DNA of 33,361 bases, from assembly GCA_016198705.1 (NCBI GenBank), contig JACQIA010000047.1, positions 1 through 33,361 of the forward strand. Reading direction: 5' to 3'. The notes beneath the pieces were generated by a model that did not search any database, was not told the DNA's origin, and saw nothing but the letters and a program-made list of their open reading frames with translations. The translations under genes and the position numbers were made by a program. The stretch is from Candidatus Aenigmatarchaeota archaeon (GTDB taxonomy: Archaea > Aenigmatarchaeota > Aenigmatarchaeia > CG10238-14 > SCSR01). Shown in pieces: positions 1-33,361 of the stretch (positions within the stretch are counted from its first letter, which is position 1; every line of letters starts with the position of its first letter).

Positions 1-122
1 ATCTTCATTGCAGTTACGTTGAATCCTTTAGCCTGCAGAATTTTCGCTATAGAAGCAGTGCTGATTCCTTTGCCTAAACCAGAAACAACCCCACCGGTTA
101 TGAAAATGAAATGCGGTCGCAT
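1..122 (-). CDS. pyrG: CTP synthase, N-terminal fragment (cut by window edge)
   Basis: The reading frame begins at an ATG at 122 and runs off the window start. The 40 visible residues open [20 protein letters not shown], the very conserved nucleotide-binding loop at the N-terminus of CTP synthase, which aminates UTP to CTP using glutamine and ATP. Only the start of the synthetase domain is visible; the glutaminase half lies outside. It is divergent from the MazE/MazF pair, and the 60-bp gap between them holds the toxin-antitoxin operator. Family assignment is secure despite the short fragment. Confidence 0.93.
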
Positions 123-143
123 AAGAAAGTATAGAACTTAAAT

Positions 144-160
144 CTTATAAGCTTTATAAG
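144..160. promoter_or_regulatory. Palindromic operator over the TATA box of the MazE/MazF operon
   Basis: CTTATAA and TTATAAG form perfect 7-bp arms around a 3-bp centre. The right arm lies about 26 bp before the antitoxin ATG at 183, where an archaeal TATA box belongs. AbrB-type antitoxins commonly repress their own operon, so autoregulation by the downstream antitoxin is a reasonable inference. Confidence 0.6.
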
Positions 161-182
161 TAAGAAAATCCTTACATCATAT

Positions 183-449
183 ATGTTAAAAAATGAGATA
201 AAATTTAAAACTATCAAAGTTTCTCAGAAGGGACAAATAGCAATTCCAGCTGATATTAGAAAGGAAGTGGGCATAAAAAGAGGCGATGAATTATTGCTTG
301 TAAGGCGTGGTGATAAACTGCTCATAGAAAAATCTTCAGAAGTATCGAAAAGATTTACACGAGAGTTTGATTATATGCTGAAGCATGCAGAAAAAGTCGC
401 TAAACGCCTGTGGGAGAATAAAGAAGATGAAATTTGGGATAAACTTTGA
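183..449 (+). CDS. AbrB/SpoVT-type antitoxin (MazE-like)
   Basis: This 88-residue protein has an N-terminal swapped-hairpin AbrB domain at about residues 8-52 (KVSQKGQIAIPADIRKEVGI then GDELLL), followed by a charged helical tail that would wrap and neutralise the toxin. Such antitoxins bind DNA through the AbrB domain and the partner toxin through the C-terminus. The 3' end overlaps the toxin gene by 23 bp, typical of a coupled antitoxin-first operon. A TATA-like sequence lies about 26 bp before the ATG, suggesting a leaderless or nearly leaderless mRNA. Confidence 0.85.
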   Translation: MLKNEIKFKTIKVSQKGQIAIPADIRKEVGIKRGDELLLVRRGDKLLIEKSSEVSKRFTREFDYMLKHAEKVAKRLWENKEDEIWDKL

Positions 450-774
450 GCAAGGGGAAATAGTATTTATACCATTCCCTTTTACTAATTTAAAATCAAC
501 TAAAAAGAGACCTGTTTTAATACTATCAAGAACAGATTACAACAGAAAATCAATTGATTTTATTTCTTGCGGAATTACGTCAAATATCAAAAATATTGAC
601 CATTCTGTTTTAATTGACAATAAAGATTTGAAAGAAGGTTATTTGCCGAAACCTAGCAGAATAAAAGTTAACACTATTTTTACTTTAGAAAAATCTTCAG
701 TGATAAGAAGTTATGGTAAAGTTAAAGATGAGATAATGGGAAGAGTTAAAGCAGAGCTTTATAAATTATTTTAA
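427..774 (+). CDS. MazF/PemK-family endoribonuclease toxin
   Basis: I take the ATG at 427, which overlaps the antitoxin gene and gives 115 residues, the usual length. An in-frame ATG at 385 would add 14 residues with no family match. The start GINFEQGEIVFIPFPFTNLK and then KKRPVLILSR are the signature of the PemK/MazF beta-barrel, whose members cleave mRNA and are held inactive by the antitoxin. The RPVLILS strand carries the conserved Arg, and ITSNIKN matches the usual catalytic Ser/Thr region. Type II toxin-antitoxin function is inferred from family and gene order. Confidence 0.85.
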   Translation: MKFGINFEQGEIVFIPFPFTNLKSTKKRPVLILSRTDYNRKSIDFISCGITSNIKNIDHSVLIDNKDLKEGYLPKPSRIKVNTIFTLEKSSVIRSYGKVKDEIMGRVKAELYKLF

Positions 775-778
775 AATT

Positions 779-1924
779 CTACTTTGAAAATATAATTTCT
801 ACAACATCATTATTTTTCAACTGATAATCCGCTGATAGTCTCCTTTTTGTTCTAGCATCGATTCCAGCTATGAATTTTTCCCCTATTGTCGTGTGGATTT
901 TGAATGCCAATTCTTTTGCTGTAGTATTTTGCGGAACTAAATGGACATCTGGAAGCACATTCCCGTCCTTATCAGCGAGCTTATTCGTATCAGCAACAGG
1001 ATATACTGCGATGTAATTCAATAATTCAAAGACAGCTTTATTCAAACAATTTTGCACCCCAGTAGAGCCATATTTTTCTATAACCTCTGTTTTTATAAAG
1101 TCCAAAGCTTTCTTCTGATTTTCTTCTAGACTGCCTTTAATTTCAAATCCATTCCCAGCAGAATACTCAATTAGTCCTTTTTCTGAAGCTTTCTTTAAAG
1201 CAATTTCAGCTTCTGCAGATGTAGGTACTATACTTTTATATTTCTGTTTTAACCTTTCAAAATTCTCCTGAGCATGTTTCAAATCAATTTTATTAGCAGC
1301 AAGTATAATTGGCTTGGAGATTTTTCTAATTGCCCTAGCAAAGTTTTCCGCATCTGTATAGGAAGTTTGCTCTAACGCTTTTTCTATAGACGATTTTGTT
1401 AGTTCCAATCCGCTCAATTGCTCTGATAGGATTTGTATTAATTCTGCCTTTGAAGAGACCTTTGTAATTTTTTGTAAGGCCCGTTTTATTACATCTGCAA
1501 ACCACAAATCAATTTCGTTTTCCAAAAATTCTATCTCTGTATTAGGATCGTAGTTTGTGGCTGGATTTCCTTCAGAATCGGTCAATCCTGATGCATCTAT
1601 AACTTGTATTAGTGCTGATGCTTGTCTAATTTCATCCAAGAATTTATTGCCTATACCTTTACCTAGATGCGAACCAGGAATTAGTCCGCCAACATCAGCC
1701 AACTTTACTGGAATGAATCTTTTACCGTTTTTGCAATAGCCATGCTTAGGGTTGCATTTTACATTTAATTCCTTTTCAACACAGTCAATTGCGATGTAAG
1801 CAATACCTATGTTAGGTTGTATTGTTGTAAAAGGTACGGGAGATATTTTTACATCAATCATTGTTGATGCTTTGAAGAAAGAACTTTTTCCTGAAGATGG
1901 CTTGCCAACTAAACCTATAATCAT
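779..1924 (-). CDS. Obg-family GTPase, YchF-related, with C-terminal TGS domain
   Basis: The 381-residue protein starts with a P-loop, GKPSSGKS (7-14), then TTIQPN as switch I, DVGG (77-80) as switch II and NKID (211-214) as the guanine-specificity motif. A TGS domain fills about residues 300-381, ending in a strand like those of TGS RNA-binding modules. Bacterial YchF proteins carry NxxE and prefer ATP; the NKID here argues for GTP. Archaeal relatives associate with ribosomes and translation. It is convergent with the MazF gene, with 4 bp between them. Confidence 0.88.
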   Translation of the reverse strand: MIIGLVGKPSSGKSSFFKASTMIDVKISPVPFTTIQPNIGIAYIAIDCVEKELNVKCNPKHGYCKNGKRFIPVKLADVGGLIPGSHLGKGIGNKFLDEIRQASALIQVIDASGLTDSEGNPATNYDPNTEIEFLENEIDLWFADVIKRALQKITKVSSKAELIQILSEQLSGLELTKSSIEKALEQTSYTDAENFARAIRKISKPIILAANKIDLKHAQENFERLKQKYKSIVPTSAEAEIALKKASEKGLIEYSAGNGFEIKGSLEENQKKALDFIKTEVIEKYGSTGVQNCLNKAVFELLNYIAVYPVADTNKLADKDGNVLPDVHLVPQNTTAKELAFKIHTTIGEKFIAGIDARTKRRLSADYQLKNNDVVEIIFSK

Positions 1925-1996
1925 TCGAAATCAATTAAAGTTGTGCAGAAGAATTAAATAACTAAGGGGTTCTTACGAAGTTTAAAAAACGGTTCT

Positions 1997-2356
1997 CTAT
2001 ATTTGAGTTGAGGTAGGGGATTGTTCTGAGGGCGAATCAGATTCTGCTGGTTTTGGTTGCCGCGAAGCTTCATATTCTTCTAAAAAGCGTTCATAGCTGG
2101 ATCGGAACCCCCTTACTACTTGAGGATCGGATAAATACTGTCCAAGTCCAATTGCTTCTCGGCTATAAGCTCTATAAACTTCTTCCGAATTTTCCGACAT
2201 ACGTACAGTGCGTTCTACGAAAGTTCCACCTGGTGGGGTAAATCTAATATCTAAATTATCAGCATGCATCCTATAGCGAACAGAAAAGATTCCTCTACCT
2301 TCGACAGAGAAGCTATATTCAGGTCTTTCAAAACGTGTAGGCTCTTGTTCAGTCAT
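1997..2356 (-). CDS. Unknown 119-residue protein
   Basis: I do not recognise this protein. Residues 10-60 look like short beta strands, residues 60-100 are likely helical with many acidic and aromatic positions, and the last 20 residues form a Pro/Ser/Glu-rich disordered tail. No signal peptide or membrane segment is visible. The start is supported by a TATA-like CTTTAAATC about 20 bp upstream on the minus strand. The gene is divergent from the GHMP-like gene and may share its control region. Confidence 0.6.
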   Translation of the reverse strand: MTEQEPTRFERPEYSFSVEGRGIFSVRYRMHADNLDIRFTPPGGTFVERTVRMSENSEEVYRAYSREAIGLGQYLSDPQVVRGFRSSYERFLEEYEASRQPKPAESDSPSEQSPTSTQI

Positions 2357-2483
2357 ATGATTACCACAAAATAAGGAAGATTTAAAGAGATTTAAGCTTA
2401 ATGTAAATAAAGTTTTAATTAAAAAGGGAAAAACTTAAATAATAACAAAGCTTATAAAAGCCTAGTAATGGGTGTTTGTTTAT

Positions 2484-3782
2484 ATGGCAAGTAACATAAG
2501 GTCAGAAATTTCATTTCGATCAAGTGCAACTGTTGCAAATTTTGGAGGCTATGATGTTGGAGGATTTGCTCTTGAGGAACCGCGTAATCATTACTATTTT
2601 CAATTGCTTGGCAAGTTAGATTTAGGTTTATTTGATAGAAGGCGCGCTATTACTTTATTTGGAGGTACTTATGGAGACCAATTGAGAGAATTACCACAAA
2701 ATCCCGATCATCCAAATTCGGAATTAGTGAATACAACTTTGCATATTGCAATGGGAGAATTTGAATTGAGAGGACCATATCTTGTTGCGGTATCTCAGGC
2801 CTATCCCTTGAGAAAGGGGGGAGGCATGTCAGCAACTGCACGTACTGCACCTTACTTTGCATTGAACGAGATTCATGGACTAGGTTTATCGAGGTACGAT
2901 ATAGCAAAAAAAGCTGTACATTCTGAAATCAAAGGTCGTAAGGAAGGTCATTGGGATAACATAGCGCCAAATGTACTTGGTGGATATGTATTTATCGTAC
3001 CAGAAGGAGAAGATGCAGAGTTGCTACGTTACGAACCAATTAATGGACATGCTGTGCTACTTTTCGTGCCACCATGGGAAAAGCAATCTACAAATGTTTT
3101 AAGACCTCCTGTGCAGGCATTTACGACTGATTATCGTGGATTAGAAAGAGCATTATACGCAACTAGTATGATAGTTGGTGCAGCTGCTAGGAGCGCTTTT
3201 CTAACACTCCCTGAAGGACGACGTTTGGATGTAGTAAATCAATTTATGAAAGGCGCACCAGAAACGGTTAAGATGAGTGATATCACAGGTCGTCAGGTAG
3301 CGATACTTCGCCATGTTGCTAAAGAGTATCCAAAAGCTGATATACCAGCTCAACAGCTCGTAAGAACAGTAGGAGAATATTCTGCGCATGAAGGTACGCA
3401 CACCCTGGCGAGAGCGCAGGTAAAGGGTTTCGCTCCTAACGAAAGGTTTAGTGATTGGGAAGCTTACTCAGATGAAATGATACTTCTCGGCGGATATCCT
3501 GCTAAGAACGGTGCCGGTCCAAGTTATGTGACACATCTTGATGAAACATTAGTACCTCCAGAAAATATAGATCGGATGGTTGCCATAGGTAGAGACTATA
3601 TCAGATCAGTAGGCAACCTTTCAGAGGAAGAATCAAAACGAATAACTGTACTTAAAACAAGACCATCAAGCAAGGGACTGGAAAGGGTCGCGCATTATAC
3701 GGATGGAAGAGAGGCTGTAACTAGTATTGAAGTAAGCTTAGCTATGCTAGAACAATTGGTCTCCACTAAGGTAGTTGCCTAA
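2484..3782 (+). CDS. Divergent GHMP-kinase-like protein (homoserine kinase paralogue)
   Basis: I chose the ATG at 2484 over a GTG 12 bp earlier, giving 432 residues. The N-terminus SSATVANFGGYDVGGFALEE matches the first motif of homoserine kinase. PLRKGGGMSATA (108-119) sits where the phosphate-binding PPxxGMGSSAA belongs, and HWDNIAPNVLGGY (156-168) matches the third region. The glycine loop is altered (MSAT in place of SSAA), and the protein is about 130 residues longer than ThrB, with an unfamiliar C-terminal half. Its stop overlaps that of the convergent true thrB. Kinase activity is doubtful; substrate unknown. Confidence 0.75.
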   Translation: MASNIRSEISFRSSATVANFGGYDVGGFALEEPRNHYYFQLLGKLDLGLFDRRRAITLFGGTYGDQLRELPQNPDHPNSELVNTTLHIAMGEFELRGPYLVAVSQAYPLRKGGGMSATARTAPYFALNEIHGLGLSRYDIAKKAVHSEIKGRKEGHWDNIAPNVLGGYVFIVPEGEDAELLRYEPINGHAVLLFVPPWEKQSTNVLRPPVQAFTTDYRGLERALYATSMIVGAAARSAFLTLPEGRRLDVVNQFMKGAPETVKMSDITGRQVAILRHVAKEYPKADIPAQQLVRTVGEYSAHEGTHTLARAQVKGFAPNERFSDWEAYSDEMILLGGYPAKNGAGPSYVTHLDETLVPPENIDRMVAIGRDYIRSVGNLSEEESKRITVLKTRPSSKGLERVAHYTDGREAVTSIEVSLAMLEQLVSTKVVA

Positions 3783-4696
3783 ACTTCCCTAACCCCTTCT
3801 CCAACTTCTGTAATAAATAAATCACAATGATATCCCGCATTTTCAAAAATTTCTTTCATACCTTTAGCCAACTCCTCCCGTTTATTCTTTTCAATAATTC
3901 CCAGTATAGAAGGGCCGGCACCGCTACCAGCTATTCCAGCGTTCAATTCCTGTCCAAGCTTCTTTAATTTAGAAAATTCCCTAAAAATACCATACCTAAC
4001 TCTTGACGGCTCGACTACAACATCATTCATGCCCTTTTTAATATAATCAATATTCTTCGTTGCCATTCCAATTGCAAGCAAAGATGCATGGCCTACATTT
4101 TCCCTTAAGCTGATTATAGGTATTTCCCTTGGCACAGCTTCTCTGGATAATTTAGTAGAACCCTTTTCGATGTTTGGAGTCGCTATGACTACTCCCATAT
4201 CCTCTGGAGGTTCCAAATTCATGACATGTATAGGTTCCCTAGAAATAACTAGAGAAAATCCGCCTTGTATTGCACCAGCAACATTATCAGCATGCGCATC
4301 GCCAGCCGATATGATTTCCCCATAGGAGGCAAACTGGATTAAGTCATCTGTTGGCAGTTTCAAATCAAACAATTTGTTTATACAATAAGCAACACCAGCA
4401 GCACTGGCAGCAGAGCTTCCCATACCCATAGCCGGAGGTATATTCTTCTGAAGTTTGATTCTTAAACCATCCTTGATCCTAAAACTTTCAAGCATCCTCA
4501 TCGCAACATACCCGCCAGTATTTTTCCTAGGCTCTGTAGGCACTGAATAGCCAGAAATTTCCATCTCTATACCTGGAGTATCTTTAACTTCAACCTCTAC
4601 AATATCATGAGGCTGCTTTAAGGCAACAGCAAATACATCAAAGCCAGGTCCTAAATTAGCTGCGGTAGCAGGAGCAATTACCTTGACGCTTTTCAT
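3779..4696 (-). CDS. thrB: Homoserine kinase
   Basis: Homoserine kinase phosphorylates L-homoserine with ATP on the way to threonine. The 305-residue length is normal. Motif 1 is APATAANLGPGFDVFAVAL (8-26), motif 2 the phosphate loop PPAMGMGSSAASAAG (87-101), and motif 3 GDAHADNVAGAIQGG, with AGIAGSGAGPS in the C-terminal domain. All the usual GHMP residues are present, unlike in the convergent neighbour. It lies 11 bp after an Lrp-type regulator gene on the same strand, suggesting a two-gene operon in which the regulator may sense an amino acid. Confidence 0.93.
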   Translation of the reverse strand: MKSVKVIAPATAANLGPGFDVFAVALKQPHDIVEVEVKDTPGIEMEISGYSVPTEPRKNTGGYVAMRMLESFRIKDGLRIKLQKNIPPAMGMGSSAASAAGVAYCINKLFDLKLPTDDLIQFASYGEIISAGDAHADNVAGAIQGGFSLVISREPIHVMNLEPPEDMGVVIATPNIEKGSTKLSREAVPREIPIISLRENVGHASLLAIGMATKNIDYIKKGMNDVVVEPSRVRYGIFREFSKLKKLGQELNAGIAGSGAGPSILGIIEKNKREELAKGMKEIFENAGYHCDLFITEVGEGVREV

Positions 4697-4707
4697 ATTT
4701 TACTTAA

Positions 4708-5292
4708 TCATTCTTCATCTTTATAAAATAATGTATCAGGACACCCTCTGCAACTGCCGCCTAAATCTACATACGCCGGACATTCATCGCATCGCCCGCC
4801 AAAACATATGCATGTATCTGTCTTTTCCTTCTGCCATAAACGCAATTGCCTGAACTCAGGAACTATCGCTCCATGCCCAATATTCACTTCAACATGCTTC
4901 AATCCCGGTTCATTTCTTATGTGATAGTTGATTCTGTTTTCCAGATGCTCCATATCCTCAGCAACCATGCCAATAACGAGATTGTATACACCAGTGGTTT
5001 TAGATAAATGAAAGGCTAAAGGACAAGTTCTGAATTTCCTTATAAGAATGTTGACTGTGTTGGCATCTGCTTCAATGCCAATTATAGAACTAATAGGAAA
5101 CAGCTCACTTACGTTAAGAACTCCTATAACTCTAACAATATTTTTTTCCATCAGCCTTTCTACCCTTTCCTTGACAGCAGCTGGTGTGATGCTAAGTTTT
5201 TTGGCCAAAGCAGTTAATTTCGTCCTACCGTTTTTGCCCAACTCAGAAATAATAACCCTGCTTGAAGCATCTAATTTTTTTGAAGTTTTCAT
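4708..5292 (-). CDS. Lrp/AsnC-family regulator with a six-cysteine C-terminal tail
   Basis: Residues 10-60 are the winged helix-turn-helix (KLTALAKKLSITPAAVKERV) and 60-145 the RAM ligand-binding and oligomerisation domain, as in Lrp/AsnC proteins that read amino-acid levels. The last 35 residues are unusual: C161, C163, C168, C171, C181 and C184, spaced CxC-x4-CxxC-x9-CxxC. That could bind zinc or an Fe-S cluster and add redox or metal sensing; this is inference. I use the ATG at 5292, with a GTG one codon upstream. It appears to be the first gene of an operon with thrB. Confidence 0.88.
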   Translation of the reverse strand: MKTSKKLDASSRVIISELGKNGRTKLTALAKKLSITPAAVKERVERLMEKNIVRVIGVLNVSELFPISSIIGIEADANTVNILIRKFRTCPLAFHLSKTTGVYNLVIGMVAEDMEHLENRINYHIRNEPGLKHVEVNIGHGAIVPEFRQLRLWQKEKTDTCICFGGRCDECPAYVDLGGSCRGCPDTLFYKDEE

Positions 5293-5386
5293 CACAATCA
5301 GCTAAGTTTTTATTGTATTTCCATTATTTAAAGTTTACTTTTTATAGGCAAGACATATATATAGCCTAAATCAATTACAACTGACA

Positions 5387-5962
5387 ATGATGATCTTGAT
5401 GGAAGAAACAACCGTTTGCAAATTATGCTTGGAACCAGTTTCTAACTTCATTTGCACAGACTGTTTGTTCTCAAATGTGAATAAATGGCTCTTTCTGATC
5501 CAGCACCAACATCTATCCCCAAAAATACTAGCAAAACACAATGATATCAAATCCATACTGCGATTAGACACAGATGGAGCCTATTGCATCAAATGTAAAG
5601 GTAACGTAGGCGAGATAGCATGCCCTTGTTGCTATCTCTATGAAATGTATTTGATAATCAAGGAATCCAGCCAGGAACTGGCAGGCAATTTTGAGAAAAA
5701 CTTCAACTACGATTTCAGGATGCACCACGCCTATTCGCAACTGACACTATGGCAAAGTCTTCATGAAGAGTCTGTCAGCAGCAGGACATTCAATCCAATT
5801 ATCATATCAGAAAGAAAAATTTTGACCGACATAAACATATGCGACAATTGCGGGCAGATATCAGACATGATAACAGAATCCAACGGCTCCCACTTATGCG
5901 AGTCATGTTTGGAAGAAACTAGAGTAGAGTTATTCAGGCCCTTTTCTATAGACTTCCAGTAA
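5387..5962 (+). CDS. Unknown protein with several zinc-ribbon motifs
   Basis: I do not recognise the family. Three cysteine-pair sets look like separate zinc ribbons: C11/C14 with C23/C26, C67/C70 with C79/C82, and C152/C155 with C171/C174. The middle part (about 83-145) is helical with no clear domain. ATGs at 5387, 5390 and 5399 are all possible; a TATA-rich run (ATATATATAG) about 30 bp upstream favours the first two. It lies 27 bp before the cytidylate kinase gene, so they may be co-transcribed. A nucleic-acid or protein-binding role is only a guess from the zinc ribbons. Confidence 0.7.
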   Translation: MMILMEETTVCKLCLEPVSNFICTDCLFSNVNKWLFLIQHQHLSPKILAKHNDIKSILRLDTDGAYCIKCKGNVGEIACPCCYLYEMYLIIKESSQELAGNFEKNFNYDFRMHHAYSQLTLWQSLHEESVSSRTFNPIIISERKILTDINICDNCGQISDMITESNGSHLCESCLEETRVELFRPFSIDFQ

Positions 5963-5989
5963 TTTATTCTACAACTGCTATTTTTCTAT

Positions 5990-6544
5990 ATGGGTAGAAT
6001 TGTCATAGCCGTCTCAGGCCCGCCTGGCGCCGGCACTTCCAGCATAGCAAAAGAAGTTGCAAAAAAATTGAAGCTAAAATATTTCTCGCCTGGCAAAATT
6101 CAGAAAAGCTATGCAAACACAAAGAAAGAAAGTTTGGCGGCATTAAAGGTCTGGCAGACTGCATTAGGCAAAAGCGAAAGGTTCCATCGGGATATTTTAG
6201 ATAAAAAACAAGTGGAGGTTGCGGAGAAAGGCAATGTGATTGTTTGCGGGAAATTGTCGATAAAAATGCTTGAAAATTTGGCCGATTATAAAATCTGGGT
6301 GGACACTTCTTTAAAAGTTAGAGCAGAGCGAGTTGCTAAAAGAGACGGCATTCCACTGAAAGAAGCGGCTGAATTGCTTTCAGAAAGAGAGAATATAGAA
6401 AGAAAAGAATGGAAAAGGATATACGGCTTTGATTATCTTGAGCAAAAAAAACTTGCTGATCTGGTGGTTGACAATTCTAAACTAACCTTGGAACAGGCTG
6501 TAAACAAAATCTTGCAATTTCTCAAAAACAAATCTAGCTCTTAG
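5990..6544 (+). CDS. cmk: Cytidylate kinase, archaeal type
   Basis: The protein begins with a P-loop, GPPGAGTSS (10-18), in the setting typical of archaeal CMP kinases, which transfer phosphate from ATP to CMP or dCMP. The 184-residue length fits. A strand VIVCGKLS, followed by IWVDTSLKVRAERVAKRDG, corresponds to the LID region, and ERENIERKEW matches the conserved arginine-rich helix. It probably follows the zinc-ribbon gene in one transcript and overlaps the convergent small gene at 6534 by 11 bp. Together with CTP synthase at the window start it belongs to pyrimidine nucleotide supply. Confidence 0.88.
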   Translation: MGRIVIAVSGPPGAGTSSIAKEVAKKLKLKYFSPGKIQKSYANTKKESLAALKVWQTALGKSERFHRDILDKKQVEVAEKGNVIVCGKLSIKMLENLADYKIWVDTSLKVRAERVAKRDGIPLKEAAELLSERENIERKEWKRIYGFDYLEQKKLADLVVDNSKLTLEQAVNKILQFLKNKSSS

Positions 6545-6788
6545 ACATCTCATACATTTCTTTGACCATCTTCTCTATAGAGGATATTTTTCCATTCAGA
6601 ACTTCGTACTGCGTTTTCAAAGTATCAAAATGTGTTGTAATTAGATCCATTTTTGCCTTGAGGTTTTCGATTGTTGTTGTTTCTTGGTTGATTTCCAATG
6701 CAGACAGCGGTATTTCTTCGGGCAAATCTTCCGGCGCTTCTTCAGTCTTTCTTTTGAATATACCAAACAAACGTGAAAATATTCCCAT
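6534..6788 (-). CDS. Small coiled-coil protein
   Basis: The 84 residues divide into a basic amphipathic start (MGIFSRLFGIFKRK), an acidic linker and a C-terminal coiled coil from about 38 to 82 with leucine and isoleucine heptads. The amphipathic start could touch a membrane. It is the last gene of a three-gene operon, sharing one base with the preceding gene, so it is likely expressed with the two paralogues at 6788 and 7306. No family recognised. Confidence 0.65.
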   Translation of the reverse strand: MGIFSRLFGIFKRKTEEAPEDLPEEIPLSALEINQETTTIENLKAKMDLITTHFDTLKTQYEVLNGKISSIEKMVKEMYEMSKS

Positions 6789-7303
6789 CAGGTCAACCTC
6801 GGTTTCTGCATTATTCCCAATATAGCTCTCAACTCATTCATAAATTTTTCAATCCTTGTCGCATACATCAAAAGATACCTTCGCCTTATTTGATTGTACA
6901 TCACATAATGGTAGAGGTATAGGAAAGGCACGAAGAGAGCTTTTGATACCGAATCGCTCCCAACTGGATACGAAGTTCTAAGAGTGCCCATAAATTCTAT
7001 TGTCATTCTCCCGCTTGGTGCTGCCGGGTCTTTAGGCTGATGGCCGTAAACTCTGATAACAAAATTTGATCTTGTCCATTTGTCCAATCCCTTCTCAAGC
7101 CTGAATCTAAAATAAAAGCTTTGCGGGTCGCCAGAGTTGTCCCATCTGAAATCATCCTCATACACATCTTCTCCTTTGCCTTGAAAAATTATCTGCAGCA
7201 ATGGGGATATCCTGGTATAAATCCTAAACGGGTCTGGCCCAAAATATGTAACGGACGTAACTTCTTTCGGCACATTAAAGTCGTCTACAATTTCAAACGC
7301 CAT
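6788..7303 (-). CDS. Unknown protein, paralogue of the next gene upstream
   Basis: I use the ATG at 7303, two bases after the upstream stop; a TTG six bases earlier is less likely. The 171-residue protein shares a plan with the product of 7306-7836: FGPDPFRIYTRI, then FRWDNSG, then MTIEFMGTLRTSYP, then FLYLYHYVMYNQIRRRYL. The pattern is a beta-rich front half followed by an amphipathic helix with many tyrosines. No known domain, signal peptide or clear membrane span is visible. The two copies look like an old tandem duplication and may form a heterodimer. Confidence 0.72.
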   Translation of the reverse strand: MAFEIVDDFNVPKEVTSVTYFGPDPFRIYTRISPLLQIIFQGKGEDVYEDDFRWDNSGDPQSFYFRFRLEKGLDKWTRSNFVIRVYGHQPKDPAAPSGRMTIEFMGTLRTSYPVGSDSVSKALFVPFLYLYHYVMYNQIRRRYLLMYATRIEKFMNELRAILGIMQKPRLT

Positions 7304-7305
7304 AA

Positions 7306-7836
7306 TCAAGCCTTTTGCAAAATATTGAAGAAAGACTTTATTTCATTTTGCATAACAATCATCCATTCCCTGCAGTTGTGGAGATACTTGTATCTTGCAT
7401 CCTGATAAAGAACCCTGTGATAGAACATTCTAAAAACCTCATACAGAAAACTCCTCTCCCATACAGTATCTTGCGGATATTCCGTAACAACTCTCCCCTC
7501 AATAATTATAGTAACATTGCCCTCCTTGCCAAATTCTTTGCTTGGTTTTATGTTGCCTGTGATGTCGATGGTAAAATACATGTAAGAAAACTTATCAAAA
7601 TCTTTTACTGCTTCTATTGCTGCTGAAAAGGTTTCGGTAGCGCCGCTTCTATCCCACCTGAACCCCTTTTCCTGGATATTCTCCCTCGGGACAATTACAT
7701 TTCTAGTCAAGATGTCCATAATTTTCGGATAGATATTCTGCGGATTAGGTCCTGTGAATGTAAGCTCAACTCTAGGTCTGTAATGCGTGAGGCAATATTC
7801 CTCCATGTACAGCTTCGTTCTTGCAAATACTGGCAT
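7306..7836 (-). CDS. Unknown protein, first gene of the paralogue operon
   Basis: This 176-residue protein has FTGPNPQNIYPKI, FRWDRSG, VTIIIEGRVVTEYP and FYHRVLYQDARYKYLH, matching the downstream paralogue block by block at low identity. Both keep F-R-W-D-x-S-G, the best fingerprint for a search. It heads a minus-strand operon that diverges, over 56 bp, from the operon encoding the 54-residue membrane protein, the 594-residue protein and the TIM-barrel enzyme. Shared control and function across the two operons are inferred from layout. Function unknown. Confidence 0.72.
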   Translation of the reverse strand: MPVFARTKLYMEEYCLTHYRPRVELTFTGPNPQNIYPKIMDILTRNVIVPRENIQEKGFRWDRSGATETFSAAIEAVKDFDKFSYMYFTIDITGNIKPSKEFGKEGNVTIIIEGRVVTEYPQDTVWERSFLYEVFRMFYHRVLYQDARYKYLHNCREWMIVMQNEIKSFFNILQKA

Positions 7837-7892
7837 ACTCTCTATTATTTTCTTATAATACAGAATATTAATTATTACATATAGGGGAGTAG

Positions 7893-8057
7893 ATGGTTTT
7901 ATTCAAGATAATCGGAGGGTTGTCAGTGGTGTTTGGCCTGTTTTTGATGTTCGGCGTTCCTGCTGCAGGCGAATATCAGCCGCCTGCAATGTCTAAAACA
8001 GCTATATTAATTGGAATATTTTTCGTTATTTTGGGAATTTATCTAATGACTTTATAA
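7893..8057 (+). CDS. Small two-helix membrane protein (54 residues)
   Basis: The frame begins ATG at 7893 and ends TAA at 8055. Residues 3-25 and 35-53 are two hydrophobic helices joined by a short loop with GEYQPP, giving a small hairpin membrane protein. It starts about 56 bp after the divergent gene's start and ends 9 bp before the next gene, so it looks like the first gene of the plus-strand operon. The spacing, hydrophobic pattern and lack of any competing frame support it. No family recognised. Confidence 0.65.
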   Translation: MVLFKIIGGLSVVFGLFLMFGVPAAGEYQPPAMSKTAILIGIFFVILGIYLMTL

Positions 8058-8066
8058 GGTGTTTAT

Positions 8067-9851
8067 ATGGTAACATCAGCATTGCAAGAATTTGTGAATG
8101 TAGTACCGCACCCAACTTCATATACCACGCCTGCAAGAGGCGACATGTTCATACCAGGGGAATTAATTCATGTAGCGCCTATGAACATGCGCACTTATCT
8201 GGATCTATCTTCTTTGCCTGGCGTCAGTTCAAGAATAGTTACACCATTCCTATATTATTTAGGTAGAAACCGCTTCCAAAGGTACAAGCTTTTCGAGTGG
8301 TCTGAGGTTTCTCCAGTTCACGCGCAATTTTATCAGCTTACAATACAGCAAAAACAGCAATTGGAAAATTTAATCAAGCAGGGACTGGCAAGCATTTCTT
8401 CTGCCGTATCTGATTTTGATTTGCTGCTGCACGATCAGAGAAAGTACAGGGAGTTCTTGGATTATTTCGAAGCAATTGAGAAGGGAAAGAAAGTAAAGAA
8501 CGAAGATTTGATGATGAAAAACGAGCAAACGCTGAAGTCTATTTTTATCGATCAGGTTGATGTCCATACAGGCGAAGGCATAGCATTGAAGTTGATTGCA
8601 TCCAGATGGCCCACGATTATAGTTGATTTCTTGAAATTGAAGGATGAAGATACAGATCCTAAAAAAATTGCGGAAAAATTAAAAGTTACAGAAGCAGAAG
8701 GAGTTGTGCTGGCAACTAAGAACAAGCTTTATGTCAAGTGGAAAGAACTTTTTAGGGAGACTGTATTAGGAAGATTCAATAGAATATCGGAACTGGTGGA
8801 AGCCAGAAGAAAGTCCATACAAGAATATAGAAATTATTTAAGGCCAATCATAGAGAGATTCCGTAACATAAGAGAGCTGGGTGAAACAGAAGAGGGCAGG
8901 CGCATATTAAATCGATCAGTCAGCTGGGCTAGGCGAGGAGTTTCCGAAGCCTATTCTATGGATATACAAGTAATTTGGGCTTGGAAAGGAATGTCGTTGC
9001 CTGATTTGTTTAAACGGTCTAAGGAAGCATTCATCGACGAATACGATTTGCTCAAATATCCGAAATTTCCAAAAGGTTTCAAAGAATGGATAAAAACAGA
9101 AATGCCCACATGGTCTGATGAAAACAAAAACAGATACAGGAGAATCAGAGACTATCATACAGGAATAGAGCCTATAGACAAATGGGTGTTGGCTTTCATT
9201 CCAGTAGCCGAGCGTGTTTGGAATGTCAAGCTTACTGCACTCGATATCTTGAGGGCTAGGCAATGGATGATAAACGATGGAAGTGCATTATTCCCCAATT
9301 GGCCGTACTTCAAAGTTTGGGAAATAACGATTGTTAGAGGCGTTACTAGATATGCAGATGGTGTAGAGATAGAAAACCCGATGTTCGACCCGTGGCGCCC
9401 TTACCTAGATAGCCAGAATGTTGTACTAATGCGTTACATAGAGTTGGTTGCAAAAGAAAAGCAGTCGGAAAATTATATAACGGATTTATTGGGAGAAACT
9501 GCTCAAGGAAAAAGGATAGCTGAAATAATAGAAGAAAGATATCCGGAATTGAAAGCAAAATATCCAGAACTGTTTGGCACAACTTTTGTTCAAAGGCCTC
9601 TTGTTACAGAAAAGGAGATGAAGAAGGTAACTGAAACGAAAGAGAGAGTGATAAGCGCGATGACTATGAAGATGAGAGACTGGGCAAATTCTATTACACG
9701 TGGATTGGTCAAGAGTGCTCCCTATGAAACTAATTTTGAAAACTTGATTACAAGACAATATTTCAGGGAAATTAGAGATACGATGTGGGTGCCCGCTAAT
9801 AATTATCTCAGGTCAAGATACGGGATACCGGGCTTCAAAAGTGGTCCTTGA
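8067..9851 (+). CDS. Unknown 594-residue, mostly helical protein
   Basis: I do not recognise this family. It is largely alpha-helical, with repeated charged helices at about 90-150 and 190-290, tryptophan- and tyrosine-rich segments (for example VWAWKG-like and NWPYFKVWEITIVRG), and no signal peptide or obvious membrane helix. Its stop (TGA at 9849) overlaps the ATG of the TIM-barrel gene by one base, so the two are translationally coupled, which suggests partners or subunits. The start is supported by the 9-bp gap after the small membrane-protein gene. A tail of about 50 residues rich in R and Y could contact nucleic acid; that is speculation. Confidence 0.75.
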   Translation: MVTSALQEFVNVVPHPTSYTTPARGDMFIPGELIHVAPMNMRTYLDLSSLPGVSSRIVTPFLYYLGRNRFQRYKLFEWSEVSPVHAQFYQLTIQQKQQLENLIKQGLASISSAVSDFDLLLHDQRKYREFLDYFEAIEKGKKVKNEDLMMKNEQTLKSIFIDQVDVHTGEGIALKLIASRWPTIIVDFLKLKDEDTDPKKIAEKLKVTEAEGVVLATKNKLYVKWKELFRETVLGRFNRISELVEARRKSIQEYRNYLRPIIERFRNIRELGETEEGRRILNRSVSWARRGVSEAYSMDIQVIWAWKGMSLPDLFKRSKEAFIDEYDLLKYPKFPKGFKEWIKTEMPTWSDENKNRYRRIRDYHTGIEPIDKWVLAFIPVAERVWNVKLTALDILRARQWMINDGSALFPNWPYFKVWEITIVRGVTRYADGVEIENPMFDPWRPYLDSQNVVLMRYIELVAKEKQSENYITDLLGETAQGKRIAEIIEERYPELKAKYPELFGTTFVQRPLVTEKEMKKVTETKERVISAMTMKMRDWANSITRGLVKSAPYETNFENLITRQYFREIRDTMWVPANNYLRSRYGIPGFKSGP

Positions 9852-11785
9852 TGGCTGATAAAAAAGAAGAATACATCTTAGGCGTCTCGACAGGCATGTG
9901 GGGAATTGCACACGATCCTAGCATCGGGTTGGGTTTTGGCAGCAAGATACAGCAGATAACAACTTACGGTGTTAGGTTTGTCATGGTCAACATGGAGACA
10001 TCAACATCAACGGAATTTTTTGATCCTGAGTTGGTGGCCAAATTGAAGATATCTATAGACAATTTGAACATCGACTGGGGGATACACGGAGAAATAGGCG
10101 AGCATGTGGCTTTAGAAAATGCACTTGAAATACGCTGGAAACAAAGCCACAGAAGACTGCACCAATACTTGGATTATCTGTATGAATTTTTTGTGAAAAA
10201 CAAGGAGATGGGCAAGAAGTATTTGCCGAAATTTGTGAACATACACATTTCAAACAGCGCAGCACTTGCTTTCATAGTTGAGCGATTCAGGGTTACAAGG
10301 CAATTCACGCTTGATTTTAAAGGAAGATTTGATTGGACAACGCTTTTGGGAGAAGTGCCTGAACTTAAGAAATGGTTTAAAGAAAATTTGATTGGTGGTT
10401 TAGAGATAGCTCGTACAGGATTGCCCAGTTTAGGCATGGAAGCACAACAATATTATATGTCCCCATTTTTCCAGGAATTTATTGAAAAACTTTCGCAGAG
10501 AAGAGGAACAAGAAGATTTAGTCTTGAGACTGGGAGGTTTGAGCAACTTCCCCCTGAAGAGCAGAGAAGATTCGCAGAGCAAGAAGAAGCTATTAGAAGA
10601 CAGGAAGAATTTGCTAAGCAAAGGCTTGAAGAATTAAAAAAAATGACGCCTGACGAATGGATAACACTTGCAGATAGACTATCTCCTGAGGAAAAGGAAT
10701 TGTTAATCGAATACCTTTATAATTTTTGGATGGCTTTTGGAGCAGGAGAATACGGAAGAGGTGTTATGCAAAATGAAGATATAGCATACATGGTTGTTGC
10801 TAAATATCTCGAATTTAAAAAAGACGATCCCAAAGAACCAGTTTGGAAGATTTTCTTCGGCAACAAATCAATGGCAGATCTGGAAAAGGAATGGGGCAGA
10901 TCACTAATCGACCCTAAAACAAAGTATATTTTTATGCATCCGGATATAGTAGCTGCTGTCGGAATTCGATACATAATCGGGCATTTCGAAACTCCTGTGG
11001 GCAATATAATCATACCGGAGTATTTGTCAGAAACTGCAAAGAGACTTAACATCCCTATAGATAAATTCGAGCAGTTTTATAAGAAGAATGCATTTGAAAA
11101 AATCGAGGAACTAAAGGATGTGTTTTTTGCATTTGAAAATCCAGAGCCGATGGAGCCTGGAATGGAAGGGCTGCAAAGAATAATAAGAGCCAAGGATATG
11201 TATAATTTTATTCAGGCTATCCATAAAGTAAGACCGCAGTCTAAAGACTATATAAAATTGGTAGTAGATTTCAACCATTGGCTTAGCAACGCGATAGATC
11301 CAGTAAAGGAATTGGAGACTGTGCCTAAAGATTTTGGCACGCATGTGTACGTAACACATATCTACTATCCATATCCATTGCATTCTCATGAGGCGTTTGA
11401 TATAGGCAGCGATGCGCAAAGGATTTTATACAACTATCACTTCAAACTTAAGGAAAAGGGATTCAAGTTCGGTTATTTGGTTTTTGAGCGGGGTGGAGGA
11501 AAGTCTCCTCAAGAAATAATGAAAAGTTCCATGATTGCTTTGAGGATGGTTGTGGACGAGCTGTTGAAAAATACATCACCCGATAAATTACCTTTATCAT
11601 TCTATGGAGTTTCGCCTGAAGGCTTCTATTCCGAAGAAAGGCAGATGGCTGTTGTGATGGACCATATACGCGATCCGCTAAAAGGGTTGATAATGGTTCC
11701 AGAGGAAACATTCAGATTCATACCAGGCAAGGCAATTGAGAAAGGAAAGAAACCTGAAGAAACAGCAAAAGAAGAATTCAGATAG
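9851..11785 (+). CDS. Endonuclease IV/xylose isomerase-like TIM barrel with large helical insertion
   Basis: The ATG at 9851 overlaps the previous stop (TGATG), giving 644 residues. Family-like metal ligands appear in the right order: H79 (GIHG), H132 (NIHIS), E429 (FENPEP), D473 and H476 (VDFNH), H503 (VTH), H511/H513 with D517, and E546 (VFERGG). The D-x2-H spacing and the final interval match endonuclease IV. Between H132 and E429 lies an insertion of roughly 260 residues, mainly helical and very rich in E, Q and R at 215-285. Known relatives are AP endonucleases or sugar isomerases of about 280-300 residues. The substrate is unknown; a metal-dependent enzyme is well supported. Confidence 0.78.
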   Translation: MADKKEEYILGVSTGMWGIAHDPSIGLGFGSKIQQITTYGVRFVMVNMETSTSTEFFDPELVAKLKISIDNLNIDWGIHGEIGEHVALENALEIRWKQSHRRLHQYLDYLYEFFVKNKEMGKKYLPKFVNIHISNSAALAFIVERFRVTRQFTLDFKGRFDWTTLLGEVPELKKWFKENLIGGLEIARTGLPSLGMEAQQYYMSPFFQEFIEKLSQRRGTRRFSLETGRFEQLPPEEQRRFAEQEEAIRRQEEFAKQRLEELKKMTPDEWITLADRLSPEEKELLIEYLYNFWMAFGAGEYGRGVMQNEDIAYMVVAKYLEFKKDDPKEPVWKIFFGNKSMADLEKEWGRSLIDPKTKYIFMHPDIVAAVGIRYIIGHFETPVGNIIIPEYLSETAKRLNIPIDKFEQFYKKNAFEKIEELKDVFFAFENPEPMEPGMEGLQRIIRAKDMYNFIQAIHKVRPQSKDYIKLVVDFNHWLSNAIDPVKELETVPKDFGTHVYVTHIYYPYPLHSHEAFDIGSDAQRILYNYHFKLKEKGFKFGYLVFERGGGKSPQEIMKSSMIALRMVVDELLKNTSPDKLPLSFYGVSPEGFYSEERQMAVVMDHIRDPLKGLIMVPEETFRFIPGKAIEKGKKPEETAKEEFR

Positions 11786-12656
11786 TTATCAAATACACTC
11801 CAACAATTGCCAGTATTGAACCAATGAGTCTTACTATTCCAGATTTCTCTTTCAGTACAAGCCAGCCTATCAACACAACAAAAACCGGCAATATTTTAGT
11901 TATAGGCAATACTTCTGCAGCTTGACCAAGTGTTAACCCGTAAAATAGCGATAATGTCCCAATTGTAGCTGACAAAGATGCGCCTAGAGACAAAGAAAGA
12001 ACCCTTTTGTTATTCAAAACTGTTCTGAACGTCTTCAGTTGATTCTTGTAATTTACACCAGAATTAATCATAAACAAAATGACAGAAACAAAACTGTACA
12101 TGTAGAAATTGAATAAGGATGGATGTAATGTAAGTGATACGGGTTTTGCGAATACCCAGAAAACAGCCAGCAAGATACCATCAATTGCGATAAATGCTAA
12201 GGCATTTGAAACTTTTGGAATAATTATTTTCCCATCTGTAAGCAATATATAACTTCCAACAATAATAGCTAAAGTTCCGAATAGATCAAAAATTGATACC
12301 ACTTCTGATAACAAAATCACAGCTAAGACAAACGACAGGAAAGTTGTTATCGCCTCTCTAAATGGTATTAATTGAGAAACATCGCCAAGTTTCATAGGTA
12401 TAAAATAGAAAAGTACTGCAGCTGAAAAGACAATAGAAAGTAAAAATATATTATATAAAATTCCGGATGACGGAATACTAAAATCAAAAAGAAACGAAGC
12501 TATTATTAGAGCAAAAACCGCATTTGTCCCAAGCCTGAAAGTCGATATACTCAACGGCTCTATACCCTTATTTTTCAACAGTATTTTGTCCAATATCGAA
12601 ACGACTGAATGAAAAAATGCAAATGAAATTGCAAACAAAAGCCACGGTTCAGTCAT
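11778..12656 (-). CDS. EamA/DMT-superfamily transporter, ten membrane helices
   Basis: I use the ATG at 12656, 23 bp from the shared palindromic TATA box; a TTG 18 bp earlier is less likely. The 292 residues carry about ten hydrophobic helices in two five-helix halves, the EamA duplication of drug/metabolite transporters. SQLIPFREAITTFLSFVLAVILL-type text near the middle of the first half and AAEVLPITKILPVFVVLIGW in the second are the matching end segments. Substrate cannot be told from sequence. The stop overlaps the convergent TIM-barrel gene by 8 bp. Confidence 0.85.
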   Translation of the reverse strand: MTEPWLLFAISFAFFHSVVSILDKILLKNKGIEPLSISTFRLGTNAVFALIIASFLFDFSIPSSGILYNIFLLSIVFSAAVLFYFIPMKLGDVSQLIPFREAITTFLSFVLAVILLSEVVSIFDLFGTLAIIVGSYILLTDGKIIIPKVSNALAFIAIDGILLAVFWVFAKPVSLTLHPSLFNFYMYSFVSVILFMINSGVNYKNQLKTFRTVLNNKRVLSLSLGASLSATIGTLSLFYGLTLGQAAEVLPITKILPVFVVLIGWLVLKEKSGIVRLIGSILAIVGVYLITI

Positions 12657-12674
12657 TTTCTTCAACTCATGCAA

Positions 12675-12684
12675 TATTTAAATA
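12675..12684. promoter_or_regulatory. Perfectly palindromic TATA box for two divergent leaderless genes
   Basis: TATTTAAATA is its own reverse complement. Its centre is about 23 bp from the transporter ATG (12656, minus) and 26 bp from the nucleotidyltransferase ATG (12706, plus). Both distances place transcription starts at or next to the start codons, so a single TBP site could serve both directions. Confidence 0.7.
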
Positions 12685-12705
12685 GGGTTCTTCAAAAGAT
12701 AATTT

Positions 12706-13578
12706 ATGCCTTTGGAAACCTTGGAAGATGAGCTTGAAGAAGTGGTCCTTGCAAAGAGAAAAGAAGAGAAAAAAGATGCAGAAGAACCCAGGCCAATTTC
12801 AAACAAAGAAATGATGGCAAAAGTAATCAAATTCACAAATGAAGCAAGGCAGCAGTATAGCGAACTAATCAAATCTGTATTGATCTTTGGCTCGGCGGTG
12901 CGTGGTGACGCAACCAAGGGAAGCGATGTTGATTTGTTTGTAGTCATAGACGATACAGCCACAAAATCCAGCGAAGATCTGCAAAAAGTTACTTCCCATC
13001 TGCATTTAATCGCAAACGAACTGAAGGATTTGCATGTGCAAACACATACTCTGACAGAATTCTGGCAATGGATAAAAGTTGGCTCGCCAGAGCTGGTTAA
13101 TTTTCTTAGATACGGACTGACGATCTATGACACAGGATTCATAAAACCTGTCCAAAGAATGCTCAACATGGGATTAATACCGCCAAGCGAGGAAACCATT
13201 ATTTTAAAAGCTAGAACTGCCGACACAAGATACAAGGCAGTTGTGCGTGACATAAAATCTATGATATTCGATTTAAGATATTCTGTTTTAGACATCATAC
13301 AGGCAGTTGTAATGCATTATTACAAGGCCCAGCCTGATTATAAAAAAGCTCCCGAGTACATGGAAAAGCTTGTCAAGGAAAAAATGTTGGAAAAGGAGTA
13401 TATAGATAAATTCAAAGAGCTTGATTCCTTATGGAAAAAAATCGACCATAAAGAAATTAAAGATGCAACTCCGCATCATCTGGAAACTGCGTTGCAACTT
13501 GCAAGAGATTTAATTACAAGATTCAGGGCCATGATTCCTAAAGAAATTATCGGGGAAGAAATTCGTTTAGAAGAGTGA
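12706..13578 (+). CDS. Nucleotidyltransferase-HEPN-like fusion, altered HEPN motif
   Basis: Residues 50-150 form a minimal nucleotidyltransferase domain with G62-S63 and D74-x-D76 (FGSAVRG then SDVDLF), as in MNT antitoxins and other Pol-beta-like enzymes. After a linker, about residues 165-275 are a helical bundle resembling HEPN. Where the downstream paralogue has R-K-K-I-E-H, this one has W243-K-K-I-D-H248, so the catalytic Arg of the RNase motif Rx4-6H is lost. A 30-residue charged N-terminal extension precedes the domains. It is four bases upstream of its paralogue, so both are probably made together. Confidence 0.8.
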   Translation: MPLETLEDELEEVVLAKRKEEKKDAEEPRPISNKEMMAKVIKFTNEARQQYSELIKSVLIFGSAVRGDATKGSDVDLFVVIDDTATKSSEDLQKVTSHLHLIANELKDLHVQTHTLTEFWQWIKVGSPELVNFLRYGLTIYDTGFIKPVQRMLNMGLIPPSEETIILKARTADTRYKAVVRDIKSMIFDLRYSVLDIIQAVVMHYYKAQPDYKKAPEYMEKLVKEKMLEKEYIDKFKELDSLWKKIDHKEIKDATPHHLETALQLARDLITRFRAMIPKEIIGEEIRLEE

Positions 13579-13582
13579 TTTT

Positions 13583-14782
13583 TTGTCTAAAAAGAATGAG
13601 ATCAAGAAGGAGGAAAAATCTAAAGAAGAAATAATGGCGGATATCAAGAAATTCTCCGAAGAAGCTCTGAAGAAATACGAAAAATACATCAAGGCAATTG
13701 TGATGATGGGTTCTGTTGTAAGGGACGAAGCCAAGCCAACCAGCGATGTTGATGTATTTGCTATAGCCGACGATACGTCATTTAAGCTAACGAATGAATT
13801 CTTAGACGAAATGGATTCAGAATTGGAAAAGATTGCGCAAAAAATCAACAAAAGCATCTCGATACAACCAACATATACACTCACAGAATTTTGGGATTAT
13901 GCGCGCGTTGCACATCCGATAATCTACAATTTCATAAAAGAGGGGGTTGCAATTTATGATACAGGATTCTTTTCGCCAATAAAAAAACTTTTGGAAATGG
14001 GCAGGATACCCGCCACCAGGGAAGCTATAGAAAGTTACATGGAAGGTGCGCCCAAAAAACTGCAAAGGGCAAAAACTGTAAAATTGCTTATGTTAGCAGA
14101 GGATTGCTATTATGCGGTGTTGAATTCCGCGCAGGCTGTCCTGATGTTTATGGGATTAGCCCCACCAGTGCCAAGCAAAGCATATGATGATGTGATGGAA
14201 TTTCTAATCAAGCCAGGTATACTTGAGCAGCAATATGCCGATTGGCTAAGGGAAATCGTAGATATAAGAAAGAAAATAGAACACAAGGAATTACTTGATG
14301 TCTCTGGAGCTTTTGTTGACGAGTGGATTGATAAATCAGAAAAATTTGTGGACAGGATGTTCGGTTTATTGGGGGCATTGGAAGTAAGGAAGAAAGAAAA
14401 GATTTTAGAAAGAACACATGAAGTTATGCAGAAGGCAGCTATTACTGCGCTGAAAACTTTGCATAAAATTGAAGTGGACCAAAATATTGAAAACCCGGCT
14501 ATAGATTTCAACCAATTGGTTCAGGATTTTGAGAAAAAATTGGGCAGTAAAGTTTCAGACGCTTTCAAGCGTGATTTTATTGATACTAAGCGCATCGAAC
14601 CTTATTATTCCACAATATGGAATAGAATAGAAGAGATGAAAAAATTAGCAAATCAGAAAAAAATTACGGAAATACCTGATAAAGATGTTTATGAAATGAG
14701 GGAATATGTCAGGAAATTAATAAGGGATTTAGCTAAAGTCCTTAAAGAAAAAGAAATTTCTGACGAGGGATTAGAAAAATAA
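13583..14782 (+). CDS. Nucleotidyltransferase-HEPN-like fusion, intact Rx4H motif
   Basis: The frame opens with TTG at 13583, four bases after the previous stop; an ATG at 13634 is the alternative and would still keep all domains. Residues 35-140 are the nucleotidyltransferase domain (MGSVVRDE then SDVDVF, giving G43-S44 and D55-x-D57). Residues about 160-265 are the HEPN-like bundle with R229-x4-H234, the RNase signature. A further C-terminal helical region (about 275-399) is absent from the first copy. In toxin-antitoxin systems MNT and HEPN are usually separate genes; here both are fused and duplicated. Confidence 0.8.
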   Translation: MSKKNEIKKEEKSKEEIMADIKKFSEEALKKYEKYIKAIVMMGSVVRDEAKPTSDVDVFAIADDTSFKLTNEFLDEMDSELEKIAQKINKSISIQPTYTLTEFWDYARVAHPIIYNFIKEGVAIYDTGFFSPIKKLLEMGRIPATREAIESYMEGAPKKLQRAKTVKLLMLAEDCYYAVLNSAQAVLMFMGLAPPVPSKAYDDVMEFLIKPGILEQQYADWLREIVDIRKKIEHKELLDVSGAFVDEWIDKSEKFVDRMFGLLGALEVRKKEKILERTHEVMQKAAITALKTLHKIEVDQNIENPAIDFNQLVQDFEKKLGSKVSDAFKRDFIDTKRIEPYYSTIWNRIEEMKKLANQKKITEIPDKDVYEMREYVRKLIRDLAKVLKEKEISDEGLEK

Positions 14783-15316
14783 TTATCGCCATTCAACCTC
14801 TTTAACATCTAACCGTTTATTGACAACTCTGGCTAATGTGAAAAACAAGTCTGACAATCTATTTGCGAACTGAATAGTAAAATTGCCAACAGTTTCAACT
14901 TTCGACAAAGAAATTATTCTCCTTTCAATTCTTCTGCAAACAGTCCTAGAAACATGCAACAGAGCAGCAGCCCTACTCCCTCCAGGTAAAATAAATTTAT
15001 TTAGAGGCGCTAGTTCCTTCTCCATCTCATCTATCCTGCTTTCTACAAACTTTACATCTTCATTTGTTATCCTAACTTTGCTGACAGCAGGTGATGCTAA
15101 ATCAGCCCCAAGTGCAAAGAGTTTGTTTTGGACTTCAAATAAAATTGAATCTACATCTTGAAACTTATTTTCCAATTCAGCTCTAGCCGAGCCTACAATG
15201 CTGTTTAGTTCGTCGACATCGCCGTAGCACTCAACTCGTATATTGTCTTTGTCAACTCTCCCAGCTCCGTATAGGCTTGTGTCTCCCTTATCGCCACTAC
15301 CAGCGTTAGGTTTCAT
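14783..15316 (-). CDS. Cob(I)alamin adenosyltransferase, PduO/MMAB type
   Basis: The enzyme transfers adenosyl from ATP to cob(I)alamin, making coenzyme B12. I start at the ATG at 15316 because the family begins here: GSGDKGDTSLYGAGRVDKD is the N-terminal ATP-binding motif. The helical core carries YGDVDELNS, RRIERRI and FANRLSDLFFTLAR, all hallmark segments. The length (178 residues) is normal. The gene is divergent from the membrane protein at 15368 and convergent with, and directly adjacent to, the MNT-HEPN gene. No cobalamin synthesis genes are visible, suggesting salvage. Confidence 0.92.
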   Translation of the reverse strand: MKPNAGSGDKGDTSLYGAGRVDKDNIRVECYGDVDELNSIVGSARAELENKFQDVDSILFEVQNKLFALGADLASPAVSKVRITNEDVKFVESRIDEMEKELAPLNKFILPGGSRAAALLHVSRTVCRRIERRIISLSKVETVGNFTIQFANRLSDLFFTLARVVNKRLDVKEVEWR

Positions 15317-15367
15317 ATCTATAATTTTAATAGAAATGATTAAATCTATGAACAACAACTAACGAAT

Positions 15368-15928
15368 ATGAAATTGAACTTTAAACTCAAGAAGCTGGAA
15401 ATCATTATCATAGGATATCTTTTGTTTCTATTGTTGACAATATTGTCTCAAAACAAATTTCTTGTAATTCTGAGTCTGATGGTGTTCGATAAAGTTCTTT
15501 TGTCGCAACTGAGGGTGCAGGGATATTTTGGCATAGAGCTTTTATCCGTTCCAATAATCTTGATTGCAGTTACTCAAGGACCATTGGTAGCATTCTTATT
15601 CGGAACATTTGGCATACCGCTTTTGGATGTTTTACGTTGGATACTCGCTCCGCCTATACATCCTACAAGTCCACCATTTATTCCATCCATTAGCAGTTTA
15701 CTTTATGGTTCGATGGGAGCTTTGGCAGCTTTTATGCATCCGTCATTTGATTTGATAGCGATAGTTTTGACAACAAGTATACTTGGTGATGCATTGCATG
15801 GGATTGGTATGCTGTTTATGGGGCAACCACCAAATCCAGTTTCTTACGTGATAAACATAGTTCAAAATTACTTCATTATGAATTTGTTTATAGCAATAGG
15901 TTTTGTTAAATTCTTGGGAATAGTTTAG
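15368..15928 (+). CDS. Six-helix integral membrane protein, possibly a small-molecule uptake component
   Basis: The 186 residues have about six hydrophobic helices, with conserved-looking polar loops such as RVQGYFGIELLSVP and FGTFGIPLLDVLRW. The size, hydrophobicity and glycine pattern resemble ECF transporter substrate-binding (S) subunits, but no firm signature is visible. It diverges from the cobalamin adenosyltransferase gene over 51 bp; if it were an S subunit, cobalamin or a precursor would be a natural candidate. That is inference. No ATPase partner is nearby. Confidence 0.7.
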   Translation: MKLNFKLKKLEIIIIGYLLFLLLTILSQNKFLVILSLMVFDKVLLSQLRVQGYFGIELLSVPIILIAVTQGPLVAFLFGTFGIPLLDVLRWILAPPIHPTSPPFIPSISSLLYGSMGALAAFMHPSFDLIAIVLTTSILGDALHGIGMLFMGQPPNPVSYVINIVQNYFIMNLFIAIGFVKFLGIV

Positions 15929-15958
15929 ATTAAAAAGGTTAATTTTCAATTTAATTAA

Positions 15959-16174
15959 ATGCGTACAACAGGTTATGTTGCAGCATGTTTGACTAATGGG
16001 GAATATGTTCAGTTAGGACCATTTCGTAGAAAATTACAAGCTTATGGTAATGGGAAGAAGTTATTACCAGTTTTTGAAATCATACATGTTAACAGAAGAA
16101 GCCAAAGAGTTGTAGTTCCTTTTTCATATGGTTATGCAAATCCAAATACAATTAACTATGATGATGGTTATTAA
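15959..16174 (+). CDS. Small unknown protein (71 residues)
   Basis: This short frame starts at ATG 15959, 30 bp after the membrane-protein gene. It is probably beta-rich and basic in the middle (GPFRRKLQAYGNGKKLLP, then NRRSQRVVVPF), with an acidic tail DDGY. There are no membrane helices or cysteine motifs. No family recognised. Coding status rests on frame length and a protein-like composition, so confidence is modest. Confidence 0.5.
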   Translation: MRTTGYVAACLTNGEYVQLGPFRRKLQAYGNGKKLLPVFEIIHVNRRSQRVVVPFSYGYANPNTINYDDGY

Positions 16175-16213
16175 GTATAACAGAAGCAGGTTTGAATTTT
16201 GTTAATAATTAAT

Positions 16214-17149
16214 TTATTCTTCCTTAGCTTTCTTCTCAACTTCTTCTTCTATGCCCAATTTTTCTATTAATTCTTTATATCTGTTGCGGATCGTGACCTC
16301 AGTGACGCCGACTATGTCAGCAACTTCCCTTTGAGTCCTCTTCTCCCCACCAAGAACGCATGCAATGTAAATCGAAGCAGCTGCCACACCAGTTGGTCCT
16401 TTACCGCTGGTAACATCGTATTTCTTGGCTTTCTTCAATATATCAATGGATTTAGCCTGTACTTTATCGCTCAATCCCAACATGCTGCAGAATCTAGGAA
16501 TAAATGTGACCGGATCTGCTGGCAATATCCTAATATTCAATTCTCTTGCAATGTATCTGTAAGTCCTCCCTATTTCCCTTTTATCAATGCCGCTTGATTC
16601 AGATATCTCTTCCAAAGTTCTTGGAGAATCAAACTCCCTTGATACTGCATAGGTCAAAGCAGCAACAACTGATTCTATGCTTCTGCCTCTAACCAATCCC
16701 TTGTTTACTGCCTCTTCATAGTACCTAGCTATCCTTTCATGAATAGGTCTGGACAAATTCAAAAACGAAACAATTCTCTGCAACTCACTCAGAGCAAATG
16801 ATAAATTCCTATCCTTGCTTTTAATCAATCTCTTATGCCATTTAGTCAATCTGTAGTACTGGGCCCTTTTCTTCGCTGGCACTTTGTACAATTCACCCAA
16901 ACCCTTGCCAATTTCTGTAGTCAATCCTTTGTCATGTTTGGTGAATGTTAATGGCGCACCGCTTCTTGCCCTTCTGCTCATTTGCTCAGAATCAAAAGCC
17001 CTCCATTCCTGCCCCGTATCAACAATGTCATGCTGCATTACATAGCCGCATTTAGCGCAGTAAAGCTCTCCCCTAGACTGGTCTTCAATAAATTGAGTAC
17101 TTTTACATTCAGGACAGACATTTCCTCTTTTTGCAGTTTTTTTTGCCAT
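16214..17149 (-). CDS. tfb: Transcription initiation factor IIB (TFB)
   Basis: TFB bridges TBP-bound promoter DNA and RNA polymerase. The N-terminal zinc ribbon uses C12, C15, C31 and C34; a B-reader/linker region follows (GQEWRAFDSEQMSRRARSG), then two cyclin-fold repeats at about 105-195 and 205-300. The second repeat contains the DNA-recognition helix TQREVADIVGVTEVTIRNRY. Length 311 is typical. A TATA-like CTTTTAAAG lies about 25 bp before the ATG, and a 6-bp inverted repeat TAACTA/TAGTTA further upstream may be a control site. Confidence 0.96.
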   Translation of the reverse strand: MAKKTAKRGNVCPECKSTQFIEDQSRGELYCAKCGYVMQHDIVDTGQEWRAFDSEQMSRRARSGAPLTFTKHDKGLTTEIGKGLGELYKVPAKKRAQYYRLTKWHKRLIKSKDRNLSFALSELQRIVSFLNLSRPIHERIARYYEEAVNKGLVRGRSIESVVAALTYAVSREFDSPRTLEEISESSGIDKREIGRTYRYIARELNIRILPADPVTFIPRFCSMLGLSDKVQAKSIDILKKAKKYDVTSGKGPTGVAAASIYIACVLGGEKRTQREVADIVGVTEVTIRNRYKELIEKLGIEEEVEKKAKEE

Positions 17150-17244
17150 TTTATCACTTTTTAGTGAACCTTTAAAAGATTAATTAACTATAAACAGTTA
17201 GTTATTTAAGCTTTTTGTTTGTTTTACCCCTATATAAAGTTAAC

Positions 17245-17253
17245 GGTTCTAGC
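17245..17253. repeat. Target-site duplication, left copy (GGTTCTAGC)
   Basis: The 9-bp sequence directly abuts the left inverted repeat and recurs exactly at 20925-20933 next to the right one. It lies just after a TATA-like CTATATAAAG (about 17230-17239), so the insertion probably split the start of a former transcript from its promoter. Confidence 0.85.
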
Positions 17254-17348
17254 GGCTTTGCACATAAAGTGCTTCCTGCACATAAACTTGACAAAATAAT
17301 TGAACTTTTCTTGTTATAGTCGCTTAATTTCTCTAGATTTGCTGTTTC

Positions 17349-18836
17349 TCAGCATACAAGTAAGAATAGCCAAATGGGAAGCATTAATATTTTATCATCA
17401 ATCCCAAATGTATCTTTAGTTATACAAAGCCCAAATCCAGATTTATAGTTTTGGATAAATTTCCTAATTGTTTTTAGGTCATCACCACCGATTTTATTCT
17501 TGTATTTCACTTCTATAGGAATAGGTTTATTTTTATGTTCAAAAATTATATCTATTTCACCTTCATCATCTCTCCAATAAAATAATTTTGGATTCGTCTG
17601 TGGCGAAATTTTGAATTTTAGTCTTATGCAATGATTATGGACTATAGTTTCTGCTATCTTTCCCATTTCTCTTTGGTTCAATAGAATAGATTCATCAAAT
17701 GTATTATTGATAACATTTCTTAGTCCAATGTCGTTAAGATAGATTTTCTTAATCTTCTTTTTTAATCGATTGACTTTACTATATCTATAATTTTCAGCCG
17801 TTGATATTATGAAGGCTTCTCCCAAGTATTCTATATATTGACTTATAGTTTTAATGTCCATTTCTAAAATGGAAGATATGTTAGCAATGTTAATATTTTC
17901 TGATGTATCTTTGGATAACAATACTAACAATTTTTCCATTGTGTAGCTTTCTCTTATTTTGTGCACATTTTTAATATCGGTATTAATGACATCTCGTATG
18001 TTTGTTGTTAGAATGTTTATACATCTTCTTAAATTCGGTTCTTTAATTATAGCAGGATAACCACCTTTGATAAAGTAATCGTCAAGAAGTTTTTTTACGG
18101 TTTTTTCAAAAATTAATGTTTGTTTGTATTCCTTATCAAATAGTTTAAAGAAATTAAAAATATGTCTCTTTGTGACTTTTCTAGTTTCCATTAATTTTTT
18201 AAGACCGTCTCTAATTTCTGAAATATTTTCTAAAAAGATTACATCATCTGCCACCCGTTTATTTCGGAAATTATGAAATCGTATAAGTTCTAAAAATTTG
18301 AATGGTACTACTATTTGCGTTTCCGCTCTTCCTACAAATGCTTTAGCACTTTCTTCTAGAATTTTGACACTCGAAGAGCCAGATACAATAAATTTAATAT
18401 TTTTGTTTATGTTATAATAATCTTTGACTATGTTGAACCAATTATCTATTTTTTGGACTTCATCTATGAATACATAGACACTTTTCTGAATTCTTGTTAT
18501 TTCCTCTTTCAGGATAAATCTTTCATAGATATCAAAACAATCTTTAATGACATTTTTGGAAAGTGTATTAAGTTCTGTATTATCACCATAAATCATCAAA
18601 ATCCTATTGGGACTAATTTGTTTTATAAGCAGTTCAATTAACTGTTCCATCAATGTAGTTTTGCCTACTTGTCTAGCACCTATTATTGAAATTATTTCCT
18701 TTTCAGGAACTCTGCTCTTCAAGAATCTAAAATCTAATCGCTTAAATTCTTCAACATAAGGGATTTTACGAGTTTCCCACCACGGATTAAAAACTGATAA
18801 AATCCTTATAATATCCCCTTCAAAGTCATTAACCAT
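17349..18836 (-). CDS. AAA ATPase with C-terminal DUF4143-like nuclease-fold domain (transposon cargo)
   Basis: Walker A is GARQVGKT (53-60), Walker B VYVFIDEVQK (119-128), and the sensor-like VSGSSSVKI follows, as in archaeal AAA ATPases of the COG1373 type. A winged-helix-like middle part leads to the C-terminal DUF4143-type region with DEGEIDIIF and IPIEVKYK, resembling the D...ExK core of PD-(D/E)XK nucleases. The 495 residues are full length for the family. Function is unknown; relatives are common, often multicopy, and patchily distributed. The gene is rich in Ile, Lys and Asn, more AT-rich than its neighbours, fitting transfer. Confidence 0.85.
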   Translation of the reverse strand: MVNDFEGDIIRILSVFNPWWETRKIPYVEEFKRLDFRFLKSRVPEKEIISIIGARQVGKTTLMEQLIELLIKQISPNRILMIYGDNTELNTLSKNVIKDCFDIYERFILKEEITRIQKSVYVFIDEVQKIDNWFNIVKDYYNINKNIKFIVSGSSSVKILEESAKAFVGRAETQIVVPFKFLELIRFHNFRNKRVADDVIFLENISEIRDGLKKLMETRKVTKRHIFNFFKLFDKEYKQTLIFEKTVKKLLDDYFIKGGYPAIIKEPNLRRCINILTTNIRDVINTDIKNVHKIRESYTMEKLLVLLSKDTSENINIANISSILEMDIKTISQYIEYLGEAFIISTAENYRYSKVNRLKKKIKKIYLNDIGLRNVINNTFDESILLNQREMGKIAETIVHNHCIRLKFKISPQTNPKLFYWRDDEGEIDIIFEHKNKPIPIEVKYKNKIGGDDLKTIRKFIQNYKSGFGLCITKDTFGIDDKILMLPIWLFLLVC

Positions 18837-18859
18837 ATAATCACTTAATAGTATTATGA

Positions 18860-18924
18860 TACCATTAAGTACTTAAGTTTAATGGTAGTATAATCCTATT
18901 AATCATATCATTTAATGGGATTAT
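18860..18924. promoter_or_regulatory. Array of inverted half-sites between the two cargo genes
   Basis: Two nested inverted repeats sit upstream of the ATPase start. TACCATTAA (18860-18868) and TTAATGGTA (18879-18887) are perfect 9-bp arms around ACTTAAGT, itself a palindrome. ATAATCCTATTAA (18890-18902) and TTAATGGGATTAT (18912-18924) pair at 12 of 13 bases. The shared half-site CCATTAA suggests one regulator binding several times. Confidence 0.65.
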
Positions 18925-18938
18925 AAAAAGAGGTACAA

Positions 18939-19619
18939 TCACTTTTTTCCATGTGTTTTATCATCTATGGTTTTCTCTAAATTTTCTAAGATACTTATTA
19001 CGGCTTTTATATTTTCTCTAGTTTTTGGCAAACTTATATGAATTTCACCAGCTTTTAATTCTATTAGCTGCGAACTTGTAGGTAATTGTGGCTCATTTAA
19101 GTAAAATGGGTGTTCTGTTAACATTGCAGGTCTTGGTGTTGAAACCACAGTAATACTCTCTAACTTTGCTTTTGTTATTGCATCTAGATAAAGCTTACTG
19201 ATTCGTTCTGCTTCTTTTTGGGCTGTGGCTCTGTCTACTTTAGTAACTTCTTGTAGTATAATCCAGAAATCATTTGACGGTAATTTGCCATTCAAACGTT
19301 CGAATAGTTTTTTCCAAAGTTCTATGTTGAACACCATTTCTGTAATCTTTTGCCTGTATTCAGCATCATCTTTCGGGTAGAGTAAAGCCTCGGCTAATGT
19401 AGAAAGCCACACCTCACCTCTACCCTCAAATAAACCATACTTTCTTAAATCAGCTATCTTCACAAGGAATGTGCCACTTCTGGCATCTTTGTGGCCAATC
19501 ATATTTGCAAGTGCTTCTAAACTACCTTTACCGCTTAATCTCTCCTTAAAATCTCTAGCTATCTTTAATGCTTCTTCTACAGCCAATGTTGGGTAATCGT
19601 AATTTCCTATTTTTGACAT
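18939..19619 (-). CDS. Unknown 226-residue cargo protein, possible DNA binder
   Basis: I do not recognise the family. Residues about 25-75 (GSLEALANMIGHKDARSGTF then LRKYGLFEGRGE) look like a winged-helix segment as seen in some archaeal and plasmid regulators. The middle is helical, and the last 35 residues (ENIKAVISILENLEKTID) form an amphipathic helix. Its own promoter is covered by a perfect 8-2-8 palindrome, and another operator array lies after its stop, before the ATPase. A repressor of the element is a fair guess, not shown. Confidence 0.65.
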   Translation of the reverse strand: MSKIGNYDYPTLAVEEALKIARDFKERLSGKGSLEALANMIGHKDARSGTFLVKIADLRKYGLFEGRGEVWLSTLAEALLYPKDDAEYRQKITEMVFNIELWKKLFERLNGKLPSNDFWIILQEVTKVDRATAQKEAERISKLYLDAITKAKLESITVVSTPRPAMLTEHPFYLNEPQLPTSSQLIELKAGEIHISLPKTRENIKAVISILENLEKTIDDKTHGKK

Positions 19620-19628
19620 AGTATAATT

Positions 19629-19646
19629 AATACCAGAACTGGTATT
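19629..19646 (-). promoter_or_regulatory. Operator palindrome over the TATA box of the 226-residue gene
   Basis: AATACCAG and CTGGTATT form perfect 8-bp arms with a 2-bp centre. On the minus strand the sequence CTTAAATACC at its edge is a TATA-like box about 26 bp before the ATG at 19619, so a bound regulator would block TBP. Confidence 0.6.
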
Positions 19647-19670
19647 TAAGCATTAGGTTTCTGCCATAAA

Positions 19671-19693
19671 TCCTACTGTTTAAAACAGTAGGA
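19671..19693. promoter_or_regulatory. Perfect 11-bp-arm palindrome before the transposase promoter
   Basis: TCCTACTGTTT and AAACAGTAGGA flank one central A. The next 20 bp include TATTTAAATA (19702-19711), a palindromic TATA-like box likely to drive the transposase leader. An operator is more likely than an RNA hairpin because it lies upstream of the predicted transcription start. Confidence 0.55.
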
Positions 19694-19729
19694 AACAGTC
19701 ATATTTAAATAGTAGAAAGTAGTAATATA

Positions 19730-19890
19730 TAGAAGGAAAAATGATGGCAGAGGTGCCGAAAACCTTGCACCGTTGCAGGATGAAAGGAGGCTCCTAGCAA
19801 CAAGTAAATTAATTTCCTCTGCTTGATTTCCTTGTCACTTATAACCGAACCAGAGGAAAGCTTTGGAGGCATCCCCTCTGGGTGAGAACC
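19730..19890 (+). promoter_or_regulatory. Structured 5' leader of the transposase with switchable pairing
   Basis: From the TATA box at 19702 transcription should begin near 19730, leaving a 160-nt leader. GCAGAGG (19747-19753) pairs with CCTCTGC (19816-19822), and CCAGAGG (19850-19856) pairs with CCTCTGG (19875-19881). The second and third segments can also pair over six bases, an attenuator-like choice. Inner helices include TTGC/GCAA with CTTG/CAAG. The last hairpin ends at the ribosome-binding GGTGA (19881-19885), five bases before the ATG. An 18-codon frame (19741-19797) lies in the first stem. Confidence 0.5.
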
Positions 19891-20898
19891 ATGTCCAAAA
19901 ACACGAATCCCACAGATAGTAATGGTAGTTTAGAAATAAATAATGCTACTCTTAAGAAGGTCTATTCGCAAAACTGGTCACTTTACAACCTATCACAAAC
20001 CAAAGAAAAGATGATGTTCCTTAAGCTACTAAACGATGCCGTAGACTTCCTTGGCATAGAATATGAATACGAGTTCGGCCGTCCGCATGTCCCTATAGAC
20101 GACCTAATCAAGTGCTGTGCAATCAAGGTCTTCAACTGCTTCAGCTCAAGAAGAACCATAGCCGAATTACAATTGGCATACGCCTTAGGCTACATCCGCC
20201 AGTCCTATCACTTCAACACAATATCAAAATATATGAACGACCCGACAATCACACCATGGCTTGAGAAGTTATACAAACTGCTTGCGTTGTCGTTGGTGGA
20301 TACTGAAAGCGTTTTTGCAGTGGACGCCACTGGCTTCGGGTTGCCACATAAAATCAGGTGGAAAGAAATCCGCATGAAGAAACTATATAGGGAAGTCCAT
20401 GACTTCAAGAAACTGCACATCATAAGCGGAGTTCGAACCAACATCATTACTTCTGCAAAAGTCACCAATGGCACAAGAAGCGACAATCCAGAATTCGAAA
20501 ATCTCGTAAGAGCTACCTCAAAGCAATTCAGGATGAAAGAAATACTCGCGGACGCTGGCTACTTATCACGGAAGAACTGCGGAATATCCGAAGAAGTAGG
20601 TGCTGTTCCTTATATCTTTCCAAAAGCAGGAGTCCGCCCAAGGAGCCACGGCTACCGTGCGTGGACAAGAATGATAAGGCTCTGGAAGGAGAACAAGCAG
20701 GCTTTCAGGGAGCATTACCACCAGAGGAGCAACGTTGAAAGCACTTTCTCCGCCTTGAAAAGAAAGTTCTCGGGGTTTGTTAGGAGCAAAAAAGACACCG
20801 CACAGACGAACGAGATTCTCGCCAAGGTTGTCTGCCACAACGTTGCGGTCTTGATTTCCTCTATTTTTTGCCTAGGCGTGGAAGTTGATTTTGACTAA
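19891..20898 (+). CDS. DDE transposase (IS4/IS5-like superfamily)
   Basis: I use the ATG at 19891, five bases after GGTGA; a GTG nine bases earlier is possible. Its 335 residues have an N-terminal helical region (LIKCCAIKVFNCFSSRRTIA) of the kind that binds inverted repeats, then the RNase H-like core: FAVDATGF (first Asp), ILADAGYLS (second Asp) and SNVESTFSALKRKF (Glu with the Y/K-rich signature). All catalytic residues are present and there is no frameshift, so it may be active. It cuts and joins the ends described at 17254 and 20924. Confidence 0.9.
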   Translation: MSKNTNPTDSNGSLEINNATLKKVYSQNWSLYNLSQTKEKMMFLKLLNDAVDFLGIEYEYEFGRPHVPIDDLIKCCAIKVFNCFSSRRTIAELQLAYALGYIRQSYHFNTISKYMNDPTITPWLEKLYKLLALSLVDTESVFAVDATGFGLPHKIRWKEIRMKKLYREVHDFKKLHIISGVRTNIITSAKVTNGTRSDNPEFENLVRATSKQFRMKEILADAGYLSRKNCGISEEVGAVPYIFPKAGVRPRSHGYRAWTRMIRLWKENKQAFREHYHQRSNVESTFSALKRKFSGFVRSKKDTAQTNEILAKVVCHNVAVLISSIFCLGVEVDFD

Positions 20899-20924
20899 AA
20901 CACTAAGACTTTATGTGCAAAGCT

Positions 20925-20933
20925 GGTTCTAGC
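20925..20933. repeat. Target-site duplication, right copy (GGTTCTAGC)
   Basis: Identical to 17245-17253 and adjoining the right inverted repeat. Removing the element plus one copy would rejoin CTATATAAAG...GGTTCTAGC to AGTAGATAGCAATG. Confidence 0.85.
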
Positions 20934-21048
20934 AGTAGATAGCAATGTAAAATCAGCTTTAGGATACTAAATTTGGATCATCAATTACAATACGTCTCAT
21001 AAAAGGCTGCACACTAACATTTAATAGAACAAACGATTTATCTTAATT

Positions 21049-21252
21049 ATGGTAAAAGACTTTCCTTTATTAGCTTTGGAAAAATTGGCGCGAGAAGCTG
21101 GCGCTGAAAGAGTCTCCCTTTCTGCATTGAAAGAATTGAAGCTAACTTTGCTGGAAATTTCAAACAAAATATCCATAGATGCTGTAGCTGCGGCACACCA
21201 TGCTAAAAGAGTCACAATCAAAAGAGAAGACATAGCTATTGCTGTCAGGTAG
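21049..21252 (+). CDS. Archaeal histone, single histone-fold
   Basis: The 67-residue protein is one histone fold: helix 1 FPLLALEKLAREAG, the loop ERVSLSALKEL, the long central helix to about 42, then AAAHHAKRVTIKREDIAIAVR. Such proteins dimerise and wrap DNA. The C-terminal RVTIKREDI matches loop 2 and helix 3 of archaeal histones. CATTTAATAG about 25 bp before the ATG is TATA-like. It is the first gene right of the transposon and precedes aIF5A by 41 bp. Confidence 0.93.
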   Translation: MVKDFPLLALEKLAREAGAERVSLSALKELKLTLLEISNKISIDAVAAAHHAKRVTIKREDIAIAVR

Positions 21253-21293
21253 ATTTCTGGAAACTTTAATAAAACCAAAATCAAATCTTTTAG

Positions 21294-21683
21294 ATGGAAA
21301 AAACTACTGCCGATGTCAGTCAAATCAAAGAGGGCGGATTTATAATTATTGATGATGCGCCATGTAAAATCAGTAAGATAACACGATCTACTTCAGGCAA
21401 ACATGGCGCGGCTAAATACAGAATAGATGGCACTGGGTTGTTGGATAACAAGCATAGAAGTTTGGTTCTGCCATCAGGAGAAACTGTTGGCGTGCCGATA
21501 ATGCTTAAGAAGAAAGCCCAAGTCTTGTCTGTTGCTGGCAATAAAGCTCAACTGATGGACATGGAAACCTATGAACAATTGGAATTGGATATACCAGAAG
21601 AAAGGAAAAATGAAGTTGTTGCTGGGAATGATGTAGACTACTTTGAAATCATGGATGTTAAAACGTTAAAGCAGTTGAAATGA
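21294..21683 (+). CDS. Translation factor aIF5A
   Basis: aIF5A helps the ribosome through difficult peptide bonds. The N-terminal SH3-like domain carries the modification loop TRSTSGKHGAAKYRI with K36 as the probable hypusine or deoxyhypusine site, and the C-terminal OB-fold holds MDMETYEQLELDIP. Length 129 is normal. ACTTTAATAAAACC about 25-30 bp before the ATG is TATA-like, so it has its own leaderless promoter despite lying just after the histone gene. The surface-protein gene begins 10 bp after its stop. Confidence 0.95.
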   Translation: MEKTTADVSQIKEGGFIIIDDAPCKISKITRSTSGKHGAAKYRIDGTGLLDNKHRSLVLPSGETVGVPIMLKKKAQVLSVAGNKAQLMDMETYEQLELDIPEERKNEVVAGNDVDYFEIMDVKTLKQLK

Positions 21684-21693
21684 AATATTCTTT

Positions 21694-23154
21694 ATGGAAA
21701 AATTTGCACTATTCATTTTTTTAATTACATTCTTGTCATTAACCACAGCAGTTAATGCCACAGTATTCGCCTCCGATTCAAGTGGAAATGAGAAAAATGT
21801 TTTCTATTCTAATGAAACTGTCTATATCAATGCAAACGAAAGCGTCGCATCTGGAAGCGCGTCTGTTAGAGTTTACGTAGTTGCAAACAATGATTCTTGG
21901 GACAACGGCACAATTTTGACTGCTGTAATTCCATACATTACAGTCAGCACAAATTCCAATGGCAATTTAGCGTTGACACTAGTTTGGAGTCCTGATACAA
22001 CCGCAGGCAGTTATGATTTGGTGGTTGATGCAAACAATGATGGAGTTTACAACAAGTCTATCGATTTTGTAGACAACGAGACAGCATTGGGTTTCCAGAT
22101 TTTAACCGCACCTAAACCTACTTTAACATTTGCTCTAGGCGAGAAAAATCCAGCAAATCACAATTGGAATTCCACGAATGGTTCTCAAGATGTTATGGTG
22201 CAGTTGAAAATTACAGCAAGCGCACAGGATATAATTTTAAGTTCGATGGATTTGATAGCCAGCGGAAGCGGGGATGATCAAAGAGGCATTTCTACAATAC
22301 GCGTGCTTGCAGACTCCAACTCGAATGGCGATATAGACGATGCAGATAATTTGATTGCTTTTGGAAAATTTTTAGTCGATAATGGTGTGTATGGAGCATC
22401 GATTCAAAACGGCTATACCATAAAGGAAAATAAAGCAGTCTACTTAATTGTAACCTATTCTATGAGCAGCAGTGTTGTTGATAATGAAACTTTTAATTTC
22501 CAAGTAATTTCCGCATCTGCAGTAGGAGTAGCAGGAACAAAAGCAGTTATAACAGGATTGCCGCTGGTGTCTTCAACTAAAACAATAATCGGTCCAAAAG
22601 TTGCTGAAGAAAAAACAGATAATACAACTTGTTCGGAATATATAAACCAATCCTCTTGCAGTGGCGGTTGCAAATGGTGTGCGAACGACAACAGTTGCAG
22701 GAATGAGGATGACGCTTGCCCCACACTTTGTAATGGTACATTATCTTTGTCTGTAGAGCAAAACACCGCATCAATTTCCGGTCTAAATAATTGCGAAAAT
22801 AAAACTCTTTACATAAAAGAAGATGGCTGTAACAATGAAACAATAGTTTCCTGCAATGTAACAGGTTCCGGCTGTTCAGCAAATTTGCCATTTCCTTCGG
22901 AAGGCAATCACACTTACTATGCTTGCATAGATTTCAATGATGACAGTACTTTCGAAAGCTCTGAACAAACCTCTGAAATTATTTCAATTCAGCAGCAAGT
23001 CCAGCAGCAGCCAGCTAGTGTAGAAAAACCATCAGAATTTAATTATTTGTATCTGATAATTCCAGTTGCAATGGTTTTAATTGTTGCTGCTTATCTCTTG
23101 AGATTTAGAAAAAAATCTAACGAATATGAAAAGTTGAAGGAGAAATGGAGATAA
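21694..23154 (+). CDS. Secreted, membrane-anchored surface protein
   Basis: A signal peptide (residues 1-22, ending AVNA) and a C-terminal helix YLIIPVAMVLIVAAYLLRF with a basic stop (RKKS) define an exported protein with a large outer part. Residues 25-300 look like beta-sandwich domains with many Asn-X-Ser/Thr sites, and two loops, DANNDGVYN and DSNSNGDIDDADN, resemble calcium-binding dockerin/EF-hand-like loops. A Cys-rich segment near 312-350 (SSCSGGCKWCANDNSCR) resembles a PSI-type module. It starts 10 bp after aIF5A. Role in the envelope is inferred. Confidence 0.82.
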   Translation: MEKFALFIFLITFLSLTTAVNATVFASDSSGNEKNVFYSNETVYINANESVASGSASVRVYVVANNDSWDNGTILTAVIPYITVSTNSNGNLALTLVWSPDTTAGSYDLVVDANNDGVYNKSIDFVDNETALGFQILTAPKPTLTFALGEKNPANHNWNSTNGSQDVMVQLKITASAQDIILSSMDLIASGSGDDQRGISTIRVLADSNSNGDIDDADNLIAFGKFLVDNGVYGASIQNGYTIKENKAVYLIVTYSMSSSVVDNETFNFQVISASAVGVAGTKAVITGLPLVSSTKTIIGPKVAEEKTDNTTCSEYINQSSCSGGCKWCANDNSCRNEDDACPTLCNGTLSLSVEQNTASISGLNNCENKTLYIKEDGCNNETIVSCNVTGSGCSANLPFPSEGNHTYYACIDFNDDSTFESSEQTSEIISIQQQVQQQPASVEKPSEFNYLYLIIPVAMVLIVAAYLLRFRKKSNEYEKLKEKWR

Positions 23155-23259
23155 TTTTCTAGGAATAGACAACTTAAATGAAGGTTCCCATCACCCCACA
23201 CTCGAAACTTTTACTAAATTAAAAATTTACTATTTCATAAGTAATTTATCGTAACCCGA

Positions 23260-23458
23260 ATTCAATCATATTCGCCAAGAATTAATGGGGCAGAACTTCC
23301 AATAGAAGACATTCTTATTCTTCGTTATAAAGTTGTTGATGGAAGAGACGGGATATAGAATCAGTTTAAATAATGTAGAAAATCTATTCGTTCAAATAGA
23401 CTGGGTGAGATTCGGTGGAACAATAACATCAGGGATGGAAAAAAATCGTTGGGGATAA
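23260..23458 (+). pseudogene. Possible frameshifted gene remnant
   Basis: Of the 305-bp gap 23155-23459, this part reads like protein in two frames. Frame one gives INGAELPIEDILILRYKV and stops at a TAG near 23360. A second frame from ATG 23339 gives 39 residues (EETGYRISLNNVENLF, then WVRFGGTITSG) and stops at 23456, two bases before the HAD gene. Two overlapping protein-like frames with no good start suggest a broken gene; a short real ORF is the alternative. Elsewhere in the gap I see nothing. Confidence 0.3.
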
Positions 23459-23459
23459 A

Positions 23460-24014
23460 ATGATATATTTTGGGGATGTAAAAGTACTTGGATGCGATAT
23501 TGACGGCACTTTATATAAGACAGGAGGAATAAGATCGTTTGTACACAACGCATACGATACGGTTAGTTATGTCTTTCCTAATCTGGCCTCTTTGGTAAGA
23601 GGACACCTGCCTAGGATAAGTATTCCTGTAGGTTACGATTCTAAATTAGTTAAAACTCTTTCTGCTGCCAAAAGAAGATTTGGCATTTTTGTAGTGACCG
23701 AAGGATATGAAACTCCCGCTATCAAAAAGCTCAGAGAACTGGGCGCATTCCCATTTGTGGATGGTTTGATATGCTACGATATGTTCGGGCATCCAAAAGA
23801 TGCGGAATATTTTTTAGAACTTATAAATCGCACTCGTATGCCAGCGGAAACCCATGTCTCTATTGGGGATAATTTGAGAACAGATATTATACCGGCTAAA
23901 ACCATAGGCATGAAAACTATTAAGGTAGGCGGAAATAAAACTAGTAGTGAAGACTTATGGGTCCCAGAATTCACAGAAACTGAAAAATTCTTTGAATCAT
24001 CTAATATGGTATAA
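23460..24014 (+). CDS. HAD-superfamily phosphatase
   Basis: All four HAD motifs are present: CDIDGTL with D13 (nucleophile) and D15, T in FVVTEG, K in FGHPKD, and SIGDNLRTDI with the metal-binding aspartates. A cap inserted after motif I (about 22-65) suggests a C1-type phosphatase of the phosphoglycolate/nucleotide group, but the substrate is not readable. The 184 residues are somewhat short for that group. The ATG lies two bases after the possible broken frame and the gene converges on the 23S rRNA. Confidence 0.85.
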   Translation: MIYFGDVKVLGCDIDGTLYKTGGIRSFVHNAYDTVSYVFPNLASLVRGHLPRISIPVGYDSKLVKTLSAAKRRFGIFVVTEGYETPAIKKLRELGAFPFVDGLICYDMFGHPKDAEYFLELINRTRMPAETHVSIGDNLRTDIIPAKTIGMKTIKVGGNKTSSEDLWVPEFTETEKFFESSNMV

Positions 24015-24053
24015 ATGACAAACTTCAGTTTATCGATCTTAAAATAAAGTTTA

Positions 24054-24076
24054 ACACTACTCATAGGATCAAACTG
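24054..24076 (-). repeat. 3' strand of the pre-23S processing stem
   Basis: This 23-bp sequence is the exact reverse complement of 27357-27379. In the pre-rRNA they pair around the whole 23S. Next to the stem the strands continue as CTAGAC-TTGA(T)-AAA-CAG (3' side) and CTG-G-TCAA-AAG-GTCTAG (5' side), a short central helix with a 3-nt bulge on each strand: a BHB motif for the splicing endonuclease. Confidence 0.88.
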
Positions 24077-24398
24077 TTTATCAAGTCTAGCAAACCTCAG
24101 GCTCTTAGTAACAGCGGGCTGAACATCTCGGACGAATCCTTGATGCGTACACCCCTGTCCTATCAATCACATCGTCTATGTGGGCCTTCGTGCTACTACC
24201 GATTCTTGCGAACCAGCAGTAGCAATGACTGACTATTTTTCCGAATGGTTTCGAGCTTAGATGCTTTCAGCTCTTATCCATGTATGGCTTAGCTGCCCTG
24301 CACGCAATAACGACAGGTACACCAGAGGCCACGGGGGGATGTTCCTTTCGTACTTGTCCCTCCTTCCGGTCAGTCAATCAACACCTCTAATAGATAGC

Positions 24399-24432
<34 letters not shown>

Positions 24433-24559
24433 AGCGTCCCCTTTTAACCAGTGGACACCTGTACCCTTGGCTGCTGCTGCACAGCCAGGAGAGGGGGAGC
24501 CGACAACGACGCACCAACGCGCCGGGTCAATGTGGGCTTTCACCGGCCACGGGCCCATT

Positions 24560-24691
24560 TTGGGGGCATCGGTAAAGATGACTCTACCATGTTACCTTGG
24601 TGAGCCTATGGCCTTGAACGTCTTTTTCGATCCGTAGAACTACTACAACAGTTCAACTGGGATAGATGATGGAAAATACTCCACCGATGCT
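24560..24691 (-). other. BHB intron in 23S, peptidyl transferase centre (132 nt)
   Basis: The conserved ACCTCGGGGATA is interrupted right after U2449 (E. coli numbering) and resumes with the helix-89 region. Central helix GGGG/CCCC, bulges ATA (24693-24691) and AAA (24561-24559), inner helix GCATCGGT/ACCGATGC. Splicing gives GGGGAT-AATGGGCC, keeping A2450 and A2451. The canonical form GGGGATAACAGG is one base longer, so the exact 3' cut or nearby bases are uncertain. Confidence 0.78.
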
Positions 24692-24835
24692 ATCCCCGAG
24701 GTAACTTTTCTTATACCACCGACAGCCATTAAGGCCGTTCGATGTATCGCTAACCCATGCTTTCGCAGCTGAATCCCTTGCTTTTCGGGATACAGTCAGC
24801 CCAACTTTTGCGTTTACACTCTACTCCGGATTTCT

Positions 24836-24928
24836 TGCGGGCAACAAATGCCTATATTGTTCATTAGTTACCTCCCTACTCATCTTTTTTCATACTGGAA
24901 TGGTTTAATCATCACCAGCACTTGCTGT
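24836..24928 (-). other. BHB intron in 23S, domain V near E. coli 2300-2315 (93 nt)
   Basis: Central helix CGGG/CCCG, bulges TCA and CAA, inner helix CAGCAAG/TTTGTTG. Cutting after the second base of each bulge joins CCGGGTC to AGAAATCCGG, restoring the archaeal hairpin GGGTCAGAAACCC almost exactly. This junction is strong support for the BHB reading of the whole locus. Confidence 0.88.
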
Positions 24929-25132
24929 GACCCGGATGAGTTGAGCTTTGGGATTCCTTGATATCTTCTCAAGGAAGTACCACCCCAGCCGAACTGCCCA
25001 TCTGACGTTGTCCTATTGCTAGTAAGCAACACAGTTTTGAAAGGGTAGTGTTACACTTTCCTCTCAGCTTTCGGCCGAAGCCTAAGCCTTAGCGAGTACT
25101 ACCTACTCTATGCAACCAAAACCGTATCGCAG

Positions 25133-25163
<31 letters not shown>

Positions 25164-25167
25164 ACGT

Positions 25168-25204
25168 ATTGGGTTATCGAGATAGATAATTCTACATCAA
25201 TAAT
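25168..25204 (-). other. BHB intron in 23S near E. coli 2054 (37 nt)
   Basis: Central helix TGGG/CCCA, bulges AAA and ATA, inner helix beginning TTATTGA/TCGATAA with a longer imperfect stem beyond. Splicing gives AGTGGGAA-ACGTAGACCCC, the same length as CAGCAAGACGGAAAGACC up to that point. In that alignment 2057 is C and its partner 2611 is G, a compensated pair, and 2058 is G as in other archaea. Confidence 0.75.
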
Positions 25205-26675
25205 TTCCCACTAGAGGTCTCTGGCCTATTCACCAGAAAAGCAATTTCGCTGGGTACCAACCCAAGACAGCGGGCAAGTCGTTAAGCCATTCAGACAGGC
25301 CGTTAATTAAACGGCAAGGGATTACGCTACTTTACGACAGTCAGAGTTACTGCCGCCGTTTACTGGGGCTTCTTCCTGTTGAAACAGGGCTTGACACACC
25401 AGTACTGGGCAGGCATAAGAAACTGTACTCAAGCTTTCGCTTTAGCAGTCTCCATCGTTTTTGTTAAACAGTCGCTTGCCCCTTGTAACTGTGGCCTGCT
25501 ACTAGCAAGTAACAGGCATGGCTTCTAGCGAACATACACCACTAATTTGCCGATTTCCTTAGATTGGGTTCTCCCACTCCACCATTGCCTTCTCAGCAAC
25601 TCCACCTGTGGCGGTTCTCGGTATGGACATGAAGGATCCTTGCAAATTCCCTTTTCACGGGCTCTCGGAATCAGCCGAACTCTGCATACGCAGAGCTGTT
25701 CCTGCATTCACCTGCTTCTCCTCATTACAAGACTCCGCAGGCTTCAGCAGTTAACTTGCGTCAGCTCATCCAAAAGCGTCAGGAATTTGCCTTGTGTTGC
25801 CACACGTACCTTCATGGCACCGGAATATTAACCGGTTTCCCATCAAGTACTCCAGTTGAGGGTACCTTTAGAGATCAGCTAACTGCCAGCTGATGAACAT
25901 TGCTGGCAAACCCTTGGAGTTTAGGCGACTGGGAATTTCACCCAGCTCTGTTGCTACTTTTGGCAGGATCTTCAATTCCACACGGTCCACTTCTGCTTAC
26001 GCAGAAGCTTCTATCCATGCAGAACGCCTCCCTACCCCTGCTTTCGCAGTCTAGGGTATCGGTATTTAGCTTAGTCTCTTCCATCTTCAGGGCCAGAATT
26101 CTCGGTAGCTAAGCTGTTACGCATTTCTTAGCTGATGGCTGCTTCTGAGCCTACAGCGCTACTGTCTGAGAATTCCAACTCCCTTCTTCGTTTAGCTAAA
26201 ATTTAGAGACCTTAACCTTAGGTTGGGTTGTTCCCCTTGTGGATGCCGAGCTTACCCCAGCACCCTCACTCCCGCCTTCTACGCTTGTACCTGGTTCGGA
26301 GTTTGACAGGACAGCTGAACCTTTCGGTCCTTGACAATCCAATCAGTAACTCTACCCAAATACATAGCTCTGGCGAGGCTGCACTAACATGCATTTCGGG
26401 AGGAATCAGCTATCCGGCGTCTCGTTAGGCTTTTCACCACTAATCCTAACTCACCCGAGAGGATGTCAGCCCATCACCGGTAGCAGGCTTCCATCTCTCT
26501 TTCGAGAGACTTCGCCTTGGTCAGGATTAGATCGACGCCCTTCGGATCTTGCCCTAGTGATTTCCCGCCCTTTCAGACGGTGTCCCATTCTCGCGATACG
26601 GACAATTGCTTTCGCTTTGGTTTCATGGCTTAAACCACTTAACCTCACCACTAAGACAAACTCCCTGCCCCGTGT

Positions 26676-26724
26676 ATTTCGTTAGAGGAAATGAAGAAAC
26701 AACAATACTTACACTTCATCTAAT
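26676..26724 (-). other. BHB intron in 23S, domain II near E. coli 675 (49 nt)
   Basis: Central helix TTCG/CGAA, bulges AAA and ATA, inner helices TTAG/CTAA and ATGAAG/CTTCAT. Splicing joins CCGTTTCGAA to ACACGGGGC, restoring the conserved hairpin CCGTTTTGAAACACGG just before CAGGGAGT. Confidence 0.86.
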
Positions 26725-27356
26725 TTCGAAACGGACGCTATGACCCTGTAAGCTGCTTTTAGTTGCCTTCAAGCAGCACCTTCCGAGCCATAGCTGACTA
26801 ACTCCATCTTGGTTTCAGGCTCTTTTTACCCGGCTTTCGCCGTACTTTTCAGCTTTCTATCACTATACTAGTGCGCTATCGGACTCTACACATATTTAGA
26901 GTTGCCAGTTAATGCCTGGCAGATTCCTGCTCCATATCCAAGGAACAGTATTCAGGATACTTGGAATCCTCTTTCCACCCTTCCTTTACGGGGCTATCAC
27001 CCTCTTAGGCAGAGCTTTCCAGCTCATTCGAGTCGGCTGGTTAAGAAGTACCCAAGTCCTACTACACCACATCCATCCATAATTTCTTATGGCGTTCGGT
27101 TTGCTCTGTTTCCCTTTTACTCGCCGTTACTAAGGAAATCTCTATTGGTTTCTTTTCCTGCGGCTACTAAGATGCTTCACTTCTCCGCGTTCCTTTTCCT
27201 TTCGGAATTGGCCGAAGCCAACGAATCGCATTCAGATATCCCAGGGTCAAAACCTCCTTGCGGTTAACCTGGGCTTATCGCAGCTTGGCACGTCCTTCGT
27301 CAGTGTATAGAGCCGAGCCATCCACCAAGTGGATACTGTTGACTAGACCTTTTGAC

Positions 27357-27379
27357 CAGTTTGATCCTATGAGTAGTGT
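27357..27379 (-). repeat. 5' strand of the pre-23S processing stem
   Basis: Exact 23-bp partner of 24054-24076. Predicted cleavage in the adjacent AAG bulge puts the mature 5' end near 27349. Confidence 0.88.
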
Positions 27380-27793
27380 CATTTTTCGGTTTCTTTTAGA
27401 CAGTTCGCTCTTCATCTTTTATCAGCGAATATTTCAATCATCAACCTCTACTTTTCAACCCCAAGCAGCAGTCGGGATTTACATGAAGCCGGCGCCTTTA
27501 TATCGATTTATTTAGCTCATCAGGTATCCATATTTTTGTCAAGTCAGAAATTAAGGACAATCATAGCTAAAGAAACAACCAATGCAGAAATTATTCTGCC
27601 ATAAAGACACCAAGCAAAAGTATTATTGGCAATTGTATGATATAAAGATATCTGTTGTATGGGCTTTGCTGAATAATTCATTTTTTTAAAATTTATCTTT
27701 TGAATCAGCTTAGGATTAAATTGAAAATTTGTCTGAGCAAGAATTTACGTAATTTATAATTTAAAACACATAATGTCTTAAGGAGTGATTTCA
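27380..27793. promoter_or_regulatory. 23S leader and promoter region, gap before the MazG gene
   Basis: On the minus strand, CGATATAAAG (27496-27505) is a good TATA box followed by GC-rich GGCGCCGG; transcription would start near 27470 and run about 120 nt to the 23S. This would let 23S be made independently of the distant 16S. The remainder (27520-27779) is AT-rich and I see no gene or RNA in it. AAGGAGTGA at 27780-27788 is the ribosome-binding site of the MazG gene. Confidence 0.6.
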
Positions 27794-28123
27794 ATGGATT
27801 TTACGACATACCAAAAAGAATCAAGAAAAACAGCTACGTATCCGAAGATAGGTTATAATTTTGTGTATCCTGCTTTGGGTTTGGCAGGTGAAACTGGAGA
27901 AGTCGTTGAGAAAATTAAAAAATTAATCCGTGATAAGAATGGTGTTGTTGATGAGCGTGTTAAATTAGAAATTACTAAAGAACTAGGAGATGTTCTGTGG
28001 TATTTGAGTCAGTTGGCGACAGAATTAAATTTGTCTTTGGATGAGATAGCCAATGAAAATTTAAAGAAATTATTTTCAAGAAAGGAAAGAAATATGATAC
28101 ATGGCGATGGAGATAACAGGTAG
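27794..28123 (+). CDS. MazG-like nucleotide pyrophosphohydrolase
   Basis: I choose the ATG at 27794, five bases after AAGGAGTGA, which complements the visible 16S 3' end; an upstream GTG at 27785 overlaps that site. The 109 residues are all-alpha with GLAGETGEVVEKIKKL (E33, E36) and KELGDVLWY (E63, D66), the magnesium-binding E-x2-E...E-x2-D set of MazG-type NTP pyrophosphatases, which clear non-canonical nucleotides. It is encoded against the rRNA direction and ends one base before the tRNA 3' end. Confidence 0.88.
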   Translation: MDFTTYQKESRKTATYPKIGYNFVYPALGLAGETGEVVEKIKKLIRDKNGVVDERVKLEITKELGDVLWYLSQLATELNLSLDEIANENLKKLFSRKERNMIHGDGDNR

Positions 28124-28195
28124 TGGACCGATCGGGATTTGAACCCGAAGCCTCTTCCTTGCAAGGGAAGCGATCTACCGTTGATCTATCGGCCC
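28124..28195 (-). tRNA. tRNA-Ala (anticodon UGC)
   Basis: Acceptor GGGCCGA/TCGGTCC, D-stem GATC/GATC, anticodon arm CTTCC-CTTGCAA-GGAAG with TGC, and T-arm CGGG-TTCAAAT-CCCG fold without mismatch. The discriminator is A, CCA is not encoded and there is no intron. A TATA-like CTTTAAATCC at 28219-28228 lies about 24-30 bp upstream, so the tRNA has its own promoter. In many archaea this tRNA sits in the 16S-23S spacer; its place before 23S is a trace of that order. Confidence 0.96.
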
Positions 28196-28240
28196 GTAAT
28201 TTTAGATTACTATAATTGGGATTTAAAGATTTAGAGTAAT

Positions 28241-29632
28241 TCAAGGATATCCTGGATATGACGGGATAGATATACCACAATCAGCTGGATTTGATCGGCA
28301 GAAACTAGTGCATTCTTCGTATGATTGTATCCCACGAGCTTTGCACGCTTCTTGAGCTGAGCCAGAGGAACCCCCCGAAACATCTGGAGGAGGAATTTTA
28401 GGCACAGGAATTCCACACGCTTCTGGATTGGACTTGCAAAATTCAGTGCAAGCTTCTATTGACATCCCAGACTTTCTGCACGGTTCAGGTATTTTAGATA
28501 TGTCTGGTATAGATACTCCATATTCTTTTGCAAACGGTTCACACTCAGTTATATGTGCAATATCTTTACAATAAACTTCGCATTCTTGTTGACTTTTACA
28601 CCCACCCGGACCACCCTGTTCTAAGAACTTTTTACCAGCAGCTCCATATTGTTTTGCCTTTTGGTATTCTTCTTCACTTATAAAACCAGCCACTTTTGCA
28701 AACTCCGTGCATTCTACGAAAGCTTCGTCTTTGTTACAGTAATCTCTACAATCCTTTTCAGTCTTACACCCGCCAGGACCTTTGAAACCAACTTTTGCAA
28801 ATTTCTTGAAATTTTCGACCTCTTGTGCAGACATCACACCTTTTTCCAACATAAATGTAGCACACACATCTAAATTTTCCTCTTTTGCACAATAGTCTGT
28901 GCAAGCTTGTTCTGATTTACACCCACCCGGACCACCATTGACCCCAAATTTCCTTGCATTTTCCGCGTCTTCTTTACTTATGAATCCATATTTTTCAGCA
29001 AATGATAGGCATTCTTCAGCATGCGACGCGTCAGCACAATATTTCTCGCAACTTACCTTTGTTGTGCACCCTCCTGGCCCCTTTCCACCTACTTTTCCTG
29101 CGAGTTCGGCCTCCTCTAGGGTGATAATTCCAGCCTCCGTAATGAACTTCAAGCATTCGCCAAAACGACTTTCTTGTTCAAAACAGTACGCCCTACATTC
29201 ACTTTCTGAGTAACAACCACCTGGCGTAGTCCCAGCCTTTAAATAAGAAATCATTGCCCTTCCGTTATGAGCAAGCCTTTCTGAAATTATCCCATAAGAC
29301 TCTGCTAAATCCACACATTTTCCAAGGTTATCTGGATTTTCACAATATTTGCTGCATTCTTCGAAACTGGCGCAATTGCCCAATTCTGCAACAGGATATT
29401 TTACAATGTCCTCAAATTCATTGTACTTTAAATTATGCTTTTTTGCAAACGCAATACAATCCTTACTATTAGCTACATCATCACAGTAACTTGCGCATTG
29501 CTCATAACTCTTGCAATTACTCAGTTCCTTAACCGGATATACTATATCGTCAACAGATGTTGCAAGCGCATATGAAAAAGCAACTATTAAGAAAACCGTT
29601 GCAACAACTAATTTAATAAGATTAAATTTCAT
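28241..29632 (-). CDS. Secreted cysteine-rich protein with nine repeats
   Basis: I start at the ATG at 29632; a GTG at 29641 overlaps the upstream stop (GTGA) and is possible. A signal peptide (MKFNLIKLVVATVFLIVAFS, then YALA) is followed by about nine repeats of 33-57 residues with four cysteines: C-x5-C-x3-C-x7-9-C, then a helical FA-x3-G segment. Most begin GPGGC. The last two repeats are shorter and separated by Pro/Gly/Ser linkers. Cysteines are probably paired in disulfides outside the cell. Similar repeats occur in proteins of small-genome archaea and bacteria, but no function is known to me. Confidence 0.85.
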   Translation of the reverse strand: MKFNLIKLVVATVFLIVAFSYALATSVDDIVYPVKELSNCKSYEQCASYCDDVANSKDCIAFAKKHNLKYNEFEDIVKYPVAELGNCASFEECSKYCENPDNLGKCVDLAESYGIISERLAHNGRAMISYLKAGTTPGGCYSESECRAYCFEQESRFGECLKFITEAGIITLEEAELAGKVGGKGPGGCTTKVSCEKYCADASHAEECLSFAEKYGFISKEDAENARKFGVNGGPGGCKSEQACTDYCAKEENLDVCATFMLEKGVMSAQEVENFKKFAKVGFKGPGGCKTEKDCRDYCNKDEAFVECTEFAKVAGFISEEEYQKAKQYGAAGKKFLEQGGPGGCKSQQECEVYCKDIAHITECEPFAKEYGVSIPDISKIPEPCRKSGMSIEACTEFCKSNPEACGIPVPKIPPPDVSGGSSGSAQEACKARGIQSYEECTSFCRSNPADCGISIPSYPGYP

Positions 29633-29637
29633 AAAAA

Positions 29638-29871
29638 TCACCGAAATGGATTCCTATAATCGAACGGATTTATATCGAAGGCACTTGTAACGCTTTCAAT
29701 TGGCTCTGAAAGTTCCGAAACATAGTCTAAATTTCTAAATGGATTAGATGATACAATTGAGTAAGCATCCTTTTGACCACTCGAGCTATATTGATACAAA
29801 AAATACCCTGCTATGATAATTCCTACTAGAACTAATAAAATGATAATATAATTTAGCTTGGTTTTTGGCAT
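29638..29871 (-). CDS. Small membrane-anchored protein (77 residues)
   Basis: I use the ATG at 29871; an in-frame start at 29931 would add 20 residues and a second hydrophobic stretch. A lone membrane helix (about 8-26, IIILLVLVGIIIAGYFLY) precedes an outside tail rich in S, N and F, with NPFR occurring twice (SSNPFRN and YRNPFR at the end). It overlaps or abuts the Cys-rich gene and is probably co-transcribed. No family recognised. Confidence 0.6.
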   Translation of the reverse strand: MPKTKLNYIIILLVLVGIIIAGYFLYQYSSSGQKDAYSIVSSNPFRNLDYVSELSEPIESVTSAFDINPFDYRNPFR

Positions 29872-29996
29872 ATCTAATAGAAATATGGGATTTTTTACTT
29901 TTATTATTAATAAATAGCTATCAACAAGCACTTTTCTATAACTAAAATTTAAGGATTGAAAAAGATATTATTATTCTTAATTGCTATAGTTAATTC

Positions 29997-30533
29997 ATGA
30001 AACATTTATTTGTTTTACCAATTTTGGTTGCGGTTTTTCTAAGCGGTTGTGTAAGCCAGTATCAAGCTACTCCACCACCAGCTGAAGAATCAAAGCAAAC
30101 TACACAGGAAACTATTAAAGAATCACCAACTACAGAGCAACAAACTTCTTATTTTGGAAAAATTATCGCAGGCACTACCACAAAATATCTTCGGTTCAAC
30201 AAAGCCGATTACCAAAAAGCACTTAACGAAGGAAAAGTTATCTACTTCTATTTTTATGCGAATTGGTGCCCCATCTGTGCCAAAGAGAGACCAAATATTT
30301 TGGCAGCATTCAATGAATTGAATTATCCAAATGCAGTAGGGTTTGAAGTCCATTTCAATGATAACGAAGTCACTCCCGATGACGAAGATATATCGAGACA
30401 ATTCGGCATATCCTATCAACACACATCGATTATCCATGTTGTTGGTGTTGATAAAACTGGAAAGGAAGCTTTCAGAAGTTTACAGCCTATATCCAAAGAA
30501 ACAATAAAAGAAAAAATAGCGAGCTTGGTGTGA
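29997..30533 (+). CDS. Thioredoxin-fold lipoprotein
   Basis: The N-terminus MKHLFVLPILVAVFLSGC is a lipoprotein signal with C18 as the likely lipid site, then a Pro/Thr/Glu-rich linker to about 52. The thioredoxin fold follows with active site W-C91-P-I-C94 in VIYFYFYANWCPIC and a cis-Pro-like region lacking the usual Pro (YQHTSIIHV). Such proteins handle disulfides outside the membrane. Its TGA overlaps the CcdA start by one base, so CcdA is the likely electron donor. The Cys-rich protein nearby is a possible substrate (inference). Confidence 0.88.
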   Translation: MKHLFVLPILVAVFLSGCVSQYQATPPPAEESKQTTQETIKESPTTEQQTSYFGKIIAGTTTKYLRFNKADYQKALNEGKVIYFYFYANWCPICAKERPNILAAFNELNYPNAVGFEVHFNDNEVTPDDEDISRQFGISYQHTSIIHVVGVDKTGKEAFRSLQPISKETIKEKIASLV

Positions 30534-31246
30534 TGGCAGAAATAACAATATTAATCGCGCTAGTTGCAGGTTTTGTATCATTTCTCTCACCATGTATTTT
30601 GCCATTGATACCAGCATTTTTGGCATATTTGTCTGGAACAAGTATCGATGAAGCTAAACAAAATAAAGCAAAAGCCAGACTGCATATTTTCTTGAACACA
30701 ATATTTTTTGTTTTGGGATTCGCTGTTGTGTTCTCTTTGATAGGAGTTCTTTTAAACAGCGTTTTGACGTCAATAGCATACGATTTGAGAATTTGGCTTT
30801 CTAGAATTGGAGGAGCAATAATTATTGGATTCGGTCTGTATCTTTTGGGAATTTTGAAATTATCATTTTTGGATGTTGAGCACAAGATCAAAGTAAGAAA
30901 ATTCAGATACAATTATCCTACATCATTTTTATTCGGTGTTGCTTTTGCTGCCGGATGGACGCCTTGTGTCGGTGCTGTACTAGGAAGCATTTTAACATTG
31001 GCTATAACTTCACCTGGGGTAGCATTTAGTTTATTGCTTGCTTATTCAATTGGGTTGGGAATACCGTTTCTTTTAACTGGAATTTTCACAGCACAGGCAT
31101 CATCATTTATCCAAAAAGCCGGACCAATTTTAAAATATTTCAACATTGTAATGGGTACAGTCTTGATAATTTTAGGAATTTTGGTTTTCACCAATAAAAT
31201 TTTTGAAATTGCTGTATTTCCAATAACATTAGAAATGCTTAATTGA
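30533..31246 (+). CDS. ccdA: CcdA-type membrane thiol transporter
   Basis: I use the ATG at 30533 (TGATG overlap with the lipoprotein stop). The 237 residues form six membrane helices in two related halves with the key cysteines in FLSPCILPLIPAFLAYLSG (half one) and AAGWTPCVGAVLGSIL (half two). CcdA passes electrons from cytoplasmic thioredoxin across the membrane to extracellular thioredoxin-like proteins, matching its neighbour. Length and motifs are typical of the short CcdA form. Confidence 0.93.
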   Translation: MAEITILIALVAGFVSFLSPCILPLIPAFLAYLSGTSIDEAKQNKAKARLHIFLNTIFFVLGFAVVFSLIGVLLNSVLTSIAYDLRIWLSRIGGAIIIGFGLYLLGILKLSFLDVEHKIKVRKFRYNYPTSFLFGVAFAAGWTPCVGAVLGSILTLAITSPGVAFSLLLAYSIGLGIPFLLTGIFTAQASSFIQKAGPILKYFNIVMGTVLIILGILVFTNKIFEIAVFPITLEMLN

Positions 31247-31266
31247 TGAAATAATAAGTTGATGCT

Positions 31267-31578
31267 ATGAATGGCTTCGTTAAAATTGCAACAACCGATA
31301 AATTAACTCCAGGAAAAATGATTACTGTAAAGATAAATAATGTTGAAGTAGTTGTGGGAAATAACAACGGAAATTATTTTGCAATGGAGGAAATTTGCTC
31401 ACACGAAGGCGGGCCGTTGCATGAGGGGTATTTTGAAAATTCGTTTGTAGTTTGTCCTTGGCATGCTGCAAAATATGATGTCAAAACTGGTAAGGCAGAT
31501 GCATCAACACCATGGGGGAAAAAGCAAAAAATATTCCAGGTGAAGATAGAAGGAAATGATATTTTAGTAAAAGTTTAA
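31267..31578 (+). CDS. Rieske-type [2Fe-2S] ferredoxin
   Basis: The 103-residue soluble protein has both cluster motifs, C44-x-H46 (ICSHEGGPLHEG) and C63-x2-H66 (VCPWHAAKYD), ligating one Fe2S2 cluster. It lacks a membrane anchor, so it is a cytoplasmic ferredoxin like those serving oxygenases and reductases. It starts 20 bp after ccdA and probably belongs to the same transcript; the partner enzyme is not visible. Confidence 0.92.
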   Translation: MNGFVKIATTDKLTPGKMITVKINNVEVVVGNNNGNYFAMEEICSHEGGPLHEGYFENSFVVCPWHAAKYDVKTGKADASTPWGKKQKIFQVKIEGNDILVKV

Positions 31579-31731
31579 TTGATTTCCAATGGTGCTTTTG
31601 AAGATCTGGTATTAATAATAAGGTTTCCCACTACACCATCGCCTGAAACTTAGATAAGTAATAGTTAATTTGATTGTAAAATCCCCCTCATCTATCTAAT
31701 CTTAATTTCTTTTCTGGATGTGAAGAACTAA

Positions 31732-32574
31732 TCATGATGATGAGTAAATAATTTGTCTACCTGCGCGGACTCTCTTAATCATGCCACTATCTGCTAAGCC
31801 TTTCAATTTTCTCTGAATTCTATAATGAGGAGATTTCAAAAGCTGTATAAGTTTAAACATTGAACAAGGCTCTTTTTTAAGAGCACTTAAAATTTCTTCC
31901 TCCGAAGGTATCTTTTCACTTTTGTATGTCTTTATGATTATGTCTAATTTTTGAGTCTTTTCCATATCAACAAATCCGATTAGTGATTTGAACTTTTCCA
32001 AATCTTTAACATAAAAATAAAAATCATCCTTTTTCATATCATGCTTGACTTTAGGTTTTGTGCACTTAATTCCCAATTCTGATAGAATCTTGTGTACAAC
32101 TCTAACAACTTTCAATCCTTTATCATCCTTAACCTGTTTGAATTCTATTTTACCTTTTAGATCTACCGAACCTTCTGCATCAAACAGACCTTTAACAAAT
32201 TCAATTTTTTCAGACCTTGTTTTATGCATTATTTTTTTATAGAATTCGCTAAACTGTGTAGCTGTTTCTTTCGAAGAAATCCTAATTCTAAGTTTTTCAA
32301 ATGTTGCATTCCAAGGACTTGAATTTGGTCTTAATTTAATTTGTACTTCTGGTATATCCAAGATTTTACTCCATTTTTCTTTATCCGCTGTTAACGAATA
32401 CACATCTACCATTATTCTATCAACTGGAAATTTTAATTCCTGCTTTATAGATTTGGCTACCTCTTTTAAGATAAATTTAGACGAATTGTAAACTTCCACA
32501 TGTCTATCATCTAAATAACCGTCTCCTATAGTAATTCCTACTAACCATGCTGGAATTGTTGCGACTACAGACAT
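31732..32574 (-). CDS. Free-standing LAGLIDADG homing endonuclease with C-terminal winged helix
   Basis: Two LAGLIDADG motifs occur: WLVGITIGDGYL (10-21) and FVKGLFDAEGSV (126-137), each with the catalytic acidic residue, so the protein is a one-chain, two-domain nuclease. Residues about 212-280 (EEEILSALKKEPCSMFKLIQ and SPHYRIQRKLKGLADSGMI) are a winged-helix DNA-binding tail. It is not inside an intron: it starts about 120 bp after the 16S 3' end with its own TATA box. LAGLIDADG enzymes spread archaeal rRNA introns, so a link to the seven introns here is likely but unproven. Confidence 0.88.
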   Translation of the reverse strand: MSVVATIPAWLVGITIGDGYLDDRHVEVYNSSKFILKEVAKSIKQELKFPVDRIMVDVYSLTADKEKWSKILDIPEVQIKLRPNSSPWNATFEKLRIRISSKETATQFSEFYKKIMHKTRSEKIEFVKGLFDAEGSVDLKGKIEFKQVKDDKGLKVVRVVHKILSELGIKCTKPKVKHDMKKDDFYFYVKDLEKFKSLIGFVDMEKTQKLDIIIKTYKSEKIPSEEEILSALKKEPCSMFKLIQLLKSPHYRIQRKLKGLADSGMIKRVRAGRQIIYSSS

Positions 32575-32595
32575 ATTTTATATTCTGCAGTATAT

Positions 32596-32605
32596 ACTTA
32601 TAAGT
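32596..32605 (-). promoter_or_regulatory. Palindromic TATA-like element of the homing endonuclease gene
   Basis: ACTTATAAGT is self-complementary and lies 22-31 bp before the ATG at 32574, the right place for a leaderless transcript. Confidence 0.55.
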
Positions 32606-32734
32606 TTAACTAGAGTAAACTTCCGATGCTTTCAGAAATTGTTGTAGGCAAGGTTGATATTTGATGCCTTTGAGGTAGGAACCTCGCACAAAATTAAGGA
32701 GGTGATCCAGCCGCACGTTCCCGTACGGCTACCT

Positions 32735-32767
32735 AAACCAAGAGACTAGCAATAAACTAAATCTCTT
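32735..32767 (-). other. BHB intron in 16S between A1502 and A1503 (33 nt)
   Basis: Central helix GCCA/TGGT (one G-U), bulges CAA and TTA, inner helix AGAGA/TCTCT. Splicing joins GTCGCCACA to AGGTAGCCGTA, matching the conserved GTCGTAACAAGGTAGCCGTA in length and in all but two bases. Confidence 0.85.
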
Positions 32768-32777
32768 TGTGGCGACT

Positions 32778-32893
32778 TTAGGCTCCCGGAAGCTCATTTC
32801 TAAGCAATCAATTCACCTCCGACTCATCATTAAATCAGAGTCAAGCCATTTTATCATCTTTGCTTTAACTTTTCGTTTCGAACTTCCAGAGAT
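32778..32893 (-). other. BHB intron in 16S between A1492 and A1493 (116 nt)
   Basis: Central helix GGGC/GCCT (one G-U), bulges TAA and AAA, inner helix TCTC-(T)-GGAAG/CTTCCGGGA. Splicing joins GAGGGGCTA to AGTCG, giving the archaeal GGGGCTAAGTCG. No ORF of note is inside. Confidence 0.87.
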
Positions 32894-32957
32894 TAGCCCC
32901 TCTTGCGGAAGATCAACTCGACTATTGCTAGCCTCGATGAACTTCCACTCGATTGGC

Positions 32958-32994
<37 letters not shown>

Positions 32995-33003
32995 GGCGAA
33001 CGA

Positions 33004-33035
33004 TTTCACATAACTATAGATTACTCTACAGCATT
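33004..33035 (-). other. BHB intron in 16S helix 43 (32 nt)
   Basis: Outer helix GGCGAA/TTCGCC, central helix TCAC/GTGA, bulges TAA and AAT, inner helix with CTGTAG/CTATAG. Splicing yields TGTCACTATCG, identical to the archaeal helix 43 consensus, followed by GAATACGTCCC. Confidence 0.88.
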
Positions 33036-33361
33036 TAGTGACATTCGCCTACTAGGGATTCCGGCTTCATGAGGATGAGTTACAACCCTCAATCGGAACT
33101 GGGCGTGCTTTTAGGGGATTTGCTTCTCCTTTCGGAGTTGCATCCCATTGTGGCACGCATTGTGCAGCGCGTGTGGCCCAGGAAATTCAGGGCATACTGA
33201 CCTACCTTCGCCCACACCTTCCTCTGGTTTATCACCAGCGGTCTCGCATGAGTGCTTGCCTTCCGAAGAAAGCAGTAGCAACATGAAATGTGGGTCTCGC
33301 TCGTTAACCGACTTAACGGCACGCCTCACGGTACGAGCTGACGATGGCCATGCACCACTTC

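Follow-up and report, generated by a model that had tools for sequence, protein, structure and literature searches.

Gene content of the locus

The window, by which we mean the whole 33,361-nucleotide stretch of DNA analyzed here, comes from an Aenigmatarchaeota genome of 1.08 Mb in 102 contigs (96.8% complete). Each of the six open reading frames that the initial annotation had placed at 6534-11785 was found at its coordinates (Table 1), and the promoter region it took to be shared by the divergent genes is indeed a gap of 56 bp, with a TATA-like TTATAAT and, ahead of TM, a Shine-Dalgarno-like GGGGAG, both read by eye. The true start of TIM is probably the ATG at 9851, which overlaps the H594 stop codon by one base (...CCT TGATGG...); TIM residue numbers are counted from the TTG at 9848. 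The span itself had been drawn too short. The usual layout in relatives, CC< FB< FA< TM> H594> TIM> NTase>, with the nucleotidyltransferase (NTase; nt2 in the window) immediately 3' of TIM in most of them, makes the NTase genes at 12706-14782 part of the unit, which thus runs past 11785. The same layout marks the intervening eamA gene as peculiar to the window; it had no counterpart between TIM and NTase in the relatives examined and is probably a local insertion.

Table 1. Features of the locus, with positions in the window
Feature	Position	Strand	Description
CC	6534-6788	(-)	84-aa protein, accessory
FB	6788-7309	(-)	173 aa, FRWD-family paralogue B; starts at TTG, or possibly at an ATG further downstream
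FA	7306-7836	(-)	FRWD-family paralogue A, 176 aa
FA-TM divergent intergenic region	7837-7892		56 bp, read by eye
TM	7893-8057	(+)	54 aa, two hydrophobic stretches forming a membrane hairpin, accessory
H594	8067-9851	(+)	594 aa, mostly helical
TIM	9851-11785	(+)	644 aa, endonuclease IV/xylose isomerase-like barrel; ORF from TTG, 9848-11785
eamA	11778-12674	(-)	EamA-family transporter, between the TIM and NTase genes
nt1	12706-13578	(+)	nucleotidyltransferase-domain protein, 290 aa
nt2	13583-14782	(+)	399 aa, nucleotidyltransferase with a helical, HEPN-like domain at its C terminus

Elsewhere, the window carries an LSU rRNA gene (24083-27350, minus strand), a tRNA gene (28124-28195), and the 3' end of an SSU rRNA gene (from 32864 on, minus strand), several kilobases apart and with protein genes between them. 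A putative homing endonuclease ORF (31732-32574) lies among these rRNA genes, and an IS5-family transposase gene (19882-20898) scored under the curated cut-off.

Conservation and distribution of the gene neighborhood

H594, TIM, and FA were each present in 38 of the 39 near-complete genomes of the class, and almost every genome of the group had a cluster of five to seven of the genes. Layout was counted over 61 loci. TIM lay immediately 3' of H594 on the same strand in 49/49 loci having both, and the two genes overlapped or were separated by 20 bp or less in 34 of these. The FRWD genes, two per locus, faced away from H594 in 42/42 loci having them, while TIM and NTase shared a strand wherever both occurred (40/40), 34 times within 300 bp of each other. 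TM homologues accompanied FA and H594 in 41 of 42 loci; CC, the least conserved member, was found adjoining FB in 29 of the 61 loci examined (29 of the 42 with the FRWD pair). Departures were seen in f12, where TIM was unlinked from the locus, and in f8, f18, and f20, where H594 was shorter and FA, when seen, lay far from it. When 84,980 species were scanned for TEYPQDTx[WF], a motif of FA, 90 stretches came back, 88 of them coding for relatives. The records were nearly all titled Aenigmatarchaeota, with a few under other DPANN names, which places the window in that phylum. One genome of the same class (G040, 94% complete) was without H594, TIM, FA, and NTase, making it a candidate for natural loss of the whole system.

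The co-occurrence search proposed in the initial annotation was positive outside the phylum as well. The H594 and TIM profiles were searched against 392 archaeal genomes, including 236 from outside the phylum, and strong matches (E<1e-30 for H594, E<1e-15 for TIM) were obtained in 23 and 24 of the 236, respectively, with both in 23. The only TIM-positive genome without a strong H594 match, G355, has a genus-mate, G302, with both. The association gives a Fisher P of 5e-31, a value that is inflated by relatedness and overstates independence, because the positive genomes fall in nine families. FA/FB were present in the H594/TIM-positive outside genomes tested, and NTase was present in most. The breadth of the system, the whole phylum plus other DPANN lineages, thus exceeds what had been envisaged.

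Linkage outside the phylum varied. In G302, H594, TIM, NTase, and FA/FB were all present on four separate contigs; in f44, the genes NTase-TIM-CC-FB-FA-TM clustered, with H594 located elsewhere; in G305, H594 and NTase adjoined; and in f49, a lineage with unusually acidic proteins that is probably Nanohaloarchaeota, H594-TIM-NTase were linked and FA/FB lay ahead of the gene for DnaG primase. TM homologues were also found in genomes of f44, f75, f96, and f101 and were not detected in the acidic-proteome lineage. A wider H594 profile matched further small DPANN genomes that had no TIM at E<=1e-6; the H594 family is thus broader than the full system, and H594 can evidently work without TIM. In two loci with FA/FB elsewhere (L222:7936-9581 and L224:5552-6862), the divergent slot before H594 is occupied by two or three small proteins that are paralogues of one another; each begins with an amphipathic stretch, followed by a disordered middle and a C-terminal coiled coil, and they resemble CC in the manner of analogues.

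The genes found nearby are information-processing ones (ABCE1, YchF, NusA-like, TFB, and Trm1), and such housekeeping neighbors may merely reflect ancestral order. That the locus itself consists of unrelated housekeeping genes, together only since reduced genomes hold that order, is an explanation we regard as very unlikely: ABCE1 and YchF are often retained as neighbors too, but the co-occurrence holds where the genes are unlinked, the f44 cluster is retained without H594, and G040 is without H594, TIM, FA, and NTase jointly. With homologues keeping a common neighborhood (49/49 and 42/42) rather than being scattered, the view that the genes form one system is well supported. The initial proposal of one system is upheld; it had overlooked the nucleotidyltransferase and the fact that the core genes are more widely present than TM and CC.

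Other neighbors were also seen. The FRWD pair follows CBS-domain genes and lies directly 5' of the DnaG primase gene in two other families (L258:4791-8150 and L259:4425-7601). At loci such as L214, L216, and L220, a gene for a Hef-type helicase/nuclease (f44 and f102) or one for an HhH-GPD DNA glycosylase (f44 and f75) adjoins H594; both links were set aside, the independent cases being too few.

The candidate enzymes and their partner proteins

Single-sequence searches of Pfam, NCBIfam, and PDB with FA, FB, H594, and TIM gave nothing useful, and the TIM family was recognized by profiles only. By these profiles, TIM is a member of the endonuclease IV/xylose isomerase superfamily: PF01261 (AP_endonuc_2) matched 33 of 53 family members (best E=8.9e-17), and the TIM profile found MJ1311 (3wqo; E=7e-5) as its best PDB match and endonuclease 4 at E=0.001. 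When the long insertion (residues ~190 to ~415) was taken out, hhalign aligned TIM with 14 endonuclease IV sequences (94.7%, E=6e-8); a global alignment with the insertion retained covered the N-terminal half alone.

As the reference for the metal site, we used the nine established zinc ligands of Escherichia coli endonuclease IV. Eight of them align with TIM residues H80, H133, E430, D474, H477, H504, H514, and E547, so that the site described earlier as almost complete was borne out; a fold lacking the clustered ligands, which would have spoken against the proposal, is not what was found. The eight were retained in all phyla tested, and those at 80, 133, 430, 474, and 547 were identical in 68/68 sequences from several phyla. 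The ninth, D229, corresponds to TIM position 512, which varies (H/G/A/Q) and is not conserved; H379, in the insertion and conserved in 67/68 sequences, might replace it. By homology, TIM is likely to be a two- or three-metal phosphoester hydrolase. It differs from endonuclease IV/Nfo (TIGR00587; PF01261), with which it shares the barrel superfamily and these ligands, in being double the size, in its H379-bearing insertion, in the variable D229 position, and in having fixed partners; the MJ1311-type archaeal barrel, in turn, is uncharacterized and has 293 residues without the insertion. TIGR00587 (nfo) was unmatched in the window genome at E<=0.001. Most TIM-bearing genomes also have a separate short endonuclease IV-like protein, and the idea of TIM as the sole AP endonuclease was dropped since most relatives have another such barrel.

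The same barrel is found in DUF692/MbnB metalloenzymes, of which MbnB is an iron enzyme with a partner protein, MbnC (PMC8888699). TIM has a fixed partner too, H594, and could on that model modify a peptide or protein. We consider this very unlikely, as DUF692 was absent among the 25 Pfam families listed of the 41 matched by any TIM member, while AP_endonuc_2 matched 33 of the 53 TIM proteins, and a small conserved precursor peptide gene was not seen in the layouts.

For nt2, both the catalytic motif and the domain match were found: GS...SDxD is invariant in the family (G43, S44, S54, D55, and D57), and PF01909 (NTP_transf_2) matched at E=1.3e-9. Its nearest solved relatives are kanamycin nucleotidyltransferase and Mnt, and NTase is predicted to transfer nucleotides. 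This similarity to minimal nucleotidyltransferases, together with the Rx4H sequence (RKKxEH; compare Rx4-6H, the HEPN RNase motif) that most Aenigmatarchaeota copies retain in the helical half, fits a regulatory or toxin-antitoxin-like module. In it, NTase would attach nucleotides to a protein or an RNA, in the way MntA acts on HepT, the HEPN-like half would cut RNA, and TIM would take the mark off. A DPANN MNT-HEPN fusion whose toxin-antitoxin origin is discussed has been described (Makarova et al. 2019; PMC6393860). Such a module is nonetheless unlikely. Rx4H is absent in the other lineages aligned (L222-L229), and the universal single-locus conservation stands against the patchiness of toxin-antitoxin systems, as that paper notes. 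Anti-phage defense models matched none of CC, FA, FB, TM, H594, and TIM, giving only generic nucleotidyltransferase-domain matches with nt1/nt2.

H594, which had been called helical, is mostly so, but several strands are predicted as well (295-309, 414-428, and 434-449). It carries the conserved motifs HDxRKY, FIDQVDxHTGEG, PTIxxDF, and K..LYxxWK, with D165, F188, L215, and W225 invariant across lineages. Its model (pLDDT 83) matched nothing among PDB and viral folds at E<=0.001; the best viral fold had E=0.02 at low probability, and PHROGs gave stray matches only (best 1e-4, 2/52 members). A viral portal or capsid origin was dropped on these searches. DUF7902, proposed as a relative from one weak match, was dropped as coiled-coil noise because its matches were below the cut-off everywhere and also occurred in control genomes.

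The tandem duplication reported for the FRWD family is real, since a search with FA recovers FB in the same genome (E=1.1e-16, 30% identity). The deepest split of the tree separates FA from FB (SH-aLRT 91, midpoint root), and members from other phyla occur on both sides; the duplication therefore probably predates those lineages. In FA, TEYPQDT is nearly invariant, and the AF2 model (pLDDT 92) has strands followed by a 46-residue helix in a helix-grip-like arrangement.

The Foldseek neighbors of FA were SRPBCC, START, and PRELI/Ups1-type proteins, which share its strand order and long last helix. If FA/FB were lipid carriers of this type, anchored by TM and CC, TIM might cleave a phospho-lipid or polyprenyl-phosphate bond, and the TM hairpin adjoining H594 in most loci agrees with that. 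This membrane or lipid role is, however, unlikely. The TM-scores were only 0.16-0.36 (about 0.25 for the best fold match, in spite of E=1.6e-4), there was no sequence match, and the last helix differs in its 46-residue length. The conserved face of this helix is polar (E133, R136, H140, Y144, and R148), with no obvious lipid pocket; lipid genes are absent nearby, and the acidic-proteome lineage has no detected TM. CC consists of an N-terminal amphipathic stretch, MGIFSRLFGIFKRK, and a C-terminal coiled coil, its only profile-database match being a weak one to FlaC_arch (E=0.006).

A possible machine acting on nucleic-acid ends

We propose that the system has a core of FA, FB, H594, TIM, and NTase, with the TM hairpin and CC as accessory members, and that it would have been kept vertically within DPANN. 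The core proteins would share one complex or pathway. H594 may serve as the scaffold. Part of the complex may be tethered to the membrane by TM, perhaps with help from the amphipathic N terminus of CC, and FA/FB, as an obligate pair, could deliver or recognize the substrate. TIM would hydrolyze phosphoesters and NTase would transfer nucleotides; together they could shorten and then restore nucleic-acid ends, or place and remove marks on them, in housekeeping RNA or DNA maintenance. Two intact active sites in combination with a scaffold, a hairpin, and the FRWD pair would fit a machine for editing ends or marks, and the translation and transcription neighbors, with DnaG in two lineages, favor nucleic-acid end processing.

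Nucleic-acid ends as the substrate of the system are a guess. A DPANN-restricted complex of a metal phosphoesterase, a nucleotidyltransferase, a scaffold, and paired accessory proteins that acts on such ends is a tentative reading, somewhat short of an even chance, and for TIM and NTase acting together we hold this substrate class with slightly less confidence still.

Some of the parts come from known superfamilies. Taken as a whole, the system matches no known kind, and no description of it was found in the literature available as open-licence full texts. Two DPANN-wide priority unknowns with housekeeping context are listed by Makarova et al. 2019 (PMC6393860): cls.004259 (MNT-HEPN, NEQ050), which probably corresponds to the NTase family, and cls.004340 (alpha-helical, NEQ484), which perhaps corresponds to the H594 family. 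They are reported there as separate genes, and the text makes no link to TIM or FA/FB. Some genes of the locus may also belong to the Aenigmarchaeota-specific protein module 128 of Castelle et al. 2021 (PMC8204110), which similarly comprises phylum-specific families without functional prediction and is not proposed in the text to be a system.

Separate genes of unknown function, including priority families of 2019, thus become one system with two candidate enzymes. DPANN genomes are stripped down, yet in this phylum they almost always devote six to eight genes to it, with the same core kept in several other DPANN lineages. Conservation this strong in unannotated genes suggests that these host-dependent cells depend on a basic process that has yet to be understood. 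It could be, though we would not yet wager on it, a housekeeping machine found only in DPANN, performing a step of nucleic-acid maintenance that other archaea do otherwise or need not do. Such a machine, if our tentative reading holds, would include a new insertion-bearing barrel subfamily, the H594 scaffold with no known fold relative, and the obligate FRWD pair.

Follow-up and report, generated by a model that had tools for sequence, protein, structure and literature searches.

Transposons that move defence genes have a precedent in the Tn7-like elements, in which a conserved transposition module is combined with a variable, defence-rich cargo (PMC8649781). Compact carriers are also known as transporter IS (tIS) or unit transposons, in which one transposase, short inverted ends and a target duplication accompany unrelated passenger genes. 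Within the IS5 family, IS903 has ends beginning GGCTTTG and a 9-bp target duplication. PDC-S01 is a PADLOC candidate system that a survey of archaeal immunity reports to be fourth in frequency among predicted defences and to have crossed domains several times; in DPANN archaea, CRISPR and restriction systems are few and candidates of the PDC-S01 type many, and most such candidates await experimental validation (PMC12988326).

Here we describe an element in a 33,361-nucleotide contig of a Candidatus Aenigmatarchaeota archaeon (GCA_016198705.1, JACQIA010000047.1), the whole of which is referred to as the window. The element is very probably a complete unit transposon belonging to a distinct IS5-like clade, a defence-gene shuttle with a probable self-repressing regulator. 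It shares with the IS903 subgroup of the IS5 family a DDE transposase of the IS4/IS5 superfamily, and its GGCTTTG-type ends and 9-bp duplication, found in the window and in 36 of 41 elements delimited below, resemble those of IS903 as generally described. Unlike IS5 elements, the delimited members of the clade are all far longer than a bare insertion sequence, and many of their transposases bear an N-terminal SWIM-like zinc-binding segment. The anatomy is that of tIS and unit transposons, whereas no description of an IS5-like clade with defence-dominated cargo was found among them in the open literature searched. The clade parallels Tn7-like transposons in pairing constant transposition functions with changing defence genes, but it has a single DDE transposase, lacks a TnsA-E-like set and spans 2.4-7.9 kb. 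The features of the window element are as follows (strand in parentheses, where one applies; basis after the semicolon, where one is given).

17245-17253: left target duplication, GGTTCTAGC; sequence
17254-17270 (+): left terminal inverted repeat, GGCTTTGCACATAAAGT; repeat search and family end delimitation
17349-18836 (-): AAA_14 ATPase plus DUF4143 protein, 495 aa; Pfam, PADLOC and motif reading
18845-18902: 24-nt inverted repeat (88%) upstream of the AAA/DUF4143 gene, possible operator; repeat search
18939-19619 (-): winged-helix DNA-binding-like protein, 226 aa, probable regulator; homologues and predicted structure
19630-19645: palindrome ATACCAGAACTGGTAT, probable operator
19672-19692: palindrome CCTACTGTTTAAAACAGTAGG, probable operator
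19700-19712 (+): TATA-like box CATATTTAAATAG, ~25 nt upstream of the structured RNA; sequence
19730-19836 (+): structured RNA closed by a kink-turn, divergent from the winged-helix gene
19850-19881 (+): hairpin CCAGAGGAAAGCTTTGGAGGCATCCCCTCTGG with GGAGG in its loop, immediately before the GTG start of the transposase
19882-20898 (+): IS5-like DDE transposase, 338 aa, with D148, D224 and E286; Pfam, NCBIfam and alignment
20908-20924 (-): right terminal inverted repeat, complement of GGCTTTGCACATAAAGT; repeat search and family end delimitation
20925-20933: right target duplication, GGTTCTAGC; sequence

Boundaries and insertion site

Direct reading and a repeat search placed the transposon at 17254-20924, which, with the ends counted in, amounts to the 3671 bp that a sequence-only reading of the window had proposed. 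The 17-bp terminal inverted repeats pair at 16 of 17 positions, the sole mismatch being the outermost base (G/A), and the flanking 9-mer GGTTCTAGC occurs on the + strand of the window at 17245-17253 and 20925-20933 only. When inverted repeats and duplication were scored together, the window site reached 25, whereas 209 controls, in each of which the left side of one locus was paired with the right side of another, reached at most 19. The claim of a cargo transposon with exact ends was therefore upheld, and it extends to a large family. The unit carries two genes besides that for the transposase and so is not a classic insertion sequence.

The element sits between the genes for TFB and histone, which are 3.9 kb apart in the window. 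In other members of the host's family, these two genes adjoin at the corresponding place, only 170-1294 bp apart and mostly with eIF5A next, indicating that the insertion place is vacant there. Since the intergenic DNA has diverged, no base-exact empty site was found in these relatives; the proposed search for an empty site gave a syntenic vacancy. The sequence-only reading had named two grounds for doubt, a nearer left end and relatives holding the cargo genes here without the ends. No nearer left end was found for the window transposase, whose relatives likewise have distant left ends with cargo in between, and the family members have no cargo between TFB and histone.

Two 100% identical 88-bp non-autonomous elements with the ends GCTTTGCACCTAAAGT...GTGCAAAGC are present in the same genome (G000 C22:20698-20785 and C44:12635-12722; L047 and L048), each with its own 9-bp duplication (CCAAGTAGA on C22 and AGCTAAAAG on C44), and older variants lie on C91 and C16. 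These copies show that the 9-bp rule holds in the window's genome and that such ends moved there recently. One of 16 end positions sets them apart from the window ends, so a related transposase may be what moves them. A second copy of the 3671-bp element was not found in this genome.

Elsewhere in the window, at 24083-27350 (-), a match to 23S rRNA is ~280 nt longer than the archaeal model; the extra stretch is possibly an intron or an expansion.

The transposase

The transposase matches Pfam DDE_Tnp_1 (E = 1e-15), and D148, D224 and E286 occupy columns that are invariant in 11 relatives, showing that the catalytic triad is intact; the element may be active at present. The best NCBIfam model was IS5_2 at 108.1 bits, which is under the curated cut-off of 140 bits, and annotated IS5 transposases on plasmids are only ~25% identical to the window protein. 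Its closest relative, at 61% identity, comes from an Omnitrophota MAG (L099), and a PDB sequence search returned no solved relative. The SWIM-like segment (CxC...CxH) seen in many relatives is absent from the window's transposase. No further transposition protein is encoded among the ORFs of the element, and one pair of ends and a single target duplication surround the transposase and the passenger genes.

A hairpin of the form CCAGAGGAAAGCTTTG...CCTCTGG directly precedes the GTG of two different transposase-type genes, in the window (19850-19881) and in L090 (near 5400). As a family-wide element, the CCAGAGG hairpin was rejected, since, apart from those in the window, in L090 and, by eye, in L087, the pattern matches looked chance-like. 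Just upstream of the L099 transposase lies a tRNA-like gene (L099:3557-3628; Rfam tRNA, 39.7 bits), and no tRNA match was seen at any other locus.

A family of cargo carriers

Transposase relatives were gathered from genomes of the phylum Aenigmatarchaeota and from a species-wide genome collection, and elements were delimited by inverted ends plus a duplication of at least 8 bp flanking each transposase site. By this measure, 60 of 107 transposase loci qualified, compared to 13 of the 209 mismatched controls, none of which scored 20 or more. The non-redundant set, defined by a score of 20 or more, comprised 41 elements in archaea and bacteria, with exact 9-bp duplications in 36 and a family end consensus of GGCTTTGYNNNAWAAR. 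Lengths lay between 2392 and 7898 bp, with a median of 4978 bp. None of the 41 was a bare insertion sequence, the shortest being 2.39 kb, and L158 was the sole element without a further ORF of at least 100 aa; some of the 47 sites that could not be delimited may, however, be bare or degraded insertion sequences. Among the hosts are DPANN archaea, Thermoplasmata, Methanomicrobia, Chloroflexota, Acidobacteria and Sorangium. Since the loci come mostly from MAGs, the host assignments of L099 (Omnitrophota) and L132 (Fusobacteriaceae) could be binning errors. Viral contigs from IMG/VR (L198-L238) contain the same clade with ends and 9-bp duplications, 21 of 35 sites being delimited. We found no account in the open literature of an IS5-like cargo clade with defence genes; this clade of cargo carriers is apparently undescribed so far, a novelty that is provisional since ISfinder and subscription journals were outside the scope of the search.

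On one Blastocatellia contig (DNNE01000076.1; L138 and L147), three different elements, two of them side by side, are inserted at the same 9-bp target, GAACCATAG or its complement, which hints at a target preference.

Cargo content and turnover

We compared the cargo of the clade, 121 ORFs (117 from delimited elements and four from L050 and L073), with 119 ORFs located within 3 kb outside the elements and scanned at identical settings. In the cargo, N6_Mtase was found in eight cases, Eco57I in seven, C5 methylase, D12 and N6_N4 in four each, DUF4143 and Vsr in two each and DruA in one, along with MamI and others. The PADLOC families with a match numbered 346 in the cargo as against 21, one protein each, in the flanks, which hold housekeeping families and, among their PADLOC matches, one DUF4143 gene. 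Clearly, restriction-modification and other defence families dominate the cargo of the clade but not the flanks. DUF4143 itself is carried by two of the 41 elements, the window's and L167. The proposal that the patchy spread of DUF4143 genes is explained by transposon carriage thus holds in part: the clade is such a vehicle, but since these genes also occur outside the elements, the transposon is one route and not the whole explanation.

Comparison of related elements showed how the cargo changes. L127 and L121 are 87% identical at the DNA level over 1654 bp, a stretch that starts shortly ahead of the transposase and runs to the right end, and have nothing else in common. L132 (Fusobacteriaceae MAG) and L155 (Nanoarchaeota MAG) agree in the transposase and over the initial 45 bp of the left end, but not in the cargo, and L138 and L147 are likewise alike in backbone and different in cargo. 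Cargo pairs also recur: L060 and L162 carry the same pair (proteins 54% and 50% identical, transposases 48%), as do L138 and L146 across domains (67% and 47%, transposases 45-47%). Ends and transposase are conserved across the clade while the interior is swapped.

The pair of L060 (5113-7038) and L162 (4062-5975), common to Aenigmatarchaeota and Nanohalarchaeota elements, consists of a 478-aa protein with a GGQHR stretch and a 162-aa protein. In L060, neither protein had a Pfam match and the 478-aa protein had no PADLOC match; the two genes are a candidate for a new defence pair.

The DUF4143 protein

The 495-aa cargo protein has a Walker A motif (GARQVGKT), a Walker B motif (FIDE) and a C-terminal, nuclease-like EID...IEVK, and it matches seven PADLOC models of PDC-S01, the best near full-length with an E-value of 5e-54. 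It thus resembles PDC-S01 in its AAA and DUF4143 parts and in its motifs, and differs in that the window copy lies inside a delimited transposon. A PDB sequence search found no solved relative. Judging from the PADLOC matches and the motifs, the protein is probably an ATP-driven, nuclease-like defence protein.

The winged-helix gene and the structured RNA

Pfam and NCBIfam searches gave no match for the 226-aa protein. Its predicted structure (pLDDT 82) opens with a MarR-type winged helix and continues into a helical part. The winged helix, which is a common fold, could be matched over 67 residues (2.1 A, Z 8.5). A more specific regulator function was sought by fold search and set aside, the search giving only common winged-helix matches plus a weak similarity to FokI recognition, and so we claim nothing past DNA binding for the protein. 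Homologues occur at about a dozen loci, several within related elements: they lie beside clade transposases in L050 and L051, with another small gene between in L063, and next to a different transposase-like gene in L087 and L090. In L087, an Rfam RT-16 RNA match (2634-2793, -; 98.5 bits) lies near the winged-helix homologue of G008, possibly representing a retron-like element in the archaeal family of that genome.

Two palindromes upstream of the gene are among very few that strong in the window. The suggestion of a self-regulated module is plausible as far as its parts are concerned, namely a winged-helix protein, two strong palindromes and a divergent RNA at the promoter. The protein is predicted to act as a repressor, probably of its own promoter and the RNA promoter and perhaps of the expression of the transposase.

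The RNA is closed by a kink-turn with a stem at 19733-19739/19827-19833 (AAGGAAA/TTTCCTT), an AAT bulge, tandem GA and a second stem at 19745-19753/19816-19824. The same architecture, built from different bases, was found at L050:8941-9085 (-) and L063:6345-6487 (+). Across these sequences, 7 of 15 pairs have double-sided, compensatory changes, which support the structure, and 93% of cells pair; none of 500 shuffles matched both measures, and sliding the stem partner out of register abolished pairing. A motif scan of both window strands gave no other kink-turn match of comparable quality. A covariance model (R1), searched against 155 genomes of the phylum and 80 loci, convincingly recovered the three founders only, and the leaders of L051 and L105 are structured yet not clear members of the RNA family. 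The three-nucleotide bulge and tandem GA between stems are those of archaeal kink-turn RNAs, such as box C/D and others bound by L7Ae; unlike these, the window-type RNA has no Rfam match, was found in three elements only and lies beside a winged-helix gene. An Rfam search of the RNA stretch gave nothing convincing and ARAGORN no tRNA; assignments as a box C/D guide, a tRNA-like RNA or an Rfam family were rejected.

Alternative explanations

A short insertion sequence could lie here beside resident genes, with the left repeat and duplication arising by chance and the DUF4143 and winged-helix genes being native. The transposase alone would suit a normal insertion sequence of 1.1-1.3 kb. However, 16 contiguous matching end bases with an exact 9-mer on either side gave a score equalled by no control, forty sister elements are organised in a similar way, the cargo is missing from the corresponding place in relatives and the search for a nearer left end came up empty, making this explanation extremely improbable. 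A more serious question is whether the AAA/DUF4143 cargo is antiviral at all, or serves instead in housekeeping or in keeping the transposon stable. The status of PDC-S01 as a candidate, with validation pending for most of its kind (PMC12988326), and the DUF4143 gene in the flank control would fit such a role, whereas recognised defence genes are frequent in sister elements and PDC-S01 is reported both as a very common predicted defence and as one transferred across domains (PMC12988326); we therefore think a non-antiviral role possible but somewhat doubtful.

The winged-helix gene and kink-turn RNA could also be a separate passenger, an RNA-protein toxin-antitoxin or defence module, rather than the transposon's own regulator. 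The L105 homologue adjoins a DNA methylase and not a transposase, the RNA in L050 and L063 is away from the transposase start, past another small gene, and the L087 and L090 homologues adjoin another transposase type. Yet the pair directly precedes the window transposase, the homologues recur beside transposases (L050, L051, L087 and L090), as suits a regulator of transposition, and the fold is that of a DNA-binding winged helix and of no known toxin, so that a separate module seems a tenable but not the likelier origin. An RNA-protein control unit, in which a kink-turn RNA clamped by L7Ae and the winged-helix protein would govern transposition or the defence gene, the RNA acting as guide, decoy or antitoxin, is unlikely on present indications; if true, it would be RNA control of a kind not described for IS5-like elements.

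Proposed mechanism and significance

We favour the reading of the element as a complete defence-carrying unit transposon. The transposase encoded beside the right end would recognise the GGCTTTG-type ends, excise or copy the element and join it to the target with a 9-bp staggered cut. All DNA between the ends would move as cargo, here the predicted AAA ATPase/PD-(D/E)XK-like nuclease (DUF4143), the winged-helix gene and the kink-turn RNA. Further cargo might be gained where a new end inserts, or recombines, on the far side of an adjacent gene. The winged-helix protein would bind the palindromes and control how much is made of its own transcript, the RNA and perhaps the transposase.

Since ends and transposase are kept and the interior is mostly defence, the clade serves as a carrier that passes defence genes around DPANN archaea, other archaeal groups and bacteria. 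The window element provides a physical vehicle for the transfer of PDC-S01, in the form of a compact, single-transposase transposon with exact ends. Since sequence reveals both the ends and the 9-bp duplication, mobile defence cargo can be listed by delimiting interiors, and such a listing for this clade also covers unknown genes, in uncultured archaea and bacteria.

What the first reader, a model, noticed from the sequence alone, without database searches (positions are those of the whole stretch)
31732..32574. Free-standing LAGLIDADG-winged helix nuclease beside the intron-rich 16S
All seven introns are too short to encode a nuclease, yet a two-motif LAGLIDADG protein sits about 120 bp from the 16S 3' end with its own promoter. 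It may act in trans to spread the small introns, leaving them free to shrink to near-minimal size.
Basis: inference. Interest (0 to 1): 0.7.

Follow-up and report, generated by a model that had tools for sequence, protein, structure and literature searches.

The report
Free-standing nuclease targeting neighbouring 16S introns
In an uncultured archaeon (phylum Aenigmatarchaeota), a DNA-cutting gene sits just after the 16S ribosomal RNA gene; its closest relatives lie inside 16S introns at the very site where this 16S carries two small, gene-less introns, so it probably helps those introns spread from outside.

Summary
ORF 31732-32574(-) is an intact 280-aa, two-motif LAGLIDADG protein with a C-terminal winged helix. 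It starts about 122 nt after the 16S 3' end, beyond the 16S processing stem, and none of the rRNA introns seen in the window could encode it.

The new evidence is comparative. Only two close relatives (40-45% identity) were found. Both are encoded inside a 16S intron at E. coli position 1499|1500, in other families of the same archaeal phylum, Aenigmatarchaeota. The window's 16S has no intron at 1499. It has small bulge-helix-bulge introns 7 nt upstream (1492|1493, 116 nt) and 3 nt downstream (1502|1503, 33 nt), so both would interrupt the presumed target.

Among 73 Aenigmatarchaeota 16S 3' ends, the 1502 intron occurs twice (G000, G018). Both genomes carry a free-standing LAGLIDADG-winged-helix gene just downstream of 16S; two congeners of G018 lack both.

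Best explanation: a free-standing homing endonuclease specific for 16S ~1499-1503 that mobilises neighbouring small introns and itself ('collaborative homing', known from phage group I introns). Cleavage is untested, and the co-occurrence rests on two genomes.

The parts
31732..32574 (-). Free-standing LAGLIDADG (two motifs, D18/E134 intact) plus C-terminal winged-helix protein, 280 aa
32597..32604 (-). TATA-like box CTTATAAG 23-30 nt before the ATG (putative own promoter of a leaderless mRNA)
   Evidence: sequence; inference
32647..32687 (-). 16S trailer that pairs with the 16S leader on contig C47 (processing stem); the ORF lies beyond it
32697..33361 (-). 3' part of the 16S rRNA gene (model positions 983-1478), runs off the contig end
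32735..32767 (-). 33-nt bulge-helix-bulge intron at 16S 1502|1503 (H helix GCCA/UGGU, bulges CAA and UUA); shared only with G018
32778..32893 (-). 116-nt bulge-helix-bulge intron at 16S 1492|1493 (H helix GGGC/GCCU), carries a conserved C/D-box-like sRNA element
32768..32777 (-). Exon AGTCGCCACA (1493-1502) between the two introns; contains the 1499|1500 position where the relatives' HEG-bearing intron sits (empty here)
33003..33040 (-). about 32-nt insertion in helix 43 of 16S (approximate bounds), probable small intron

Best explanation
The gene encodes a free-standing LAGLIDADG homing endonuclease whose target is the decoding-site linker of 16S rDNA, around GGGCTAAGTCGNNA^ACAAGGTAGCC (E. 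coli ~1490-1510; caret marks the approximate 1499/1500 region). Its sisters (G078, G136) are encoded in an intron at 1499|1500 and would cut intronless alleles there. In the window the gene stands alone about 0.12 kb behind 16S. The target is interrupted by two HEG-less bulge-helix-bulge introns, at 1492|1493 and 1502|1503, which would shield the host from self-cleavage. In a cell with an intronless 16S, a cut there would be repaired from this locus, copying the small introns and the downstream gene together (collaborative homing). SHOWN: ORF, motifs, predicted fold, phylogenetic grouping, intron positions, bulge-helix-bulge motifs that restore canonical 16S, and co-occurrence. INFERRED: cleavage, target, protection, co-transfer. 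Likely evolutionary direction: free-standing form first, later captured by the 1499 intron, because the free forms (G000, G018) keep the full winged helix whereas both intron-borne copies end prematurely at the intron's 3' stem.
For: Nearest relatives: among 156 genomes of the phylum, two score E~1e-130 and the next best E~1e-12. Both lie in 16S as GTCGTA^...HEG...^ACAAGG. Tree clade of window + G078 + G136 has 100/99 support; G018's free gene is its sister at 88/64. The 1502 intron is found in exactly 2 of 156 genomes by exact pattern, both with a free-standing LAGLIDADG-wHTH roughly 120-250 nt after the 16S on the same strand; Fisher p = 3.8e-4, or 1.1e-3 counting every downstream LAGLIDADG, N=73. 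Congeners G019 and G020 of G018 have an empty GTCGCAACAAGG site and no such gene downstream. All three genomes of the HEG clade carry the rare 1492 intron (3 of 7 carriers; p = 5.6e-4). Both 1502 introns are 33 nt with canonical BHB motifs and compensatory helix changes. Constraint on the window copy: private differences by codon position 0.33/0.17/0.52. Precedents: Pog.S1213 endonuclease co-converts the small intron S1205 8 nt away (PMC4496867); collaborative homing in phage psbA (PMC6083498).
Against: No cleavage data. The 1502 association rests on two genomes of one order, so shared ancestry or chance is not excluded, and the Fisher tests ignore phylogeny. The window's exon is GTCGCCACAAGG, two bases different from the relatives' GTCGTAACAAGG, so specificity may have shifted. 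The 1492 intron also occurs in four genomes without the gene (G044, G065, G087, G092). A third downstream nuclease (G037, other clade) has no intron at 1492-1502. Topology within the clade is weak (84/53).
Confidence: 0.6

Rival explanations
1. Intronless homing only: the gene spreads by itself by cutting the conserved 16S 3' end (or the spacer) of alleles that lack it. The small introns are unrelated passengers or merely provide immunity.
For: A third genome (G037) has a free LAGLIDADG of another clade behind 16S without introns at 1492-1502. Most small introns in the phylum persist without a neighbouring nuclease.
Against: The rare 1502 intron is found only in the two genomes with the LAGLIDADG-wHTH gene downstream, and the relatives' own intron site is 3 nt away.
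Confidence: 0.22
2. Relic: the HEG was left behind or moved out of a former 1499 intron and is now a non-functional or decaying remnant.
For: Closest relatives are intron-borne at 1499, and the window has no 1499 intron.
Against: The ORF is intact with both catalytic acids and codon-position constraint, has a plausible leaderless promoter, and a complete winged helix that the intron-borne copies lack.
Confidence: 0.1
3. Domesticated regulator: a WhiA-like LAGLIDADG-HTH DNA-binding protein that regulates rRNA or neighbouring genes.
For: WhiA is among the structural matches (Z 13.8) and shares the LAGLIDADG-then-HTH order (domain order of WhiA is own knowledge).
Against: Closer structural and sequence matches are nucleases (PI-PfuI Z 17.0 at 25% identity, I-DmoI 14.7); both catalytic acids are kept; distribution is sporadic, with intron-borne sisters.
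Confidence: 0.05

Closest known systems
I-DmoI / PI-PfuI two-motif LAGLIDADG homing endonucleases
   Same: Fold of two LAGLIDADG repeats, catalytic D and E in place; I-DmoI is an archaeal 23S-intron enzyme (own knowledge)
   Different: Free-standing gene; extra C-terminal winged helix; 16S 1499-region relatives
Pyrobaculum oguniense Pog.S1213 (HEG intron) and Pog.S1205 (small hairpin intron)
   Same: A 16S nuclease that mobilises a neighbouring HEG-less small BHB intron by co-conversion (PMC4496867); G078 and G136 repeat this layout at 1499 + 1492
   Different: There the nuclease is inside an intron; in the window it is outside every intron, behind the gene. The sites 1492/1499/1502 lie 3' of all 13 archaeal 16S intron loci listed in that paper
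F-CphI / psbA collaborative homing (cyanophage S-PM2)
   Same: Free-standing nuclease gene next to an intron-containing gene, with the intron interrupting the nuclease's site (PMC6083498)
   Different: Phage, group I intron, Endo VII-type nuclease; here archaeal chromosome, BHB introns, LAGLIDADG nuclease; activity untested
Group I intron at SSU/1498 in a Micrarchaeota genome
   Same: Same 16S hot spot (PMC6125680)
   Different: Self-splicing group I intron, not BHB

Membership tests
LAGLIDADG homing endonuclease (monomeric, two motifs) | Two LAGLIDADG motifs in one chain | tested here: met
   WLVGITIGDG and FVKGLFDAEG
LAGLIDADG homing endonuclease (monomeric, two motifs) | Catalytic acidic residue at each motif end | tested here: met
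   D18 and E134 invariant in the clade and aligned with I-DmoI/PI-PfuI
LAGLIDADG homing endonuclease (monomeric, two motifs) | Pseudo-symmetric alpha-beta-beta-alpha-beta-beta-alpha fold | tested here: met
   AF2 model pLDDT 79.8; Z 17.0 to PI-PfuI, 14.7 to I-DmoI
LAGLIDADG homing endonuclease (monomeric, two motifs) | Site-specific DNA cleavage and homing | not testable with these tools
   needs protein and plasmid substrates
Collaborative homing system | Free-standing HEG adjacent to the intron-bearing target gene, introns HEG-less | tested here: met
   HEG about 122 nt behind 16S; introns 33 and 116 nt
Collaborative homing system | Nuclease target spans the intron insertion site | tested here: inconclusive
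   target inferred from sister HEGs in the 1499 intron, 3 and 7 nt from the window's introns; not measured
Collaborative homing system | Intron and HEG co-occur; empty alleles lack both | tested here: met
   1502 intron and downstream LAGLIDADG-wHTH in G000 and G018 only; absent in G019 and G020; N=73, only 2 positives. For the 1492 intron the rule is not strict (4 carriers without the gene)
Collaborative homing system | Intron blocks cleavage of the host allele | not testable with these tools
   needs cleavage assay
Archaeal bulge-helix-bulge intron (1502 and 1492) | 4-bp helix between two 3-nt bulges; splicing restores canonical 16S | tested here: met
   1502: GCCA/UGGU, bulges CAA/UUA; 1492: GGGC/GCCU, bulges UAA/AAA; both restore GGGCUAAGUCGCCACAAGG (motif read by eye on the folds)
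WhiA (non-catalytic LAGLIDADG-HTH regulator) | Catalytic acids lost | tested here: not met
   D18 and E134 present; that WhiA lacks them is own knowledge

The most novel reading that the evidence does not exclude
Collaborative homing operates on archaeal BHB introns in ribosomal DNA: a chromosomal free-standing LAGLIDADG-wHTH nuclease mobilises near-minimal (33-nt) introns at the 16S decoding site. The phylum preserves the steps from free nuclease (G018, G000) and HEG-less intron to composite mobile intron (G078, G136).
Probability: 0.5. Interest if true: 0.75.

Novelty: new variant of a known kind. Interest (0 to 1): 0.58.

Why it matters
How tiny introns without any mobility gene persist and spread in archaeal rRNA is an open question. 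A nuclease acting from outside would explain near-minimal introns at this site. The series of states within one phylum (empty site, small intron alone, free nuclease plus small introns, nuclease inside the intron) makes the proposed route to composite mobile introns testable outside phages.

Tried and rejected
A single-sequence search of genome contigs and viral contigs found nothing; the three-sequence alignment refound G078 and G136 plus distant Hadarchaeota (23S-intron) and Woesearchaeota hits, and no viral hit. The HEG clade (E <= 1e-10) was not found in 371 genomes of the Woesearchaeota locus's phylum or 28 of the Hadarchaeota locus's phylum, and the 1502-intron pattern was absent from those 371. 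These searches lacked a positive control in those phyla. The initial thought that the 16S sequence GTCGCCACAAAG was damaged was rejected: GTCGCCACAAGG is the family's normal sequence. The idea that the ORF lies in an intron of the pre-16S was rejected by the processing stem. An insertion boundary for the gene could not be defined: in G035 16S is followed by tRNA-Ala and MazG within about 0.6 kb, while the window has the HEG plus four more genes in between. A plain fold of the 1502 introns with truncated flanks did not give the BHB as the minimum, whereas with slightly longer flanks it did. Sequence identity of the two 1502 introns alone is not significant (14 of 33, shuffle p 0.05).

Full report
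OBSERVATION. ORF 31732-32574 on the minus strand is open for 280 codons. None of 2000 shuffles of the region is open that long. It matches Pfam LAGLIDADG_3 (E 3.6e-10) and weakly several winged-helix families at its C-terminus. D18 (ITIGDG) and E134 (LFDAEG) align with the catalytic positions of I-DmoI and PI-PfuI. An AlphaFold2 model (pLDDT 79.8, pTM 0.78) contains two LAGLIDADG repeats followed by helices. Its best solved matches are PI-PfuI (Z 17.0), I-DmoI (Z 14.7) and WhiA (Z 13.8).

SETTING. The window holds the 3' part of 16S (minus strand, from the contig end to about 32697) and a 23S gene (24083-27350). The 16S 5' part is on another contig of the same genome. The gene starts about 122 nt after the 16S 3' end, on the same strand. 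The 16S leader (other contig) and trailer (32647-32687) form a -56 kcal/mol duplex against -27 on average for shuffles. The pre-16S therefore ends before the gene: it is free-standing, not intron-encoded. A TATA-like CTTATAAG 23-30 nt before the ATG and the lack of a Shine-Dalgarno sequence fit a leaderless mRNA with its own promoter; this is inference. The genome belongs to Aenigmatarchaeota, judged from the named records of the relatives found in the same phylum.

INTRONS. Comparison with intronless relatives shows introns in the window's 16S at E. coli 1492|1493 (116 nt) and 1502|1503 (33 nt), plus an insertion of about 32 nt in helix 43. The 23S has about three clear insertions of 37-93 nt. 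I could not confirm the number seven, but none is long enough for a nuclease. Both introns near the 3' end can form a bulge-helix-bulge motif whose cuts restore GGGCUAAGUCGCCACAAGG, the family's intronless sequence (folds; cut sites assigned by the usual rule for 3-nt bulges).

RELATIVES. In 156 genomes of the phylum only G078 and G136 carry close homologues (profile E about 1e-130; next best 1e-12). In both, the gene lies within 16S itself, in an intron at 1499|1500 (GTCGTA^...^ACAAGG). A maximum-likelihood tree puts the window protein and these two in one clade (100/99). The next sister (88/64, weak) is a gene in G018 that is also free-standing, about 245 nt behind 16S. The two intron-borne proteins end early, in codons supplied by the intron's 3' stem. 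The free-standing window, G018 and G042 proteins have the longer C-terminal winged helix. That favours free-standing as the older state, but the clade's internal order is poorly supported.

ASSOCIATION. In 73 genomes with a readable 16S 3' end, an intron at 1499 is common (24), one at 1492 rare (7) and one at 1502 very rare (2: the window and G018). An exact-pattern search of all 156 genomes found the 1502 intron in the same two only. Both have a LAGLIDADG-winged-helix gene directly behind 16S (p = 3.8e-4, or 1.1e-3 if a third downstream nuclease, of another clade, in G037 is counted). All three genomes of the HEG clade carry the 1492 intron (p = 5.6e-4). These tests ignore phylogeny. G018's congeners G019 and G020 have an uninterrupted GTCGCAACAAGG and no such gene downstream. 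The two 1502 introns are both 33 nt with compensatory helix changes, but primary-sequence similarity alone is borderline (14/33, p 0.05).

MECHANISM. Homing endonucleases of introns cut at or near the intron's insertion site, so the sister enzymes should cut near 1499|1500. In the window that position is 7 and 3 nt from the two small introns, which would destroy a LAGLIDADG-size site (typically about 20 bp; own knowledge). The arrangement matches collaborative homing, described for F-CphI and the psbA intron of a cyanophage (PMC6083498, PMC3984707), and extends the known archaeal case in which the Pog.S1213 intron's nuclease co-converts the small intron S1205 8 nt away (PMC4496867). G078 and G136 repeat the Pog layout (nuclease intron at 1499 plus small intron at 1492); the window is the trans version. 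Cleavage, protection and co-transfer are inferred, not shown.

NOVELTY. Archaeal BHB introns, LAGLIDADG nucleases and co-conversion of small introns are known. A survey of archaeal 16S introns lists 13 loci, the most 3' at 1391 (PMC4496867); a group I intron at 1498 is known from Micrarchaeota (PMC6125680). In the papers I could search I found no free-standing LAGLIDADG gene paired with BHB introns in archaeal rDNA; most subscription papers are not in that library. I therefore rate it a new variant of a known kind.

It is supported for the two introns that flank the inferred site, not for all seven. Small introns elsewhere in the phylum are plentiful without any neighbouring nuclease. The 1492 intron is not minimal, since it carries a conserved guide-RNA-like element.

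Noticed in passing
window 32778-32893 (-); also introns of G044 and G092 at 1492 and of G033, G036, G043, G045, G046 near 1512: These introns carry a strongly conserved C/D-box-like element (GATGATA..TGGCTTGACTCTGA..TGATGAGTCGGAGGTGAATTGA). Its two guide-like parts are complementary to 16S GTCAAGCC (about 1405-1412) and to the anti-Shine-Dalgarno TCACCTCC. The same RNA sits in introns at two different 16S sites.
   Followed up: partly
window 32768-32778 (-) and other members of the family (G034, G041, G044, G045, G046): The family's 16S reads GUCGCCACAAGG instead of GUCGUAACAAGG, i.e. U1498C and A1499C in the decoding site.
   Followed up: no
L086:1643-2221 (-), genome G037: A second kind of free-standing LAGLIDADG gene (192 aa, no winged helix), about 150 nt behind a 16S; its clade includes other 1499-intron nucleases (G033, G055).
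   Followed up: partly
L129:3453-3699 (-), genome G108: Group I intron within the 23S gene of an Aenigmatarchaeota genome.
   Followed up: no
L033:1164-1583 (-), genome G136: A 139-aa ORF with an HNH-like cysteine/histidine pattern appears to lie inside a tRNA gene interval between 16S and 23S.
   Followed up: no
window 28123-32700: The 16S-tRNA-Ala-23S order is split: HEG, Rieske, CcdA-like, thioredoxin-like and a 466-aa cysteine-rich repeat protein lie between 16S and tRNA-Ala; in G035 tRNA-Ala and MazG follow 16S within about 0.6 kb.
   Followed up: partly

Follow-up and report, generated by a model that had tools for sequence, protein, structure and literature searches.

Why should the gene for a small-subunit rRNA be interrupted just where the ribosome is most constrained, and what would keep such an interruption in place? 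The question is raised by a 33,361-nucleotide stretch of DNA (the window) from a tiny, uncultured archaeon of the Aenigmatarchaeota (DPANN), the minus strand of which carries the 3' third of a 16S rRNA gene with an insert between A1492 and A1493. Numbering was anchored on E. coli rrsH, with GTCACACCA as 1405–1413, AAG as 1492–1494 and TCACCTCC as 1532–1539, and the 16S sequences of relatives were compared by motif anchors. The gene is truncated by the contig end at 33361, its 5' part lying on a separate contig (G000:C47), and the whole assembly contains a single 16S 3' end. The features discussed below are collected in Table 1. Two neighbours of the gene may be mentioned here. A LAGLIDADG_3 homing-endonuclease ORF (window 31732–32574, minus strand) begins about 120 nt past the 16S end and is not intronic. 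The 23S gene (window 24083–27350, minus strand), at a distance of ~5.3 kb from the 16S gene, measures 3268 nt against 2987 model positions and holds inserts, for instance one of ~50 nt near 26690, which may be further BHB introns.

Table 1. Coordinates of the 16S features in the window, ordered along the minus strand; 16S positions follow E. coli numbering.
Feature	Position	Strand	Basis or detail
16S rRNA gene, 3' third	32698..33361	minus	cmscan RF01959, 355.6 bits; 3' end ..GGATCACCTCC read directly
Intron 3, 32 nt, in h43	33004..33035	minus	BHB central UCAC/GUGA, bulges UA^A, AA^U
Target 1, GUCAAGCCA = 16S 1405-1413; N+5 = A1408	32954..32962	minus	
Intron 1 BHB, 5' splice half: GGGC + bulge UA^A	32893..32899	minus	direct reading, pairing
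Intron 1, 116 nt, splits A1492 from A1493	32778..32893	minus	BHB + splice product; same site in L011, L022, L031, L149
Putative box C/D sRNA, terminal stem AAGCAA/UUGCUU	32802..32865	minus	weak cmscan hits; model R1 80.8 bits; alignments A1/A2
C box AUGAUAA (degenerate RUGAUGA)	32851..32857	minus	
D' guide UGGCUUGAC, antisense to 16S 1405-1413	32840..32848	minus	9/9 Watson-Crick with own 16S
D' box CUGA	32835..32838	minus	
C' box AUGAUGA	32824..32830	minus	k-loop with D', stem GACUC/GAGUC
D guide GGAGGUGA, antisense to anti-Shine-Dalgarno 1532-1539	32813..32820	minus	8/8 Watson-Crick
D box UUGA (degenerate CUGA)	32808..32811	minus	
Intron 1 BHB, 3' splice half: GCCU + bulge AA^A	32777..32783	minus	direct reading, pairing
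Intron 2, 33 nt, between A1502 and A1503	32735..32767	minus	BHB central GCCA/UGGU, bulges CA^A, UU^A
Target 2, anti-SD UCACCUCC = 16S 1532-1539; N+5 = C1535	32698..32705	minus	

A sequence-only reading of this DNA had placed a 116-nt BHB intron between the two adenines, with a 4-bp central helix and two 3-nt bulges. Its description is borne out in each of these points: E. coli numbering and the relatives give an exact insert at 32893–32778, the central helix pairs GGGC (32899–32896) with GCCU (32783–32780), and the bulges are UAA (32895–32893) and AAA (32779–32777), with an inner helix UCUC-U-GGAAG/CUUCC-GGGA. Cutting in silico at UA^A and AA^A joins GGGGCTA to AGTCG, and removal of the insert yields GGGGCTAAGTCG, matching intronless relatives. 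An expansion of a natural variable loop, which would have refuted the sequence-only reading, is ruled out, since the site lies in h44 and is contiguous in most relatives. The alignment to the Rfam archaeal SSU model that had been proposed as a check (SSU_rRNA_archaea, window 33361..32864 on the minus strand) breaks at GGGGCUAA. The minimum-energy fold includes the BHB stem; with an overall z-score of only −0.99, folding energy was set aside as uninformative evidence for it.

Chance occurrence of the BHB is excluded by sequence comparison across the relatives. The 3' ends of 73 16S genes were read in the class (of these entries, L159 is a false start and L142 ambiguous); A1492 and A1493 adjoin in about 63 and are separated by an intron in five, all with the same BHB and with lengths of 116, 109 (L011), 108 (L022), 32 (L031) and 50 nt (L149). 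L022 is CP066684, a single-contig genome, and the record JAUWXZ010000011 also has the same-site intron. In three further entries (L157, L158 and L160), an intron lies immediately 3' of G1494. By these comparisons intron 1 is an archaeal BHB intron, and its splicing in vivo is inferred, there being no RNA data.

Intron 1 is accompanied by two neighbouring BHB introns, which the sequence-only reading had overlooked, as it had the guide within intron 1 described below. On its 3' side the strand reads AAGTCGCCACA, the 33 nt of intron 2 and AGGTAGCC; with intron 2 removed the mature strand becomes ..AAGTCGCCACAAGGTAGCC, the same product as in L006 and L008. The claim that the standard cut restores the sequence was therefore right at the cut site and fell short for the mature strand, which needs this second splice. 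The splice product of intron 3 is identical to intronless L010, and removal of all three introns gives an exact match to intronless relatives, L010 for h43 and L006 and L008 for GGGCTAAGTCGCCACAAGGTAGCC. The genome holds one gene each for the splicing endonuclease (PF01974, 91 bits), the RtcB ligase (507 bits) and fibrillarin. From these genes and the single 16S 3' end it follows, as had been claimed, that every ribosome would depend on the splice, essentiality itself being inferred. Two separate observations concern the same genome. The RtcB gene (L174, minus strand ~1500–1600; G000:C18:1186-2529) seems to be interrupted by a BHB-like insert of 30 nt in which a TAG lies in frame (boundaries GGTCAT^ATCCCTTTCAGGTTTCTGTAGGGAGACAAA^TCCGGGTAC), in which case the ligase would itself require splicing. 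At mature 1497–1502 (window 32773–32768), the gene has GTCGCCACAAGG, as do L006, L008, L009 and L010, so that 1498 and 1499 are both C, and other relatives have CAACAAGG or TCACAAGG; U1498 and A1499 are nearly universal in 16S.

Intron 1 appears, from its motifs and complementarity, to carry a complete box C/D guide aimed at the decoding site of its host, with methylation inferred. Boxes C, D', C' and D are present in order, the C and D boxes being degenerate, and the k-loop stem is paired in 12 of 12 aligned elements, with one compensatory pair as its only covariation. The box and N+5 assignments were made from the general rule, without measurement; the N+5 position of the D' guide, A1408, faces A1492/A1493 in the decoding site. 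Within the covered parts of the organism's own 16S and its 23S, no second perfect site was found for the D' guide and no second site for the D guide. A permissive Rfam scan returned weak matches to sR18, sR2, sR5, sR3 and snoPyro_CD over ~32861–32805; none of the curated box C/D families scored above its cut-off, the best archaeal sR matches lying below the gathering score. A match to a curated family is not defining for box C/D sRNAs, whose guides vary by lineage. Two other readings of the element were discarded. An H/ACA reading of the k-loop was abandoned after the C and D boxes and the antisense guides had been found. A reading of GGAGGTGA as a Shine-Dalgarno site was rejected on two grounds: the short introns have no ORF downstream of it, and its changes go with those of the anti-SD, in the manner of a D guide.

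The guides can be followed through the 12 aligned 16S-borne elements. Nearly all genomes show pairing with their own 16S, over 8–9 of nine positions for the D' guide and all eight for the D guide. In L010, 1410 is changed from G to A in the target and the guide from C to U; in L017, a C at 1410 is matched by a G in the guide. The anti-SD of L017 is UCACUACA and its guide UGUAGUGA, with three changed positions matched. Both guides, as judged from the aligned sequences, track target changes in relatives, with five compensatory changes, and the register of the guides to D and D' (N+5) is retained even where box letters are altered. The anti-Shine-Dalgarno itself is changed or lost in L017, L004, L013, L014 and L125 (UCACUAC, UCACUCAG, CCTCAAT, CCTTAAA).

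The guide is not confined to 16S introns. A covariance model, R1, was built from the 16S-borne copies and searched in relatives; the scores of these copies, its training set, are not independent, whereas the tRNA-borne matches are. No genome of the family has more than one strong R1 match, and a relaxed cut-off gave mostly noise, the true additions being the tRNA-Ser copies in G017 and G035. The guide is found in a 16S intron in 13 genomes and in an intron of tRNA-Ser(UGA) in about 17 others. There are four guide-bearing 16S sites (1492/1493, ~1499/1500, ~1513/1514 and ~1520/1521), all between both targets; at the first of these, two of the five introns (32 and 50 nt) lack the guide. In genomes without a guide-bearing intron at the 16S 3' end, the R1 match lies in the tRNA-Ser(UGA) intron, the tRNA being identified by ARAGORN for most; for L044, L067, L056 and L063 the anticodon was read by eye from the shared sequence pattern. 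Such tRNA-borne copies occur in families f1, f2, f3, f4 and f6, and the D' guide alone in f14, f16, f17 and f26. In all 11 genomes with a 16S-borne guide in which tRNA-Ser(UGA) was found, the tRNA intron is either absent (G008, G010, G013) or short and guide-free (13 nt in G000, 10 nt in G002; also G003, G006, G011, G012, G014 and G026); the tRNA was not found in G005 and G056.

On the 16S tree at least nine changes of location are needed, three of them for the 1492 state, where they are enforced by well-supported branches, and genus g12 by itself has three guide sites. When named genomes were scanned for the guide motif as a pattern, 18 records matched, 16 of which are titled Aenigmatarchaeota or Aenigmarchaeota. 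The tRNA-Ser intron was probably the earlier home of the guide, because most families have it there, with later entry into 16S introns in family f1, G026 and G056, perhaps by reverse splicing or by recombination between introns. Its moves, with tRNA-Ser on one side and four or more 16S sites on the other, offer a natural series on the mobility and indispensability of archaeal introns.

Several other introns in these archaea contain guide-like stretches. A second family of 16S introns, located near 1500, has GATGGGCRRTTTGA, which is antisense to ACYGCCC (1398–1404) and for which N+5 is C1402, the RsmI site of E. coli; members occur in L120, L015, L122, L123, L138, L140, L145-L150, L158, L161 and L163, and L120 and L158 additionally have a GGCTTGAC guide. 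Introns after TAACA (L029, L118, L121, L141, L151, L154 and L156) hold an anti-SD guide resembling GGAGGTGAxxTGAG and also a GGC(A/G)G guide that tracks target changes between CTGCC and CCGCC. The h43 introns of L008, L009, L016 and L019 resemble more C/D guides, with ATGCACTACTCTGA near-antisense to h34 GTGGTGCAT. Stretches like CTTTGATAAA.GATGA are present in tRNA introns of L071, L074 and L103 (tRNA-Gln, tRNA-Met and tRNA-Tyr by ARAGORN), which suggests more intron-borne C/D guides.

We hypothesize that intron 1 is the carrier of a conserved box C/D guide directed to the decoding helix and the anti-Shine-Dalgarno of the same rRNA, and place the probability of this reading at roughly 0.8. 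The tRNA splicing endonuclease would excise intron 1 from the pre-16S rRNA and RtcB would seal the exons, and the guide would probably be set free in an sRNP with L7Ae, Nop5 and fibrillarin, in either circular or linear form, circularisation being an inference. The sRNP is predicted to pair with the decoding helix on its 5' strand (1405–1413) and with the anti-Shine-Dalgarno (1532–1539), the most likely outcome being 2'-O-methylation at A1408 and C1535, separation of the two elements during assembly, or both. The guide would thus be the conserved part and the intron its carrier, with A1492/A1493 as one of several places, and the guide is probably the reason why intron 1 persists. Essentiality of the guide is not implied, because removal of the C/D-bearing tRNA-Trp intron in Haloferax is reported to have left viability unaffected under standard conditions (PMC7714728).

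Could intron 1 instead be a plain BHB intron, with a C/D-like stretch that arose by chance or merely travels with it as a relic? Cargo-free BHB introns are common in the class, and the 32- and 50-nt introns at the same site are examples; even so, this is improbable in view of the five compensatory guide-target changes and of a guide present in one copy per genome that exchanges its place with the tRNA-Ser(UGA) intron. Still less can be said for an assembly error or a non-functional rRNA copy. The division of the 16S gene over two contigs could point that way, but there is a single 3' copy, the stem of h45 is compensated (TACG/CGTG), and independent genomes, including CP066684 and JAUWXZ010000011, have the same-site intron. 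A degenerate group I intron, for instance of the archaeal SSU/1498 IB4 class, deserves next to no credence, although DPANN rRNA is known to harbour group I introns, some of them close to A1492/A1493 (PMC6125680): the 116-nt insert is too short, has a full BHB at its boundaries and gives no match to Rfam Intron_gpI even at E 10, which together refute a group I intron here.

A different role for the same guide is harder to set aside. The main task of the guide might be to chaperone folding or to act as a checkpoint, its cis pairing silencing the pre-30S until splicing, with methylation secondary. In the unspliced precursor, the guide sRNP would pair in cis with h44 1405–1413 and the anti-SD and mask both, so that the intron would serve as a maturation checkpoint; if true, splicing would at once join A1492 to A1493 and free the guide for action in trans. 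Such a checkpoint would explain why the four guide-bearing 16S sites all fall between the two targets, one of which is the decoding helix and the other the 3' end that binds mRNA, and C/D sRNAs have been proposed, in reviewed work, to chaperone distant rRNA strands (PMC7994747). We nevertheless consider the checkpoint tentative and a predominantly chaperoning guide rather unlikely, since in many relatives the guide sits in the tRNA-Ser intron, so that its basic function does without cis action, and since the N+5 register is kept despite changes in box letters, as methylation would predict.

The carriage of a guide for both rRNA elements, which remains our preferred reading, can be set beside several known systems. 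A literature search that lacked most subscription journals found no published account of a C/D guide within an rRNA intron. The position 1492/1493 is not among the 16S intron sites published for Thermoproteales and neighbours, which range from 374 to 1391 (PMC4496867). Intron 1 resembles the Thermoproteales 16S introns in its BHB junctions, its conserved rRNA site and the consensus obtained by in-silico removal; their content is a homing endonuclease or a plain hairpin, whereas that of intron 1 is a guide RNA (PMC4496867). They also interrupt 'universal' primer sites (PMC4496867), and intron 1 likewise disrupts the standard 1492R site, so that PCR surveys should miss such archaea. With the SSU/1498 group I introns of archaeal rRNA, intron 1 shares insertion in the h44–h45 stretch, but those are longer ribozymes and intron 1 is without such structure (PMC6125680). 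Archaeal dual-guide box C/D sRNAs have the same C/D'/C'/D boxes, D'–C' k-loop, N+5 register and two rRNA targets; unlike them, the guide of intron 1 is always intronic in the genomes examined, its host gene varies, and its C and D boxes are degenerate. The closest parallel is the pre-tRNA-Trp intron of Haloferax and Pyrococcus (sR50), a C/D guide in a BHB intron with a target in its own host (cited in PMC7994747 and PMC7714728). In contrast to sR50, the guide of intron 1 has 16S rRNA as host and target, at the decoding helix and the anti-SD, and is also found in tRNA-Ser(UGA) introns of relatives. On the preferred reading, an rRNA intron can hold a guide directed at the same rRNA that it interrupts, which offers a reason for its persistence.
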